NCBI GenBank assembly: GCA_017548365.1
Contig: JAFZAC010000041.1
Span: forward strand, 1 to 64,000
Length of the DNA stretch: 64,000 nt
From: Muribaculaceae bacterium
GTDB taxonomy: Bacteria; Bacteroidota; Bacteroidia; Bacteroidales; Muribaculaceae
Direction of reading: 5' to 3'
The notes under the pieces were generated by a model. The model did no database searches, was not told the DNA's origin, and saw only the letters and a list, made by a program, of their open reading frames with translations. How positions within the stretch are numbered: position 1 is the stretch's first letter; each line of letters opens with the position of its first letter. The translations under genes were made by a program, and so were the position numbers. Below are positions 1-64,000 of the stretch, in pieces.

Positions 1-223
1 CTGCTCGCCCCCTTGTCGCTAGGCGCTCCCCTCGGTGTTTTTCATAATATTAGCTCTGCTTACAGATTGTAAGCACCACCCATTTTGACCATTAGAAGTC
101 TTTGATGGAAATTTTACCACTCATTTTGACCAATAGACCAAAATCAATGAAACCGTCACTAATGTGCTTATGTGTTTTTTGCTGTTCATAACCATCCAAG
201 CAAGCTTGGTGATCATGCACAAC
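1..223. other. Window start without a recognisable gene
   Basis: No open reading frame here resembles a protein I recognise, and the reading frames that cross this stretch run through the tRNA gene next door. It probably holds the tail of an intergenic region, since the tRNA terminator ends at its right edge. Confidence 0.4.
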
Positions 224-257
224 AAAAAAACCAGATGAGCTGTCGCCCATCCGGTTT
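224..257 (-). terminator. Intrinsic terminator of the tRNA-Ser gene
   Basis: Read on the minus strand, a stem of about ten pairs (AAACCGGATG against CATCTGGTTT, one G-U pair) is followed by a run of seven T. It begins about a dozen bases past the 3' end of the tRNA, so it fits termination of that transcript. Confidence 0.75.
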
Positions 258-268
258 CATTGATTTTG

Positions 269-355
269 CGGAAAGACAGGGATTCGAACCCTGGAACCCC
301 GAAAGGGGTTAACGGTTTTCGAGACCGCCCCGTTCGACCACTCCGGCATCTTTCC
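269..355 (-). tRNA. tRNA-Ser (anticodon CGA)
   Basis: A class II tRNA with a long variable arm. The 7-bp acceptor stem pairs GGAAAGA with TCTTTCC. The anticodon loop reads CTCGAAA, giving anticodon CGA, which decodes the serine codon UCG. The variable arm is a CCCC/GGGG hairpin and the T loop has the usual GGTTCGAATCC. The discriminator base is G, as expected for serine, and CCA is not encoded. It appears monocistronic, with its own terminator downstream. Confidence 0.95.
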
Positions 356-449
356 AAAGGTCGATTTCGCATTATTTATAAAATGCTCACGCTCGCAAGG
401 CACCGAGCAAACTCGAGCTTTGACTTGCTTAATCGCATTTTTGCGGGTG

Positions 450-457
450 CAAAGTTA
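450..457 (-). promoter_or_regulatory. Likely -7 box for the tRNA-Ser gene
   Basis: The minus strand reads TAACTTTG followed by CA, matching the Bacteroidetes -7 consensus TAnnTTTG. It lies about 95 bases upstream of the tRNA. No clear TTG element sits 19-21 bases further up, so the call rests on the -7 box and position alone. Confidence 0.4.
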
Positions 458-497
458 GCACTTTTTTTAAAACTGCGAAAATTTCTTACTAAAAAGT

Positions 498-1142
498 TTA
501 CAAATTCACTAAAGTGTCGATAGCCTTTAACGGATCCTCGGCCTTAAAGACGTAATTTCCTGCCACGAGGATATCGGCTCCAGCATCGGCAAGCTGACGA
601 CCTGTGACCTCGTTCACGCCTCCATCCACCTCAATCACAGCCTTTGAGCCTTTCTCCTGAAGTAAAGCTTTTAGTTCGCGAACTTTGTTGAGAGTGTTTG
701 GAATAAACTTCTGTCCTCCGAATCCTGGATTAACCGACATTAGCAGTACTAGATCGAGCTGTTCAACGATGTCGCGCAACAGGCACACTGGTGTAGCTGG
801 ATTTATGGTGACTCCTGCTTTCATGCCTGCATCATGAATTTGCTGCACTACCCTATCGAGATGGTTGCAAGCCTCGAGATGCACGTTCATAATTTTGGCC
901 CCACAATCTCGAACTTGATTGACAAACTTTTGCGGTTCCACAATCATTAAATGAACGTCAAGCGGCTTCTTGCACAACTGCTGCACATATTTTATTACAG
1001 GAAATCCAAAGGAAATGTTTGGAACAAACACGCCGTCCATAACATCGAGATGCAACATCTGAGCCTTGCTATGGTTTATCATTTCTATGTCGCGTGCCAG
1101 ATTACCGAAATCGGCACTTAGTAGTGAAGGAGAAACAATCAT
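498..1142 (-). CDS. rpe: Ribulose-phosphate 3-epimerase
   Basis: Interconverts ribulose 5-phosphate and xylulose 5-phosphate in the cytosolic pentose phosphate pathway. At 214 residues it has the usual length of this TIM-barrel family. The metal ligands are visible as H31 and D33 in HLDVMDG, H64 in VHLMIVEP and D173 in EVDGGVN, and the loop SVNPGFGGQ matches the flexible phosphate-gripping loop. The start ATG directly follows a tract of 7-base repeats, with no Shine-Dalgarno sequence. The DedA-family gene lies 41 bases upstream on the same strand, so the two may share a transcript. Confidence 0.95.
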   Translation of the reverse strand: MIVSPSLLSADFGNLARDIEMINHSKAQMLHLDVMDGVFVPNISFGFPVIKYVQQLCKKPLDVHLMIVEPQKFVNQVRDCGAKIMNVHLEACNHLDRVVQQIHDAGMKAGVTINPATPVCLLRDIVEQLDLVLLMSVNPGFGGQKFIPNTLNKVRELKALLQEKGSKAVIEVDGGVNEVTGRQLADAGADILVAGNYVFKAEDPLKAIDTLVNL

Positions 1143-1170
1143 ATTAAGTGTTAAGTATTAAGTGTTAAGT
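1143..1170 (-). repeat. Heptanucleotide repeat leader of rpe
   Basis: Two perfect copies of a 14-base unit, each made of two related 7-mers (minus strand ACTTAAC and ACTTAAT), fill the space immediately before the rpe start codon. Similar 7-base periodic tracts precede the ATPase gene at 4147 and hydG at 5720. Confidence 0.7.
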
Positions 1171-1183
1171 GCGAAATTTAGAG

Positions 1184-1978
1184 TTATGCAGTTTCTGATT
1201 TCTCGCTACAGGGCTCTGAGTTCTCGGCTTTTTTCTTTTTGTTTTTTATCACCTTGTAGATGATGTAGACTATTACCAATCCGAGAAGGGTGAAGCCTGC
1301 AATCTTCAAGTAGTGGTTGTAATGCTCGAGTTGGGCGAAGAACTGGCTGTCGTCGGGGACAACGCGGTAAAGAAGGTAACCAAGCCCAGCCAACACCACA
1401 TTCCAAATTCCCGCGCCCAGGATTGTGAAGAGGCTGAAGGTAGCATAATTCATTCGTGACAATCCAGCGGGGATAGAAATCAAGTGGCGTACAACCGGCA
1501 GCAGACGACTAATGAAGATGGAAATTGAGCCTTTCTTTTGGAAAAAATGTTCGGCTTTATCCAACTTCTCCTTCGAGAGCCTGAGAAAATGCCCCACTTT
1601 GCTGTCGGCAAAGGCATAGATAATGGGGCGTCCAATCAGCACAGATAACCCATAATTGATTGCCGAGCCCAAATAAGCACCTATAGTAGCAGCCAGAATC
1701 ACCCCCCAGAAATCCATGCTGGCATTGGCTTGTAGAGAGAAATAAGCAGCTGGAGGCACCACCACTTCACTCGGCAACGGGATAATTGAACTCTCCATTG
1801 CCATAAGCACTATGACAGTCCAGTAGTTCATGTGATCCTTGAACCAATAATACAGGTTCTCGGCCCATGATGGTTGTGCTGTAGCTACCTGTGCAGAGTC
1901 TTGCGCAAAACAGACATTGGCCATCACGGCTACAGCCACAAGAGTGAGTATAAACAATATAGTCTTGTCACGCTTCAT
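1184..1978 (-). CDS. DedA-family (VTT/SNARE-associated) membrane protein
   Basis: Inner-membrane protein of the DedA superfamily, whose members act in lipid carrier or phospholipid translocation and envelope homeostasis; the substrate here cannot be told. Family marks include ESSIIPLPSE near residue 62, and the F-x3-R-x2-P-x2-R stretch followed by SIPAG (FISRLLPVVRHLISIPAG), with several hydrophobic segments between and after. The protein has 264 residues and ends in a lysine-rich cytoplasmic-type tail. Unusually, it starts with a signal-peptide-like segment (MKRDK, hydrophobic core, then CFAQDSA) before the first DedA helix, which E. coli DedA proteins lack. It is probably cotranscribed with rpe. 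Confidence 0.85.
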   Translation of the reverse strand: MKRDKTILFILTLVAVAVMANVCFAQDSAQVATAQPSWAENLYYWFKDHMNYWTVIVLMAMESSIIPLPSEVVVPPAAYFSLQANASMDFWGVILAATIGAYLGSAINYGLSVLIGRPIIYAFADSKVGHFLRLSKEKLDKAEHFFQKKGSISIFISRLLPVVRHLISIPAGLSRMNYATFSLFTILGAGIWNVVLAGLGYLLYRVVPDDSQFFAQLEHYNHYLKIAGFTLLGLVIVYIIYKVIKNKKKKAENSEPCSEKSETA

Positions 1979-2003
1979 TCTGTGATAAATAGTTTAGAAA
2001 GTG

Positions 2004-2011
2004 CAAAGTTA
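2004..2011 (-). promoter_or_regulatory. Likely -7 box upstream of the DedA-family gene
   Basis: The minus strand reads TAACTTTG, an exact match to TAnnTTTG, 26 bases before the ATG at 1978. No good TTG partner is seen at the expected distance. Confidence 0.45.
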
Positions 2012-2022
2012 CAAATAAAAAG

Positions 2023-2613
2023 TCACACTTCATAACCCAACTGCAAGAACATTGTTCGGTAAGCGTCGGCCTTCTTCTCGAGCGAGAGTGGATAAGCTCG
2101 TGAAGAAGATGGCATACGATAAAGGTCAAAGTCATTGCCATTATAGTTGCAATGAACAACTTTGCCCATTTTAGGCACCTCTACCCCAGCCTTCTGTGCG
2201 ATCACACTTGTTGCTTTCTCACCCGCGGTAACAATAGCCTGAATTGTGGGTCGCGCCTTGAAAAATTTGTCCAGATTAATAGTCTCGACAATATCGAGGA
2301 ACTTGTCGCTAGCATTGTCTTTGAGACGTCTAACCTGTGTTGCGGTATCGTAGAGTGCGATTTTTCGCTCGATTAGAAACTCTTTGAGCCGTGGCAAATC
2401 GAAACGTTTTTCTTCTTCAATCCAGAAGTGATTTTTGTCGCCATAGAAGATGAGACCAGCGATCCTCCACATATCGTTGATACGATTGGGATAGTAGAAT
2501 TCCATCGACCACTTTTCAGGTTTTGGCGGGAAAGTACCAAGCATGAGTACCACAGCACCATCGGGCAAAAATGGCTCGAAAGGATGTGACTCAATGGGAA
2601 TAGTTTTATTCAT
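2023..2613 (-). CDS. Uracil/hypoxanthine-DNA glycosylase-like protein
   Basis: A 196-residue cytosolic protein with the marks of the uracil-DNA glycosylase superfamily, closest in my view to the small single-domain branch that includes DNA-deoxyinosine glycosylases. LGTFPP (residues 26-31) stands in for motif 1, followed by FYYPNRINDMWRI, a stretch typical of that branch. Near the C-terminus MPSSSRAYP resembles the second active-site motif (P-S-x-S-P-A-N in relatives). A role in base-excision repair of deaminated bases is inferred; substrate specificity cannot be read from the sequence. A possible -7 box (TACCTTTG on minus, 2641-2648) lies 28 bases upstream. Confidence 0.75.
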   Translation of the reverse strand: MNKTIPIESHPFEPFLPDGAVVLMLGTFPPKPEKWSMEFYYPNRINDMWRIAGLIFYGDKNHFWIEEEKRFDLPRLKEFLIERKIALYDTATQVRRLKDNASDKFLDIVETINLDKFFKARPTIQAIVTAGEKATSVIAQKAGVEVPKMGKVVHCNYNGNDFDLYRMPSSSRAYPLSLEKKADAYRTMFLQLGYEV

Positions 2614-2640
2614 TTATCTTTGTTATTATATTTTCGCAAG

Positions 2641-2648
2641 CAAAGGTA
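2641..2648 (-). promoter_or_regulatory. Possible -7 box for the DNA glycosylase-like gene
   Basis: The minus strand reads TACCTTTG, matching TAnnTTTG, 28 bases before the ATG at 2613. There is no convincing TTG element further up. Confidence 0.35.
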
Positions 2649-2701
2649 AGAAAAAAAGATTAAAGTATATATTTTTAAATGTTAGTTTTAAGTTGACTCT
2701 G

Positions 2702-4147
2702 TTAACCCACTGACTCATTTGGTTCACTTGACTCACCTGACTCAGTTGACTCAGATGACACGCTGAAACCCTGACTTGAATTGTCATCATTAGATGACTT
2801 GCTGCTTGAGTTGTGGTAGTTGTGATATGGAACAAATGCGTTCTCGTATTGCTCATCGCTGTCCTCATCATCGTATACTTCATCATATTCGTCTCCATAG
2901 TCGTCGTATTCTTCTTCACAATTGTATATTTGATTGTACTCCTCAACAGTCATTCTCTCTCCATATTCGTCAATGGTGTATTGTGATTCGTCGTAGATGG
3001 GTGTGAGATCGATTTCGAGCTTTATTCTAGGCATAGCCTTTGGCATCCATGAATAATTGTCGACACTGTCTTGTTGAGGTTTATTAGAGTCTTGCTTACT
3101 GTTTGTGACCTGTTGTGTATCTTGTTTCTTATCCTTTACTGCCTCGTGCTTGCGAATAGTTCTTGAGACGTGAGATTGCGAACATCCTACTATAGCTGCT
3201 ATTTCCCTTGTAGAGAAATATAACTCCTTGTATTTGATAATCGCCTGATTTATTTGGTCACTTGTGTGGTATCCGTTATCTCTGAGGAGTTGTCGTTCAT
3301 TACCACCTGAATAAAGCTCGTTGAACTGGAGGAATCCATTACTCTCATCTCTGCCAAACTGAGTGGTAATGACATTGAGCTCATCATAAATGACCGGTCC
3401 CATTCTATTTTTGTGGTGTTTTATATAATGTGTGACATTATTATTCTCGACATTGTACTGATTAACCCTAGTAAGCGAGAAAATAGAATCAAATGCGTAG
3501 GAATATTCAAATGAGCCAGCAAGATTGTCTATTGTTGTTAGTTGCTGCATCCTGCGACGCTTGGAATGTGCTAGTACAAGAATCGAAATCAAGAAATGCT
3601 GTGACCAACTCCTGAGAGTGTTGAACACATATCTCACATCGGCCTGGTCACCCGTTCCAATAAGATGAGTTATATCGTCGATAATGATGACCGGGGCTTT
3701 TTCTTGAACAAACTCCTTCTTTATATAATCAAGAATGCTACGGCTATCTAGTGGCGCTGTTGAGTAGTTGGGATTCAGCGGTTTGACGATAAATGATGCG
3801 TCACCCGAATTATAATCAAACTTGTTGGTTTTATATCTTGGTTTGAACTGATGTGCAGCGTTCTCGAAATCGAAGTAGAGAGTTTTTAATCCTCTTTTGT
3901 TTAGCACGTTGGCGATTTGCATTGCAAGTATGGTTTTGCCAACGTTTGGTTCTCCGAAAAGACATGCCATCTCACCTTGATACCAAAGTCCGTGCCATAG
4001 ATTGACAGCGGGTAATGCGCTCCCTATCATAGTGGACAAAACTTGTGCGTCGAAAGGCTCGCCTTTCTTTTCGAAAAGTTTTCCGTGATATTTTAACTCT
4101 GCTTCAATGCGCTTGATGAATTCTTCGGTAATAGTTTTAATTTCCAT
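2702..4147 (-). CDS. RecA-fold AAA ATPase with helix-turn-helix and acidic tail
   Basis: A 481-residue protein of unknown role. Residues about 60-250 form a RecA/RepA-like ATPase core: Walker A GEPNVGKT, then YFDFEN, and Walker B VIIIDDITH. This fold occurs in replicative helicase loaders, RadA-like proteins and plasmid RepA helicases. A helix-turn-helix of the resolvase/MarR type (STREIAAIVGCSQSHVSRTI) follows around residue 320, suggesting DNA binding. The last ~110 residues are low complexity, rich in D, E, Y and then S, and end in three-residue repeats. No replication origin, relaxase or integrase is nearby, so it looks like an orphan chromosomal gene. It has a well-formed promoter and a 5' leader made almost wholly of 7-base repeats. 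Confidence 0.75.
   Translation of the reverse strand: MEIKTITEEFIKRIEAELKYHGKLFEKKGEPFDAQVLSTMIGSALPAVNLWHGLWYQGEMACLFGEPNVGKTILAMQIANVLNKRGLKTLYFDFENAAHQFKPRYKTNKFDYNSGDASFIVKPLNPNYSTAPLDSRSILDYIKKEFVQEKAPVIIIDDITHLIGTGDQADVRYVFNTLRSWSQHFLISILVLAHSKRRRMQQLTTIDNLAGSFEYSYAFDSIFSLTRVNQYNVENNNVTHYIKHHKNRMGPVIYDELNVITTQFGRDESNGFLQFNELYSGGNERQLLRDNGYHTSDQINQAIIKYKELYFSTREIAAIVGCSQSHVSRTIRKHEAVKDKKQDTQQVTNSKQDSNKPQQDSVDNYSWMPKAMPRIKLEIDLTPIYDESQYTIDEYGERMTVEEYNQIYNCEEEYDDYGDEYDEVYDDEDSDEQYENAFVPYHNYHNSSSKSSNDDNSSQGFSVSSESTESGESSEPNESVG
2707..2756 (-). repeat. 9-base repeats encoding the Ser/Glu tail of the ATPase
   Basis: The plus-strand word TGACTCA recurs at 9-base steps (three consecutive copies, with a fourth two units away). 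On the coding strand it encodes the Ser-Glu-Ser-type tripeptides at the C-terminus of the ATPase. Such tracts grow and shrink by slippage without changing frame. Confidence 0.65.
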
Positions 4148-4174
4148 GGGTTTTAGTTCTTAGTTTTTAGTTTT
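4148..4174 (-). repeat. Heptanucleotide repeat leader of the ATPase gene
   Basis: On the minus strand AACTAAA, AACTAAG and AACTAAA follow each other directly before ACCC and the ATG at 4147. Given the -7 box at 4180-4187, these repeats would make up almost the entire 5' untranslated region. Confidence 0.65.
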
Positions 4175-4179
4175 TTTTG

Positions 4180-4210
4180 CAAAGTTATAGTGTGGTGAAT
4201 GGAAAAACAA
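4180..4210 (-). promoter_or_regulatory. Promoter of the ATPase gene
   Basis: Minus strand TTG (plus 4208-4210), a 20-base spacer, then TAACTTTG (plus 4180-4187). This matches the Bacteroidetes sigma-70-type (sigma-ABfr) promoter in both elements and spacing. The start codon follows at 4147, so the predicted leader is only about 27 bases. Confidence 0.75.
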
Positions 4211-4275
4211 TATTAAAAAAACGAAGATTTTTTTGATAGGAGTGTCTAGGAAATACTAGAATTTTAGGATTTTTG

Positions 4276-4500
4276 AACGCCTCGGTTACGGCGCAATACA
4301 TAAACAACGCCCACGCTGTGGCAAAGCTCAATTCATAATGATAATCAACAATATATAATGAACGCCGCGCTTGCGGCGCAATACATTAACAACGCCCACA
4401 CTAGGGCAAGGCTCGATTCATAATGTAATCAACAATAAATAATTGATTGCCGCATTTATGGCGCAATTGATAAACAACACCAATGTTTGTAGCACCATAT
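4276..4500. repeat. Three-unit array of hairpin-bearing ~85-bp repeats
   Basis: This is the main content of the gene-free stretch 4211-4550. Two nearly complete units (4276-4360 and 4361-4445) and one degenerate partial unit (about 4446-4500) lie head to tail. Each begins with a small inverted repeat around GCCGC...GCGGC, followed by GCGCAAT, a TAAACAAC or TTAACAAC stretch, a second GC-rich word and an AT-rich end (ATAATGTAATCAACAATA and variants). The first hairpin of unit 2 is the most perfect (GCCGC-GCTT-GCGGC). The units lack the uniform spacers of CRISPR and no reading frame is conserved, so a REP-like dispersed element is the best guess. Confidence 0.7.
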
Positions 4501-4550
4501 CTATTGCAGAGTGTTTGTTATAGATATCAAGAAAAAATAGTGTAAAAGAT

Positions 4551-4581
4551 TTGGAGTGGTGGCTGGGTTTTAGTACTTTTG
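4551..4581 (+). promoter_or_regulatory. Promoter of the hydEGF cluster
   Basis: TTG at 4551-4553, a 20-base spacer, then TACTTTTG at 4574-4581, matching both elements of the Bacteroidetes promoter. The hydE ATG is at 4594, so the predicted transcript would have a 5' leader of fewer than about ten bases. Confidence 0.7.
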
Positions 4582-4593
4582 TAGGTTGCAAAG

Positions 4594-5640
4594 ATGAGAG
4601 GACTTGTTGACACATTGCGCTTGAAGCACCATTTGGATTCAGATGGCTATGCCGCCTTGTTGACATGTGATGATGCACATTATCTTCATGAGCAGGCTCG
4701 TGAGGTTGCTCAAAGTGTGTTTGGCAAGGGAATTTTTGTAAGAGGTCTTGTTGAGCTCACAAATGTGTGCCGTAATGACTGCTACTACTGCGGCATTCGC
4801 AAGAGCAACAGCAATGTTGAGCGCTATATCCTTACTACTGAACAGGTGCTACAAAGTTGCGATGCTGGTTACAAGTTGGGGTTTAGAACCTTTGTTCTAC
4901 AAGGTGGCGAACTATCCCGTGACAAAGCTCCGTGGCTTGTGGACCTTGTGAGCGAGATAAGGCAACAATGGAGTGACTGTGCAATCACGCTGTCGCTTGG
5001 CGAATGGCCACGAGAAGTATACAAAGCTTTGCATGAGGCTGGTGCCGACCGCTACCTGCTGCGTCATGAAACATATAACGCTGAGCATTATGCTAAGCTT
5101 CATCCTACCGAAATGTCGCTTGAGAAGCGCCTGCAATGCTTGACATGGCTCAAGGAGCTTGGTTACCAAGTGGGCACAGGAATTATGGTTGGAAGTCCAA
5201 ATCAGACTATTGAGAACATAGTTGAAGACATAGAGTTCATTGAGAGTTTTGAGCCCGAAATGATTGGTTTGGGGCCTTTTGTGCCTCAGCATGACACGCC
5301 ACTGGGCGAATATTTTACTGGCAGTGCAGAACTCACATGCCGACTCTATAGCATATTCCGCTTAATATTTCCAAATGCCCTGATACCGAGCACTACGGCG
5401 CTCAATACTATTGACCAAAATGGAAGGACGATGGGCATACTGGCAGGAGCTAATGTTGTGATGCCTAACCTCTCCCCCATTGATGCGCGCGCCCGTTACA
5501 CCCTCTACGATGGCAAGGCAACCACAAATGCCGAGGCTGCCGAGGGAATAGCCCAACTAGAAGCTCAACTTGCAACCATTGGCTATCATATTGACTGGGG
5601 ACGTGGAGACTTCGGTAAATGCAGAATGCAGAATGAATAA
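4594..5640 (+). CDS. hydE: [FeFe]-hydrogenase maturase HydE, radical SAM enzyme
   Basis: One of three dedicated enzymes that build the two-iron subcluster of the [FeFe]-hydrogenase H-cluster; HydE handles the route to the dithiomethylamine bridge. It is 348 residues, normal for HydE. The radical SAM cysteines are C59, C63 and C66 in CRNDCYYC, preceded by FVRGLVELTNV and followed by GIRKSN, as in HydE rather than biotin synthase. The ATG at 4594 is the only reasonable start: there is no other methionine before the cysteine motif, and it sits only about 13 bases after the promoter box. hydG and hydF follow on the same strand; no hydrogenase gene is in the window. Confidence 0.93.
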   Translation: MRGLVDTLRLKHHLDSDGYAALLTCDDAHYLHEQAREVAQSVFGKGIFVRGLVELTNVCRNDCYYCGIRKSNSNVERYILTTEQVLQSCDAGYKLGFRTFVLQGGELSRDKAPWLVDLVSEIRQQWSDCAITLSLGEWPREVYKALHEAGADRYLLRHETYNAEHYAKLHPTEMSLEKRLQCLTWLKELGYQVGTGIMVGSPNQTIENIVEDIEFIESFEPEMIGLGPFVPQHDTPLGEYFTGSAELTCRLYSIFRLIFPNALIPSTTALNTIDQNGRTMGILAGANVVMPNLSPIDARARYTLYDGKATTNAEAAEGIAQLEAQLATIGYHIDWGRGDFGKCRMQNE

Positions 5641-5719
5641 TTGAGAGCTCAATACTAACGACTAATAACTAATAATTAAGAACTAAAAAACTGATAACTA
5701 AAAACTAACAACTATAAAT
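5641..5719 (+). repeat. Heptanucleotide repeat tract between hydE and hydG
   Basis: The whole 79-base gap is a degenerate 7-base repeat with units such as ACTAATA, ACTAAAA and ACTAACA, ending directly at the hydG ATG. The coding strand carries the same A-C-T-A-A-rich word as the leader of the ATPase gene, while the rpe leader uses A-C-T-T-A-A. No promoter box or Shine-Dalgarno sequence is seen inside it. Confidence 0.65.
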
Positions 5720-7135
5720 ATGTATAACCCAAAATCATCACATGCCGAGGAGTTTATTGACCACGGCGAAATATTGGAAACGCTGGAGTATGCTGCCAAA
5801 AACCGCAGCAACCGCGCTCTTATTGAAGAAATAATAAACAAGGCCGCCACTTGCAAGGGCCTCACCCACCGTGAGGCTGCAGTGCTGCTTGAGTGTGACC
5901 AGCCTGACCTTATTGAACGGTTTGAAAATTTGGCCCGTGAGGTAAAGCAGAAACTCTATGGTAACCGCATAGTACTCTTTGCTCCACTTTATCTGTCAAA
6001 TTATTGCGTGAATGGATGTGTCTACTGCCCTTATCATGGGAAGAACCATACGATACCACGCAAGAAGTTGTCGCAAGACGAGATACGCCAAGAGGTAATG
6101 GCCCTGCAACAGATGGGACACAAGCGCCTTGCACTTGAAGCAGGCGAGCATCCTAAGATGAACCCCATAGAGTATATACTAGAGTCAATCAAGACAATAT
6201 ACGACACCAAAGTGGGGAACGGCGCCATTCGTCGAGTGAATGTGAACATCGCCGCCACTACTGTCGAAAACTACACAAAGCTCAAAGAAGCAGGAATTGG
6301 CACATATATCCTCTTTCAGGAAACTTATAATAAAGAGAACTACGAAAAACTGCATCCTACTGGTCCCAAAAGTGACTATGCATATCATACTGAGGCGATG
6401 GACCGTGCTATGGAAGGCGGCATTGATGATGTGGGCATTGGTGTTCTTTATGGCTTGACGACCTATCGTTACGACCTTGTGGGATTGTTGATGCATGCCG
6501 AACATCTTGAGGCTCGCATGGGCGTGGGCCCTCACACCATCAGTGTTCCGCGCATCTGCCCTGCGGATGACATATCACTCGACGAGTTCCCCGATGTACT
6601 ACCCGACGATATATTCTGTAAGATAGTTGCTATTATTCGCCTTGCTGCTCCATATACTGGAATGATCATCTCAACCAGGGAGTCTCAAAAGGTTAGGGAA
6701 AAAGTACTCGACTTGGGCATATCTCAGATTAGTGGTGGTTCACGCACCAGTGTTGGTGGCTACACTACCGAAGAGCGTCACGATGACACAGCCCAGTTTG
6801 ACGTAAGTGACCAGCGTACACTTGACGAAGTGATTGCATGGCTTTTGGACATCGATTATCTACCAAGTTTCTGTACTGCTTGCTACCGTGAAGGCCGTAC
6901 AGGCGACCGCTTTATGTCGCTGGTAAAGCGTGGTAAAATTAGCTATTGCTGTACTCCAAATGCTATGATAACTCTTAAAGAGTATCTTGAGGATTATGCA
7001 AGCCCCGCCACTCGTGAAAAAGGAGAGGCTCTGATACGTCGTGAATTAGAAAAACTTCCTGACGACCGTATCCGTAACCTTGCAAATCGACGACTTATCG
7101 ATATTGCCAATGGGGAGAGGGATTTTCGTTTCTAG
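5720..7135 (+). CDS. hydG: [FeFe]-hydrogenase maturase HydG, tyrosine lyase
   Basis: Radical SAM enzyme that cleaves tyrosine to supply the CO and cyanide ligands, delivered as an Fe(CO)2CN unit for the H-cluster. It has 471 residues, as usual. The SAM cluster cysteines are C96, C100 and C103 (CVNGCVYC), followed by PYHGKN. The second cluster motif C-x2-C-x22-C, unique to HydG over the thiazole enzyme ThiH, is present as C385, C388 and C411. It lies between hydE and hydF on the same strand and probably in the same operon. Confidence 0.95.
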   Translation: MYNPKSSHAEEFIDHGEILETLEYAAKNRSNRALIEEIINKAATCKGLTHREAAVLLECDQPDLIERFENLAREVKQKLYGNRIVLFAPLYLSNYCVNGCVYCPYHGKNHTIPRKKLSQDEIRQEVMALQQMGHKRLALEAGEHPKMNPIEYILESIKTIYDTKVGNGAIRRVNVNIAATTVENYTKLKEAGIGTYILFQETYNKENYEKLHPTGPKSDYAYHTEAMDRAMEGGIDDVGIGVLYGLTTYRYDLVGLLMHAEHLEARMGVGPHTISVPRICPADDISLDEFPDVLPDDIFCKIVAIIRLAAPYTGMIISTRESQKVREKVLDLGISQISGGSRTSVGGYTTEERHDDTAQFDVSDQRTLDEVIAWLLDIDYLPSFCTACYREGRTGDRFMSLVKRGKISYCCTPNAMITLKEYLEDYASPATREKGEALIRRELEKLPDDRIRNLANRRLIDIANGERDFRF

Positions 7136-7200
7136 GCAGGAATTGCTAGGAAAGACTAAAATTACTAGGAGTTCAAGGGTTTATTAAAATATTAACTAAT

Positions 7201-8388
7201 ATGAATGGAGCACCGCAGTCATTAAGACGACATATCGCTATCTTTGGGCGCCGCAATGTGGGAAAATCATCGTTGCTCAACGCGTTGTGTGGTCAGCATG
7301 TGGCAATCGTCTCGCCAGAGGCAGGTACTACTACTGACCCCGTTAATCGTGCCATGGAGATTCTTCCTTTAGGACCTTGCTTGCTGATTGACACTGCTGG
7401 ATTTGATGATGAGGGCAGCGTTGGAGAGTTGCGCAATGAGCGTACACACAAGGTGCTTGATCAAACCGATATGGCGTTGCTCGTGATGGACCAAGCGCAA
7501 GACTTGAGTCTAGAGAAAAAATGGCTCAATGAATTGCAACGACTTGAAATACCAACAATAGCAGTCCTAAACAAAAGTGATGCAATAGGCTCAAAAGATG
7601 CAATTATTGCTCAGATTAACGATAAGTTGGGCATCAACCCAGTTGTTGTGAGCTCATTAAAAGTGGATGGAATTGACAAGCTTCGCGATGCTCTCGTCTA
7701 TGCTGCAGGCTATGACGAAGAAACAAGCCTTACAGCTGGTCTGGCCAAAGCAAGAGACACTGTACTGCTCGTGATGCCCCAGGACCCTCAGGCACCAAAA
7801 GGACGCTTGATATTGCCACAAGTACAAACCATCCGTGACCTTCTCGACAAAAGTTGCATAATTACTTGCTGCGGTGTTGACACTCTTGATCAGAGCCTTA
7901 ATGCGATGAAAGAGCCACCAGCACTCATTATTACCGATTCACAAGTATTTTCTAAAGTCTATGAGAAGAAGCCTGAAAACAGTCTTCTGACCTCGTTCTC
8001 GGTGCTGATGGCCGCAACAAAAGGAAACATCGATGTTCTTATTGAAGGCGCACATGCCATAGATCGCCTTATGCCACAATCACGTGTACTCATTGCTGAG
8101 GCCTGCACACATGCTCCTATGAGCGAAGACATAGGGCGTGAGAAGATACCACGCATGATTCGCAAGCGATATGGTGAGACTATCACTTTTGACATCCATT
8201 CAGGAAAGGATTATCCTGTAGACTTGAAGAATTATGACTTAATAATTCATTGCGGTGCATGCATGTTCAACCGCCGCCTTATGCTCTCACGCATCATGAG
8301 AGCACAAGAACAAGGTGTACCTATCACCAACTATGGTTTGGCAATAGCCCATCTACAAGGTATACTTGACAAAGTGTCACTATCATAA
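7201..8388 (+). CDS. hydF: [FeFe]-hydrogenase maturase HydF, GTPase scaffold
   Basis: Scaffold on which the two-iron subcluster is assembled before transfer to apo-hydrogenase. It has 395 residues. The N-terminal GTPase domain has P-loop GRRNVGKS at 16-23, DTAGFDD as the switch II motif and NKSD as the base-recognition motif. The C-terminal cluster-binding residues are present: C302-x-H304, then H350-C351-x2-C354. Last gene of the hydE-hydG-hydF set, with a strong terminator about seven bases after its stop. Confidence 0.95.
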   Translation: MNGAPQSLRRHIAIFGRRNVGKSSLLNALCGQHVAIVSPEAGTTTDPVNRAMEILPLGPCLLIDTAGFDDEGSVGELRNERTHKVLDQTDMALLVMDQAQDLSLEKKWLNELQRLEIPTIAVLNKSDAIGSKDAIIAQINDKLGINPVVVSSLKVDGIDKLRDALVYAAGYDEETSLTAGLAKARDTVLLVMPQDPQAPKGRLILPQVQTIRDLLDKSCIITCCGVDTLDQSLNAMKEPPALIITDSQVFSKVYEKKPENSLLTSFSVLMAATKGNIDVLIEGAHAIDRLMPQSRVLIAEACTHAPMSEDIGREKIPRMIRKRYGETITFDIHSGKDYPVDLKNYDLIIHCGACMFNRRLMLSRIMRAQEQGVPITNYGLAIAHLQGILDKVSLS

Positions 8389-8394
8389 ATAAAA

Positions 8395-8434
8395 GACTGA
8401 CTCTCGCACAATCAAGAGTCAGTCCTTTATTCTT
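8395..8434. terminator. Bidirectional terminator between hydF and glmM
   Basis: A perfect 10-bp stem, GACTGACTCT (8395-8404) with AGAGTCAGTC (8415-8424), and a 10-base loop. A T-rich tail follows on the plus strand (CTTTATTCTT). On the minus strand the stem is followed by TTTTATTTATG, so it can serve both converging genes. Confidence 0.85.
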
Positions 8435-8448
8435 AAGGGTTATTAATC

Positions 8449-9840
8449 TTATAATAACGATTCTACGATTTTTTTCACGTTTTCTCCCAGCTCTTGGGCT
8501 TTCTCCATGGTGTGAGCCTCGCTGTAGATGCGAATTATTGGTTCGGTATTGCTTTTGCGCAGATGTGCCCATCCGTCCTCGAAGTCAATTTTAACACCAT
8601 CGATAGTAGTGAGATTCTCATCCTTATAATGCTCTTCTACTGCTTTGAGAATCTTGTCGACATCCATAGATGGAGTGAGCTGAAGTTTAGTCTTGGCAAT
8701 GCTATACTGAGGATATGTCGCCTTGAGCTCACTAACTTTCTTTCCACTTTTGGCCAGCAGAGTAAGGAATAAAGCAACACCTACAAGGGCGTCACGTCCA
8801 TAGTGAAGCTCGGGATATATAACACCTCCATTGCCTTCACCGCCAATTACAGCACCTGTGCGTCGCATTTCGGTAGTTACATTAACCTCTCCAACGGCAG
8901 CTGCAGTATAGTTGCAGCCATGTGAACGTGTAACATCGCGCAAAGCTCGTGACGATGAAAGATTAGAAACAGTAGAACCTGGCGTGTGGCTAAGCACGTA
9001 GTCGGCAACAGCCACAAGAGTATATTCCTCTACAAAGAACTCACCGTTTTCCATTACTATTGCCAATCGGTCAACATCGGGATCAACGACGAAACCAACA
9101 TCGGCTTTGCCTCGGCGCATCAAATCTTGAATTGCAGTTAGATTCTCCGGAATGGGTTCAGGTGTGTGGCCAAAGTTGCCTGTAGGGTCACAGAAGAGCT
9201 TGATTATATTTTCGGTCTTCACTCCAAGCTCCTGAAGCAGCTTAGGGATAGCTACTCCTCCAACTGAATTCACTGCGTCGACAGCAACGGTGAAATTGGC
9301 ATTTTTGATAGCATCGACATCAACTAGCTTGAGATTCTTGACAGCATCAATGTGACGACGTAGATAAGTGTAATTTTTTTGCTCACGTCCAAGATGATCG
9401 ACATCGGCATAGTCAAAATCCTCATTCTCGGCAATGCGCAACACTTCTTTTCCTTGTGCATCGTCAAGGAACTCACCTTTCTCATTAAGCAATTTCAGAG
9501 CATTCCATTGCTTGGGATTGTGAGATGCGGTGATAATTATGCCACCACAAGCCTTCTCTCCTACAACTGCGAGCTCTGTAGTTGGAGTGGTAGCAAGTCC
9601 AATATTGACTACATCAAATCCCATGCCGGTGAGTGTGCCCACCACAATGTTGAGGACCATGCGTCCAGAAAGACGAGCATCACGTCCTACGACTATGATG
9701 TTTGAATCACAATTCGAGTTGCGTTTGATGAAAGTGGCATAGGCAGTGGTGAACTTAACAATATCAAGTGGGGAAAGGCCTTCACCAGCTTTACCGCCAA
9801 TAGTGCCACGAATGCCGGAGATAGATTTTATTAATGACAT
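8449..9840 (-). CDS. glmM: Phosphoglucosamine mutase-like phosphohexomutase
   Basis: Alpha-D-phosphohexomutase family, most likely converting glucosamine 6-phosphate to glucosamine 1-phosphate for UDP-GlcNAc, hence peptidoglycan and LPS. It has 463 residues. The phosphoserine loop is TASHNP with S106; the metal-binding loop reads DPDVDRLA; the sugar-binding GEGNGG (GGEGNGGVIYPE) and the C-terminal phosphate loop RKSNTEPIIRIYSEA follow in order. A phosphomannomutase/phosphoglucomutase role cannot be excluded, as these enzymes share all motifs. It ends a run with nrnA and a lipoprotein gene, the latter only 9 bases upstream. Confidence 0.85.
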   Translation of the reverse strand: MSLIKSISGIRGTIGGKAGEGLSPLDIVKFTTAYATFIKRNSNCDSNIIVVGRDARLSGRMVLNIVVGTLTGMGFDVVNIGLATTPTTELAVVGEKACGGIIITASHNPKQWNALKLLNEKGEFLDDAQGKEVLRIAENEDFDYADVDHLGREQKNYTYLRRHIDAVKNLKLVDVDAIKNANFTVAVDAVNSVGGVAIPKLLQELGVKTENIIKLFCDPTGNFGHTPEPIPENLTAIQDLMRRGKADVGFVVDPDVDRLAIVMENGEFFVEEYTLVAVADYVLSHTPGSTVSNLSSSRALRDVTRSHGCNYTAAAVGEVNVTTEMRRTGAVIGGEGNGGVIYPELHYGRDALVGVALFLTLLAKSGKKVSELKATYPQYSIAKTKLQLTPSMDVDKILKAVEEHYKDENLTTIDGVKIDFEDGWAHLRKSNTEPIIRIYSEAHTMEKAQELGENVKKIVESLL

Positions 9841-9849
9841 ATTGTTATA

Positions 9850-10443
9850 TTATATTTGATTGCGGAAATATCTTATGTGATAAAGATAGGGTTGTACATT
9901 TGAAATCTCGGAAGACATACCATACTGCGACTTGATAATAAGGTTGACCTCACTGTCAACACCTACAAAGCTTAAAGGCAATTGGACTCCATAACCCCAT
10001 TGTGCTGAAGAAGAAAGCGAGTAATTGCCATATTGGAAATAGGTATAAGCATAGCTCATATCATTCTCATTACCATCACCTATCATCTCGTCGTAATAAT
10101 ACCAATAAAGAAGATTGTAACGCATATAACGGAAATAGATGCGTTCGGAAGGATTAGCCTTGTCGGTCTTACGATCAGATGCTTTAATTACTTGCATATA
10201 AACATTGCCTTCATCGTCAATACGATAATAAGGGGCATTGGGTCCTGTCTCAAATACGGTGTCGCTTGGTATTTCGTTGACAACACGGCAATTGGCCAAA
10301 TATGCATTAGTGGCATATCGCTCTTTATTGAGCAAGTCGGCATAGCTCTCACTATCACTACATGATGTCATTGATACGAATAGGAATGCCGAAATCAGCA
10401 TTAAAAAGATACTTTTAATTTTCATTTTTATTATGTTCTTCAT
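9850..10443 (-). CDS. Small lipoprotein, probably DUF4827
   Basis: A 197-residue protein with a lipoprotein signal peptide: KMKIK, a hydrophobic stretch, then SMTSCSD with the lipobox cysteine, so it should be anchored in the envelope. The mature part is rich in tyrosine (YRYNLLYWYYYDE-like run) and has the general look of DUF4827 proteins, which sit beside this phosphoesterase in Bacteroidales; that family name is from memory and uncertain. Function unknown. Two starts are possible (10443, or 10425 at MKIKSIF). Both overlap the 3' end of nrnA, suggesting translational coupling. Confidence 0.7.
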   Translation of the reverse strand: MKNIIKMKIKSIFLMLISAFLFVSMTSCSDSESYADLLNKERYATNAYLANCRVVNEIPSDTVFETGPNAPYYRIDDEGNVYMQVIKASDRKTDKANPSERIYFRYMRYNLLYWYYYDEMIGDGNENDMSYAYTYFQYGNYSLSSSAQWGYGVQLPLSFVGVDSEVNLIIKSQYGMSSEISNVQPYLYHIRYFRNQI

Positions 10444-11452
10444 TTTTTACTTGTTCTACAATCTTGTAATAAAGCTCAACAGCATCTTGCATAGTGCCAT
10501 AGAACTCACCAGCAGCTGCGTGTTTGTGACCACCACCATTAAAATAACGAGTACATAACTCGTCAACGGCAAGACTGCCCTCACTGCGCATCGAGACCTT
10601 GATGCAATCGGGATCTTCTCGCATGAAAGTGCTCCAAAAAACATCTTTAACCGATAGAGGGCGATTTACTAATCTCTCGGTATCGCCAGTCTTGTAACCA
10701 TACTTCTCAAGATCGGATCTGTCGAGAATTATTAGGGCATACTTGTCGTCAATAACCGTCATCTTATTAAGTAAAGCATAACTTTGCAGCAACAGGCTAT
10801 TGAGAGGTACAGTGTCCATTGCCATCTTGTACAAATAAGGCTTGTCGATGCCATATTCCATGAGTTTTGACATGACATGATAAACCTCGGGATAAGATGA
10901 ACTGAATGCAAGATTTCCTGTGTCGGTCATAATGCCAACGAAAATGCATGATGCCACCTGCTTATCAATGCAGTGAAGCCATCCCGCTTCATCGGCGAGC
11001 CTGTAAACCAGTTCGCTTGTAGATGATATTTCAGGGTGAGAAATCACTACATCAAACACTTTGTCGGGATTTAAATGATGATCAATAAGAACCTTTGGAA
11101 CTGTCGATTCTTCGAGGCATGGTTTCATGCGGTCAACTCGGCCAAAGCTATTGTAATCAAGAGAAATGATGAGTTGAGTGTTCCTTATTATATTACCAGC
11201 CATCACTTCGCTGCGATTGAAAGTCACATAATCAATTCCTTTAGCTACAAAACACAGAGAGTCGGGCAACTGGTCAGGAATTATTACTGTGGCATTTTTA
11301 CCAAGTTTTCTTAGAATCAAGCACAACGCAAGCGATGAGCCAATGGCATCACCATCGGCCTTCTTGTGGCAAGTGACAACTATGCGTGAGACACTCTCAA
11401 CAATGGTCTTAAACTTGCTCAGTTCGCTAGGTTCAATAATTCTTTTTATCAT
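10415..11452 (-). CDS. nrnA: DHH phosphoesterase, NrnA-like nanoRNase/pAp phosphatase
   Basis: Degrades very short oligoribonucleotides and dephosphorylates 3'-phosphoadenosine 5'-phosphate in relatives. It has 345 residues. The DHH domain shows H29-x3-D33-x-D35 (CHKKADGDAIGSS), SLDYNSFGR, and the family-defining LIDHHLNPD. The C-terminal DHHA1 domain has the GGGHKHAAAG substrate loop. It is first gene of the nrnA-lipoprotein-glmM run, with a likely -7 box (TACCTTTG on minus, 11474-11481) about 22 bases upstream. Confidence 0.9.
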   Translation of the reverse strand: MIKRIIEPSELSKFKTIVESVSRIVVTCHKKADGDAIGSSLALCLILRKLGKNATVIIPDQLPDSLCFVAKGIDYVTFNRSEVMAGNIIRNTQLIISLDYNSFGRVDRMKPCLEESTVPKVLIDHHLNPDKVFDVVISHPEISSTSELVYRLADEAGWLHCIDKQVASCIFVGIMTDTGNLAFSSSYPEVYHVMSKLMEYGIDKPYLYKMAMDTVPLNSLLLQSYALLNKMTVIDDKYALIILDRSDLEKYGYKTGDTERLVNRPLSVKDVFWSTFMREDPDCIKVSMRSEGSLAVDELCTRYFNGGGHKHAAAGEFYGTMQDAVELYYKIVEQVKNEEHNKNEN

Positions 11453-11473
11453 GTTTAATCATGAATTTGACCA

Positions 11474-11481
11474 CAAAGGTA
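11474..11481 (-). promoter_or_regulatory. Likely -7 box of the nrnA operon
   Basis: The minus strand reads TACCTTTG, an exact TAnnTTTG match, 22 bases before the nrnA ATG. A TTG element at the right distance is not seen. Confidence 0.45.
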
Positions 11482-11534
11482 TGAATAAATTTTATATAAT
11501 AGCATCGCATTATGTTTTTTTTAGAGTTATAAAA

Positions 11535-11565
11535 TTGGAAAAAGAAAAACCTGTTATTAACTTTG
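11535..11565 (+). promoter_or_regulatory. Promoter of dsbD-mazG-topB
   Basis: TTG at 11535-11537, a 20-base spacer, then TAACTTTG at 11558-11565. Both elements and the spacing match the Bacteroidetes consensus. The dsbD ATG lies 29 bases downstream. Confidence 0.8.
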
Positions 11566-11594
11566 CAGTTTGAAAATAAAAACTATTACTTAAG

Positions 11595-13643
11595 ATGAAC
11601 ACTAAAAGACTGAATTTATTACTTCTCATCACTGTTTTGTCATGCGTGATGTCACAGGCTCAAATTCTTAATCCTGTTAAGTGGACGAAAAGCCTTAAAA
11701 TGATAGATGACAACAATGGTGTAATTACTTTTACCGCAACCATCAAGAGTGGTTGGCACATGTATTCTATGGACAGTCCATCGGATGGTCCAGTGCCATT
11801 GAGCATAAAATGGAAAACAACAGAAGGCGTCAAGCTCGTGGGAGGTTTGAAACCCAGCAAGTCGCCTCAAACCATTGATGACAAGACCTTTGAGATGAAG
11901 GTAAAACAATGGGAAGGTTCAGTTACACTCACACAAAAATTCACAGTTACGGCACCAACCTACAAAATAGCTGGAGACCTGTCTTTCATGAGTTGTAATG
12001 ACGAGACATGTACAGCACCGACCAAAGAACCATTTGACTTTAGCGGCAAGGCAGCAGTCCCAGCAGATGCAGCAGATGCTGCTACGGCTGGAGCTGAGGA
12101 GCAAACGAATCCGGAAGCGGCAGGATTGCCTAATGTTGATTCTATTGCTAATATATCACTGAAAGACAGTGCTACTATACAACCAGGCGATACAGCTGCA
12201 GTACAGATAACGAGCAACCTGTGGGCTCCAGTGAGTTTTACCGACTCGGCAGCATCAGGCACTGAGGGTAATAGCAAGTCGTTGTGGTTCTTGTTCTGGG
12301 CTTGCTTCCTGGGCGGATTGTTGGCATTGCTCACTCCATGCGTGTGGCCCATAATTCCACTTACCGTGAGCTTCTTCTTGAAGAAAGGCAATAGTAAAAC
12401 CAAGTCGTTAAGCAGTGCTATAACTTATGGAATATCAATTATTGTAATATATGTTCTTCTTGGAGTTATAGTGACGGCTTTATTTGGAGCCAATGGTCTC
12501 AATGCCCTTGCCACAAATGCTGTGTGCAACATCATTTTCTTCTTGTTACTTGTGGTGTTTGCCATTTCGTTCTTAGGAGCGTTTGAAATAAAACTGCCTG
12601 ACTCATGGTCAAGCAAGATGGATCAAAACGCCGAGAAGACAACGGGATTGCTGAGTATATTCTTCATGGCATTCACTCTGGTGATTGTTTCATTCTCATG
12701 CACCGGCCCCATCATTGGCACATTGCTTGTTGAGACTGCAAGCAGCGGTAGTTACCTAGGTCCTATCGTGGGTATGTTTGCATTTGCTCTTGCTCTTGCA
12801 ATACCATTCACCTTATTTGCGCTATTCCCATCAGTTTTAAAGAAATTGCCTAAGTCGGGAAGTTGGCTCAATAATGTGAAAGTAGTTCTTGGCTTCCTGG
12901 AGCTTGCATTATCGCTTAAGTTCTTGTCGGTGGCTGACCTTGCCTATGGATGGCACATACTCGACCGTGAGACATTCTTGTCGTTGTGGATAGCAATCTT
13001 CTTCTTACTTGGCCTGTACCTGATTGGGTCGCTATGGCTCAAGGGTGATGGCGAGAAGAAACCCATTGGTGTGGTAAGACTTATGCTTGGCATTATCTCA
13101 CTAGCCTTCACAGCCTATCTCTTGCCTGGTTTGTGGGGTGCGCCATTGCGTGTGACAAGTGCATTTGTTCCACCATTGTACACTCAAGATTACACAACCA
13201 ATCCTGAGACGATGCAAGAATATGACGACTTTGAGGAAGGTATGGCAGTAGCAGCACGTACTGGCAAACCAGTATTCCTCGAGTTCTCTGGTTATGGCTG
13301 TGTGAACTGCCGTAAGATGGAAACTGCCGTGATGGATCTTGATGAGGTCAAGAACAAACTTAAGAACGACTTTATTCACATCAGGCTAATGGTTGACGAC
13401 AAAGCAGAGCTCGCCAAACCTATGATTGTTGAACGCGATGGCAGTAAAATGGAACTTACCACCGTGGGCGACAAGTGGAGCTATCTGCAAGCAGTTAAGT
13501 TCAATTCCAACTCTCAGCCTTACTATATTGTGCTTGACAATAACGGCAAACTCATGTCTGGTCCATTTGCTTATAAAGAAGATGTTCCAGGGTTCATGGA
13601 TTTCTTGAACCGAGGAATAAAGAAATATGGAGAGAAAAAATAA
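11595..13643 (+). CDS. dsbD: Thiol:disulfide interchange protein DsbD
   Basis: Moves reducing power from cytosolic thioredoxin across the inner membrane to envelope thiol proteins. It has 682 residues in the three-part DsbD layout. A signal peptide is followed by a periplasmic alpha-like domain to about residue 180, then an alanine/threonine-rich linker. The membrane domain has roughly eight helices, with redox cysteines in LLTPCVWPIIP and SFSCTGPIIG. A C-terminal thioredoxin-fold domain carries C569-V-N-C572 (SGYGCVNCRKM). Its last 17 bases overlap the start of mazG, so the two are probably translationally coupled. Confidence 0.93.
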   Translation: MNTKRLNLLLLITVLSCVMSQAQILNPVKWTKSLKMIDDNNGVITFTATIKSGWHMYSMDSPSDGPVPLSIKWKTTEGVKLVGGLKPSKSPQTIDDKTFEMKVKQWEGSVTLTQKFTVTAPTYKIAGDLSFMSCNDETCTAPTKEPFDFSGKAAVPADAADAATAGAEEQTNPEAAGLPNVDSIANISLKDSATIQPGDTAAVQITSNLWAPVSFTDSAASGTEGNSKSLWFLFWACFLGGLLALLTPCVWPIIPLTVSFFLKKGNSKTKSLSSAITYGISIIVIYVLLGVIVTALFGANGLNALATNAVCNIIFFLLLVVFAISFLGAFEIKLPDSWSSKMDQNAEKTTGLLSIFFMAFTLVIVSFSCTGPIIGTLLVETASSGSYLGPIVGMFAFALALAIPFTLFALFPSVLKKLPKSGSWLNNVKVVLGFLELALSLKFLSVADLAYGWHILDRETFLSLWIAIFFLLGLYLIGSLWLKGDGEKKPIGVVRLMLGIISLAFTAYLLPGLWGAPLRVTSAFVPPLYTQDYTTNPETMQEYDDFEEGMAVAARTGKPVFLEFSGYGCVNCRKMETAVMDLDEVKNKLKNDFIHIRLMVDDKAELAKPMIVERDGSKMELTTVGDKWSYLQAVKFNSNSQPYYIVLDNNGKLMSGPFAYKEDVPGFMDFLNRGIKKYGEKK

Positions 13644-14427
13644 CCGCCAACAAAAGCTTGAGGCATTCGGCAAGCTTCTTGATGTGATCGACACGCTACG
13701 TGAACAGTGTCCATGGGACTCGGTTCAGACCAACGAGAGCATGCGACCAAACACCATCGAAGAAGCAATGGAGCTTGCCGAGGCTCTATTAGGAAAAGAC
13801 AACAATATAATAAAAAAAGAACTTGGAGATGTGTTGCTTCATGTTCTGCTCTATGCTCGCATAGGAGAAGAAACTGGGGTCTATGACATTGCCGAAGTTT
13901 GCGAGGCATTGAGACAGAAACTCATTTATCGTCATCCACACATATATGGAAATGACAAGGTGAGTGGTGTCAAAGAGCTCCTTGAGCACTGGGAGGTCAT
14001 CAAGATGAAAGAAAAGGGTGGCAATAAGACAGTGCTTGGCGGTGTTCCCGCTACCCTGCCCTCTCTCATCAAAGCTGAAAGGGTGCAGGAGAAGGCTGCC
14101 AATGTTGGCTTTGACTGGGAGAAAAAAGAGGATGTTTGGGACAAAGTGAAAGAAGAACTCGCTGAAGTTGAATCGGAACTTAAAGCGGGAAACGAGTTAA
14201 ACATAGAAAAAGAATTTGGTGACTTGTTTTTCTCAATGGTGAATGCAGCACGTCTCTATGGTGTGCGTCCAGATAATGCACTAGAGAAAACCAACCTTAA
14301 GTTCATCGCACGATTCAATCATGTAGAAGCGAGAGCTAAAGAAATGGGCAAAAAGCTTAATGAGATGACTCTTGCCGAGATGGATCAACTTTGGGACGAA
14401 GCAAAACACTTAAAGTTAGGAGAATGA
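13627..14427 (+). CDS. mazG: Nucleoside triphosphate pyrophosphohydrolase MazG
   Basis: Hydrolyses (d)NTPs, including aberrant ones, to monophosphate and pyrophosphate. It has 266 residues, the length of the two-domain E. coli-type enzyme. Both halves show the MazG metal-binding pattern: TIEEAMELAEAL with KKELGDVLLH in the first, and EELAEVESEL with EKEFGDLFFSMV in the second. The opening stretch with CPWDSVQT is also typical. The start lies inside the 3' end of dsbD, and the stop overlaps the topB ATG (ATGA), so the three genes form one unit. Confidence 0.93.
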   Translation: MERKNNRQQKLEAFGKLLDVIDTLREQCPWDSVQTNESMRPNTIEEAMELAEALLGKDNNIIKKELGDVLLHVLLYARIGEETGVYDIAEVCEALRQKLIYRHPHIYGNDKVSGVKELLEHWEVIKMKEKGGNKTVLGGVPATLPSLIKAERVQEKAANVGFDWEKKEDVWDKVKEELAEVESELKAGNELNIEKEFGDLFFSMVNAARLYGVRPDNALEKTNLKFIARFNHVEARAKEMGKKLNEMTLAEMDQLWDEAKHLKLGE

Positions 14428-16499
14428 AAGTTTGTGTAACCGAGAAACCTAGTGTTGCCAGGGATATCGCAAGATTGCTTGGAGCTAATGACCGTCACGA
14501 AGGATACTTCGAAGGCAATGGCTATCAAGTAACATGGACTTTTGGTCATCTATGCTGTCTAAAGGAGCCAAACGACTATACCGACCTTTGGAAACGGTGG
14601 AGTTTAGCATCACTTCCCATGATACCGCAGCGCTTTGGCATCAAGCTGATTGAAGATGAAGGTATAAAAAAACAATTCAAAGTAATCGAGACCCTTATTG
14701 CTAATGCCGAAGAAGTTATTAACTGTGGTGATGCTGGCCAGGAAGGAGAACTTATTCAGCGCTGGGTTTATCAGAAAGCACGATGCAACAAACCGGTGAA
14801 AAGGCTATGGATCTCATCACTTACTGACGAAAGCATTCGTGAGGGCTTCCAACAGTTGCAAGAAGCCAGCAACTTTGATAATTTATATTTTGCTGGGCTG
14901 TCGAGAGCTATCGGCGACTGGATTCTCGGAATGAACGCAACTCGTCTTTACACTCTTAAATACCGAGATTGGGGCTCACGAAACGTACTATCAATAGGAC
15001 GTGTGCAAACACCAACTCTCGCACTTATTGTGACGCGACAACGGGAGATAGAGAATTTTGTGCCTGAAGACTATTGGGAAATAAAGACTAAATATCGCGA
15101 GACTATTTTCAATTCAACTAAAGGGAAATTCAAGGTGGAGTCTGAGGCAAGTGTGATTGTCGAGAAAATCAAAGAATTTCCTCTAACTGTGACATCGGTT
15201 GCAAAGAAGAAAGGAAAAGAAGCCCCACCGCGATTGTTTGACTTAACCAGTCTACAGGTAGAATGCAACAAGAAGTTTGGATATAGTGCTGACGAGACAT
15301 TGAGGCTCATTCAGTCACTTTATGAGAAAAAAGTGACAACCTATCCTCGTGTCGATACCACTTTTCTGAGCGATGATATATATCCAAAGATTCCTGGTAT
15401 AATGGAGGCTATGAAGCCCTATTCCTCACTCACACAACCTGTTCTTGCTGGCAAACTCCCCAAAAGCAAAAAGGTGTTTGACAATAGCAAAGTGACCGAT
15501 CACCATGCTATCATTCCAACCAATGTTGACCCAGCATCGGTTTTTCTCTCTCGTGAGGAGAAATTAGTATATGATCTCGTTGCAAAACGATTTATCGCAG
15601 CATTCTATCCAGACTGTGAATTCTCTACAACTACCGTTATGGCGCAGGTAAGCGATTACGAGTTCAAAGCTACAGGTAAGGAAATCCTCAAAGACGGGTG
15701 GCGTGTGATATATAATAAAGAGAAATCACAAAATGTAGACGAGAAAGAAAAAGAGGATGATGACAACGGCATTATGCCCACCTTTGTTGAGGGAGAAAGC
15801 GGACCACATGAGCCATCACTCTTAAAAAAGACAACACAACCACCCAAATACTATACCGAAGGAACTCTGCTCCGTGCAATGGAAACAGCTGGTAAGTTTG
15901 TAGATGATGATGAGCTACGAGATGCCATGAAAGAAAACGGCATAGGACGACCATCTACCCGAGCCGCCATAATCGAGACGTTGCACAAGCGTCATTATAT
16001 TGCCAAGCAGCGTAAGAGTTTGGTTGCAACAACAGCCGGCATTCAGCTCATTGATACTATCAAGGAGGAATTGCTTAAGTCGGCAAAGCTCACTGGCCTT
16101 TGGGAGAATAAACTTCGCAAAATTGAACGAGGTGAGTTCAGTGCACAGCAATTTATTGACGAGCTTAAGGTACTAGTCAATGAAATTGTGCTAAATGTGC
16201 TTCGTGACAATTCGAGTACCACAATTGCAGTTCAAGAAGACGAAAAGAAGAAAGGCAAAAAATCAAGTTCTGAAAATAAAGAGAAAAAACCTCGTAAGCC
16301 CCGACTCAAATCAATTGAGGAAATTTCATGCCCTGTCTGTGGCAAGGGTCATATTATAAAAGGAAGAACAGCATACGGATGCAGCGAATTCCGGACAGGA
16401 TGCGAGATGCGACTACCATTCGACTCCTACCCTTCAGATCTCACTCCAGCCAAGTTGAATACAATGATAAAGAAAGCATTTAAGCAAAATAAAACATGA
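14424..16499 (+). CDS. topB: DNA topoisomerase III
   Basis: Type IA topoisomerase that relaxes and decatenates DNA. I chose the ATG at 14424 (MKVCVTEKPSVARDIA), which overlaps the mazG stop as ATGA, over an in-frame ATG 33 bases upstream that would lie inside mazG and add a non-family extension. This gives 691 residues. The Toprim domain has EKPS at the N-terminus and DAGQEGELI. The catalytic tyrosine is Y307 in TTYPRVDT. The C-terminus carries a lysine-rich linker and a four-cysteine zinc motif (CPVCGKG with later CSEFRTGC). Its own stop overlaps the next small gene by ATGA. Confidence 0.92.
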   Translation: MKVCVTEKPSVARDIARLLGANDRHEGYFEGNGYQVTWTFGHLCCLKEPNDYTDLWKRWSLASLPMIPQRFGIKLIEDEGIKKQFKVIETLIANAEEVINCGDAGQEGELIQRWVYQKARCNKPVKRLWISSLTDESIREGFQQLQEASNFDNLYFAGLSRAIGDWILGMNATRLYTLKYRDWGSRNVLSIGRVQTPTLALIVTRQREIENFVPEDYWEIKTKYRETIFNSTKGKFKVESEASVIVEKIKEFPLTVTSVAKKKGKEAPPRLFDLTSLQVECNKKFGYSADETLRLIQSLYEKKVTTYPRVDTTFLSDDIYPKIPGIMEAMKPYSSLTQPVLAGKLPKSKKVFDNSKVTDHHAIIPTNVDPASVFLSREEKLVYDLVAKRFIAAFYPDCEFSTTTVMAQVSDYEFKATGKEILKDGWRVIYNKEKSQNVDEKEKEDDDNGIMPTFVEGESGPHEPSLLKKTTQPPKYYTEGTLLRAMETAGKFVDDDELRDAMKENGIGRPSTRAAIIETLHKRHYIAKQRKSLVATTAGIQLIDTIKEELLKSAKLTGLWENKLRKIERGEFSAQQFIDELKVLVNEIVLNVLRDNSSTTIAVQEDEKKKGKKSSSENKEKKPRKPRLKSIEEISCPVCGKGHIIKGRTAYGCSEFRTGCEMRLPFDSYPSDLTPAKLNTMIKKAFKQNKT

Positions 16500-16672
16500 G
16501 TGACTCTTGGCAATATATTATTGTAGGTATAGTGGTAGCTGTTGCTTTTACTTTGGCTATAAGAAGCATATATCGAGCCATTACTCACAAAAAATCGGCT
16601 CTAAACCCCTGTGGTAATTGCTCCCTAAAAGACGTCTGCAATAAAAAGTCATCAGAATGCGACAAAAAGTAG
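16496..16672 (+). CDS. Small Cys-rich membrane protein (FeoB-associated type)
   Basis: A 58-residue protein: a short N-terminus, one membrane helix (residues about 7-23, YIIVGIVVAVAFTLAI), a basic segment, then a cysteine-rich tail with CGNCSLKDVC and a last C near the end. This layout matches the FeoB-associated Cys-rich membrane protein family. No feoB is in the window, so the link to iron transport is only by family resemblance. The ATG overlaps the topB stop (ATGA), which supports a real, coupled gene at the end of the dsbD-mazG-topB unit. Confidence 0.7.
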   Translation: MSDSWQYIIVGIVVAVAFTLAIRSIYRAITHKKSALNPCGNCSLKDVCNKKSSECDKK

Positions 16673-16706
16673 AAGGAAATACTTATCAGTTTTATGGCAC
16701 AACTGT

Positions 16707-16730
16707 TGACACTTTTGTCATTTTTACTTT
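16707..16730 (+). terminator. Weak intrinsic terminator after the small Cys-rich gene
   Basis: A 5-bp stem (TGACA with TGTCA, four-base loop) followed directly by TTTTTACTTTTT. The stem is short, so efficiency is doubtful, but the position between converging genes fits. Confidence 0.4.
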
Positions 16731-16733
16731 TTA

Positions 16734-19700
16734 TTATTTATCCAATGCATCGAGCATGATAAAAGCAGCCCAGTGTGGACGAGTATTGCGACGTTTTTTG
16801 TCTGGAGCTATATTGTCGTCATCATCATCGTCATAATTATATTCACTGTCTTTGTCTCTAAGCTCCCGCTGGGCTTTAAGGAAAGCATCACGTTTGTGGT
16901 TTAAGCCCATTTCCATGAGATGTGTGTAGAAAGAAGTCATCATGTCCTTGGTAGCTTGGTCGTCTACTTTCCAAAGACTCATCACGATGGTCTGTGCTCC
17001 AGCTTTCTTAAAGCCTCGCTGCAATCCGAAGACACCCTCTCCGGTGACTTTGCCCAGTCCCGTCTGGCATGCCGAGAGTACGAGCAACTCAAGCCCTCTA
17101 AGGTCGAGCTGTGACACCTCCTGTGCTGTGAGCACTCCATCGTCAATATTTGCAGGAATCGTATCTTTGTTAGACAATGCGTTATTTGCACCCAAGAAGG
17201 CAAGACCAGCACACACCATGGCCTTGTCAGATGCATTATGAAGGTTCTCGTAGTTACGCATGAATGTAGGATTTGTCTCTTTTATTTCCTGCAAAGCAGT
17301 GGAGTCGTTCCAGTAGAATCCGTGAGTGGCAATGTGTATAATTCTCTGTTTTTGACCCTTTAGATTCTTGAACGATGTCTCGGTAGCGTCAAGATCGGTC
17401 TTATAATATACCTCAAAGCCGTTATTCTCTAATGTAGAATTTATTTCTTGTACTTCATCCTTGGTGTTTTTAAGATAGTCCCAATTAATACCACGTGTCC
17501 CATCAGGATTTGTTATAATTCTATAGCTTCGTTCACTTGATTCATTTAGGGCTAAATCTTGATTATCAATCTGGATGAGGGCTTCTTGTGATGGCAGAAT
17601 AGATGCGACATTATCATTGTCGTCATTGTAGGTCCACTCGCTGCGATGGCTATGGGTGACCATATCTTGCACTGTGGCGTTGTAATCGATGTCTCCAAAG
17701 ATTGCAGCACTATTAGAAGATAAAGCAGAGTGCTTTATGACCAGCTCGCGAGTCGACGACAGGCGGTAAAAATTGTATCCATGAATACTATCGTTAATCA
17801 TTACACCTTTCTTTTCCCAATGCGGCATCGACTCGATGGCGATGTTGTGAAGTTCCCCGCTGGGAGAGAAATAGATGTTCTTCACACCTTTAAGCTCACC
17901 CATTCTTGCCAACTTTCCCCAAATACTGTCGCTTAACGCCTTGCTAGTGTAAGGCTGCTTTGCTGCAGCCAGCAACTCACTTTCTTCGCATATTTCTATC
18001 AAGTGTGGTTGATCATAACCAGGTCGTACAGTCAAGGCTATATATACAGTACTATCAGTTCCATACTTTGGGAACGAGAGAAATTCTATAGCGATAGAAT
18101 TGGTGTCAAGTTTTTCTTGTACGTTCTGCCAAATAATTTTCAAGTTATCCATAATGTCACCATTATCTTCAACGAACTCCATTAATCTTCTTTCAGACTT
18201 TTCGGCATCATCTTCTTTATTCAAATTCTGTATTATATTACGCTGTCGTTTCAGATTATCGTTTCCACTTTCATCGATTATTCTGTTAAACTCTGCCTCG
18301 CATGTAAGAAGTAACCCTTTAGCAAACAATGCAGACATGTTATACAGATCTCCTATCATGTCTTCTACATAAAGTTCTTTTGAGTTTTGCTTATATGCAC
18401 CTAACGTCGCAGCAGGATATACATTATGAAATAGATATGATTGTACATCCCATTCTTTTTTACGTTCAGCTGACGTACATTTACTGAAACGAAATAGATA
18501 ATTATCATGTCTTTTGTATACTACTTCTCGTAAATACTTATAGGCTAAGACATAGCATCCTTTAGACATATAGCATAATCCCAAATATTTAGATAATTGT
18601 TCTGGAAGAGAATTATCATAACAAAATTTCTCGGCAAGCTGAAAATTAACCAATGCATTATCAAAATCACATTTTGCATAATAGCACAAACCAATCATTC
18701 CATGCAAATATGTGGATAATTGTTTTAGAAGATTTTCATCAGAATACAAATTCTCGGCAAGCTGAAAATTGACCAGTGCATTATCAAAATCACATTGGGC
18801 ATAATAGCACCTGCCTATCATTTCATGCAAATTTGCAACATCATTGTTATCTTTAAAAAACAATTTAGCTTTTGTGCATAAATCTATTGCTTCATCAAAT
18901 TTTCCTTGAATAAGATAATCATCATATCGTTTTGACAAAATATGTATAAAATTGCTATGATATTCAACATTTTCTTTTGCAATAGCTTCTAAATAATATT
19001 CATTTGCTTCTTCATATTGTTCCATTGCAAAATAGCATTTGCATATACTGTATAAACATCCTTTAACAATTACATTTAATCCCCTATTATATACTTTTCC
19101 TGCATATTCTTCTGATAATTTTTCCTCTTTATTCTCATAAATAATAATGGCTTTTTTAAAAAAAGATATTGCTTCTGAATAATATTTTTTAGAATTATCA
19201 TATTCTTTTTTAAAATAATAATAATCACCAATCTTTTCATATGATCGACCTAATTCTACTATGCTATATTCATCTTTTATTGTTTTATATTTTTCAATAA
19301 TTTCAATAATAGCTTTATAACATTTTATTTTTTTATCTACTTCAAATACAGAATAATCGGCTATACTTTTAATTAAATCAACATTAGTTGAATCACATAA
19401 AAACTCTGGGTCTTGAATCAATTGAACTAATGCATCTAAAGCTTTATCATATTGACTATTATCAATGTATTGGATCAATTGTTGTTTTGACAAGACATTA
19501 TTTTGGTTGAGAATTATTGCCGTTTGACTATTGCAGTTTGCACTATCGTTGTATTCTGAAATGTTGATGAAAGAATACCATGGATATATGTTTTTATATA
19601 GTTCACTAGTGCCTACTGGTACATAAAGCCTGCAATCATTTTTTATCCCTTTTAATAATCCACTTCCATATATAACTTTATTTGGTTCTCTAATTCCTGA

Positions 19701-20453
19701 ATATATCGATGATAAACCTGTACAACCATAAAAAGCATCTTCACCAATCTCAACCACGGAATTAGGGATTGACACCGAAGTCAAGCCTGTGCAATCATAG
19801 AAAGCCCACTCACCAATCTCAACCACTGAATTAGGAATATCCACAGAAGTCAAACCAGTGCATCTGGAGAAGGCATCATAACCTATCTTGGTCACTGAAT
19901 TAGGTATTGACACCGAAGTCAAGCCAGTACAACCATAAAAGGCACAACTACCAATGTTGGTTACTGAATTAGGGATTGACACCGAAGTCAAGCCACTGCA
20001 ACCCCTAAAGACCTCATTACCAATCTCGGTCACAGAATTAGGGATTGAGACCGAAGTCAAGCCTGTACAACCATAAAAGGCACAACTACCAATGTTGGTT
20101 ACTGAATTAGGAATATCCACAGATGACAAGCCAGTGCATCCAGAAAAAGCAGAAAAATCAATCACTGTCACCGAATTAGGAATAGACATCGAGGTTAAAC
20201 CAGTGCAATTAGAGAAAGCAGAATTGCCTATCTTAGTGACCAGAAATGTCCTCCCATTATATTTAACACTTTTAGGTATAACAATTTCACCACTTAGATT
20301 TTTATAACTCTGTAAGTAAAGATCGTATGTAACAACAACACTTTGACCGTCTGTATTGATATCGTAACAAATACTGGCAACCATAAAATCATAGGCTGAA
20401 ATATTTGCCGAGAATATTATTAAAAGTGTGAGAATTGACAATATTTTTTTCAT
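16734..20453 (-). CDS. Secreted LRR-TPR-CHAT protein (putative caspase-like peptidase)
   Basis: A 1239-residue multidomain protein. Residues 1-20 form a Sec signal peptide without a lipobox. Residues about 55-270 hold BspA/LRR_5 leucine-rich repeats, with seven full 23-residue units at 86-246 (consensus LTSVSIPNSVxxIGxxAFxGCTG). A helical TPR region of about 10 kDa blocks spans roughly 320-700. The C-terminal third is a CHAT domain with the expected dyad, H1044 in IATHGF and C1129 in LSACQTGLG, then SLWKVDDQAT and a terminal HWAAF. CHAT domains are caspase/separase relatives, usually cytoplasmic; here the signal peptide implies an envelope or extracellular site. The middle is much more AT-rich than the CHAT part. 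The DNA carries two internal repeat arrays. Substrate unknown; the gene just upstream is a candidate partner. Confidence 0.85.
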   Translation of the reverse strand: MKKILSILTLLIIFSANISAYDFMVASICYDINTDGQSVVVTYDLYLQSYKNLSGEIVIPKSVKYNGRTFLVTKIGNSAFSNCTGLTSMSIPNSVTVIDFSAFSGCTGLSSVDIPNSVTNIGSCAFYGCTGLTSVSIPNSVTEIGNEVFRGCSGLTSVSIPNSVTNIGSCAFYGCTGLTSVSIPNSVTKIGYDAFSRCTGLTSVDIPNSVVEIGEWAFYDCTGLTSVSIPNSVVEIGEDAFYGCTGLSSIYSGIREPNKVIYGSGLLKGIKNDCRLYVPVGTSELYKNIYPWYSFINISEYNDSANCNSQTAIILNQNNVLSKQQLIQYIDNSQYDKALDALVQLIQDPEFLCDSTNVDLIKSIADYSVFEVDKKIKCYKAIIEIIEKYKTIKDEYSIVELGRSYEKIGDYYYFKKEYDNSKKYYSEAISFFKKAIIIYENKEEKLSEEYAGKVYNRGLNVIVKGCLYSICKCYFAMEQYEEANEYYLEAIAKENVEYHSNFIHILSKRYDDYLIQGKFDEAIDLCTKAKLFFKDNNDVANLHEMIGRCYYAQCDFDNALVNFQLAENLYSDENLLKQLSTYLHGMIGLCYYAKCDFDNALVNFQLAEKFCYDNSLPEQLSKYLGLCYMSKGCYVLAYKYLREVVYKRHDNYLFRFSKCTSAERKKEWDVQSYLFHNVYPAATLGAYKQNSKELYVEDMIGDLYNMSALFAKGLLLTCEAEFNRIIDESGNDNLKRQRNIIQNLNKEDDAEKSERRLMEFVEDNGDIMDNLKIIWQNVQEKLDTNSIAIEFLSFPKYGTDSTVYIALTVRPGYDQPHLIEICEESELLAAAKQPYTSKALSDSIWGKLARMGELKGVKNIYFSPSGELHNIAIESMPHWEKKGVMINDSIHGYNFYRLSSTRELVIKHSALSSNSAAIFGDIDYNATVQDMVTHSHRSEWTYNDDNDNVASILPSQEALIQIDNQDLALNESSERSYRIITNPDGTRGINWDYLKNTKDEVQEINSTLENNGFEVYYKTDLDATETSFKNLKGQKQRIIHIATHGFYWNDSTALQEIKETNPTFMRNYENLHNASDKAMVCAGLAFLGANNALSNKDTIPANIDDGVLTAQEVSQLDLRGLELLVLSACQTGLGKVTGEGVFGLQRGFKKAGAQTIVMSLWKVDDQATKDMMTSFYTHLMEMGLNHKRDAFLKAQRELRDKDSEYNYDDDDDDNIAPDKKRRNTRPHWAAFIMLDALDK
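18591..18836 (-). repeat. Tandem 123-bp duplication in the TPR region
   Basis: Two adjacent copies (18591-18713 and 18714-18836) align without gaps. The core around CTCGGCAAGCTGAAAATT and the following ~60 bases is nearly identical. Each encodes a 41-residue TPR-like unit containing CDFDNALVNFQLAE, so the length change kept the frame. It looks like a recent in-frame expansion. Confidence 0.8.
19716..20198 (-). repeat. Seven-unit 69-bp leucine-rich repeat array
   Basis: Seven consecutive 69-base units encode the 23-residue LRR_5 repeats (residues 86-246). Units 2 and 4 share the stretch VTNIGSCAFYGCTG, and the DNA of the units is very similar, so recombination within the array is likely. An eighth, degenerate unit starts at residue 247. 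Confidence 0.85.
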
Positions 20454-20500
20454 AATAATGCGTCGATGAAATGTGTTTATTTTTATGAAATACAGAATTG

Positions 20501-20508
20501 CAAATATA
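20501..20508 (-). promoter_or_regulatory. Possible -7 box of the LRR-TPR-CHAT gene
   Basis: The minus strand reads TATATTTG, matching TAnnTTTG, 48 bases before the ATG. No TTG partner is found at 19-21 bases. The gene could instead be read through from the small membrane-protein gene upstream. Confidence 0.35.
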
Positions 20509-20556
20509 GTAAAAATATTCCAATCGTTTATTATGTATTAAAAATTAAGATTATTG

Positions 20557-21114
20557 TTATTCAGGGACTTTGGATTCATGGACATTGGATGCATCTATTA
20601 TTGTTTTAATGTCTGAAGCCGATTTGATTGGTGATTCAATGGGGCGCATTTGTATCGATTCTTTCTCTATCTCTATCCTTTTTTTGTTAAAATCACGTAT
20701 TGTACCTAACGAAGGAGTTGATTTATAATTAATAATAGGTGTGATACTTTTTATTTTTTTTTGAGACTCTATCAATCTCTTAGTCATCTCGTTATTTTTC
20801 CTTATTATACGTTCAGTTTCTATCAACACTTTGAAAGCATGAGTTTGTGAATAGATATCTGATCTTGCTGAAATTCCCATTGGAACAGTACTGTCAAGAT
20901 GAGAAGATGTGTTATCGCAAAAAGAGTTCGAATCGGTTTGAAGACTATCACATTGGTCTTCAATTTCTGCAATATCGATAAACGAAGGCGTTATATCCTC
21001 GCTTGTTGAGTTGCTATCAGTAATCATATTTACAATACCAGCGATAAATGTCAAGGGTATAGCAACAACGATTAAAGTCGCAATTGTCTTCATGAATTTT
21101 GAATTTGTCTCCAT
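20557..21114 (-). CDS. Membrane-anchored protein of unknown function
   Basis: I do not recognise this 185-residue protein. One membrane helix near the N-terminus (about residues 10-30, TIATLIVVAIPLTFIAGIV) is followed by a polar, Ser/Thr/Asp-rich region with two cysteines. A charged helical stretch (about residues 95-125, ETERIIRKNNEMTKRLIESQ) and a Pro/Ile/Ser-rich tail complete it. It looks like a single-pass protein with a largely disordered outer part. It is 103 bases upstream of the secreted CHAT gene on the same strand, with similar AT-rich base use, so the two may be one module. Any function is a guess. Confidence 0.65.
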   Translation of the reverse strand: METNSKFMKTIATLIVVAIPLTFIAGIVNMITDSNSTSEDITPSFIDIAEIEDQCDSLQTDSNSFCDNTSSHLDSTVPMGISARSDIYSQTHAFKVLIETERIIRKNNEMTKRLIESQKKIKSITPIINYKSTPSLGTIRDFNKKRIEIEKESIQMRPIESPIKSASDIKTIIDASNVHESKVPE

Positions 21115-21292
21115 AATGCTGATAATTTGAGAAATGAATAATAGTTTTTTTATTCTTAATCAACATTCAAGACAAAAGGTAATCAATAATAAAGCATTAT
21201 TTCAAATAATAGATAGAATTTGTAACTGATGTGCAGAAATAACACGTTTCTCAGATGTGGCAAGTGGGTATTGACTTGAAAACAATCAAGCT

Positions 21293-22351
21293 CTAAGAAT
21301 GTAAAATCTTGTATACTAGTTCTCGAAGCAATGCATTTGCATCTTGCCTTGAGCCAATGCCTTTACTCCTGACATCACATTCCCTAATCCAGGATATTAT
21401 GTTGACGCAAGCTTGTGTGCTGTAATTCTTGCTTGCATCTCCTATTTTACGAACACGCCAAGGTGATTTGCTACCCACAGCAGCCATCAAACCCTCTTGA
21501 GAACGGTCGCTTGATGTGCGATATAATAGCATTTTAGAGAAAAAAGAAAAAAGCATGCTTACTGTCACTACAGTCGGGTTGGCTTTTGGATTTTTCTCAT
21601 AATAGTTTATAATTTCAAATGCTTTCTTTGCATTACGCCTAGCAAGCGCCTCTTCAAGCTCAAAATTGTTATAATCTTTACTAATTCCGATATTCCTTTC
21701 TATCAACTCTGGTGTAATGCGACGATCGTCAGAGACAAGAATCTTAAGTTTATCAATCTCGGTGTAGAGTCTTGAAATGTCATTGCCCACATTGGAAGCA
21801 ATCATCGACAGTGCTTTTTCGTCGATAGTGCAGCCCAGAGACTTGATGTAATCGGATGCGGCCATCTCGACAGGACGTCCCTCACGGAGCTTGTCACTGC
21901 GAAATACTACTCCAACATTATTCTTCTTAACTGTATCAACAAAATCCTTGCCTTTTATAGCCTCATTTTTATTGCAAACTACTAAAATAGTGCTAGCCAT
22001 CGGTTGTGCTGCATAATGCTTGAGAACATTCAACTCATTGGCAGTTCCTTTATTATTGTTCTTACCCACATTCTGTGCTTCCCTGATAACCACTACCATG
22101 TATTTTGCCATAACAGGAAACTGTTTGCACATACTAACAACATTTCGCATGTCATTAATGTCAACGCCATAGATGACGTTGAGATTGAAGTCCTGCTCAT
22201 CAGGTGTGAGGGCATTCTTTACAATAGCCTCTTCCAATCGGTCGATGAAATAGCCCTCTTCTCCATGAAGAACATAGATGGGCTTGAACTTCTTGGCATT
22301 TATGTCATTCAGCAATCCCAGAAAAGAGACATCTTCGCGTTTTGCTGCCAT
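21293..22351 (-). CDS. holA: DNA polymerase III delta subunit
   Basis: Clamp-loader subunit that opens the sliding clamp at replication primers. It has 352 residues with the usual delta layout: an N-terminal domain starting FLGLLNDINAKKFKPIYVLHGEEGYFIDRLEE, an AAA+-like fold without a working Walker A, and a helical C-terminal collar domain. It is transcribed away from the nuclease-helicase pair, with 91 bases between the two start codons. Confidence 0.9.
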   Translation of the reverse strand: MAAKREDVSFLGLLNDINAKKFKPIYVLHGEEGYFIDRLEEAIVKNALTPDEQDFNLNVIYGVDINDMRNVVSMCKQFPVMAKYMVVVIREAQNVGKNNNKGTANELNVLKHYAAQPMASTILVVCNKNEAIKGKDFVDTVKKNNVGVVFRSDKLREGRPVEMAASDYIKSLGCTIDEKALSMIASNVGNDISRLYTEIDKLKILVSDDRRITPELIERNIGISKDYNNFELEEALARRNAKKAFEIINYYEKNPKANPTVVTVSMLFSFFSKMLLYRTSSDRSQEGLMAAVGSKSPWRVRKIGDASKNYSTQACVNIISWIRECDVRSKGIGSRQDANALLRELVYKILHS

Positions 22352-22442
22352 ATTATTCTTTTTTTCCTAGGGCAAGGTAAGTAGGTTCCAAATTTTTTTG
22401 TAAATTTACGACAAATTTTGCAGACGACCAAATCAAAAAAAC

Positions 22443-22898
22443 ATGCAACAGCTCAATCTTCCTGTGTATCAATTCAATATAAAAAAGAAAGGTAATGGAT
22501 TCATTATCTTTGACACATTACGCAGGCGATGGGTCACACTCACACCCGAAGAATGGGTGAGGCAGAACTTCGTGCGATATCTAATCGAGGAAAAAGAGTT
22601 TCCCAAAGAGCTCATGAACAATGAAATATCAATCACACAAAATGGCATTAAACGGCGTTGCGATACCTTGGTTGCCAATCGAGAAGGCGATCCATTGGTC
22701 ATTATTGAATACAAAGCTACTAATATAACATTGTCACAGAAGACTTTTGACCAGATAGTAAGATACAACATGGTACTTAGAGCAAGATTCTTGATAGTAT
22801 CAAACGGTATTAACCACTATTGTTGCAAAATTGACTACGAGAACAATAGCTATGCCTTTCTAAACGAAATTCCATGCTATAATGAATTAATTGATTGA
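22443..22898 (+). CDS. Stand-alone HsdR N-terminal-type nuclease domain protein
   Basis: A 151-residue protein corresponding to the N-terminal nuclease domain of type I restriction R subunits (HSDR_N_2 family), here without motor or specificity parts. The PD-(D/E)xK core is intact: D74 in RRCDTLV, then E89-x-K91 in VIIEYKAT, followed by a conserved Q (TFDQIVRYN). Its stop codon overlaps a possible TTG start of the helicase gene. No hsdM or hsdS is present, so restriction is unlikely; a DNA repair or replication role beside a PcrA-type helicase and holA is possible but inferred. Confidence 0.85.
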   Translation: MQQLNLPVYQFNIKKKGNGFIIFDTLRRRWVTLTPEEWVRQNFVRYLIEEKEFPKELMNNEISITQNGIKRRCDTLVANREGDPLVIIEYKATNITLSQKTFDQIVRYNMVLRARFLIVSNGINHYCCKIDYENNSYAFLNEIPCYNELID

Positions 22899-22921
22899 CT
22901 TTATTAAGAGATATCATAATA

Positions 22922-25288
22922 TTGGAAGAATATTTAAATAAACTCAATGAGCAGCAACGCGATGCTGTGCTATATTGTGAGGGGCCACAACTTGTTATTG
23001 CCGGTGCTGGCTCGGGCAAAACACGTGTGCTTACCTACAAGATAGTGCATCTCATAAAGCTTGGATACCTGCCATCTCACATTATGGCTCTAACATTCAC
23101 TAACAAAGCTGCTGGTGAGATGCGTGAGCGCATCAACAAGCTCGTTGGAGAGAAAGATGCATCCTACTTGTGGATGGGTACTTTTCATTCAATATTTGCA
23201 AGACTATTGCGTTTCAATGCCGACCGAATTGGCTTCAATCACGATTTTACGATATACGACACAAGCGATTCTCGCTCATTATTGAAACTAATCATCAAAG
23301 ATATGCAGCTTGACGATAAAGTATACAGGCCAGCAATTATACAATCGCGCATATCAATGATGAAAAATGCGCTCATAACACCAGGCTACTATGAGAGCGA
23401 CAAGCGATTGAGGGAAGAAGACGATAGAGCTCAACGTCCACTTACATTTGAGATATACAAGACTTATTGCCACAGATGTAAAATTGCTGGAGCAATGGAC
23501 TTTGACGATATACTTTTATATACCAATATCTTATTGCGTGATAACGCTGATGTTCTAGAAAAATATCAGGACCGATTTGAATATATTCTTGTTGATGAGT
23601 ATCAAGACACAAACTTTGCACAACATCTCATTATGACTCAACTCGCAAAGAAGCATAACCGCATCTGTGTGGTGGGAGATGACGCGCAAAGCATTTACTC
23701 ATTTCGAGGTGCGAATATATCTAACATACTTGACCTCAAGAAATCTTTCACAACATTACAGACATTCAAACTGGAACGAAACTACCGCTCAACACAGAAT
23801 ATAATAGGTGCTGCTAATTCACTTATCGACAAAAACAAACGCCAAATCAAAAAGAATATTTACAGCGAGAATCCAATGGGTAGGAAAGTCAATGTTGTTG
23901 AGTGTTACAACGACTATGAGGAGGCCTATGTGGTTTCGAGTACGATTTTATCGCTCAAGGCACGAGAAGGCTGCAGTTATGAAGACTTCGCTGTACTCTA
24001 TCGCACTAACGCTCAATCACGTGTACTTGAGGAGGCATTAGGCAGTGGTGGACTAAAAAACAAACATGGTGACAAGCGTAGAGCTATCCCTTACCGCATT
24101 TATGGTGGTTTATCATTCTATCAACGTAAAGAGATCAAAGATGCACTCTCCTATTTTCGTCTTACCATCAACCCTAATGACGATGAAGCATTGCGAAGAA
24201 TTATCAATTATCCAGCTCGTGGTATTGGGGCGACTACCCTTGCAAAAGTTCAACATTGCGCAATAGAGGACGGAGTGAGCTTATGGCAAGTGCTCACAAA
24301 TCCTCAGCAACACCATCTTGATGTAAACAGCGGAACATTGCGCAAACTACAGGCTTTTGTTGAACTGATTAACTCCTTTTCAGCTCAAAACGATGCTGGA
24401 ACAAGTGCTTATGAGCTTGGTCGCCACATCATCATGCAAAGCGGCATTATGAGCGATCTAATGAAAGAAAAATCTGTAGAAAACATAAGCAAGCAAGAAA
24501 ACCTTGATGAATTGTTGGCAGCTATGCACGACTTTGTTGAAGGTCAATTAGAGCAAGGGTATTCCGATACTCTGATGACCGATTTCCTTGCACAGGCATC
24601 ACTTGCCACCGATCAAGACACCGATAACAGCACTGGCGAGTGTGTAACTCTGATGACAGTACATGCCGCTAAAGGATTGGAATACAAGAATGTGATAATA
24701 GTTGGTGTTGAAGAAGACCTTTTCCCATCGATAATGAGTAAGAATTCTCTCGCTGAAATTGAAGAAGAGCGTCGGTTGCTGTATGTAGCTATCACACGTG
24801 CCGAGAAGAATTGTGTCATTACTTTTGCCAAATCTAGATTCCGCAACGGAAGTCATGTCAACTGTAAACCCAGCAGGTTTATACATGACATTGATGAGCA
24901 GTATTTGTCTATGGGTTCAACAAGCGCAAGTAAGACTAAGGCTGATAACAAAACAAGTGACGACTGGCATACTGACAGATATGAAAAACGTCAATCTTTT
25001 CATACTCATGATTACAATAATACTGTATCTCATTCAACTCCTCCCACACCAAGATTCAAACCCATTAGTTCGGCAAAACCATCATCAAACACAACAAATT
25101 CAGGAGAATTTAGACTTCACACAATCGATGAGGTAAATGAGGGGACACGCATTGTGCATAGTGTGTTTGGAAATGGAACCATTATCAAAATCGACACTTC
25201 AGGAAGCGATCCGAAGATTGTTGTCGAGTTTGACGTTATGGGGCAAAGAACACTACTTTTAAAATTTGCGAAGTTCAAGATTTCTTAA
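22922..25288 (+). CDS. pcrA: PcrA/UvrD-type superfamily 1 DNA helicase
   Basis: ATP-driven 3'-5' helicase for repair and clearing of replication blocks. I prefer the TTG at 22922 (EEYLNKLNEQQRDAV matches family N-termini and AAGAG lies upstream), giving 788 residues. A TTG at 22895, overlapping the previous stop, is the alternative and adds nine residues. Motifs in order: Q motif LNEQQRDAV, Walker A AGAGSGKT (27-34), motif Ia TFTNKAAGEMRERI, Walker B LVDEYQDTN, GDDAQSIYSFRGA, motif V TVHAAKGLEY and motif VI LLYVAITRAEKN. The C-terminus is a Tudor-like domain (GTRIVHSVFGNGTI) as in PcrA. It is joined closely to the nuclease gene before it and nspC after it. Confidence 0.9.
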   Translation: MEEYLNKLNEQQRDAVLYCEGPQLVIAGAGSGKTRVLTYKIVHLIKLGYLPSHIMALTFTNKAAGEMRERINKLVGEKDASYLWMGTFHSIFARLLRFNADRIGFNHDFTIYDTSDSRSLLKLIIKDMQLDDKVYRPAIIQSRISMMKNALITPGYYESDKRLREEDDRAQRPLTFEIYKTYCHRCKIAGAMDFDDILLYTNILLRDNADVLEKYQDRFEYILVDEYQDTNFAQHLIMTQLAKKHNRICVVGDDAQSIYSFRGANISNILDLKKSFTTLQTFKLERNYRSTQNIIGAANSLIDKNKRQIKKNIYSENPMGRKVNVVECYNDYEEAYVVSSTILSLKAREGCSYEDFAVLYRTNAQSRVLEEALGSGGLKNKHGDKRRAIPYRIYGGLSFYQRKEIKDALSYFRLTINPNDDEALRRIINYPARGIGATTLAKVQHCAIEDGVSLWQVLTNPQQHHLDVNSGTLRKLQAFVELINSFSAQNDAGTSAYELGRHIIMQSGIMSDLMKEKSVENISKQENLDELLAAMHDFVEGQLEQGYSDTLMTDFLAQASLATDQDTDNSTGECVTLMTVHAAKGLEYKNVIIVGVEEDLFPSIMSKNSLAEIEEERRLLYVAITRAEKNCVITFAKSRFRNGSHVNCKPSRFIHDIDEQYLSMGSTSASKTKADNKTSDDWHTDRYEKRQSFHTHDYNNTVSHSTPPTPRFKPISSAKPSSNTTNSGEFRLHTIDEVNEGTRIVHSVFGNGTIIKIDTSGSDPKIVVEFDVMGQRTLLLKFAKFKIS

Positions 25289-25298
25289 ACCTAATAAT

Positions 25299-26447
25299 AT
25301 GAGCGACTCAATGAATACTCCTTATTATATAGTATATGAAGAAAAACTGAGACGTAATCTCGATCTAATCAAACGAGTAAGCCGTGAAAGCGGTGCAAAA
25401 ATAATTATGGCGTTTAAGGCAAATGCTCTATGGCGCACTTTTCCCATATTCAGGGAATATGGAATAAGCTCTACAGCAAGTTCGGTCAACGAGATGCTTC
25501 TTGCCAATGATGAGCTCCATTGCAAAGCACATACCTATTGCCCTGCTTATACAGAACATACCATCAAGCAATATATAGCTGGAAGCAGCCATATAACCTT
25601 CAACTCAGTAGACCAATTCTTACGTTTCAAGTCATTGATTGAGGAACACAACAAAAAACATCCCAATGAGAATATCAGTTGTGGATTGCGAATCAACCCA
25701 ATGTGTTCGGTTATAGAAACCGATATATATAACCCTTGTTGCCCTGGATCACGTTTTGGCATTCTCGCTAAAGACCTAAGTACCCTGCCACAAGGAGTTG
25801 ACGGTTTCCACTTTCATGCACTCTGCGAATCTACTTCCTATGATCTTGCAATGGTACTCAAAGCCATGGAAGAGCAATTTGGCCAATGGCTTCCTCAGCT
25901 CAAATGGATAAACATGGGAGGCGGCCACTTGATGACTCGCAAGGGGTATGATGTAGAGCATCTTATCAACCTGATTAAAGATTTCAAACAACGCTATCCA
26001 AATCTTGATGTCATTCTTGAACCAGGAAGCGCATTTTGCTGGCAAACAGGAGATTTGGAAGCGACTGTTGTTGATGTGGTGGAGAATAACGGCATCAAGA
26101 CAGCAATTGTTGATGTCTCGTTTGCCTGCCATATGCCCGATTGCCTTGAGATGCCCTATAAACCAGTTATTTCACAGGCACTTCCCGAAGTAGACTTCTC
26201 TCGCCCAACCTACCGTATTGGGGGCAACTCTTGTTTAAGTGGAGACTATGTGGGCGACTGGAGCTTTGAACACGAGTTGAAAGTAGGTGACCGATTAACC
26301 TTTGAGGACATGAACCATTACACAACCGTAAAGACCAACATGTTCAACGGCATCAGTCATCCTTCTATTGTTCTTCAGCATCTTGATGGCACAATCGAAA
26401 CTCTTAGAGAGTTTACCTATGAGGATTATAAATCACGAATGAGCTAA
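25299..26447 (+). CDS. nspC: Carboxynorspermidine decarboxylase
   Basis: PLP enzyme making norspermidine or spermidine from its carboxy form in the alternative polyamine pathway. I chose the ATG at 25299 (MSDSMNTPYYIVYEEKLRRNL), because the ATG 33 bases earlier lies inside the helicase gene and adds a non-family sequence; this gives 382 residues. Alanine-racemase-fold marks are present: the PLP lysine in IMAFKANALW, HALCEST, the glycine loop MGGGH, and EPGSAFCW. The second active-site part follows as SFACHMPDCLEMPYKP and GNSCLSGD. The partner dehydrogenase for the pathway is not in the window. Confidence 0.9.
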   Translation: MSDSMNTPYYIVYEEKLRRNLDLIKRVSRESGAKIIMAFKANALWRTFPIFREYGISSTASSVNEMLLANDELHCKAHTYCPAYTEHTIKQYIAGSSHITFNSVDQFLRFKSLIEEHNKKHPNENISCGLRINPMCSVIETDIYNPCCPGSRFGILAKDLSTLPQGVDGFHFHALCESTSYDLAMVLKAMEEQFGQWLPQLKWINMGGGHLMTRKGYDVEHLINLIKDFKQRYPNLDVILEPGSAFCWQTGDLEATVVDVVENNGIKTAIVDVSFACHMPDCLEMPYKPVISQALPEVDFSRPTYRIGGNSCLSGDYVGDWSFEHELKVGDRLTFEDMNHYTTVKTNMFNGISHPSIVLQHLDGTIETLREFTYEDYKSRMS

Positions 26448-26459
26448 AAATATAATAAT

Positions 26460-29113
26460 ATGAGATACAAAACTCTGCGTCTATTGCTGACTACAGCTTT
26501 GGTAATAGCTGCTGCTTCATTCTCTCAAGCACGTACCAACGAAGAGAAAGCGGCATTAAATAACCACCTCACTACATATTTAAACTCTGATTTTCCTAGC
26601 ACGGTGACTAATGTGGAAGTAACTGCCGAGAAAGTGATAATCAAGGGCAACTGTTATGGAAACGGGCAATTTGTGCTAGTAGAATTGACTCCCGCCGATG
26701 ATGTTACCGAAGACAGCACGTATACTCATCGCACCAATTTGACTCAAACAAACTTCACAGTGAGTCTTGACAGGCACTGCACCTATGATGGCATTGGTTA
26801 CGACCGTTTGTTGTCACGGTGGGCAATTATCGACACTTCTAGTGGAAATGATGTACTTGTTTCTCATGCTCGTTATGCCGACAAAGTGCCAACCATATCT
26901 AGCCCTGAACCGTTAATCCCGACAAGCAAAAAAGGGTTTGGTGCAGGACTTGGCGATTTATACATGCAAGATATAGTTGACTGTAATGTTCACTATATAA
27001 CCATAAACTGGTTGCTTACCACTTTTATCGCTCAATATCCCATTTGGGCAAACAATATTCCCTACACATATGAAGGGAAGCAATACTACATTGATGGCGG
27101 ACTAATAGCCGCTTGGGACAATTACCTGCGTTTTTATCAGCAGCACGATGTCTCGGTGTCGGCAATATTGCTCATCACCCCCACTGCAAGCGACGGAAGC
27201 CTGAGTGACGTTTTCCGACATCCAGAGAATACTGGAGGCAATTACTCAATGCCTAACATGACCACTATGGAAAGTGTGAATCTATATGCCGCAATTCTCA
27301 ACTACCTTGCCAGTCGATACAACAGCGACACCTATGGTCGCATACATCACTGGATTGTGCATAACGAGGTGGATGCTGCCAAAGAATGGACAAACATGGG
27401 CGACCAACCCGAGCTCGTGTATAACGACACGTACATCAAATCTATGCGTATGTGCTATAACATCGTTAGACAATATGACCAAAACGCATCGGTTATGGGT
27501 TCATATACACACTGCTGGACTAAAGGCTATGACAGCGCCGATTTTGCTCCCAAGAAGATGCTTGAACAAACAGTCAAGTACTCACAACTGGAAGGTGATT
27601 TCCTGTGGGGGGTTGCATATCATCCATATCCTCAAGACCTAACTCTACCTGAATTCTGGAAGAATGATGGAAGTTCAATTTATTCACTCAATTCAGAATA
27701 TGTCACCTTCAAAAACTTAGAGGTCATCAATGAATGGATAAAATTGCCTCAAAACTTGTATCAGGGCGCAATCAAGAGGAACTTGTTCCTTTCGGAAAAC
27801 GGAACAAACTCTCCCAGTTACAGCGAACGAGACCTAGCTCTGCAAGCTGCAGGTGGTTGCTGGGCTTGGAAAAAAACTAACAAACTTGACGGCATTGATG
27901 CAATAATGTGGCACAACTGGATGGACAATAGGGCCGAAGGAGGTCTTAGGATTGGCTTGCGATTCTTCCCTGATGATGAGACCAATCCTGGTGGAGCGAA
28001 ACCTGTGTGGTATGTGTGGCAAAATGCCGACACACCCAATGAAGACACTTTCTTTGAACAATACATGACTTATCTTGGCATAAACAACTGGAGTGAGATT
28101 TTCCATCAGATGCAAGGCACAGGTAACGTACTAGATCCTAACTATTACTATATTATAGAAGCCGAAGATTTAACACAGGCGGCAAGGGTATTGCTTATAA
28201 TAACAACATGACAACGCCTGCAAGCGATTATCGTAGCGATAGTGAAGATGCCAACATTTCTGCCACCAGTAGTATGAGTGGTGGATACGGAATCTTTGAC
28301 ATGGGAGCAAGTACTGACAGTTACAACCTTGATGAGTGGATAGACCCTAGTACAAAAACAATCAGCCGAGACATGGCAATCAACTACTGGGGAAGCTGGT
28401 ATGACTACACGGTAGTCGCGCCCGAAGATATGTATGTTGATATAAACATAAAATACAACCTCAAGTGGATCATTTATGGAAGAATAGCGGCCTACGGACT
28501 TGAACCGGGCACGAGCTCATATCAGATTGAAGGGGCGACTGAGCTCAACTGGCCAAAACATTATACTGGCTCCATGATTCTTATGCTCGACGGCAACAAC
28601 CTGAAAACGACACAAACCGCCCGTCCTATTGCCCCAGATGAATTTCAGTCTACTGGCAGCAATTTCACAAAGATAGTGAAAGACACTGCAAACTGGCAAA
28701 GCACGCTAGTTAATGGCCTTGAACCGAATGACACGCTATGGATGTGGCCTGTGCAAGGACGCTACAACACACTCACATCCCGCTATAATGCTACACCTGA
28801 CTACAAAAGTGTTTTCTTGAGTAAAGGAGTACATACCTTCCGCATCAAATCGCTCTGTTCTTCATGGAATTTTGACTGCATGAAGATTGTGATAAACCAA
28901 ACAAGCGGTCTACAAACATTGGTATCAACAAATAACAGAAACTTAAATGTTTTTGGAGGCAGAGGGACAATCGTGATTAATGAGAAACATCCTGTAATCA
29001 TTTATGATATAAACGGACGGCTGATAGCACATGCCTCGACGACGATTTCAGTCCCCTCAGGCATTTATATTGTCAAAGGTGAGCAATCTGCCAAAAAAGT
29101 AGTAGTTAATTAG
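26460..29113 (+). pseudogene. Frameshifted secreted glycoside hydrolase, DUF5722 type
   Basis: Two overlapping frames together encode one protein. The first (26460-28211) has a signal peptide (cleavage near SQART) and a TIM-barrel resembling DUF5722, with likely catalytic glutamates E303 in HNEVD and E446 in LSENGTNS. The second (28208-29113) continues a CBM6/35-like module and a C-terminal sorting-like domain (YDINGRLIAHAS to the end). The break is at about 28176-28183: restoring one G turns the sequence into EAEDLTQGGKGIAYNN, the normal opening of such a module. With that base the product is 884 residues. No slippery heptamer is visible, so a one-base deletion or a sequencing error is likely. 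Without it, the enzyme would lose its binding module and ends in a short foreign tail. Confidence 0.8.
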
Positions 29114-31043
29114 CGTTTTTTTTCTCTTCCAATTCCACGCAAGCCTCTTCCCATTTAGTCATAACGTCTTCAAGTGTGTGACTGAGTTGTGCATGACGGG
29201 AAAAAATATCTGAATTCTCAACATTTCCTTTTGAAAGTATTTCCTCAATTTCAGCTATTTCTGCTTCAGTTTCACTTATTTGCTGTTCGAGTAATTTAAC
29301 TTGCTTCTCGGCACGACGTATCTCACGTTCGTGCTCCTTTTGCTCCTGATAGCTCAGCTTCGAGGCTTTAACTTCCTTTTCTTGCTTTGGGAACATCTCT
29401 TTATCTTTAACTTCAAGCTCTTGAAGCGACTGGATGCGTTTCTTTTCAAGGAACTCATATATGCCGCACAAGTGTTCTCTCACTCGATGGTTACCAAACT
29501 CATAAACCTTGCTAACCAATCCATCGAGGAAATCACGGTCGTGCGATACTACTATCACTGTACCGTCAAAATCGTTTAGGGCACTTTTCAAGATATCCTT
29601 TGTGCGCATGTCCAGATGGTTGGTGGGCTCATCGAGAATAAGCAAGTTGACGGGCTGTAACAATAATCGTAACATAGCCAATCGACTCTTTTCCCCACCT
29701 GAGAGCACTTTCACCTTCTTTTCACTCGCCTCGCCGCCAAACATAAACGCACCCAGCAAGTCATTTATGCGATTGCGAATATCACCCACTGCCTCATAAT
29801 CTATTGTCTCGAAAACCGTTATCTCCTGATTTAGCAGTTGCGCCTGATTCTGAGCAAAGTAACCGATTTTGACGTTGTGACCTATCTTGAGCCCTCCATC
29901 AAATGGAATCTCGTTCATGATACACTTCACGAGTGTGGACTTGCCTGCACCATTCTTCCCAACAAACGCCACCTTCTCACCACGCTTAATGGTTAAAGTA
30001 ACATCGTGGAAAACATTTAGTGAGTCGTAGTTCTTAGACAGATCTTCGATAATCACAGGATAATCTCCAGAACGAGGCGCTGGAGGGAACTTGATGCGGA
30101 TGCGAGAGTTATCTACTTCGTCAATCTCGATGCGTTCAACCTTTGCCAGTTGCTTTATGCGACTTTGTACCTGAACCGCTTTTGTGGCTTTATAACGGAA
30201 TTTCTCGATAAAATCCTCAGTGTCTTGAATCATCTTTTGCTGATTCTCATAAGCACGTTTTTGCTGCTCAAGACGTTCCTTACGCAATTCAACAAAATGA
30301 GAATAATTGACCTGATAGTCATATATTTTCCCTAATGAGATCTCAATGGTTCGAGTAGTAACATTATCGATAAAAGCTCGGTCATGGCTTACCAGCAGAA
30401 GAGCTCCGCGTCGATTCTTCAAGAAAGACTCAAGCCATTGAATTGACTCGATATCAAGATGGTTGGTTGGCTCATCAAGAAGTAATACATCGGGACGTCT
30501 AAGCAACAATTTGGCAATCTCAACACGCATACGCCATCCACCGCTAAACTCGCTTGTTGATCTATTAAAGTCACTGCGTTCAAATCCCAAACCGAGCAAA
30601 GTTTTTTCCAATTCAGCCTCATAGTTCTCACTCTGCATCATCGCTCGAACGTCGGTTTTCTCTGAAAGACGCTCAAGGAGGGATTGATACTCGTCACTGT
30701 CATAATCGGTGCGAGAAGCAATTTCATTGTTTATTGCATCTATCTCCTGATCCAGTTCTTTCACATGGTCAAATGCCTTGGCAGTCTCTTCACGCAGTGT
30801 GCACTCGTCGACAAGACGCATTTGTTGTGGAAGGTAGCCAATTGTCACATCGCTTGGTTTTGACACAGTACCAGATGTTGGCATCTGCAAGCCAGCAATA
30901 ATCTTGAGCATTGTTGACTTTCCAGCACCGTTTTTTCCAACAAGAGCGATGCGGTCGTTCTTGTTGATAACGTAGTTTATATTTTCAAACAGCGGTCGAG
31001 CGCTAAACTCGACCTTGAGGTTCTGAATAGATATCATCGTCAA
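29106..31043 (-). CDS. ABC-F family ATPase
   Basis: Soluble tandem ABC protein of the ABC-F family, whose members act on the ribosome in translation or antibiotic protection. It has 645 residues and no membrane segments. Two Walker A motifs (both GKNGAGKST), two signatures (FSGGW and LSGGEKSRL) and two Walker B motifs followed by EPTNHLDI/M are visible, with the charged interdomain linker between. A long C-terminal coiled coil (KEHEREIRRAEKQVKLLEQQ) puts it near the Uup/YdiF branch. ATG 31043 or 31037 are both possible starts. Its 3' end overlaps the converging hydrolase pseudogene by eight bases. Confidence 0.9.
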   Translation of the reverse strand: MTMISIQNLKVEFSARPLFENINYVINKNDRIALVGKNGAGKSTMLKIIAGLQMPTSGTVSKPSDVTIGYLPQQMRLVDECTLREETAKAFDHVKELDQEIDAINNEIASRTDYDSDEYQSLLERLSEKTDVRAMMQSENYEAELEKTLLGLGFERSDFNRSTSEFSGGWRMRVEIAKLLLRRPDVLLLDEPTNHLDIESIQWLESFLKNRRGALLLVSHDRAFIDNVTTRTIEISLGKIYDYQVNYSHFVELRKERLEQQKRAYENQQKMIQDTEDFIEKFRYKATKAVQVQSRIKQLAKVERIEIDEVDNSRIRIKFPPAPRSGDYPVIIEDLSKNYDSLNVFHDVTLTIKRGEKVAFVGKNGAGKSTLVKCIMNEIPFDGGLKIGHNVKIGYFAQNQAQLLNQEITVFETIDYEAVGDIRNRINDLLGAFMFGGEASEKKVKVLSGGEKSRLAMLRLLLQPVNLLILDEPTNHLDMRTKDILKSALNDFDGTVIVVSHDRDFLDGLVSKVYEFGNHRVREHLCGIYEFLEKKRIQSLQELEVKDKEMFPKQEKEVKASKLSYQEQKEHEREIRRAEKQVKLLEQQISETEAEIAEIEEILSKGNVENSDIFSRHAQLSHTLEDVMTKWEEACVELEEKKNAN

Positions 31044-31236
31044 TTGTAAAAAACGTTACAAAAATACTCACAATATTTGACTTGATAAAATATATCTCAA
31101 CATAATCACTATACCAAACATCATCTTAATATTTTTAAATAATGCATAAACACCAAATCTTTTTACCTCAGAACGGCTCACTGGTTTGTTTTTTGTATTT
31201 TTCAAGCAAACGGATTTTTTAGTTCACATTTTTTCG

Positions 31237-31244
31237 TAACTTTG
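31237..31244 (+). promoter_or_regulatory. Likely -7 box of the GH2 operon
   Basis: TAACTTTG followed by CA, an exact Bacteroidetes -7 box, 30 bases before the preferred ATG at 31274. The region at -33 is a T-run rather than a clear TTG. Confidence 0.5.
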
Positions 31245-31273
31245 CAAAAGTGAATATTATTATCAAAAAGAAT

Positions 31274-33676
31274 ATGATTAAAAGAACTTTTTTGTGGATT
31301 ATTCTGCTCTCCATTGCCATCAGTGCAAAAGGCGAAACAAAAGTATATGAACTCAGCAATCATTGGTGGTTCAGCCATGACAGGGAGAACTGGCAAGAAG
31401 TGACCTTGCCACACGATTGGGCAATTAGCGGGCCATTTGACAAGAAATGGGATCTTCAGGTCGTTGCTATCAAAGAGAACGGAGAGGAAATCGAGACCGA
31501 ACATAGCGGACGTTCTGGTGCTCTTCCTTGGATTGGAGAAGGATATTACAGGACACAGTTTTTGTTGCCTATAGGCACAGAACGTGCCGAGTTGCTCTTT
31601 GATGGTGCTATGAGTGAACCAGTTGTATGCATTGATGGCAAAGAAGCTGGTCGATGGGCTTATGGCTATAATGCTTTTAGGGTCGATATCACCCCTTACA
31701 TAAACAAGAAAGATTCTCGCAACACTATTGAGGTTGCCCTAAGAAATGTGGAAGAGAGTAGCCGCTGGTATCCTGGGGCTGGATTGTACCGCCCAGTAAA
31801 GCTTATCACAAGCGGTAGAGTTGCATTTGATGTGTGGGGAACGTGGATACGAACCACCAAGATAGAAAACGATACTGCTTTCGTTGCTATTGACACAAAG
31901 CTTGATGGTTGTGAAGGAGCAGAACGCCCAATTATAACATTATGCATCACAGACCGTGAGGGCAATATTGTTGCTGAAACTCAAAGACAAATTGCAGCTG
32001 ATGGCCTATGCCGAGCTGAATTCAAAATGGCAAATGCACATCTGTGGTCACCAGAGTCACCATATTTATATAAAGTAAACATTACAGCTGAACTTGATGG
32101 TGAGCTTGTTGATCAACGAACAGACAACCTGGGTGTGCGCATGGTGTCATTCAGCAAAGAAAATGGATTCCAACTTAATGGTGTAACACGCAAATTCAAG
32201 GGAGTGTGTCTCCATCATGATTTAGGGCCTCTAGGTGCTGCTGCCAACAAAGCAGCTATGGCTCGCCAACTCAAGATTTTAAAAGAAATGGGTGCCGATG
32301 CCATACGAACCTCACATAATATGCCATCGACTTGGCAGATGGAATTATGTGACAGTCTGGGGTTGATGGTGATGGCCGAGAGCTTTGACTGCTGGAAAGA
32401 CCCCAAAGTAAAAAACGGTTACAACCGTTTCTGGGACGAATGGTGGAAGAAGGATATATATAACTTAATTATGAACCATCGCAACCATCCCAGCATTGTG
32501 TTGTGGAGTGTGGGAAACGAAATTCCTGAGCAATGGAAAGAAGAAGGCGCCGAGCGCTATGCTGCGCTTGTGAGGTGGTGCCATACATTAGATCCAACAC
32601 GAATGGTGACTTGTGGTATGGACAATCCTGATGCCGATATAAAGTGTGGTTTTGCACAACAAGCCGATGTGCCTGGATTCAACTACCGCACTCATCGTTA
32701 TGAAGATTGCATCAAGTTGTTGCCACAGGGCTTTGTGCTGGGTAGCGAGACAGCGTCAACCCTCAGTAGCCGAGGTGTATATTATTTCCCCGATACAGTT
32801 GCTATGATGAAACAATATCCCGATGGACAATGTTCTAGTTATGATACTGAATACTGCTGGTGGAGCAACCTGCCTGATGACGACTGGAGACTGCAAGATG
32901 ATTTTGATTGGACAATTGGCGAATTCGTTTGGACTGGATTTGACTATTTGGGTGAACCCACTCCTTATGATACCTATTGGCCATCACGAAGCAGCTACTT
33001 TGGCATAGTGGACTTAGCAGGACTTCCCAAAGACCGTTACTATCTGTATCGCAGCCATTGGAACAAGGAGGAGCACACTATACACCTTCTACCACATTGG
33101 ACATGGCCAGACAGGGTAGGCAAAGTGACACCAGTTTACTGTTACACCGACTACCCCACTGCTGAGCTATTTGTAAATGGCAAGAGCCAAGGCAAAATAA
33201 GCAAAGACCCAAGCAGCCGATTAGACCGCTATCGCTTGCGTTGGCGTAATGTAGTATATCAGCCAGGTGAGATAAAAGTAGTCGTCTATGATGAAAACGG
33301 GAAAAAGGCTGGCGAGAAAACGGTGAAAACTGCGGAGAGACCTCATCGTCTGCAATTAGATGCCGACCGCTCAACACTCAATGCAGATGGCAATGACTTA
33401 GCATTTATCACAGTGAGCCTTATCGACAAGAATGGCACCCTTATACCCGATGCAGATGATAACCTTCAATTTGTTGTTGAAGGAGCCGGAACATTCAGAG
33501 GCGTATGCAATGGTGACGCCACTTCTTTACAAGTAATGACCGAACCACAGATGAAACTCTTCCATGGTCAACTTGTGGTTGTTGTACAGGCTAGCGAGAC
33601 TCCAGGCGACATAACATTGCGTGTAAAGGGAGATAAAAGTTATCTAAACAGGACTATCACACTTAAAACTAAGTAA
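31274..33676 (+). CDS. Secreted glycoside hydrolase family 2, beta-galactosidase-like
   Basis: Retaining GH2 enzyme, most like beta-galactosidases. I chose the ATG at 31274 (MIKRTFLWIILLSIAISAKGE), which gives a clean signal peptide and 800 residues; an ATG at 31250 lies too close to the promoter box. An N-terminal jelly-roll domain has LPHDWAISGPFD. The TIM barrel has the acid/base E416 in WSVGNEIPE and the nucleophile E492 in VLGSETAS. C-terminal beta-sandwich domains follow, including a DUF4982-like and an immunoglobulin-like part. First gene of a five-gene run, with the M64 peptidase only eight bases downstream. The exact sugar cannot be told; other GH2 activities are possible. Confidence 0.88.
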   Translation: MIKRTFLWIILLSIAISAKGETKVYELSNHWWFSHDRENWQEVTLPHDWAISGPFDKKWDLQVVAIKENGEEIETEHSGRSGALPWIGEGYYRTQFLLPIGTERAELLFDGAMSEPVVCIDGKEAGRWAYGYNAFRVDITPYINKKDSRNTIEVALRNVEESSRWYPGAGLYRPVKLITSGRVAFDVWGTWIRTTKIENDTAFVAIDTKLDGCEGAERPIITLCITDREGNIVAETQRQIAADGLCRAEFKMANAHLWSPESPYLYKVNITAELDGELVDQRTDNLGVRMVSFSKENGFQLNGVTRKFKGVCLHHDLGPLGAAANKAAMARQLKILKEMGADAIRTSHNMPSTWQMELCDSLGLMVMAESFDCWKDPKVKNGYNRFWDEWWKKDIYNLIMNHRNHPSIVLWSVGNEIPEQWKEEGAERYAALVRWCHTLDPTRMVTCGMDNPDADIKCGFAQQADVPGFNYRTHRYEDCIKLLPQGFVLGSETASTLSSRGVYYFPDTVAMMKQYPDGQCSSYDTEYCWWSNLPDDDWRLQDDFDWTIGEFVWTGFDYLGEPTPYDTYWPSRSSYFGIVDLAGLPKDRYYLYRSHWNKEEHTIHLLPHWTWPDRVGKVTPVYCYTDYPTAELFVNGKSQGKISKDPSSRLDRYRLRWRNVVYQPGEIKVVVYDENGKKAGEKTVKTAERPHRLQLDADRSTLNADGNDLAFITVSLIDKNGTLIPDADDNLQFVVEGAGTFRGVCNGDATSLQVMTEPQMKLFHGQLVVVVQASETPGDITLRVKGDKSYLNRTITLKTK

Positions 33677-33684
33677 TTATAACT

Positions 33685-34980
33685 ATGAAATCAGGCCTAA
33701 AACATTTAGTAATTACGATCCTTCTGATATTCTTATCGATTGGAGCTAAAGCCCAGGACTTTGAAACACATTTCAAAGACTCAACATTACGCATTGACTA
33801 TATACTTAGTGGCAATATTAATAGCCAAACCATAGCAATCGATGGATTAAGCCGTATGCCAGGATGGTATGGAAAAAGGAAGAATCTTACAAGCATTCCT
33901 GTTCATGGAGCAGCAACAATCGACATGAATTTGGCTGCGACTGGTGAACTGATTTACAGGCACACTTTCAGTACCTTGTTTCAGGAGTGGCTTGATCTTG
34001 ATGATTCACATCATGCACCAAAAGCATTTGAGTGTGTGGAGCTATTGCCCATGCCTCGTGATTCGGTGATTATTACAGTAAGTCTCTACAACCTACGCCA
34101 CGAAGTGACAGCTACCATAAAGCACAAAGTCTATCCAAATGATTATACTATCATTCACAAAGGTGAAGGCGACAATGTTCCTGATTATTTTATTCTTAAT
34201 CAACCTTCCAATCCACAAAAGGCTATCAATATCGCTTTTGTCGCCGAAGGATACACACAAGAGCAACTTTTCGACTATCTTGACGATTGCAAAAAGGGAA
34301 TGGAAGGACTTTTTAGTTTCGAGCCATTTAAGCACCTGCGTGATAGGTTTCGTATTATAGCAGTTATGACCCCCTCTCAGGATAGCGGTCCGTCGATACC
34401 ATCGGAAGGTGTGTGGCACAAAACAGCCATTGGTTCAAGTTTCGACACCTTTGGAATGGCTCGATATCTCACTACACTTCGCATCAAACAAATGCATGAT
34501 GCACTTGCAGGGACACCTTACGAACACATAATAGTAATGGTTAACACCGACCGTTACGGTGGCGGCGGCATATACAATACTCTCAACCTACTCATGACTA
34601 AGCATAAACTCTTCATTGAGGTGCTGGTTCATGAGTTTGGTCATTCATTTGCCGGGCTTGCTGACGAGTATGCCTATGAAGGCGAAGAACCAAACGACTA
34701 TCCACTAGATGTAGAACCATGGGCTCCCAACATCACAACACTTGTAGATTTTGACACAAAATGGAGAAACTTGATTCCAAGCGATAAGCTATATATCAGT
34801 ACAAGTGATGACAAGAACTTAGACACCAGCACAGTGGGCCTATATGAAGGAGCTGGTTGTGTGTTGAAAGGAGTGTATCGCCCCACCCCAAACTGCATGA
34901 TGAAAACTCTCAAGGTGCCCGTGTTCTGCCCAGTGTGCAACAAGGCAATAAAAGATATTATCGATTTCTATACCAAATAA
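33685..34980 (+). CDS. M64-family secreted zinc metallopeptidase
   Basis: Resembles the IgA peptidase family M64, found in gut Bacteroidetes and clostridia. It has 431 residues: a signal peptide ending near GAKAQD, a beta-rich N-terminal domain, then the peptidase domain starting AINIAFVAEGYTQEQ. The zinc site is H316-E317-F-G-H320 in VHEFGHSFAGLADEY, with the extended motif of the family. Secretion to the periplasm or cell surface is expected. Substrate (IgA or other glycoprotein) cannot be decided. It sits tightly between the GH2 gene and a beta-barrel-like gene. Confidence 0.88.
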   Translation: MKSGLKHLVITILLIFLSIGAKAQDFETHFKDSTLRIDYILSGNINSQTIAIDGLSRMPGWYGKRKNLTSIPVHGAATIDMNLAATGELIYRHTFSTLFQEWLDLDDSHHAPKAFECVELLPMPRDSVIITVSLYNLRHEVTATIKHKVYPNDYTIIHKGEGDNVPDYFILNQPSNPQKAINIAFVAEGYTQEQLFDYLDDCKKGMEGLFSFEPFKHLRDRFRIIAVMTPSQDSGPSIPSEGVWHKTAIGSSFDTFGMARYLTTLRIKQMHDALAGTPYEHIIVMVNTDRYGGGGIYNTLNLLMTKHKLFIEVLVHEFGHSFAGLADEYAYEGEEPNDYPLDVEPWAPNITTLVDFDTKWRNLIPSDKLYISTSDDKNLDTSTVGLYEGAGCVLKGVYRPTPNCMMKTLKVPVFCPVCNKAIKDIIDFYTK

Positions 34981-34987
34981 TCAGATT

Positions 34988-35707
34988 ATGAAGAAACTAG
35001 TTCTCTTAATCTTTGGATGCATGGCGATTACTCCTGCATGGAGTATTACATTCGACTACAGCAATGGACACAATACTGCTATTGGACTGAAGCTAGGCAT
35101 GTCGAGTGTTCCTTCATTGGACTTTGAGATAGATGGTGAATATAGACCATTTCGTTACTTGGGAGCCAATGTGGGCTTTATGTACACAACATCGCTTGAG
35201 AACAAAACCAACAAGATTGGCAGCAATCCAAGTGGGGATGTTTTGTTATGGGAAATTGATGGATATAAAGAGGCCTCTTACAGAATGGCAGCAAAAGCTG
35301 GATTGCAATTCACCACACCAGCAATAATGTTGAGTAAGAATGAGATGGGGCTATCCATGAGATTCTCCCCAGGCATTACTATCCCTATTCCAACCAATAA
35401 AGTCGTCACAATAAATAATTACCAGCTCGTATATGAAGGAGAAGATGAAACTATTGATAATCTTCAAATCAAATTAATCTCTAAAGAGGACTATAAAAAC
35501 TCAGGCGCCAAGTTCTGTTACTGGCATGCAAGAGTCGAACTGGTACTAGAGTATGAGGAACAATGGGAATTCTCTCTTGGGTATACTTACAGCAACCTTG
35601 ACCTGTATGGAGGCAGCCGAAGTATTGAAGTGCACGGTAGTCCTCTTGTTATAGGTAAAAAGGAACCTATGCATTGTTTCAATTTAGGTATGACATTTAA
35701 ATTTTAA
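34988..35707 (+). CDS. Outer-membrane beta-barrel-like protein
   Basis: A 239-residue protein with a signal peptide (MKKLVLLIFGCMAITPAWS). It has alternating hydrophobic and polar stretches such as IGLKLGMSS, LGANVGFMYTTS and ELVLEYEEQWEFSLGYTYSNLD, and ends in NLGMTFKF with a C-terminal phenylalanine. That is typical of small outer-membrane barrels. No specific family is recognised. It starts seven bases after the M64 peptidase and ends three bases before the acetyltransferase, so it is in the same unit. Confidence 0.7.
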   Translation: MKKLVLLIFGCMAITPAWSITFDYSNGHNTAIGLKLGMSSVPSLDFEIDGEYRPFRYLGANVGFMYTTSLENKTNKIGSNPSGDVLLWEIDGYKEASYRMAAKAGLQFTTPAIMLSKNEMGLSMRFSPGITIPIPTNKVVTINNYQLVYEGEDETIDNLQIKLISKEDYKNSGAKFCYWHARVELVLEYEEQWEFSLGYTYSNLDLYGGSRSIEVHGSPLVIGKKEPMHCFNLGMTFKF

Positions 35708-35710
35708 TGT

Positions 35711-36289
35711 ATGCGACAATTTACACCCGAAGAACAGCTTGAACTTAATAAAATGATGTGTGGCGAGCCATATGACGCCAGCGACAATACCTTGCTTCTT
35801 GACATCTTGCAGGAAACACAGGAGATGTGCCGTGATTATAATAACATTCGCCCATCAGACTATGATGAGAAAACAGCTCTCATCAAGCGCATATTGGGCA
35901 AAACCGGTGAGAATTTGAAGATTGTCCAACCATTCTTCTGCGACTATGGTTTCAACATCGAGGTTGGTGAAGATTTCTTTGCAAACACTGGCATGGTTAT
36001 ACTTGATGAAGCAAAAGTCACCTTTGGCAATAATGTTTTTATTGGACCTAATTGCTCGTTCTATACTCCATGCCACCCACTTGATGCAGAAAGCCGCAAA
36101 GCTGGCAAACAGTGGTCGCTCCCTATTACAGTGGGCAACAATGTTTGGCTTGGTGGTAATGTGACGGTATGCCCTGGTGTGTCAATAGGCGATGGTTCAG
36201 TTATTGGTGCCGGCAGTGTGGTAACCAATAATATACCCTCAGGCGTACTTGCAGCTGGCAATCCCTGCAAGGTAATCAAAAAACTATAA
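35711..36289 (+). CDS. Sugar O-acetyltransferase (maltose/galactoside type)
   Basis: Left-handed beta-helix acetyl-CoA transferase of the maltose/galactoside acetyltransferase group, 192 residues. An N-terminal Mac domain (QLELNKMMCGEPYDASD) precedes hexapeptide repeats (VTFGNNVFIGPN, ITVGNNVWLGGNVTV, VSIGDGSVIGAGSVV). The catalytic histidine is the one in TPCHPLD. It acetylates a sugar hydroxyl in the cytosol; the natural acceptor is not known, but its place behind a GH2 gene suggests a galactoside-type product. Confidence 0.88.
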   Translation: MRQFTPEEQLELNKMMCGEPYDASDNTLLLDILQETQEMCRDYNNIRPSDYDEKTALIKRILGKTGENLKIVQPFFCDYGFNIEVGEDFFANTGMVILDEAKVTFGNNVFIGPNCSFYTPCHPLDAESRKAGKQWSLPITVGNNVWLGGNVTVCPGVSIGDGSVIGAGSVVTNNIPSGVLAAGNPCKVIKKL

Positions 36290-36301
36290 AATTAACGTAT
36301 A

Positions 36302-37225
36302 ATGATATATATACTCATAGCACTTGTAATGGGATTTTGCACCCCATTACAAACTGCAGCCAACTCTCGGATGCGGCAACTTGTGAGTTCTGCGCCATTG
36401 TCAACTCTTATTTCATTTGCTGTATCAACAATAGTGCTAATTGTTGTAGCAATCATCGCATCCATTCCATTGATTCCCTCGTATCAAGCGTTTAATGACG
36501 CACCCTGGTGGAGCTGGTTTATTGGTGTTATCCCGCTTATAACCATTACAATCGCTATTCATCTATTTAAGGAGATAGGACAACTCCAGGCCTTGGTTAT
36601 TCCCATGTTCAGCCAGTTGCTCTTTAGCTTGTGCATTGATAATTTTGGGTGGTTTGGTGCAAGAGTGATGCCCATGAGCTGGCAGCGTGTCATTGGAGCT
36701 TTGCTGCTGATTGTGGGAGTGACAATGGTAGTAATTATTCCTCGGCTTAATAATAACACCAAAACCGACAATGAAGGACTCCGTCAATTGCTGTGGCAAC
36801 TGGCTGCTGTATTATCGGGATGTCTCTCAGCTATAGTTGGAGCTATTCTAGCCTCTCTAGGACAAGTAATAGGATCGGCAATCCAGGCCACTACGGTGCT
36901 TTTTGCCATTGCCACAGGAGTGATGATAGTATTTTGTTGCATAAATGGCAGTGTTATTAAGTTAAGAAAAGCGTTCACAACCGATGCTCCTTGGTGGATA
37001 TGGATTGGAGGCATTATGGGCGCTATCATCGTCTATAGCAATGCCTGGCTTATACCATTGATTGGCGTGAGCGTATTCATGATGGCGCTACTCATTGGCC
37101 AACTCCTGCTCAGCTTGCTTATGGAGCGAAACGGCTGGCTTGGAGCACCGAAGAAACACATTTCTTGGGCTCAATATGCTGGAATAATCATAATGCTTGC
37201 AGGAGTATTTATGATAAAGTTTTAA
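36302..37225 (+). CDS. DMT-superfamily transporter (DUF606/YdcZ type)
   Basis: Inner-membrane protein of 307 residues with about ten helices in two homologous halves. Each half opens with a similar motif (GFCTPLQTAANSRMRQ in the first, SGCLSAIVGAILASLGQVIGS in the second), as in DUF606 proteins duplicated in one chain. Substrate unknown. Last gene of the GH2 operon; the nearby terminator works mainly for the converging nuo genes but may stop this transcript too. Confidence 0.82.
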   Translation: MIYILIALVMGFCTPLQTAANSRMRQLVSSAPLSTLISFAVSTIVLIVVAIIASIPLIPSYQAFNDAPWWSWFIGVIPLITITIAIHLFKEIGQLQALVIPMFSQLLFSLCIDNFGWFGARVMPMSWQRVIGALLLIVGVTMVVIIPRLNNNTKTDNEGLRQLLWQLAAVLSGCLSAIVGAILASLGQVIGSAIQATTVLFAIATGVMIVFCCINGSVIKLRKAFTTDAPWWIWIGGIMGAIIVYSNAWLIPLIGVSVFMMALLIGQLLLSLLMERNGWLGAPKKHISWAQYAGIIIMLAGVFMIKF

Positions 37226-37259
37226 GCCAATATCGCGAAATCACTAAGATGCTTGAAAC

Positions 37260-37296
37260 AAAATAAAAAAAAGGAGGCGGCACTTGATGCCGCCTC
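37260..37296 (-). terminator. Strong terminator of the nuo-atp supercluster
   Basis: A perfect 8-bp GC-rich stem (GAGGCGGC 37274-37281 with GCCGCCTC 37289-37296). On the minus strand it is followed by CCTTTTTTTTATTTTG. It lies 28 bases after the nuoN stop. On the plus strand the tail is less T-rich (TACTATTTTAG), so it is stronger for the minus strand. Confidence 0.88.
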
Positions 37297-37323
37297 TACT
37301 ATTTTAGTTCAAATAAAGAATGA

Positions 37324-38784
37324 TTAAATCATTGAGAACATGCTGGTGAGGGATGATGTGATATCACTCAGGCTTGTGTAGATACAACTTACAAGACCGA
37401 TAAGGATAATACCCAAAGTGCAAATCCAAAGTCCTGCACGCTCGGTCCAGTGTGACTTTAATGCTGGAATCACACAGTCGTCTTGACGGATAAACATCGC
37501 CTTAACTACTAACAGATAGTAATAGAGTGAAATGATTGTGTTGATCAACGCAATGAGTACGAGTACATAGATCGCCACACTACCAGTTTTAGCTGCTCCC
37601 AAGAAGATGAAGAACTTACTGAAGAATCCAGCAAATGGTGGGATACCACCAAGTGAGAACATTGCAAGCATCATCACGAAAGCTAACCACGGATTGGTCT
37701 TGAACAATCCATTATAATCATCGGTTGTAACTTTACCAGTCTTACGCTCAATTACTGCTATCACACCGAAAGCAGCGAGGTTGCTGAATATGTAGACCAG
37801 GATATAGTACATCATTGATGCCATACCCACTGCATTGGCTGATATCACACCAAGCATTATATAACCTGCCTGAGATATTGATGAGAATGCCAAGAATCGC
37901 TTGAGGTTGCGCTGGCGAATGGCAAACAAGTTACCAACAGTGATTGTTATCACAATAATTGCATACAACATCCATTCCCAAACAGGAGCATAGGCAGCAC
38001 CAAAGACCTGAACCAGAATCACAAAGAATGCGAACGCAGCCGAGCCCTTGCTGATTACCGACAGATAACTGGTAACCATAGTAGGAGCACCCTGATATAC
38101 ATCGGCTGTCCACAGATGGAATGGAACAAGTGAAAGCTTGTAGCCTACACCCGAAATAAGGAATGCCAGCGCCACGATGAGCAACAGCGACTTATCACCA
38201 ACAATCATAGTTGCTATATCGGTGAAATAGAGGGTGCCTGTGAGGCCGTAAACAAACGAGAGTCCCAGCAACATGATAGCCGAAGAGAACACTGCAGTAA
38301 GAACATATTTGGCAGCAGCCTCATGACTCTCGTAGTACTTCTTCTCAAATGCCACCAAAGTAGCCAATGGCAATGACGCTGTCTCTAGACCAATCACGAA
38401 CAACAAGAAGTGACGTCCAGAAATCATCAGGTACATACCAAAGAGAGTCAATATAATAAGCTCATAGAACTCACCACGTCGAATGCTCACAAAGTCACTA
38501 TTTGCCCACTTGATAGACTGCAGTAACACTATGAACATGCCAATGTTTAGAATGTTCTTCATTGCCCATGTAGCCTTGTTTGACTCAAACATTTCGCCAA
38601 ACACCATTCCGTCTGGAACAGGTAAGAAGCTGAATATCGTGAAAATGCCAAACACAACAGTCGCAAACAAGGGTAATCCCTTAAGCGTCTTAGTGGGCAT
38701 AAAAGTGTCATATAAGAATACTAGCAAGAAAACGACCAAAAGCCCTATCTCTTGCGGCATCATTAAAAATTGAGAATAATCCAT
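37324..38784 (-). CDS. nuoN: Complex I subunit NuoN
   Basis: Antiporter-like proton-pumping subunit of the membrane arm of NADH:quinone oxidoreductase-type complex I. It has 486 residues and about fourteen helices. The Proton_antipo_M core is visible, with the conserved glutamate in FVIGLETASLPL and lysine-bearing GVGYKLSLVPFHLW, followed by DVYQGAPT. Last gene of the run; a strong terminator follows. Confidence 0.92.
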   Translation of the reverse strand: MDYSQFLMMPQEIGLLVVFLLVFLYDTFMPTKTLKGLPLFATVVFGIFTIFSFLPVPDGMVFGEMFESNKATWAMKNILNIGMFIVLLQSIKWANSDFVSIRRGEFYELIILTLFGMYLMISGRHFLLFVIGLETASLPLATLVAFEKKYYESHEAAAKYVLTAVFSSAIMLLGLSFVYGLTGTLYFTDIATMIVGDKSLLLIVALAFLISGVGYKLSLVPFHLWTADVYQGAPTMVTSYLSVISKGSAAFAFFVILVQVFGAAYAPVWEWMLYAIIVITITVGNLFAIRQRNLKRFLAFSSISQAGYIMLGVISANAVGMASMMYYILVYIFSNLAAFGVIAVIERKTGKVTTDDYNGLFKTNPWLAFVMMLAMFSLGGIPPFAGFFSKFFIFLGAAKTGSVAIYVLVLIALINTIISLYYYLLVVKAMFIRQDDCVIPALKSHWTERAGLWICTLGIILIGLVSCIYTSLSDITSSLTSMFSMI

Positions 38785-38819
38785 AAGTATATTATCTGTT
38801 TTTTAATTCAACACTATAA

Positions 38820-40340
38820 TTACATAACACTTGTCAATGCCTTCACTACAGGTGTGAAGCTGTCACGAATGATATCGATAAAGAAATTGGGGAAGCAACC
38901 AATGATTGCCACAGCAATAATGAGTGTTGCTGTAGAAATGCGTTCGGTAGCATCGGCATCGGTGAGGGTGCGGTGATGCTCATCCTGGACGGCACCATAT
39001 AGAAGCTTGCCTACAACACGCAAGATATATACTGCGGTGATGACTATTGATGTGGTTGCTGCAATTGTGAGCACGCGACGGAACATGTCTTGGTGTTCAA
39101 ATGATCCAACGAATATTGTCATCTCGGCCACAAATCCGCTCAAACCTGGCAGACCTAACGACGCGAAACCGGCAATCACATATCCAACACCCAAATATGG
39201 CATGATGTGCATCAATCCGCCCATCTCACGAATATCACGAGTGTGGGTGCGACCATAAATCATACCGATGAGTGCAAAGAACAAAGCTGTCATCAAACCA
39301 TGCGAAAGCATTTGAAGCACAGCTCCTGTCATTGCTGTCTTGTTGAACATCAAGATTGCGAAAAGTACCATGCCACAATGGCTTACCGACGAATAGGCAT
39401 TAATGTACTTGAGATCGGTTTGCACACATGCGCTGAAAGCACCATATACAATGCTAATGCCTGTCAAAGTGAGGAATATCCATCCCAACTGTTGAGCTGC
39501 AAATGGCATTAGGAAGATAGCGATGCGGAAGCAGCCATAACCTCCCAACTTCATAAGTACTCCAGCATGAAGCATTGATACTGCTGTTGGCGCACTAGCA
39601 TGACCATCGGGCGACCAAGTGTGGAATGGGAACATTGCACCCAGCACACCAAATCCCACAAAGGTGAGTGGGAAGAGGTAATACTGCCAATTGTGAGGTA
39701 TTGCATCATTTTTGGCAATCTCAAGGATATTCATAGTTAGCTGCTGACCTTCGTGTGCCGAGTGGAAATAGATACCAATTAAACCCAGCATCAAGAATGC
39801 CGATCCACCCATAAGCATGAGCGTAAGTTTCATAGCACTGTAGTTCTTATTACCACTACCCCACACACCAATTAAGAGGTACATTGGGATAAGAGCAACC
39901 TCATAGAACATGAACATTGTGAATAGGTCAATGCTGATAAAGAAACCAAACACACCCGTAGAAAGCAGGAAGAACCACAAGAAGAACTGCTTGGGCAGTG
40001 GGTCCATCTTCCATGAAGCGAAAACGCCCGCAAAGACGATAAACGCTGACAGAAGAATCATTACTACCGACACACCATCTACACCAAGCGCAAGCTTGAT
40101 ATTTAGTGGTTCATACCAAGTGACGCTAGTTTGCAGTATCATATCACTTGTTTCACCTGTAGCTCGAGCATGCAGGAAGAAAATCACCAAATATATAGCC
40201 AAAGCCACAAGTGCTGTAGCGCCAGTAACGGCAACGGCTCTAATCGCGTCGATGCCCTTGTTCTTGGTCAAGGCTAAGCCCGCCAGTGTGAGCACCGGAA
40301 TAATCACGAAATAAATAAGCATATTAGAGAAAATTTCCAT
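38820..40340 (-). CDS. nuoM: Complex I subunit NuoM
   Basis: Antiporter-like membrane subunit of 506 residues. The family marks are MFYEVALIPMYLLIGVWG with the key glutamate, PFHTWSPDGHASAPTAVSMLHAGVLMK-type sequence (residues about 235-260) with its lysine, and HMGMV-equivalent SVSHCGMVL. About fourteen helices. It is separated by 28-35 bases from nuoL and nuoN. Confidence 0.93.
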   Translation of the reverse strand: MEIFSNMLIYFVIIPVLTLAGLALTKNKGIDAIRAVAVTGATALVALAIYLVIFFLHARATGETSDMILQTSVTWYEPLNIKLALGVDGVSVVMILLSAFIVFAGVFASWKMDPLPKQFFLWFFLLSTGVFGFFISIDLFTMFMFYEVALIPMYLLIGVWGSGNKNYSAMKLTLMLMGGSAFLMLGLIGIYFHSAHEGQQLTMNILEIAKNDAIPHNWQYYLFPLTFVGFGVLGAMFPFHTWSPDGHASAPTAVSMLHAGVLMKLGGYGCFRIAIFLMPFAAQQLGWIFLTLTGISIVYGAFSACVQTDLKYINAYSSVSHCGMVLFAILMFNKTAMTGAVLQMLSHGLMTALFFALIGMIYGRTHTRDIREMGGLMHIMPYLGVGYVIAGFASLGLPGLSGFVAEMTIFVGSFEHQDMFRRVLTIAATTSIVITAVYILRVVGKLLYGAVQDEHHRTLTDADATERISTATLIIAVAIIGCFPNFFIDIIRDSFTPVVKALTSVM

Positions 40341-40368
40341 AATCTTTACTGTATTTTAGAACCGTTGA

Positions 40369-42351
40369 TTAAAAGAATAAAATCACTGCACCAGTAATGG
40401 CTGCAAGCAGCACCGCACCGATGATATAGTAGGAAACATAACCTTGAACATTACCCGATTGCATCTTTCGTATGCCAAACGAAGCGCTGTTAGTAACATT
40501 GCCCAGCAAGTTGAAGAAGCCATCAATGATGGTGCGGTCAAACCATGCAATGGGTTTACTGATGCCCTGGAAGATAATCTTATGGGTAATGAACTGATAA
40601 AGCTCATCCATGTAGAAGCGACGGTAGCTTGCTGTCCATAGTCCTTTGAACATTGTCGCAAGTTTGTCGGGCAGCGGATTCTCTTTCCAATACATCACAG
40701 TAGCCAGACCTATACCAATCAGAGCAATTCCCACACTTGCTCCTGCTACAGGCAAGTTCAAGTGAGTCTCAAGCAGGTTACCATCCCAAGTGACTAGTTT
40801 GCCGAATGGAACAAATCCAGCCACGCACGAGATAAGAGCCAGCACAATAAGAGGCACAGTCATAGTCCAAGGCTGGTCTTTTGGAGCATGTTCACCATGT
40901 ACCTCATGTTTCTTCCAGAAGAAGATAAGGTAGTAGATACGGAACATGTAGAATGCTGTCATTCCAGCAACCATACTCATCCACAAACCCCAACCTATTC
41001 CTTTCTCATAGCAAGCTACGAGGATTTCGTCCTTACTGAAGAATCCAGCAAAAGGCGGAATACCTGCAATTGCCAAGCAGCCAATCAAGAAGGCTATGCT
41101 GGTGATGGGCATAAACTTGTGCAAGCCGTGCATCTTGCTGTTCTCGTTACTATGAACTGCATGGATAATAGCACCGGCACACAGGAAGAGCAACGCCTTG
41201 AACATCGCATGAGTGAACAAGTGGAACATAGATGCCATATAGCCAAGACCAGCTTCATGACCACCAATAAGCTTGCTATTGGCAGAGCTAACGGCAAGTG
41301 ATGTCATCATGAAAGCAATTTGAGAAATGGTCGAAAATGCAAGAGCACGTTTAATATCACTCTGAGTGCAAGCAACAGCTGCCGCATAGAATGCGGTGAA
41401 GGCTCCTACAACACATATAATGTCCATAGCACCCTGTTCCAACACATAAAGAGGGAACATGCGGGCTACAAGGAACACACCAGCCACAACCATTGTAGCG
41501 GCATGGATAAGTGCCGAGACTGGAGTTGGACCCTCCATAGCGTCGGGAAGCCAAATATGCAAAGGATACATAGCACTCTTACCAGCTCCACCAATAAATA
41601 TGAAAGTCAGCGCCCATCCAGTAACCGAGCATCCCATAAAGGTGAGACCTTGTGCGCTTGTGAATGCGTTGCAAACATCATGTCCATTGGCACCCATGAT
41701 TTCTTTGAAATCAAACGTCTTGGTATAGAACGAGAGAATCAAAATACCAATCAGGAAGAACAGGTCGGCAAGACGTGTAACGATAAACGCTTTCTTTGAT
41801 GCATGGTTTGCAGGTTGCAGTCCATAATAGAAACCGATGAGAAGATAGGACGAAACACCCACCATCTCAAAGAAGATGAACATCTGGAAAATGTTGGTAG
41901 AAACCACAAGTCCTAACATCGAGAAAGTGAAGAGTGCCAAATCGGCATAGTAACGTTGGAAACCTTTTTCGGGGTTACCATCATGGTCGCTCATATAGCC
42001 AAGACTATAGAGATGAACCATAAACGAAACAGTACTGATTACAATGAGCATCATCGCCGAGATTGGATCGACAAGAACTCCCAGCTTCACGACAAGTTTG
42101 TCGGCATAGAATGAAAGCCATGTCCAGTCGGTTGTCACGACTTGTTGCCTAACTCCGTCAAGCATTTGTCCCTCGCCATTGCCAAAGAAATAAGTAAACG
42201 CTATGGCATAGGCCCATACTGTTGTCACAGCCATACCAAGCACACCTATTACACCGGTAATCTTGCGAGGCATCTTAGTGGCTACAAGTCCCAGAAACAG
42301 GAACATGAAAAATGGTATGGCAAGAACGTATATTGTACTACTTAGTGGCAT
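40369..42351 (-). CDS. nuoL: Complex I subunit NuoL
   Basis: The distal antiporter-like subunit, 660 residues. The N-terminal Proton_antipo_N region (LYSLGYMSDH, YYADLALFTFSMLGLV) precedes the core with FFEMVGVSSYLLIGFYY, GAGKSAMYPLHIWLPDAMEGPTP-type motif and HAATMVVAGVFLV. The long C-terminal part is consistent with the lateral helix and final transmembrane anchor that run along the membrane arm. Confidence 0.93.
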   Translation of the reverse strand: MPLSSTIYVLAIPFFMFLFLGLVATKMPRKITGVIGVLGMAVTTVWAYAIAFTYFFGNGEGQMLDGVRQQVVTTDWTWLSFYADKLVVKLGVLVDPISAMMLIVISTVSFMVHLYSLGYMSDHDGNPEKGFQRYYADLALFTFSMLGLVVSTNIFQMFIFFEMVGVSSYLLIGFYYGLQPANHASKKAFIVTRLADLFFLIGILILSFYTKTFDFKEIMGANGHDVCNAFTSAQGLTFMGCSVTGWALTFIFIGGAGKSAMYPLHIWLPDAMEGPTPVSALIHAATMVVAGVFLVARMFPLYVLEQGAMDIICVVGAFTAFYAAAVACTQSDIKRALAFSTISQIAFMMTSLAVSSANSKLIGGHEAGLGYMASMFHLFTHAMFKALLFLCAGAIIHAVHSNENSKMHGLHKFMPITSIAFLIGCLAIAGIPPFAGFFSKDEILVACYEKGIGWGLWMSMVAGMTAFYMFRIYYLIFFWKKHEVHGEHAPKDQPWTMTVPLIVLALISCVAGFVPFGKLVTWDGNLLETHLNLPVAGASVGIALIGIGLATVMYWKENPLPDKLATMFKGLWTASYRRFYMDELYQFITHKIIFQGISKPIAWFDRTIIDGFFNLLGNVTNSASFGIRKMQSGNVQGYVSYYIIGAVLLAAITGAVILFF

Positions 42352-42357
42352 AACTGT

Positions 42358-42669
42358 TTAGAATTTCATTTTGGTTATTTGGTTGATGTCAACATTCTTA
42401 GCAAGACGGTACACATTGATGATGATTGCAATAGCAACAGCCGTTTCGGCAGCAGCAATTGCAATAGCAAACAATGCGAAGAACATACCCTCATGCTGAG
42501 CAGGGAACAAATAACGGTTAAACACTACAAAATTGATATCAACCGAGTTGAGCATCAACTCAAGAGAAATCAACATTGCTATCATATTCTTGCGGGTGAT
42601 GAACCCATACAAGCCACAGCCAAACATCACAAGACTGGGGATTAGATACATTAATAAAGTTAAATCCAT
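42358..42669 (-). CDS. nuoK: Complex I subunit NuoK
   Basis: Small three-helix membrane subunit. I chose the ATG at 42669 (MDLTLLMYLIPSLVMFG), giving 103 residues, because it is the family length and is preceded by GGAGGAGAAC, an unusually good Shine-Dalgarno sequence for this genome. The longer frame begins inside nuoJ. Conserved glutamates are in MLISLELMLNSVDIN and AAAETAVAIAI, as expected for proton translocation. Confidence 0.92.
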   Translation of the reverse strand: MDLTLLMYLIPSLVMFGCGLYGFITRKNMIAMLISLELMLNSVDINFVVFNRYLFPAQHEGMFFALFAIAIAAAETAVAIAIIINVYRLAKNVDINQITKMKF

Positions 42670-42686
42670 GTGTTCTCCTCCTTTCT

Positions 42687-43202
42687 TTAACGTTTGCGTG
42701 CAATTACTACGCCACCAATGATGCATGCTAACAACAATATGCTGACAGCTTCAAATGGCAACAGATATCCATACTTGTCGGTACTAAGCAACATTTGTCC
42801 AAGACGGTCGATATTGAATTCGCTCATCGATGGCAGTGTCTGACTACAGAACTTAGCATATCCAAAGAGAGCGACACCGCACAACACCACACCTGCACAA
42901 CAAGCAACCAAACCAAGGATTCGCTTGTGTGAAGTGAGTGGTTCAGCATCTTCTCCAGGCTTGTGTGTGAGCATGATGGCAAACACAAACAAGACCACGA
43001 TACCACCTGCATAGACGGCAATCTGTGTTGCTCCCAGGAACTCATAGTCCATCTGGAAATAGATGGCTGCTGTTGCCAACAAGACAAAGAGCAAATAAGT
43101 AGCTGAGCGCAAAATCTTCTTTGTCGTCACTGCAAGCACCGAAAATACTATAATTGTCAAAGCAATTATAACATACATGATTACATTTCCGAGTGACTCC
43201 AT
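42687..43202 (-). CDS. nuoJ: Complex I subunit NuoJ
   Basis: Membrane subunit of 171 residues with five helices. ALFYLLF-like RSATYLLFVLLATAAIYFQMDYEFLGATQIAVYAGG is present in the expected place (residues about 33-67), including the conserved bulge around YAGGIVVLFVFAIML. The start codon follows the nuoI stop after one base. Confidence 0.9.
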   Translation of the reverse strand: MESLGNVIMYVIIALTIIVFSVLAVTTKKILRSATYLLFVLLATAAIYFQMDYEFLGATQIAVYAGGIVVLFVFAIMLTHKPGEDAEPLTSHKRILGLVACCAGVVLCGVALFGYAKFCSQTLPSMSEFNIDRLGQMLLSTDKYGYLLPFEAVSILLLACIIGGVVIARKR

Positions 43203-43203
43203 A

Positions 43204-43767
43204 TTATTCTGTTTCTTTTTGTTCTACATTAGGTTGAACATCCTTGGGTTCATCGACCTTAACAGAAGCTTCAGGCTTGGGCGCTGGAGCTGGTTTAGGT
43301 ACTGGCGTGGGTTTTTCCTTCTCGGGCAGATAGTTAAGCTGCTTGAGAAGAGCCTCACGACGGAACACCGCCTGCTCAAAGTCGTTAGAGAACTCAATGG
43401 CATCAGTCGGACATGTGCTCACGCAAAGTCCACAGAAAGTGCAGCTTCCCAAGTCATACATATACTTGTCAAGCTTCATCTTTTTCTTGCCATTGGGCAG
43501 ATCAACCATGCGAGTGATAATCTGAATGGTACCATTAGGACAATTTCGCTCACAAGTCTTGCAAGCGATGCACTTGTGGTAGCCCTCATCATCATAGATG
43601 AACTGCAACGTGGCTCTAAATCTCTCTGGAATCTTCAGATCAGCCCTATTTTCAGGATATTGTTCGGTGATTTTCTTGGTAAAGAGCTCTTTACCCGTCA
43701 CCTCCATTCCCTTGATGAGGCTGTGAGTTCCCTCAAATAGTGAAGAGAAATACTCCTTGATGTTCAT
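43204..43767 (-). CDS. nuoI: Complex I subunit NuoI, 2[4Fe-4S] ferredoxin-like
   Basis: Peripheral-arm subunit of 187 residues that passes electrons through two [4Fe-4S] clusters toward NuoB. Both motifs are complete: CIACKTCERNCP and CTFCGLCVSTCP. The last ~40 residues form an added tail rich in Pro, Lys, Glu and Val (PTPVPKPAPAPKPEAS), not part of the ferredoxin fold. It is the first nuo gene after the atp block, 132 bases downstream of atpG. Confidence 0.93.
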   Translation of the reverse strand: MNIKEYFSSLFEGTHSLIKGMEVTGKELFTKKITEQYPENRADLKIPERFRATLQFIYDDEGYHKCIACKTCERNCPNGTIQIITRMVDLPNGKKKMKLDKYMYDLGSCTFCGLCVSTCPTDAIEFSNDFEQAVFRREALLKQLNYLPEKEKPTPVPKPAPAPKPEASVKVDEPKDVQPNVEQKETE

Positions 43768-43817
43768 ATAATTATGTTTATTTCGGTGCTGTGCTAAAGC
43801 AACACTCTAATAACTAC

Positions 43818-43867
43818 TTTATGCCTTAAAATATATTGTGATGTGCCATGGCGTCGACAGGCATAAA
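43818..43867. other. Inverted repeat at the atpG-nuoI junction
   Basis: TTTATGCC (43818-43825) and GGCATAAA (43860-43867) are perfect inverted copies 34 bases apart. A palindrome GCCATGGC lies between. This is in the largest gap inside the nuo-atp run. There is no T-tract, so it is not an obvious terminator; an RNA processing or stability element is possible. Confidence 0.5.
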
Positions 43868-43899
43868 ACAATCGTCCGCTGTTGGCATGTTATTTTCTA

Positions 43900-44787
43900 T
43901 TAACGCTCCACTTGGCCACCAAGAATATCGAGTAACTCGGTGGTAATGCTCTGCTGACGCAGTTTGTTGTATTCCAGGTTTAGCTCCTCAAGAAGTTCGG
44001 CAGCATTGTCACTTGCTGTCTGCATTGCCATCACGCGAGATGCCTGCTCAGATGCAGTGCTAGAGACAAAAATCTCTTGCATTGTAGAACGCAGGTGCAG
44101 TGGAAGCACGCTGTTGAAGATGCTGTTGGCATCTGGTTCAAAGATGCAAGGACTTGCAGCGGCACGTGGGTCCACATCCTTTGCAAGTGCCTCGGCACTC
44201 AATGGCAGCAGTTGCTCTTGTGTCATAAGCTGACGACTTGAACTTACATACTGCATATAAGCAACATCTACACGGTCATAAGTGTGATCAACAAAACGAC
44301 TACGAAGCAACTCAGTAAAATCAGTTAACTGTTCCATAGTGCTCCTGGTGCTCATGAAAGAAACGTCCTCCACCTTGACACTCTTAGACGCAATTTTGCG
44401 TACAGCCTTCGAAATCTTTTTGCCCACTGGTATTATAGTGATGCTCAATTTCTTGCCATACTGCATGTGCAAAGTATCAATTGCATCGAGCAACTTCTTG
44501 AAGATGTTGATATTGAAAGCACCACACAAGCCGTCGTCACTACCGTAAACTACCAGCGCAACGCTTCGCACTTCACGCTCCTCAATTAAAGGCGAGACGA
44601 ATTCCTGATCGGTTATGAGCAGATGGCTGAGCACGTCACGCACCATCCCACGATAGGGCTTGAGGCGCTGCAACTGTCCTGTAGCCTTGTGCATCTTGGC
44701 AGACGAAATCATCTTCATCGCGCTTGTTGTCTTCTCGGTCGAAGCAACCGAACCAATGCGTCCTTTAAGTTCTCGAAGTGTTGCCAT
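43900..44787 (-). CDS. atpG: ATP synthase F1 gamma subunit
   Basis: Central rotor shaft of F1, 295 residues. The N-terminal helix ATLRELKGRIGSVASTEKTTSAMKMIS-type sequence and the C-terminal helix with ASDNAAELLEELNLEYNKLRQQSITTELLDI give the expected antiparallel coiled coil. VYGSDDGLCGAFN is the conserved Rossmann-part motif. Last gene of the atp block; nuoI follows on the same strand. Confidence 0.93.
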   Translation of the reverse strand: MATLRELKGRIGSVASTEKTTSAMKMISSAKMHKATGQLQRLKPYRGMVRDVLSHLLITDQEFVSPLIEEREVRSVALVVYGSDDGLCGAFNINIFKKLLDAIDTLHMQYGKKLSITIIPVGKKISKAVRKIASKSVKVEDVSFMSTRSTMEQLTDFTELLRSRFVDHTYDRVDVAYMQYVSSSRQLMTQEQLLPLSAEALAKDVDPRAAASPCIFEPDANSIFNSVLPLHLRSTMQEIFVSSTASEQASRVMAMQTASDNAAELLEELNLEYNKLRQQSITTELLDILGGQVER

Positions 44788-44816
44788 TAAAGCTAAACCT
44801 TTAAATCAACAAATTA

Positions 44817-46394
44817 TTAAGCATTATACTTACCCGAAATCTCACTTGCCGCGTCTTTGAGTTTTGCCATTACCTCATCATCAATCTTGCCACTCTTTAA
44901 GACATCGAGAACGTCATTCTGATGCTTTGCATGCAAATACTGAATGAGAAGTTGTTCAAACTCGGCAACCTTGTCCATGGGAACATTTTCGAGCAAACCG
45001 TTCACACCACAATAGATTACAGCAATTTGCTCCTCAACAGGAACAGGCTTGTATTGTGGTTGAACCAGTAGTCGCTCATTCTTGCGACCTGTGTCGATGG
45101 TTCGAGCTGTAACGGGGTCGATATCACCACCAAACTTGGTGAAAGACTCAAGCTCACGGAACTGAGCCTGTGCTATCTTGAGCGTACCAGCCACCTTCTT
45201 CATCGCTTTGATTTGAGCGTTACCACCCACACGCGATACCGAGATACCTACATTCACAGCAGGACGGATACCATTATTGAACAGAGCTGTCTCCAAATAA
45301 ATCTGTCCATCGGTAATAGATATCACATTTGTTGGGATGTAAGCGCTCACGTCGCCTGCTTGAGTTTCAATGATGGGGAGCGCAGTAAGTGATCCACCAC
45401 CCTTCACCTTGCCCTTGAGGGCGGCAGGGAGGTCGTTCATAGCCTCGGCCACTTTCTGGTTCTCATTGATCTTTGCTGCACGCTCGAGCAAGCGGCTGTG
45501 CAGATAGAAAATGTCGCCAGGATAAGCTTCACGTCCTGATGGGCGCTTAAGGATGAGCGAAATCTCACGATAGGCCACTGCCTGCTTAGACAGGTCATCA
45601 TATACAACCAGAGCGTCACGGCCTGTGTCGCGGAAATATTCACCTATGGCAGCACCGGCAAATGGTGCATAGTAACGCATTGATGCCGAGTCGGCAGCTG
45701 TTGCAGCAATCACAACGCTATAGGGCATAGCTCCATGCTTGTTAAGTTGGTTGACAAGCGCGGCAACAGTTGAAGCCTTTTGACCAATCGCTACATAGAT
45801 GCAATATACTGGTTTGCCTGACTCATAGCCTGACTTTTGGTTAATTATTGTGTCAACAGCAATAGCAGTCTTACCAATCTGGCGGTCACCAATAATGAGC
45901 TCACGCTGACCACGGCCAATGGGAATCATTGAGTCGATAGCTTTGAGTCCAGTTTGCAATGGCTGGTTCACTGGCTGACGGAAGATAACTCCAGGTGCCT
46001 TTCGCTCAAGAGGAAGTCGCACGAGTTCGCCCTCTATGGGGCCCTTGCCGTCAAGAGGCTCACCCAGAACGTTGATAACACGTCCTAGAAGTCCTTCACC
46101 AACGGGGATTGAAGCGATTTCCCCTGTGCGACGCACCTTCATGCCCTCGGCCACACTGTCGACTTTGTCCATAAGAATCACACCAACGTTGCTTTCCTCA
46201 AGGTTCATTGCAACACCGGTAACTCCATTTTCAAACTCGACAAGCTCATTGGCTTCAACATTTTCCAGTCCATAGACATGGGCAACACCGTCGCCAACCT
46301 CAAGCACAGTACCAACTTCCTCAAACGCCACTTTACTCTCAATGTCGCTGAGTTGCTGTTTCAGTATGTCAGATATTTCACTTGGGTTTATCAT
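44817..46394 (-). CDS. atpA: ATP synthase F1 alpha subunit
   Basis: Non-catalytic nucleotide-binding subunit, 525 residues. Walker A is GDRQIGKTA, the family signature [13 protein letters not shown] is present and the arginine finger lies in this SVSRVG. The N-terminal [15 protein letters not shown] binds the delta subunit. It starts ten bases after the atpH stop. Confidence 0.95.
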
Positions 46395-46404
46395 CTCACT
46401 CTTA

Positions 46405-46944
46405 TTAACTTAGGAGTTTTAAACGCAATTTTTCTAATTGGCTTTTAACCGATGCATCGAGCACTCGTGAGTCAACATCTACTGTGAAGCCACCAATGAG
46501 GTCGGGGTCGACTCTCTTGCTAAGTTCAATAGTCTTGCCTCCAAGTTGCTCCTTCACAACATCGATAATAGCATTCATCTCGTCATCACCCATTGTTGTG
46601 GCTGTGACGACTTCGACTTTAGCGATACCATTCAGCTCTCTATACTGTTTCATGAAAGCAAGAGCGATAGCTCGCAAAAAATCGATTCGGTTGTTTTTAA
46701 TAACCAACTCCATGAACTTCGACGACGTGCCACCCTGCTGAGAACCCGATGCCGCACAAAGTAGCTTGAGTTTATCATTGAGGGGCAAAAACGGATTGTT
46801 GACAGCTTTTTTCAAACCAGCCTCAAAAGCATAGGCAAGATCCAACCGCTTCATCTCATTATAGACTTCGGCAGTGTCCCCACACTCTTTTGAGAGCTTG
46901 AAAAGCGCTTTAGCATATCGGTTTGGTATAAGTCCGTCGTTCAT
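46405..46944 (-). CDS. atpH: ATP synthase F1 delta subunit
   Basis: Stator subunit linking F1 to the b stalk, 179 residues. It has the helical N-terminal domain ([17 protein letters not shown]) and the C-terminal signature [25 protein letters not shown]-type stretch (residues about 140-165). It sits between atpF and atpA as usual. Confidence 0.92.
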
Positions 46945-46952
46945 CGTGTTGA

Positions 46953-47450
46953 TTAATTATTCGATTCAACCTCTGTAAGTAATTTTTTCACCAAGTCACG
47001 TTGTGCCTTGTCGTCACTCATGTTGCGACGAATTACCTGCTCGGCAATCTGCAAAGCATAGGCACCCACGTCTTGGCGCAGCTGGTGCTCGCTCTCCTTG
47101 CGTGACTGTTCAATCGACACTTGAGCGGCATCGGTCACTTTCTTTGCTTCGACAGCAGCCTCGGCCTTAGCCTGCTCGATGATTTCGGTTTTCATCTTGG
47201 CTGCGTCGCGCAAAATGTCGGCCTGCTGCTTGCGAGCATCGGCTACAAGAGCATCGGCTTCGGCCTTAGCATTGTCAAGCTTCGACTTCGCCTCCTGAGC
47301 ATAGGCAACACCCTTATCAATCAAGCCGGCACGCTCGTCCATGCTCTTTATGATAAAAGGCCATACCCATTTTGCCAGGATGAAGTAGAGGCACGCAAAT
47401 GCCAAGAACATCCAGAACACCAGGCCAAATTCAGGCTTAAACAGTTCCAT
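46953..47450 (-). CDS. atpF: ATP synthase F0 b subunit
   Basis: Peripheral stalk subunit, 165 residues, with one N-terminal membrane helix (FGLVFWMFLAFACLYFILAKWVWPFI) followed by a long alanine- and lysine-rich helix (AKSKLDNAKAEADALVADARKQQ). Only one b gene is present, so the stalk should be a homodimer. Confidence 0.92.
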   Translation of the reverse strand: MELFKPEFGLVFWMFLAFACLYFILAKWVWPFIIKSMDERAGLIDKGVAYAQEAKSKLDNAKAEADALVADARKQQADILRDAAKMKTEIIEQAKAEAAVEAKKVTDAAQVSIEQSRKESEHQLRQDVGAYALQIAEQVIRRNMSDDKAQRDLVKKLLTEVESNN

Positions 47451-47478
47451 CTAAAAACCTTTCTTTTTTGAATGGTGA

Positions 47479-47733
47479 TTAAACGAAGAGCGCAAGGATG
47501 CAAACGATGAGAGCGATAAGTGCAACACCCTCGATGAGAGCAGCAATCACAATCATGTTGGTACGAATGTCACCAGTAGATTCAGGTTGACGTGCAATAG
47601 ACTCCATTGCCGAGCCACCAATGCGACCAATACCAATACCTGCTGCAATAGCAGCGATACCTGCGCCTATGCAAGCTCCCAATTTCGCAACGCCTGCACC
47701 TGCGGCTGCTTGAGCTAAAATTAATCCTAACAT
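47479..47733 (-). CDS. atpE: ATP synthase F0 c subunit
   Basis: Ring-forming proteolipid of 84 residues with two helices and the polar loop ARQPE. The ion-binding carboxylate is E68 in AALIEGVAL. The glutamine in helix 1 and the Ser/Thr after the glutamate that mark sodium-type rings are absent (Ile and Gly stand there), so proton coupling is predicted. Helix 1 carries the GxGxG packing motif. Confidence 0.95.
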   Translation of the reverse strand: MLGLILAQAAAGAGVAKLGACIGAGIAAIAAGIGIGRIGGSAMESIARQPESTGDIRTNMIVIAALIEGVALIALIVCILALFV

Positions 47734-47777
47734 AATCTTTAAAGTTTTAATTGTTATTATTTTGTATTTTTATTTTC

Positions 47778-48875
47778 TTATTCTGTTATAGCTTTGGATT
47801 CCTCATGAATGTGAGCCATCGATATGAAAATGGTCGATAATAAAGTGAACACAAATGCCTGGATAAAGCTGATTAGCGTGTCGAGAACAAGCATAAACAA
47901 CGACAGCAAAACCGACACTACCGAAGTGGCCGCACCAACACCTACACCAAACATGCCAGTGAATACCATAATGAGCACTATAAGCACAATAACTACCATG
48001 TGGCCACCAAGCATGTTGGCAAACAGACGGACCATTAATGCCAATGGCTTTGTGAGAATTCCCAAGAACTCGATAAGAGGCATCATAGGAACTGGACACT
48101 TGAGAGCTATGGGCACATCGGGCCAGAAGATGTCTTTCCAATAATGTTTTGTGCCTGTGAGATTGGTCACAAAGAAGGTGATTAGTGCCAATACCATAGT
48201 AACGGCAAGGTTGCCGGTGAGGTTGGCACCTCCTGGGAATATCACAATCAGTCCCAGCAGGTTCATCGTGAGAATGAAGAAGAATGCTGTGAGCAAATAA
48301 GGGCCATATTTGGGAGCCTCTTTACCCATGATGGGCTTAATAGTGTCGGTATAGACAAACTCAACAACGAGTTCAAGCATTCCCTTGAATCCCTTAGGAC
48401 CCTTAAAACCCTCACGCTTGTACCAGTTGCGCAAGCTCATAGTCATGAGTATCACCAAGGCACCAGCAATGAGTATGCCGAGTACGTTCTTGGTGATTGA
48501 GAAGTCCCAAGGACGATACTCTGAGCCGTCACCTAAGACCTGCACCAGTTTGCCCTTGTAGCCCCCATCTTCATCGGTCGAAATCTTAAAATCAGCATCG
48601 CCCGATTTATAAGTGTCGCCGTCAGTCACCTTACTTGACATGAAGCAATGGAAACTGCCATCCTGAGCAAAGGCAATAATAGGGAGTGGTATTCTCTTGG
48701 TGTGAGAGAATGGCACTTCCCAGCCATAGGCGTCACCCAAGTGCTCAAAGATAATCTCTTTGGGCTCAACCTTGCCTTTGTCATGACCTTCACTATGATG
48801 AGCATTTTGAACGTATCCCCATGCCATCAAAGCAAGTATCACCAGTGCAACTAATGCTGTTATTACTTTCTTCAT
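47778..48875 (-). CDS. atpB: ATP synthase F0 a subunit
   Basis: Stator channel subunit, 365 residues, longer than the E. coli protein because of an N-terminal membrane anchor and a periplasmic domain of about 110 residues (PFSHTKRIPLPIIAFAQDG), as is usual in Bacteroidetes. The essential arginine is in LMVRLFANMLGGH. No atpI gene lies between atpC and atpB, where other Bacteroidales often have one. Confidence 0.93.
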   Translation of the reverse strand: MKKVITALVALVILALMAWGYVQNAHHSEGHDKGKVEPKEIIFEHLGDAYGWEVPFSHTKRIPLPIIAFAQDGSFHCFMSSKVTDGDTYKSGDADFKISTDEDGGYKGKLVQVLGDGSEYRPWDFSITKNVLGILIAGALVILMTMSLRNWYKREGFKGPKGFKGMLELVVEFVYTDTIKPIMGKEAPKYGPYLLTAFFFILTMNLLGLIVIFPGGANLTGNLAVTMVLALITFFVTNLTGTKHYWKDIFWPDVPIALKCPVPMMPLIEFLGILTKPLALMVRLFANMLGGHMVVIVLIVLIMVFTGMFGVGVGAATSVVSVLLSLFMLVLDTLISFIQAFVFTLLSTIFISMAHIHEESKAITE

Positions 48876-48896
48876 AAAAAGAGAGTTACTATATTA

Positions 48897-49130
48897 TCAG
48901 TAAAGACACACACTCACGACGTTGTCCTTCACGTCAACAATGCCACCTTTTATCTCACGCTCCTCGGTATTGTCGCCAATAACATAGCTCATGGTTCCAG
49001 CTACCAATGACGAGATGAGAGCCGCATGATTGTTAAGAATTTGGAACGAGCCCAAAGCTCCAGGCAAGGTGACCTGGTCTACTTCGCCCTCAAACTCTAT
49101 CTGCTCTGCCGAGATTATTTTCAGTGTCAT
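48897..49130 (-). CDS. atpC: ATP synthase F1 epsilon subunit, short form
   Basis: Only 77 residues: the N-terminal beta-sandwich (FEGEVDQVTLPGALGSFQIL, then NHAALIS) is complete, but the C-terminal two-helix domain that inhibits F1 in E. coli is absent. The stop follows the last beta-strand (VVSVCLY). Coupling of rotor to c-ring should still work. It follows atpD by 34 bases. Confidence 0.92.
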   Translation of the reverse strand: MTLKIISAEQIEFEGEVDQVTLPGALGSFQILNNHAALISSLVAGTMSYVIGDNTEEREIKGGIVDVKDNVVSVCLY

Positions 49131-49164
49131 AGCGTATAGTCTTTTTATCGTTTCAAATTAAGGG

Positions 49165-50679
<1,515 letters not shown>

Positions 50680-50712
50680 TTATATGTGTGCTTTATTGTT
50701 TTATTATCCTTG

Positions 50713-51795
50713 TTATCCAGCAAAATGCCATCCCATGCTAACGATTACTGCCATAAGCACTAGGTTGAACAAACCTATTGGCATCAAATAGCGCCACTCA
50801 AGAGCCAGCATTTGATCGATTCGCACGCGTGGGAATGACCATTTGAACCAAATGATAATGAATGACACTAATATAGCCTTGCCCAAGAACCAGATGGTTG
50901 ATGGTATGTAATCCATTACTGCATTGAAACTATCCCATCCGCTCACGTGCAACGGCATCCATCCTCCTAAGAAAAGAAGTGTGGCAATTCCCGATACGAT
51001 GAACAGGTTCAGATACTCTGCAAGATAAAAGAAACCAAAGTGAATACCTGAATACTCGGTATGATAACCGGCAGTGAGCTCATGCTCTGCTTCGGGAAGG
51101 TCGAAGGGGCCGCGATTGGTCTCGGCAGTAGCAGCTATAATGTAAATAATAAAGGCTATGATGGCTGGAATGTGGCCAGTGAATATAAACCAGCCATTTT
51201 CTTGTGCTTCAACAAGTCCAGTAACAGACATTGTGCCTGCTAAACACACAATAGTAAGCATAGCCAGACCTATCGAGAGCTCATAACTGATCATCTGAGC
51301 ACCACTACGCATGGCTCCAATCATAGTATATTTACTATTGCTAGACCAGCCAGCAAGCAGGATACCTACAACGCCAAGTGACGATACTGCTGTCATGAAA
51401 AAGATACCAATGTTAAAGTCAATAGCCTGAAGACCTTTTCCCCATGGCAGACAAGCAAACACCACGACTGATGCTACCAAAACGAAATATGGTGCCAACT
51501 TGTGGAGAAGATTATCGCTCTTCCACAGTCCTACAACCTCCTTGATAAGCATCTTGATGACGTCGGCAAAAATCTGCAACGACCCCCATGGACCCACACG
51601 CAATGGACCACGACGACACTGGAACCAGGCACATACCCAGCGCTCATACATGATGTAGAACATCGCAAGCACAGTGTAAGCCAGAAGCAGCAAAACTGCC
51701 ACGATCACACACTCAATAGTCGTCGCCAGCCATTGGGGCATTACTCCAAGAAGCAGGTTATTAAACCATTCTGTGACTACACTAAAGTCAAACAT
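50713..51795 (-). CDS. nuoH: Complex I subunit NuoH
   Basis: Membrane subunit forming the quinone chamber with NuoB and NuoCD, 360 residues with eight or nine helices. The conserved motifs are YERWVCAWFQCRRGP near the N-terminus, AETNRGPFDLPEAEHELTAGYHTEYSG-type loop (residues about 225-250) and FPRVRIDQML near the end. It is followed not by nuoI but by atpD. Confidence 0.93.
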   Translation of the reverse strand: MFDFSVVTEWFNNLLLGVMPQWLATTIECVIVAVLLLLAYTVLAMFYIMYERWVCAWFQCRRGPLRVGPWGSLQIFADVIKMLIKEVVGLWKSDNLLHKLAPYFVLVASVVVFACLPWGKGLQAIDFNIGIFFMTAVSSLGVVGILLAGWSSNSKYTMIGAMRSGAQMISYELSIGLAMLTIVCLAGTMSVTGLVEAQENGWFIFTGHIPAIIAFIIYIIAATAETNRGPFDLPEAEHELTAGYHTEYSGIHFGFFYLAEYLNLFIVSGIATLLFLGGWMPLHVSGWDSFNAVMDYIPSTIWFLGKAILVSFIIIWFKWSFPRVRIDQMLALEWRYLMPIGLFNLVLMAVIVSMGWHFAG

Positions 51796-51853
51796 AATCT
51801 ATATATAAAAATATGTGTTTATAATCTGTTTGTATATCTCAGTCAAAAATGAA

Positions 51854-53503
51854 TCACCTGTCAATATCGGGAATCACATAGTCGATCGACGCTGTGATTG
51901 TGATAAGGTCAGCAATCAGGTTATCTTTACAAGTCAAGTCCACTATTCCGACTAAGTTGAAGCACGGACTTTGGAAATGCAAGCGATATGGCTTCTGGAA
52001 TGGCTTGGGATCGCCATCACTCTCCAAATATACACCAAATGCTCCACGGCTGCCCTCAACCTGCTGATACCAGTGACCAGCTGGCAACTTTATGAGTTTA
52101 GGAACCTTGGCAATGTATTCTCCTTCAATTCCCTCTTTCTCAAGCATGTCGCAGCATTGACGCAAAATCTTGATACTTTCCTCAATTTCCTTCATACGAA
52201 CCATGTAACGGTCCATAGAATCACCTGTCTCATAAAGTACCTCATCAAACTCTACTTCGTTGTAAAGTGAATATGGATGACATTTGCGAACATCACAATG
52301 ATGTCCACTTGCACGCCCCGAAGGACCAGTGATTGCATAATTGATAGCATCTTCCTTACTCAGGTTACCAACACCAACCATACGGTTGCGGGCTATAATA
52401 TTACCTGTAAAGAGTTTGTGGTACTCCTTGAGATTTTTGGTAATAACATCACAAGCGTTACGCACGTCATTGATGAATTCGGGATGTACATCGGCTTTCA
52501 CACCACCTATTGTGAGATAGCTCATCGACATACGGGCTCCACAAGTCTTGTCGAAAATGTCATAAATAAGCTCACGATCACGGAAACCATAGAAGAAAGC
52601 AGTGGTTGCTCCTTGGTCCATAGTCAAGCATCCATAACTTAATAAGTGGCTTGACAGACGCATAAGCTCGTCCATCATCATACGGATGAGCTCGGCACGA
52701 TGAGGAACTTCGAGCCCCATTGCCTTTTCAATGCATAGACATAGACAATGACGATTAATGTGAGCCGACATATAGTCCATTCTTTCGGTATAAAGAAGAG
52801 TTTGAGGATATGTGAGGCTTTCACACATTTTCTCGATACCACGATGGATGTAACCACTTACCACATCAACCTTCTTGACCAACTCGCCCTCAATTGAAGC
52901 GCGATAACGCATAACTCCATGAGTGGAAGGATGCTGAGGGCCAACATTTACAACATATTCTTCGTCATCAAATACCTTGCCGTCGATGCGAGTAACATTT
53001 CCATTCTCATCCTCAACCAAACGATAAGTATTATCTTCGTTTTCTTCATCGTCAAGACGCAGAGGATTTTTCTCGGGATCGTCATCATAATCTTTGCGAA
53101 GAGGAAATCCAACCCAATCGTTACGCAAGAAGAAACGACGCATATCGGGATGATTTATGAACTCTATACCGTAGAAGTCAAACACTTCACGCTCTTGATA
53201 GTTTGCCACCGCCCAAATATCGCTCACGCTATGCAGACGAGGCTGCTCACGGTCGCTGGTAGCCACTTTCACGTGAAGCATTTCTTGGGTCTCTGTGTTT
53301 GTCAAGTAGTACATCACTCCTAATTCCTCCTTCCAGTCCACACCCACGAGTGCGGTGAGGTAGTCAAAGTGCATATCTTCCTTGAGCGATTTAGCAAGAT
53401 TGTGCCATTGAGCATCGGGCACAATTATCAGTAAGAATTCACCGCTTGTGTCAAATTGAGCCACGGGACATATCTTACCGATTTTTTCTTGTAGGTCTGC
53501 CAT
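51854..53503 (-). CDS. nuoCD: Complex I fused subunit NuoCD
   Basis: Fusion of NuoC and NuoD, 549 residues from the ATG at 53503 (MADLQEKIGKI); the longer frame reaches back to the nuoB stop and looks untranslated. The NuoC part (to about 170) contains VANYQEREVFDFYGIEF and PLRKDY. An acidic linker follows. The NuoD part begins NVGPQHPSTHGVMR, has GYIHRGIEK and ends DLTCKDNLIADLITITASIDYVIPDIDR-type residues lining the quinone site. Confidence 0.93.
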   Translation of the reverse strand: MADLQEKIGKICPVAQFDTSGEFLLIIVPDAQWHNLAKSLKEDMHFDYLTALVGVDWKEELGVMYYLTNTETQEMLHVKVATSDREQPRLHSVSDIWAVANYQEREVFDFYGIEFINHPDMRRFFLRNDWVGFPLRKDYDDDPEKNPLRLDDEENEDNTYRLVEDENGNVTRIDGKVFDDEEYVVNVGPQHPSTHGVMRYRASIEGELVKKVDVVSGYIHRGIEKMCESLTYPQTLLYTERMDYMSAHINRHCLCLCIEKAMGLEVPHRAELIRMMMDELMRLSSHLLSYGCLTMDQGATTAFFYGFRDRELIYDIFDKTCGARMSMSYLTIGGVKADVHPEFINDVRNACDVITKNLKEYHKLFTGNIIARNRMVGVGNLSKEDAINYAITGPSGRASGHHCDVRKCHPYSLYNEVEFDEVLYETGDSMDRYMVRMKEIEESIKILRQCCDMLEKEGIEGEYIAKVPKLIKLPAGHWYQQVEGSRGAFGVYLESDGDPKPFQKPYRLHFQSPCFNLVGIVDLTCKDNLIADLITITASIDYVIPDIDR

Positions 53504-53538
53504 ATATAATAATGTGTATATGTTTTTATTCGTTTTTA

Positions 53539-54132
53539 TCACTCAGCGTTCTGCTCGAAGAACTTCTTACGACTCTCTTTGCGGTTCACTCCACCAAAGA
53601 ATTTCTGAACCTTTATTTTGCGTTGAAGCTGCATCAGAGCATAGAACATGGCCTCTGGACGTGGTGGGCAGCCAGGAAGATAAACGTCGACAGGAATTAT
53701 CTCATCGATTCCCTTAACCACACAATAGCTATTCTTGAAAGGACCGCCACTCACCGTGCACGCACCACATGCAATTACATATTTGGGCTCAGCCATCTGC
53801 TCATAAAGACGCTTGAGCGCAGGTGCCATACGATAGGTGATAGTTCCCTGGCACATGATATAGTCGGCCTGACGAGGTGAATTACGTGCTACTTCAAAAC
53901 CAAAACGAGCCATGTCATAACGAGCTGCGCCCAAGCACATGAACTCGATAGCACAACAGCTGGTACCAAAGCAGAATGGCCACAGCGAGTTGCTGATACC
54001 CCAGTTAATCAGCTGGTCGAGTTTGCCTACTACGACATTGGTGCCACTGGCATTCAACTCCTCAACAAGATTGTCGATATATTCATTGTCCTTGAAGTCC
54101 TCATGCTTCATGCTTTTAATCTTTACTTCCAT
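53539..54132 (-). CDS. nuoB: Complex I subunit NuoB
   Basis: Carries the last cluster (N2) before quinone, 197 residues. The ligands are visible: the tandem cysteines in [21 protein letters not shown] with a further cysteine nearby, and PGCPPRPEA. Its start overlaps the nuoA stop by ten bases. Confidence 0.94.
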
Positions 54133-54491
54133 CGCAGCGCTCCTTTCTTCCAGGCGTAAGCCAGACCTAAAACAAGAATAAACAAGAATGTACTAACTGC
54201 CAACAGAGCCGTCGAACGTAATTCCTTAGCTATCGACGCCCATGGGAATAGGAACACAGTTTCCACGTCAAACATGAGAAACAATATCGCAAAAAGATAG
54301 TAACCCACGTGGAACTGAGCCATGCTCTCACCACGTGTAGGAATACCACATTCATAGGTCTCGCCCTTCTTCTTTGTAAAACTGCGGGGAGCAATCAGCC
54401 TGGCAATAAGCAAAGCTGCAAACACCAGCACAATGCCTGTGAGTACCGCAGTAATGGCTAAAGTGGTATTATGAATACTTAGTAAAACCAT
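54123..54491 (-). CDS. nuoA: Complex I subunit NuoA
   Basis: Small three-helix membrane subunit, 122 residues. Motifs: [16 protein letters not shown] in the quinone-channel loop, and [15 protein letters not shown] with conserved acidic residues. First gene of the nuo-atp run. Confidence 0.94.
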
Positions 54492-54605
54492 AAAAACAAT
54501 ATGTTATAGTAGTTAATTATTATTTCAACAAAAATACCATTAGTGAGTCAATTCTTGAAATTCATCAAGAATAACTCAACATTGCAATAAATGAGTGTGT
54601 ACATG

Positions 54606-54639
54606 AATAAGTGCCAAAACAATCACTAAGGCACTTATT
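54606..54639. promoter_or_regulatory. Perfect 10-bp hairpin upstream of nuoA
   Basis: AATAAGTGCC (54606-54615) and GGCACTTATT (54630-54639) with a 14-base loop. It lies between the likely nuo promoter and nuoA, so it would be in the nuo mRNA leader. No T-tract follows on the minus strand, so it is not a standard terminator. Confidence 0.5.
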
Positions 54640-54758
54640 ATCTAATATATATATATAAATTCTCTCATTAATTGCAATTTCTCTAATCGTGACACATTAA
54701 AAAACATATCTACAACAAAGACATTTGAAAAGTGTGTCACATACTCTTTATTTCGGTG

Positions 54759-54766
54759 CAAATATA
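54759..54766 (-). promoter_or_regulatory. Possible -7 box of the nuo-atp operon
   Basis: The minus strand reads TATATTTG, matching TAnnTTTG, about 270 bases before the nuoA ATG. A TTG partner is not clear. If real, the leader would be long and include the 54606-54639 hairpin. Confidence 0.35.
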
Positions 54767-54879
54767 ATGTTTTTTTTTAGAATAATAAATAACTTACATA
54801 ATTTAATTATTAACAAATTCACTTATTCCTTATAAAACAAATTATCATTCACCCTTTTTTGCAATCAAAATTTTTTTAT

Positions 54880-54887
54880 TAACTTTG
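54880..54887 (+). promoter_or_regulatory. Likely -7 box upstream of the M23 peptidase gene
   Basis: TAACTTTG followed by CA, with a TTG at 54859-54861 (18-base spacer, slightly short). If used, the transcript would have a leader of about 300 bases. A poorer box, TATTCTTTG at 55161-55169 with one extra base in the spacer, is an alternative nearer the gene. Confidence 0.45.
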
Positions 54888-55097
54888 CAGATACAAATCT
54901 AAATTATGTTTTTCAACATAAAAATGCGCAAAAACGCCCATTTCACACAAAGTCCTATAACTCAGTCTGTTATTTAAATTTATTAAAATAATAAGACAAA
55001 CTTTTACACTTTTTAGCTGCCAAAATTAGGTCTATCTCGTAATAAATGCCTAATTTTGTGCGTTCAAAAAAATGTAGTGACCCAATTTTGAGGTCAA

Positions 55098-55179
55098 CAA
55101 GAAGCCCGAGGTGAGGCTTTGCAAACTGGGCCCACCACCTCACTCCACATTGATATATATTATTCTTTGAGGCTTCTTG
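55098..55179 (+). ncRNA. Candidate structured leader RNA before the M23 gene
   Basis: A perfect 9-bp outer stem, CAAGAAGCC (55098-55106) with GGCTTCTTG (55171-55179), encloses an inner stem GAGGTG (55108-55113) with CACCTC (55136-55141). The inner loop holds CTTTGCAAACTGGGCCC, a GC-rich island in AT-rich DNA. A small hairpin (TGACC/GGTCA, 55078-55096) precedes it. It ends about 20 bases before the ATG at 55200. It could be a cis-regulatory leader or a separate small RNA; I cannot assign a known family. Confidence 0.4.
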
Positions 55180-55199
55180 AAACTCTTAAAAAGTAAGTT

Positions 55200-55985
55200 A
55201 TGAAGTTTTCTTTTAGTACACTGCGTATGGCTATTCTTGGTATGGCAATAATATCGGTTAGCCTTGCAGCCAATTCACAATCAGTAAATGACTATCGTTC
55301 TAAACACCGTAACCTTTTAGCTAAACAAAACCGTGTAAAAGATAAAATTAAAGTTGAGGAGTCTCAAAACTACGCTCGCGGACTTTATGGCGACAAAGAA
55401 GCCGACAAAGCCGACATCTACAGTGAAGGATGGAACAGCGATAGAGTAAATCCATATCAGAATGCTACTATTCCTAATTCAAAAGTAATCGACGTTTCTA
55501 AATACTGTATGCCTGTTAAGCACAAAGTTGTTACTTCGCACTTTGGCTATCGCAAGCAATTTGGCAGAATGCATTACGGCGTTGACCTTAAGGCATCAGT
55601 AGGCGACACTGTTCGCTCTGCTTTCTCTGGCAAGGTTCGTCTCACTAAGTTCGAACGTAATGGCTACGGATTCTATGTAATTGTTCGTCATGACAATGGC
55701 ATGGAGACAGTATACGGCCACCTTTCAAAATTCTTGGTTAAGCCAAATCAGCACGTAAAAGCTGGCACACCTATCGCCCTCAGTGGAAACACAGGACGTA
55801 GCACTGGTCCACACCTTCATTTTGAAACTCGTTATATGGGTGTTGCCATTAACCCTGAGAAGATCTTTGATTTCACTAATGGCAAAGTGCAACACGACCG
55901 TTACACATTCAATAAGAACAGCAGCGACAACGCTAATAATCAGCGTCAGAGCGCAAGCAGTGGCAGCAGCCGTCGCCGTCGTTAA
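55200..55985 (+). CDS. Secreted M23 (LytM-type) endopeptidase
   Basis: Zinc peptidase family that cuts peptidoglycan cross-links or activates amidases. It has 261 residues with an N-terminal signal peptide (cleavage near SLAANSQS). A charged helical region with KHRNLLAKQNRVKDKIK comes next, then the M23 domain from about 100 to 230. The zinc and catalytic residues are intact: H125-x3-D129 in HYGVDLK, and H205-L-H207 in GPHLHFE. The C-terminus is Ser/Asn-rich and ends in four arginines. It stands alone with a strong terminator. Confidence 0.92.
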   Translation: MKFSFSTLRMAILGMAIISVSLAANSQSVNDYRSKHRNLLAKQNRVKDKIKVEESQNYARGLYGDKEADKADIYSEGWNSDRVNPYQNATIPNSKVIDVSKYCMPVKHKVVTSHFGYRKQFGRMHYGVDLKASVGDTVRSAFSGKVRLTKFERNGYGFYVIVRHDNGMETVYGHLSKFLVKPNQHVKAGTPIALSGNTGRSTGPHLHFETRYMGVAINPEKIFDFTNGKVQHDRYTFNKNSSDNANNQRQSASSGSSRRRR

Positions 55986-56015
55986 TTACAAGAAACTACT
56001 TTCCTATTCTATAAC

Positions 56016-56055
56016 TCAGCGCAGTCAAAACAAAATGGACTGCGCTGATTTTTTT
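56016..56055 (+). terminator. Strong terminator of the M23 gene
   Basis: A perfect 11-bp stem (TCAGCGCAGTC 56016-56026, GACTGCGCTGA 56038-56048) followed by seven T. Confidence 0.93.
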
Positions 56056-56106
56056 ATTATCACAACTTTTTAAGAATTTATTAAACTGAATTCAATTGAT
56101 TTTTGT

Positions 56107-56114
56107 TATCTTTG
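56107..56114 (+). promoter_or_regulatory. Likely -7 box of pgk
   Basis: TATCTTTG followed by CA, an exact TAnnTTTG match, 46 bases before the pgk ATG. The -33 region has no clear TTG. Confidence 0.55.
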
Positions 56115-56160
56115 CACCCAGAATAAGAATTCACAGGTAATAATTTAATAACATTTCAAA

Positions 56161-57414
56161 ATGGCTAATTTTAACGATTACAACTTTGCTGGAAAAAAGG
56201 CAATAGTACGTGTTGATTTCAACGTTCCACTGAACGAAGAAGGTAAGATAACCGACGACACCCGCATCCGTGGTGCCTTACCCACACTCAAGAAGATTCT
56301 TGCTGATGGCGGTTCGCTTGTAGTAATGTCACACATGGGAAAGCCAAAAGGCAAAGTAAATGCAAAACTTTCGCTGAGTCAGATTGTAGATGCTGTTTCG
56401 GCAGCACTTGAAAGAGAGGTGAAATTCGCTCCTGATTGCGCTAACGCAGCCGATGCAGCCGCTGCGCTCAAACCTGGCGATGTACTCCTTCTTGAGAACC
56501 TGCGCTTCTACCCCGAAGAAGAAGGCAAGCCAGTAGGCATAGATAAGGAAGATCCTTCTTATGACGCCGCAAAGAAGGAAATGAAGACTCGTCAGGCTGA
56601 ATTCGCAAAAACACTTGCCAGCTATGCCGACTGCTACGTCAACGACGCATTCGGAACCGCTCATCGTCGTCACGCATCTACTGCTGTTATTGCCGACTAC
56701 TTTGACGATGACAATAAGATGCTCGGTTTGCTCATGGAGAAAGAGGTTACCGCTATCGACAATGTTCTCAAGAATGCACAACACCCATTTACCGCCATCA
56801 TTGGTGGCAGCAAGGTTTCATCGAAACTTGCTGTTATCAAGAACCTCCTTGACAAGGTTGATAACCTGATCATTGGCGGTGGCATGGGATTCACATTCTT
56901 CAAGGCCGAAGGAGGAAAGATTGGTAACTCGCTCCACGAGGACGACTTGATGCCAGAGGCACTGAATGTGCTTGCCGAAGCCAAAAAGAAAGGTGTACAC
57001 GTTCAGCTTTCAGTTGCAACTGTGGCAGGTCGTGAGTTCAGCAACGACACTGAGCAACGCATCTTTGACACCCACAATATTGAGGACGGATGGGAAGGTA
57101 TGGATGCCAGTCCCGCTTCGCTTGCTCTGTGGAAAGAGATTATTATGAATAGCAAGACAATCCTATGGAATGGTCCCGTGGGAGTGTTTGAGTTTGAAAA
57201 CTTTGCTAAGGGTACAGGCGAAATCGCTAAATATGTAGCAGAAGCGACCAAAAACGGAGCTTACTCACTCGTGGGTGGCGGTGACTCGGTTGCAGCTGTC
57301 AACAAGTTTGGTCTTGCTGACCAGGTATCTTACGTATCAACCGGTGGAGGTGCCATGCTTGAGGCGATCGAAGGAAAGACACTTCCTGGTGTTGCTGCCA
57401 TCAAGGGCGAATAA
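56161..57414 (+). CDS. pgk: Phosphoglycerate kinase
   Basis: Glycolytic enzyme making ATP and 3-phosphoglycerate from 1,3-bisphosphoglycerate in the cytosol. It has 417 residues, typical. Motifs: [21 protein letters not shown] at the N-terminus, [25 protein letters not shown], the hinge [12 protein letters not shown], and the C-terminal nucleotide loop [12 protein letters not shown] with STGGGAMLE. It is monocistronic, between its own promoter box and a terminator. Confidence 0.96.
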
Positions 57415-57436
57415 TTCTAAGCACAATAAGAATACT

Positions 57437-57470
57437 AAGGCGGAGCCATTATCGGTTCCGCCTTTTATTT
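57437..57470. terminator. Terminator of pgk, overlapping the convergent gene end
   Basis: GGCGGAGCC (57439-57447) pairs with GGTTCCGCC (57454-57462) with one G-U pair, followed by TTTTATTTTT. The loop contains the stop codon of the convergent YfhO-family gene. Confidence 0.88.
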
Positions 57471-59617
57471 TTACATTCACTCCACATAATCAGCATAAGC
57501 AGCAATAGTCCCACAATACTAATAAATGCACCTGTTTTTAGTCCAGGTGGAAAGTATTCTACCGATATCGAATGCTTGCCTTGAGCTATTTTAAGGGCCA
57601 TCATGCACCAATTTGCTTTATAGATAGGTACATCTTTTCCATCGACCCTTGCTGTGAAACCTTTAGAGTAAGGAATACTGAAAAACACCATCCTGGTCGA
57701 AGGCAAGTCAATCTTTGCTGTGAAACCTCTTGAATTTCCTTTGAAATCGGTAGTTGTATATTCTCGCCTTTTCGCTACCAAGCTATCTATATTGAGCGGC
57801 TCATAAATATCGCATCTTTCCATACTGTCACAATAATTCCCATCAACAACCATTGCCGATAGCATTATCAACGGCAAATTAAAGAGTGAGTCATCTCGCA
57901 TCTTATAGAAATCGCTTGACAACAGATATTTATCATAAGCGAATCCCATAGGTATGAAAAACTTGTTCTCTCGCTTTGCGACATTACCAGTTGAGTCCAT
58001 CTCATAGATTTCCTTTACTGAGAGTAGCGCATCGAGTTCATCCTGATGAATATTAGCGCGAAGCTTGTTCTTCGCCCAAAAATCTTTTGTGTAAGTTCTC
58101 AAAAACACATCCACATCTTTAGTAATCACCGAATGATAACTCTGCACGCTGGCACGATTGCGTAGTAATCCAGCATTATAAGTCAGGAAACTTTTACCAT
58201 TTCTGAAGTCGGTACGACAAGTCACTTCACCACTACCCTGTTCAACATTGTTCTTTAGGCCATTGACCCATGCTGAATCTGTTCCTAGATTCAGCATAAA
58301 TAGCCATATCTGGACTATCACACATGCAACAATTGACACTTTGAGCCAACGCAACGAAATCTTTTTCATAGACCACATCACAATTGCTGCAATACCAATT
58401 AAAAACAAAGCAATCAACGCAAGAAAACGAGGGATTGATATTTGAAGACCATTGACAATAATCACTTTTGCAACAAAAGCAAAAACTATCACCGACGCCA
58501 CTATCGAGTAAGACACCACTCCCCTTTTTACATCCCTCCTCTCATCAAGAACTCGCACAGTGCACAACACAATTATTATAGTTAATGCATAGGCCCAACG
58601 AGTATATAAAGGATTAGTAAACAGAGTGAAAATGCCATTTAATGGAGAGAGATAAAGCAATAAATACAACAGTAGCAACGACGAGAGCCAGTCGCGATGA
58701 CGCCAAACATAAACAAATGCAAGTGACAATCCAAATACAGCAATACTAGCCTCATTGCTAAAAGAGTCGGAACCTTCGCTCACAAATATTGTTCGACCTT
58801 CCACCACCTTGGGCATAAACACTGTGCGCAGACGTTCAAGCAGATTAAGCATTGCTGTTGAATCTATTGCACTTTGGGCGTCGGTACGAGTTGTAATGAG
58901 CATCTGATTAAATACTGGCAACAGCAAAAATGAGCACATTACAACGCCCACAGCCACTGCAATCAAACCTCTTATAGCGGTCTTGACATTGAAATCAATA
59001 TCGTTTGAAAATGCTCTGAAAATCACATATATCAGAGCAGCAATAAAAGAGCCTATCGCAAAGTAAAAATTAACAAATGTCACTACAAATGCCGCCAATG
59101 CTACACAAGCCATTCCCCAACGTTGGTGCCTTAACAATCGTTCAATTGCAATCAAAAGCAAAATGAACGCAATTATCGGTTCATAAAAGTGGTAATAGTA
59201 GAGCGAGGCAATGTTAAACGATGAAAAGGTAAAAAGGAAAGATCCCAGTAAAGAATTCTCACGGCTCACACCCATTTTACGTAGGTATAACCATGATACT
59301 ACAGATATGCATAAAAACTTAAGTACAAAGGTTATGGCTAATCCAACTTCAAGTAAAGATTCAGGCAACAAGCAATTAATCCATACAAACGGACTGGTCA
59401 GAGTATAAAATGCATAAGAGCCAATGAAATCACTGCCTAAATAGGTGTTCCATGACCACCATGGCGCACCTGTTGCAAGCATTCGTTTGGTTTCAAGAAT
59501 AAATGAAATCTCCTGATGAACGAAGTCACTGGAAAGCCACAAATCGCCTCTGTACACCATTACTGGCAATAATGCAAGTGCAAGAGTGATTAAAACCAAA
59601 AACAGTAACTTCCTCAT
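57449..59617 (-). CDS. YfhO-family membrane protein
   Basis: A 722-residue polytopic membrane protein of the YfhO family, thought to act in glycosylation of lipids or cell-wall polymers, possibly as a GT-C-type transferase. It starts with a helix (LLFLVLITLALALLPVMVY) and the family-like loop DLWLSSDFVHQEISFI. About a dozen helices follow to residue 430, then a periplasmic beta-rich domain, then one final helix (AFISIVGLLLLMLIMW) and a basic end. The stretch SIPYSKGFTARVDG is typical. A GT2 gene precedes it by four bases, consistent with a lipid-linked sugar donor maker and user pair. Confidence 0.82.
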   Translation of the reverse strand: MRKLLFLVLITLALALLPVMVYRGDLWLSSDFVHQEISFILETKRMLATGAPWWSWNTYLGSDFIGSYAFYTLTSPFVWINCLLPESLLEVGLAITFVLKFLCISVVSWLYLRKMGVSRENSLLGSFLFTFSSFNIASLYYYHFYEPIIAFILLLIAIERLLRHQRWGMACVALAAFVVTFVNFYFAIGSFIAALIYVIFRAFSNDIDFNVKTAIRGLIAVAVGVVMCSFLLLPVFNQMLITTRTDAQSAIDSTAMLNLLERLRTVFMPKVVEGRTIFVSEGSDSFSNEASIAVFGLSLAFVYVWRHRDWLSSLLLLYLLLYLSPLNGIFTLFTNPLYTRWAYALTIIIVLCTVRVLDERRDVKRGVVSYSIVASVIVFAFVAKVIIVNGLQISIPRFLALIALFLIGIAAIVMWSMKKISLRWLKVSIVACVIVQIWLFMLNLGTDSAWVNGLKNNVEQGSGEVTCRTDFRNGKSFLTYNAGLLRNRASVQSYHSVITKDVDVFLRTYTKDFWAKNKLRANIHQDELDALLSVKEIYEMDSTGNVAKRENKFFIPMGFAYDKYLLSSDFYKMRDDSLFNLPLIMLSAMVVDGNYCDSMERCDIYEPLNIDSLVAKRREYTTTDFKGNSRGFTAKIDLPSTRMVFFSIPYSKGFTARVDGKDVPIYKANWCMMALKIAQGKHSISVEYFPPGLKTGAFISIVGLLLLMLIMWSECKNKRRNR

Positions 59618-59621
59618 CTTC

Positions 59622-60587
59622 TCAGTCTTTTTCGAGACCTACAGTGGTGTCTACGTTGAAACGCGGGCGGTTCTTCACTTCTGTGTAGATTTTGCCCACA
59701 TACTCACCAATTATACCTAAACCAATAAGAATGAAAGCACCGACAAGCCAGATTGAGAGAATGAGCGATGGCCAACCCGAGACTGCGCGCCCCATGAAAT
59801 AGGCAGTAAGGACATATATAAGCATTATCAAAGCGATAATCAGGAATAAGATTCCCACCATGAAAACCATGCGCACAGGTTTCACACTAAACGAGGTAAT
59901 TCCGTCAATGGCAAAATTGAGCATTTTGCGCAAAGGATACTTGCTTTCACCAGCAGTACGAGCAGAGCGGTCATAAAATATGCTATCAGTCTTGTAGCCA
60001 AGTTTTGTTACTATACCACGAATGAAGAGGTTACGCTCTTTATAATCTAGCAAAGCCAATACAGCACGGCGACTCATCAAGCGGAAATCGGCATGATTGT
60101 TAATGGTATCAACATCAAGACGATTCATCATCTTGTAAAACATTGTCGCGGTGGTGCGTTTAAACCACGAGTCGCTCTTGCGTTCACGGCGCACACCAAA
60201 AACTATGTCACAACCATCCTTGTAACGTTCAACCATTTGAGGAATCACATTGATATCGTCCTGGAGATCGGCATCGATACTTACAGTAATGTCGCAATGA
60301 TCCACCGCAGCGGCCAATCCTGCCATTAGGGCATTCTGATGACCACTATTGCAAGCAAGCTTCACACCAGCAACTTGATTGTTATCACCTGACAAACGAT
60401 CAATTATCTCCCATGTGTCATCGCGTGACCCATCATCAACATAAAGTAACTTGCTGTCATTGGCAACATTTCCCTTTGCCACCATTTCTTCGAGTAGTTG
60501 GGAAAGGTGTTGATGCGACTGAGGTAATACTTCTTGCTCGTTGAAACAAGGAACAACTATATATAAAACTGGGCAATCTTTTTCCAT
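59622..60587 (-). CDS. Family 2 glycosyltransferase, polyprenyl-phosphate type
   Basis: A membrane-bound GT2 enzyme like GtrB/DPM1 proteins, which load a sugar onto undecaprenyl phosphate. It has 321 residues. The GT-A domain has VVPCFNEQEVL, YVDDGSRDDT and the metal motif SIDADLQDD. Two C-terminal membrane helices (residues about 232-255 and 268-290) anchor it. It likely supplies the sugar donor for the YfhO-family protein that follows after four bases; the sugar is unknown. Confidence 0.9.
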   Translation of the reverse strand: MEKDCPVLYIVVPCFNEQEVLPQSHQHLSQLLEEMVAKGNVANDSKLLYVDDGSRDDTWEIIDRLSGDNNQVAGVKLACNSGHQNALMAGLAAAVDHCDITVSIDADLQDDINVIPQMVERYKDGCDIVFGVRRERKSDSWFKRTTATMFYKMMNRLDVDTINNHADFRLMSRRAVLALLDYKERNLFIRGIVTKLGYKTDSIFYDRSARTAGESKYPLRKMLNFAIDGITSFSVKPVRMVFMVGILFLIIALIMLIYVLTAYFMGRAVSGWPSLILSIWLVGAFILIGLGIIGEYVGKIYTEVKNRPRFNVDTTVGLEKD

Positions 60588-60606
60588 AATATTTCTCTTT
60601 AAATGA

Positions 60607-60636
60607 CAAAATTACAAAAAATAACATTAAACACAA
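60607..60636 (-). promoter_or_regulatory. Promoter of the GT2-YfhO unit
   Basis: Minus strand TTG (plus 60634-60636), a 19-base spacer, then TAATTTTG (plus 60607-60614), matching both parts of the Bacteroidetes promoter. The ATG is 20 bases downstream. Confidence 0.65.
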
Positions 60637-60780
60637 GGGAATGAACAAAAAAACTGTTCAATAGTTTGTTTTGAATGCAATTTACTTTCACTATAACCCT
60701 CTAACATAGATTTTATATAATTTAATGTGTAAAATTACTTAAAAACCCCTCCATTAAGTGTACTTTTCACAAATAATTAG

Positions 60781-60788
60781 TACCTTTG
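60781..60788 (+). promoter_or_regulatory. Likely -7 box of mutAB
   Basis: TACCTTTG, an exact TAnnTTTG match, 76 bases before the mutA ATG. The -33 position holds TTAAGTG rather than a clear TTG. I saw no cobalamin riboswitch in the leader. Confidence 0.5.
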
Positions 60789-60863
60789 TGGTCGTTTTTT
60801 GGAGATTAGTTTTTTAACGCAGAATATTACTACGTTACTATATAAATTTACTTTTAAAAAGTT

Positions 60864-62684
60864 ATGGCAGAAAAATTTGAAAAATTGTTTGACCAATTCG
60901 CTCCTGTCACTCCCGAAGAATGGCGTGCAAAAGCTGAAGTCGACCTGAAAGGGGCAGACTACAACAAAAAGATGATTTGGCGAACAAATGAAGGTTTCAA
61001 TGTTGAGCCTATCTACCGAGGTGTTGATATTGAGAACCTTAAAACTACTGAGTCCCTTCCTGGCGAGTATCCCTACGTTCGTGGCACACGTGTTACCAAC
61101 GACTGGTATGTTCGTCAAGACATCAAGGTAAACGATGTTAAGGAAGCCAATGCCAAGGCCCTCGAGGTGCTCAATAAGGGCATCAACGATGTGTGCTTCA
61201 AGCTTCCTCACGGACAGAGTGTGGATCTCGAGGCTTTGCTCGACAAGATCGATGTTAACCTCGTGGCTGTTGACATCAACTGCTGCGTTAAGGTGGCTAT
61301 CGACGTTGCTAAACAACTGGTTGCCATCATTGAGAAGCAAGGTGCTCAAGAGACATTTGTTGGTTCAATCAATTTCGACCCCTTCCGTCGCTACTTCAAG
61401 CACGGCGAGCCTTTCGCTGGCGACATGGTAGCTATGGCAAAAGAAATGCTTGAGATTGTTAAACCAGTGAAGCATCTGCGCGTACTGAGTGTTGATGCAA
61501 TCATGCTCAACAATGCTGGCGCATTCATCTATCAAGAGCTTGGCTATGCTCTGGCTTGGGGTAATGAATGGATGGCAATGCTCACCGAGGCAGGAGTTTC
61601 TGCTCAGGAAGTTGCAACACGCATTAAGTTCAACATGGGCATCTCTACTGTCTATTTTATGGAGATTGCCAAGTTCCGTGCAGCCCGCATGTTGTGGGCT
61701 CAAATCGTGAAGCAATACAACCCAGAGTGCGACTGCGCTTGCAAGATGGTTGTTAATGCAGCTACAACCGAGTTCACTCAGACAGTGTTCGACAGTTATG
61801 TGAATCTGCTTCGCAGCCAAACTCAAGCCATGTCGGCAGCACTTGCCGGTGTTGACTCTATCGTAGTAGCACCATTTGACAAGGCATACCAGACTCCCGA
61901 TGACTTCAGTGAGCGCATTGCTCGCAATCAGCAAATTCTTCTCAAGGAAGAGAGCCACCTCGACAAGGTAACTGACCCTGCAGGAGGTTCCTACTATGTG
62001 GAAATGCTCACTATGTCAATAGCTCAAGAGGCGTGGAAACTCTTCCTCGATGTTGAGGACAAGGGTGGATTTAAAGCAGTTCAAGAGGCCGGTGAAATCA
62101 CTGCCGCAGTAAACGCCAGCGCCAATGCACGCTTTGACAAAGTAGCTAAACGCCGTGAGCAGTTGCTCGGAACCAACCAGTTCCCTAACTTCACAGAAAA
62201 GAGCGATGGTAAGGCTTCAGACACAAATTACGATGCTCAGCCTGATGGCGTACTCAACCGTCAACGCCTTGCAAGTCACTTCGAGCAGTTGCGTCTCGCC
62301 ACCGAGAACGCTGACCATGCTCCCAAGGTATTTATGCTCACCATTGGCAACCTCACTATGCGTTTGGCTCGTGCCCAGTTCAGCAGCAACTTCTTCGCTT
62401 GCGCTGGTTACGAGATTATTGACAACAACGGTTTCAAGACTGTGGAGGAAGGTATCGATGCCGCTCTAGAGAAGAAAGCCGACGTTATCGTACTCTGCTC
62501 GAGCGATCCTGAATATGACGAATATGCTCCAGCAGCCTTCAAGTATCTAAACGGCCGCACTGAGTTTGTGATTGCCGGTCCTGAAAATGATGCATTCAAA
62601 GAGCTTGGAATCAAGTACTTTATTAACGTGAAGAGCAATGTGCAAGCCACATTAACAGAATTTAATGCTAAACTTTTAAAATAA
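60864..62684 (+). CDS. mutA: Methylmalonyl-CoA mutase small subunit
   Basis: Structural subunit of the B12-dependent mutase that links succinyl-CoA and methylmalonyl-CoA in propionate formation. It has 606 residues: an N-terminal barrel domain (VTPEEWRAKAEVDLKGADYNKKMIW) and a C-terminal flavodoxin-like domain. The B12-binding D-x-H-x2-G motif is absent from the latter, as is normal for this subunit, which does not bind cofactor. GGSYYVEMLT is shared with MutB. mutB begins nine bases after the stop. Confidence 0.94.
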   Translation: MAEKFEKLFDQFAPVTPEEWRAKAEVDLKGADYNKKMIWRTNEGFNVEPIYRGVDIENLKTTESLPGEYPYVRGTRVTNDWYVRQDIKVNDVKEANAKALEVLNKGINDVCFKLPHGQSVDLEALLDKIDVNLVAVDINCCVKVAIDVAKQLVAIIEKQGAQETFVGSINFDPFRRYFKHGEPFAGDMVAMAKEMLEIVKPVKHLRVLSVDAIMLNNAGAFIYQELGYALAWGNEWMAMLTEAGVSAQEVATRIKFNMGISTVYFMEIAKFRAARMLWAQIVKQYNPECDCACKMVVNAATTEFTQTVFDSYVNLLRSQTQAMSAALAGVDSIVVAPFDKAYQTPDDFSERIARNQQILLKEESHLDKVTDPAGGSYYVEMLTMSIAQEAWKLFLDVEDKGGFKAVQEAGEITAAVNASANARFDKVAKRREQLLGTNQFPNFTEKSDGKASDTNYDAQPDGVLNRQRLASHFEQLRLATENADHAPKVFMLTIGNLTMRLARAQFSSNFFACAGYEIIDNNGFKTVEEGIDAALEKKADVIVLCSSDPEYDEYAPAAFKYLNGRTEFVIAGPENDAFKELGIKYFINVKSNVQATLTEFNAKLLK

Positions 62685-62693
62685 TCGAGCAAC

Positions 62694-64000
62694 ATGAGAC
62701 CAAATTTCAAAAACATAGACATAGCAAACGAGGCTTTCAATGTTGAACACAAGCCTATGCATCTTGCCGAACCATGGCGCAATGCCGAGTTGCTCGACAT
62801 AAAGCAAGTTTATACTAAAGAAGATATCGAAGGACTTGAGCACCTCAACTTCGTGGCTGGTATCCCACCCTTCTTGGGAGGTCCTTACAGCCTGATGTAC
62901 CCTTTCCGTCCCTGGACAGTGCGTCAGTATGCAGGTTTCTCGACAGCAGCAGAGAGTAACGCGTTCTACCGCCGCAACCTAGCTTCAGGACAGAAAGGTT
63001 TGTCGGTAGCATTTGACCTTCCAACTCACCGTGGCTACAATGCCGACAACCAGCGCGTTGTGGGCGACGTGGGCAAGGCAGGTGTTTCTATCTGCTCGGT
63101 TGAGGACATGAAGGTGCTCTTCGACGGAATTCCTCTGGAAACAATGTCGGTATCTATGACTATGAACGGTGCCGTATTGCCCATTATGGCATTCTACATC
63201 GTTTCAGGTCTAGAACAAGGCGCTCAGCTTGAGCATATGGCAGGTACAATCCAAAACGATATCCTTAAGGAGTTTATGGTGCGCAACACCTATATTTATC
63301 CTCCTAAGTTCTCGATGCAGATTATCGCCAGCATCTTTGAGTATACATCAAAGAACATGCCCAAGTTTAACTCTATCTCAATCTCGGGTTACCACATGCA
63401 AGAAGCTGGTGCAACTGCTGACATTGAGCTCGCTTACACCCTTGCCGATGGTATGGACTACATCCGCACCGGTGTTGACGCAGGCCTTGATGTAGACGCT
63501 TTTGCTCCACGCCTGTCATTCTTCTGGGGTATCTCAATGAACTTCTTCACCGAAATTGCAAAGATGCGCGCAGGTCGTCTCTTGTGGGCTAAGATAGTTA
63601 AGAGCTTTGGTGCGAAGAATCCTAAGTCAATGTCTCTGCGTACTCACAGCCAAACTTCTGGTTGGTCGTTAACAGCACAAGATCCATTCAACAATGTGGG
63701 CCGAACTTGTATCGAGGCTATGGCTGCCGCACAGGGTCACACCCAGTCGCTTCACACCAACGCCCTCGACGAGGCTATCGCGCTACCTACCGACTTCTCG
63801 GCTCGTATCGCACGTAACACTCAGATTTACATCCAACAGGAGACCTATGTAACCAAGGCTATCGATCCATGGGCTGGTTCTTACTATGTAGAGCGATTGA
63901 CTCATGAACTCGTTCACAAAGCATGGGAGCACATCCAGGAGATTGAAAAGCTCGGCGGTATGGCAAAGGCCATTGAGACAGGTGTGCCAAAAATGCGCAT
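62694..64000 (+). CDS. mutB: Methylmalonyl-CoA mutase large subunit (3' end beyond window)
   Basis: The catalytic subunit, open at the window edge, with 435 residues visible. It starts [15 protein letters not shown]. The barrel shows [28 protein letters not shown]-type N-terminal family sequence, the substrate-contact stretch [30 protein letters not shown] and [16 protein letters not shown]. The C-terminal cobalamin-binding domain is not in the window. It is coupled to mutA by a nine-base gap. Confidence 0.95.

Follow-up and report, generated by a model that had tools for sequence, protein, structure and literature searches.

Arrays of heptanucleotide units have been described in distant bacterial groups. 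MacGregor (2015, PMC4679880) describes them in cyanobacteria, Beggiatoaceae, and five Bacteroidetes as TAACTGA direct repeats, and Rehm et al. (2015, PMC4692102) report GGGAATC and GGGGA(C/T)T heptamers in Xanthomonas and Nostoc. As cited in the latter paper, a 2007 study found an excess of heptameric simple sequence repeats in bacterial genomes, and heptanucleotide repeats occur in Calothrix; over-representation of heptamers goes along with a polymerase-slippage hypothesis. Why several bacterial phyla carry repeats of period 7 has stayed without explanation.

The 64-kb stretch of DNA analyzed here (the window) comes from an uncultured Bacteroidales bacterium. Its three strongest tracts of 7-base periodicity are found at the starts of three genes, rpe, an AAA ATPase gene, and hydG, all with ACTNA in sense orientation. 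A sequence-only reading had placed tracts there, with ACTAA or ACTTAA as the coding-strand core; its coordinates are correct, the core is ACTTAA at rpe and ACTAA at the ATPase and hydG, and its gene names are upheld by TIGR01163, PF13481 (AAA_25), and TIGR03955. The features of the three loci are these:

498..1142, reverse strand: rpe, ribulose-phosphate 3-epimerase, 214 aa (TIGR01163, 269 bits, over cut-off)
1143..1170, reverse strand: heptamer array CACTTAA/TACTTAA, 4 copies, abutting the rpe start (Tandem Repeats Finder; lag-7 match 18/21)
1184..1978, reverse strand: DedA/VTT-domain membrane protein gene, its stop 41 nt upstream of rpe (ORF list; PF09335 VTT domain)
2702..4147, reverse strand: AAA_25-type ATPase gene, 481 aa (PF13481, 46 bits)
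4148..4175, reverse strand: heptamer array ACTAAAA/ACTAAGA, about 3.6 copies (Tandem Repeats Finder; lag-7 match 16/20 over 4148-4174)
4180..4187, reverse strand: putative -7 promoter box TAACTTTG, consensus TAnnTTTG, read from the sequence, directly upstream of the ATPase array
4594..5640, forward strand: hydE, [FeFe]-hydrogenase maturase (TIGR03956, 503 bits)
5618..5635, forward strand: AATGCAG array of a second heptamer family, 2.6 copies, running into the final hydE codons, the stop-side member of the hydE-hydG gap (Tandem Repeats Finder)
5654..5714, forward strand: ACTAANN heptamer array of about 8 degenerate units, upstream of hydG (Tandem Repeats Finder; lag-7 match 40/54)
5720..7135, forward strand: hydG, [FeFe]-hydrogenase maturase, 471 aa (TIGR03955, 883 bits)

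When 17 or more of 21 positions must match at lag 7, the rpe, ATPase, and hydG tracts are the only ones in the whole 64 kb. The other periods within 2 to 15 yield two tracts at lag 9 and one each at lags 14 and 15, the lag-14 tract being the rpe tract again, and a looser threshold of 15/21 at lag 7 adds a single tract, at 16712-16742, placed not before a start but where a convergent gap ends. A second-order Markov model of the whole window produced no tract in 200 runs, and one of its 5,449 noncoding bases produced one tract in 2 of 300 runs and three in none. The hydG array includes one ACTGA unit, one ATTAA unit, and a one-base insertion; the interval first proposed for it, 5641-5719, is less periodic (lag-7 match 47/72) since the array starts only after its first 13 bases. 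The AATGCAG array at the end of hydE had been overlooked. At Rfam gathering thresholds, a tRNA was the sole match in the window and none was found in five loci with CAACTAATAACTA, so we rejected a known RNA as the identity of the arrays.

The pattern recurs across the genus and is specific to a period of 7. Ten genomes, most of them picked for their high counts, together hold 2818 ACTNA cores repeated at a spacing of 7, 8 at 6, and 10 at 8 (overlaps counted), compared with 79 matches for the reversed control at spacing 7. A 2.06-Mb sample of seven genomes, made up of first or neighboring 20-kb stretches rather than random draws and including one genome (G009) picked for its high count, holds 105 strict tracts at lag 7, compared with 0, 1, 7, 4, and 30 at lags 4, 5, 6, 8, and 9 and 4, 1, 17, 2, and 12 at lags 10, 11, 12, 13, and 15; lag 14, the double of 7, gives 76. 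Tracts in this sample are intergenic in 135 of 139 cases, and in gaps without tracts the residual period 7 exceeds other lags by no more than 0.9 percentage points in each of the seven genomes. The ACTNA pattern is matched in 88 of 148 genomes of the phylum, and among 36 congeners its matches range from 0 to 657, with zero in three. It is not every congener's family: G003 has 28 matches to the reversed control and 0 to the pattern; in G005, G016, and G034, control and pattern counts are comparable. Several unit families occur within one genome: the genome from which the window comes (the source genome) carries ACTGATA, a rotation of TAACTGA, in arrays such as C2:263949, and one of its 18 tracts is GGGAATC-like (C20:65395-65423).

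Comparison of orthologous leaders suggests that the period outlasts the unit. Of the 30 rpe loci listed, 28 have their start codon where the match places it, and the two whose match starts at residue 3 were left out; 15 of these 28 species pass at lag 7, compared with 0 to 3 of 28 at other tested lags and 67 of 1140 leaders in general. The units differ among species, with unit identity of 0.85 within arrays and 0.67 between species, which points to turnover of units in the rpe gap. In tension with the explanation favored below, rpe is a stronger hotspot than expected under a neutral model, unless it holds one old array with unit turnover. At hydG, where all 30 loci listed have their start codon at the matched position, the two-unit form ACTAA.AAC lies within 45 nt before the gene in 20 of 30 species, and 12 of the 30 have a TAnnTTTG box ending 30-36 nt upstream of the start, each of them with the two-unit leader. 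Since rpe lies 41 nt behind the DedA-type gene and hydG 79 nt behind hydE, both may be operon-internal. At the ATPase, TAACTTTG fits TAnnTTTG, the -7 box consensus (PMC7366714), and its position just upstream of the array predicts a leader of roughly 28 nt that would be nearly all repeat, in support of what had been proposed from the letters alone. This ATPase has paralogues in the source genome, where six matches to it occur, itself included and some partial. In five of six distinct relatives (L181/L244, L191/L246, L245, L247, and L248; not L243) a TAnnTTTG box is at the same place. Downstream of the box, the relatives retain 26-34 nt of A-rich leader, in which a clear heptad array is not apparent by eye.

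A change of unit number in a leader changes the promoter-to-start distance, and the ATPase array fills its predicted leader, so the arrays could serve as contingency loci, with slippage varying the repeat number and so tuning or switching rpe, the ATPase, and hydG, as the sequence-only reading suggested. However, the window arrays are not near-perfect many-unit repeats: they have 3.6 to about 8 units with lag-7 identity of 0.65 to 0.86, and degenerate, few repeat units should slow slippage. Moreover, rpe and hydG are metabolic genes, and stops have no fewer arrays than starts (74 and 51 of 128 in the seven genomes). We regard this explanation as very unlikely.

In the source genome, 25 of 32 ACTNA tract pieces point into a start, bearing out the orientation first claimed, with 6 pointing toward a gene 3' end and 1 inside an ORF call, and 18 of the 32 end at most 20 nt from a start. 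For the seven genomes pooled, 139 arrays were reduced to 128 by dropping 4 that fall within ORF calls and 7 lacking a called gene on one flank, and the 26 in gap interiors were kept in the counts. Here, 51 arrays adjoin starts, vs 50.5 by random placement, and 74 adjoin stops, above random placement. The idea that start codons are the usual place of the arrays is not supported: in the pooled genomes start adjacency equals that of random placement, and a mirror class lies at stops. Start-codon proximity in a compact genome can stem from short gaps and is to be read with that caution.

Strand composition separates the two ends of genes. Dropping convergent and divergent gaps and ties left 101 of the 128 arrays, among which those with C on the coding strand lie at starts in 37 of 54 cases (25.1 +/- 2.8 by random placement), and those with G on the coding strand lie at stops in 37 of 47 (21.9 +/- 2.8) and avoid starts (11 of 47, vs 21.7 +/- 2.7); gene starts are first-ATG calls and arrays mostly lack ATG, so start adjacency is inflated in both classes and the C/G contrast is unaffected. 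There are two mirrored array classes with a strong polarity: at either end of a gene, the strand that runs into it is the one containing C and poor in G. The polarity is lost where a single array fills a short tandem gap and touches the genes on both sides (C-strand in 13 cases, G-strand in 9, equal in 1), so a G-strand is tolerated beside a start. Strand-composition ties were kept among one-sided arrays (1 at starts, 3 at stops) and in the duplex-pairing analysis (6 and 14). Tracts are scarce in the divergent gaps, which bear promoters (6/189, 0.13 per kb), and occur in 83 of 726 tandem gaps (0.85 per kb) and 15 of 181 convergent gaps (0.52 per kb). Base composition was rejected as the cause of the stop-side polarity, since in all seven genomes C outnumbers G downstream of stops in tandem gaps that lack tracts, so that the G excess belongs to the arrays. 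Directional growth was rejected too, as unit homogeneity shows no gradient between gene-proximal and distal halves, at starts (6.08 vs 5.90 of 7; 17 arrays) or at stops (5.89 vs 6.00; 22 arrays). In a literature search, mainly of papers open without subscription, we did not find the polarity of heptamer arrays in Bacteroidota described.

Mirrored arrays at facing gene ends could also be the arms of a dispersed palindromic mobile repeat of the REP or MITE kind, with a hairpin core between heptad arms. Recurrent cores do often lie, by eye, between stop-side and start-side arrays, and GCGGATGCC and GCCTTGGCG occur 29 and 18 times in 400 kb of G009 and 8 and 7 times in 200 kb of G033. Yet these cores are scarce in the source genome (7 and 4 in 864 kb), the two sides of a tract gap pair no better with each other than across gaps (33/74, p = 0.74), gaps without tracts show a slight pairing excess (83/150, p = 0.03), and solitary stop-side arrays retain their polarity (22 G, 8 C, 2 equal). 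We consider such an origin quite unlikely. The duplex energies, no stronger within gaps than across, and the polarity of solitary arrays also led us to reject a cis hairpin between stop-side and start-side arrays. Dispersal driven by RAYT also seems unlikely: PF01797 (Y1 transposase, RAYT) is found in 38 of 41 genomes, but its genes are few per genome, and the source genome has a single partial match (83/121 positions).

At the start side, the arrays make leaders that would suit ribosomes working without Shine-Dalgarno pairing. SD-like motifs are not enriched ahead of starts in the source genome, in line with what had been assumed: they occur in 12 of 632 leaders at -22..-4 vs 18 of 632 at -60..-42; the seven genomes together have 35 of 1484 near the start vs 50 of 1484 farther away, but G009 alone has 12 of 276 vs 5 of 276. 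Start-side array leaders are less structured (mean MFE -3.3 vs -5.5 kcal/mol) and contain 0.32 ATG/GTG/TTG decoys each, compared with 1.34. Reverse-complemented, these leaders would do worse (MFE -6.2, 1.60 decoys), and base shuffles are intermediate (-4.2, 0.94). Adenine at -3, -6, -12, and -13, the A-motif known from Flavobacterium, is not clearly enriched in array leaders. The suggestion that unstructured A-rich leaders aid ribosome loading is partly supported: the leaders are weakly structured with few decoys, but adenine is not clearly raised at these positions. A fixed register of the arrays with the A-motif was not found and was rejected, and no fixed phase of start-side arrays to the ATG is evident by eye.

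An RNA-binding signal was proposed by MacGregor for TAACTGA repeats (PMC4679880), and the start-side array could likewise be a specific RNA signal, with ACTNA at 7-nt spacing as the binding site of ribosomal protein S1, or of a different RNA-binding protein, through which the ribosome is recruited or blocked. The sense orientation of C-strand arrays close to starts, the period kept at rpe in 15 of 28 species despite changing units, and the ACTAA.AAC leader of hydG, shared by all 12 species with the box, are consistent with it. Against it stand the lack of a clear adenine enrichment and, by eye, of a fixed ATG phase, the 3 of 36 congeners without a pattern match, the absence of a clear array in the ATPase relatives, and a mirror class of similar size at stops. 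On balance, we think it unlikely.

The explanation we favor, with moderate confidence, is that the window arrays are intergenic heptanucleotide arrays of a known kind, degenerate simple sequence repeats with an orientation set by selection and probably born by slippage. From one genome compared per species, we infer slippage or copying in steps of 7 nt as the source of new units and of their turnover; arrays would persist where a 7-nt change is harmless, between genes and off promoters. Before a start, the C-strand orientation would be kept by selection for a leader of weak structure and few decoy start codons, suited to initiation without Shine-Dalgarno pairing. The array would act as a passive, interchangeable leader and not in a sequence-specific way, so that exact unit, phase, and copy number would matter little. 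This translation-initiation account does not explain the stop-side mirror orientation, which counts against it. More widely, period-7 repeats line both gene ends in opposite orientation and look like a known class of rapidly changing intergenic DNA, placed so that translation is left undisturbed, rather than a dedicated control signal.

Start-side arrays fit the weak structure and few decoy AUGs described for SD-independent initiation in Bacteroidia (Baez et al. 2019, PMC6847099; PMC8710568), but they do not hold its A-3, A-6, A-12, A-13 motif in register. They resemble the TAACTGA repeats in their 7-nt tandem units, lack of predicted RNA structure, patchy distribution, and stops in forward frames (PMC4679880), and also in orientation, the BOGUAY repeats being mostly forward and a few nt before start codons, like the source-genome ACTNA pieces that point toward starts. 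In contrast to the one fixed unit of that system, this genus has many degenerate units, the window units being ACTTAAN and ACTAANN, with TAACTGA-type units elsewhere in the source genome, and the stop-side mirror class is a main feature. With none to hundreds of matches per species, a measurable polarity, and orthologous gaps that hold different units, the genus offers a natural experiment on how arrays originate and are kept. Likeness to the Xanthomonas and Nostoc heptamers is also close: these are degenerate and mostly intergenic, form inverted pairs, are under-represented between divergent ORFs, and lie in orthologous gaps that differ in length and sequence (PMC4692102), and their published polarity, that of G-rich units, matches the polarity found here. 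It is tempting but doubtful that one polarity rule, whatever the unit, governs heptamer arrays across unrelated phyla, with the G-poor C-strand reading into genes from both ends; here it holds in families without G-runs. If true, it would imply a common machinery with a 7-nt step, by which the period is kept while the sequence is replaced, as at rpe, either through directional copying against coding boundaries or through an RNA-level function at the 5' and 3' ends of messages. The heptamers of Rehm et al. contain G-runs and form G-quadruplexes in vitro (PMC4692102), whereas the window arrays have single Gs per unit; since most families here are single-G (e.g., TTTAAGT), quadruplexes are not needed for the shared polarity, which in this genus is separable from G-quadruplex formation.

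The sequence-only reading had described 7-base-periodic arrays before three genes, and these lie where it put them; no other tract of the window is as strong at period 7. Profile matches identify the genes behind them as rpe, an AAA_25-type ATPase and hydG; hydG sits in a hydE-hydG-hydF cluster. The hydE-hydG gap holds both of the array classes distinguished here, and a fourth, weaker period-7 tract elsewhere in the window does not precede a start:

1143-1170, array at the start of rpe
4148-4175, array at the start of the ATPase gene
5618-5635, AATGCAG units at the hydE end, stop-side class
5654-5714, ACTAANN units before hydG, start-side class
16712-16742, weaker period-7 tract, not before a start

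Simulation of the whole window with matched trinucleotide make-up gave 0 tracts in 200 runs, and simulation of noncoding DNA gave a single tract in 2 of 300 runs. The window also carries longer repeats: an 85-bp unit in 2.4 copies with GC-rich near-palindromes in the ATPase-hydE gap (4274-4478), imperfect 9-bp and 27-bp repeats spanning the last part of the ATPase gene and its immediate downstream flank (2691-2766), and 69-bp repeats in 7.2 copies (19723-20219), perhaps part of a repeat protein.

Scoring tracts by at least 16 of 21 matches at lag 7 (base identity with the base 7 positions on) in sampled stretches, which are non-random first or neighbouring 20-kb pieces, with genome G009 picked for its high count, we found 135 of 139 to be intergenic. 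They are rare in divergent gaps (6/189 gaps, 0.13 per kb), and occur in 83 of 726 tandem gaps (0.85 per kb) and 15 of 181 convergent gaps (0.52 per kb). Closeness to start codons was what the sequence-only reading had noticed, and pooled over all arrays it is no more than short gaps would yield: 51 of the 128 tracts with a called gene on either side have a start within 15 nt of their end, against 50.5 +/- 4.2 for random placement in the same gaps. Stop-adjacent tracts number 74 of 128, against 57.7 +/- 4.3 at random.

Sorting tandem-gap arrays by coding-strand composition separates the two ends of the gene. Arrays with a C-containing, G-poor coding strand (C-strand arrays) are adjacent to starts in 37 of 54 cases (expected 25.1 +/- 2.8) and to stops in 20 of 54 (expected 25.2 +/- 3.0), while the mirror orientation (G-strand arrays) is found at stops in 37 of 47 cases (expected 21.9 +/- 2.8) and at starts in just 11 (expected 21.7 +/- 2.7). 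The orientation claimed for arrays before starts stands as an enrichment, but it is only one side of a pattern that includes a mirror class at stops. When arrays were instead scored by their CTNA core and assigned to the closest gene boundary, C outnumbered G by 34 to 2 at starts, with 6 ties, and G outnumbered C by 45 to 16 at stops, with 14 ties (Fisher p = 1.1e-11). Viewed from outside a gene, the C-strand points inward at either end. Starts were called at the first ATG, and arrays are mostly free of ATG but contain stops, which favours start adjacency on both strands and leaves the contrast between C- and G-strand arrays untouched. No polarity is seen in arrays that take up the whole of a short tandem gap and abut the genes on either side (C-strand in 13, G-strand in 9, equal in 1). 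The species compared are also non-independent samples, since all belong to a single genus.

Start-side arrays yield weakly structured leaders, as had been suggested: predicted structure over -35 to +20 is -3.3 kcal/mol in 53 tract leaders from seven genomes vs -5.5 in 600 sampled tract-free leaders. Tract leaders also carry fewer ATG/GTG/TTG triplets (0.32 vs 1.34 per leader) and ATGs (0.08 vs 0.26). Their reverse complements have 1.60 triplets, 0.42 ATG and -6.2 kcal/mol, and their base shuffles 0.94, 0.30 and -4.2. Adenine at positions -3, -6, -12 and -13 has been reported for Flavobacterium (PMC8710568, PMC6847099); tract leaders show no clear gain there (0.47, 0.51, 0.47 and 0.55 vs 0.48, 0.42, 0.44 and 0.48 in tract-free leaders). 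In the genome itself (3.0 Mb, 44 contigs), motifs resembling Shine-Dalgarno (SD) sequences are unenriched before starts (12 vs 18 of 632), in agreement with the earlier premise, though the counts in G009 are 12 vs 5 of 276.

Heptad repeats are a general feature, with period 7 at their centre. Within the own genome, (ACTNANN)x3 matches 45 times, against 0 for the reversed control, and a second family, (ATTNTGN)x3, matches 122 times, against 7. The 45 matches form 32 pieces, two of them from the hydG array: 25 run in sense toward a start, with 18 ending within 20 nt of it, 6 point toward a gene 3' end, with the stop no more than 25 nt away in 4 cases, and one falls within an ORF call. Two pieces, at G000:C20:65600-65618 and L269:2939-2957 (contig G000:C21), share the flank GCGGCTCCACTCAACACTTAACACTTAAAAGA and so seem to be duplicates of a single longer repeat. 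Across 36 congeners, matches to the ACTNA pattern range from 0 (G003, G022, G029) to 657; the reversed control reaches 28 in G003 and is comparable to the pattern in G005, G016 and G034. Many unit families occur in relatives, G009 alone having CCTAAAG, CTCCTAA, ACTTAAA, ACTGAAA, CTAATCT and others. In a draw across the phylum, 88 of 148 genomes have at least one match, and the often equally high reversed controls point to additional heptad families there. The reversed control is far commoner than the pattern in G084, G100, G168 and G185, a sign that Bacteroidota elsewhere carry different heptad families. In ten genomes, mostly picked for high counts and with overlapping matches counted, the ACTNA core occurs 2818 times at spacing 7, 8 times at 6 and 10 times at 8, vs 79 for the reversed control at spacing 7. 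Strict tracts in 2.06 Mb of seven genomes are most numerous at lag 7 (105), followed by lag 14 (76), lag 9 (30), lag 12 (17) and lag 15 (12); lags 4, 5, 6, 8, 10, 11 and 13 have between 0 and 7 each.

At individual leaders the arrays are changeable. Scored against the 99th percentile of shuffles at a given lag, 15 of 28 rpe leaders pass at lag 7, one of which (G023) looks like a chance hit, and 0 to 3 at other tested lags; 67 of 1140 leaders of sampled genomes reach the same lag-7 score. The rpe units vary (CACTTAA, AACTCCT, ACTTAAA, GACTAAA, TCTAAAA) and are identical in three species pairs. For hydG, 7 of 30 leaders pass at lag 7 and 0 to 2 at other lags, and longer arrays are found in the own genome and G001. 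A two-unit form (ACTAA.AAC) precedes hydG in 20 of 30, including all 12 with a TAnnTTTG box (-7 promoter consensus) ending 30-36 nt before the start. At the ATPase, five of six distinct relatives share the position of the box, and behind it comes a leader of 26-34 nt that is rich in A; by eye no clear array is seen in the relatives' leaders, and the one at locus L247 has two units loosely 7-spaced. An array is thus just one among several routes to a leader of this sort.

Other elements recur as well. CAACTAATAACTAATTCACT is found in 13 of 30 loci printed (L276, L278, L280, L281, L282, L284, L286, L288, L289, L292, L295, L303, L304), mostly without a directly downstream ORF, and scans of L276, L278 and L282 gave no Rfam match; in 11 of the 13, TGCAAAATT, a TAnnTTTG-like box on the opposite strand, lies nearby. 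In 400 kb of G009 (L100-L119), the near-palindromic short cores GCGGATGCC (29 times) and GCCTTGGCG (18 times) are by eye often flanked by a stop-side and a start-side array. The same genome also has, at L107, L108, L115, L117 and L118, scattered occurrences of a block resembling TAGTAATCTTACTTAAAACTT together with its array; TAGTANTNNTACTTA matches 5 times in 400 kb, and this recurrence suggests copying between loci.

We favour the reading that the arrays are slippage-born, sequence-tolerant and selection-filtered. Slippage would generate them, and selection would keep them out of coding DNA and off promoters and retain the orientation in which start sites stay accessible. The mirror class at stops is beyond the reach of this reading. 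The most interesting point is an agreement in polarity across phyla: the G-rich heptamers of two Xanthomonas genomes and one Nostoc genome, as discussed by Rehm et al. (PMC4692102), have the same polarity as the arrays here, which is the basis for a less probable reading in which both would follow one shared polarity rule. The G-runs of those heptamers, as described there, are however missing from most families here. The GGGAATC type of Xanthomonas is matched by one of 18 strict own-genome tracts sampled (G000:C20:65395-65423, in L067). MacGregor (PMC4679880) described heptamer arrays preceding start codons, with TAACTGA present in a few Bacteroidetes. The arrangement in this Bacteroidales genus, with several unit families and arrays at both gene ends, extends the kind that MacGregor described and is no new kind of array.
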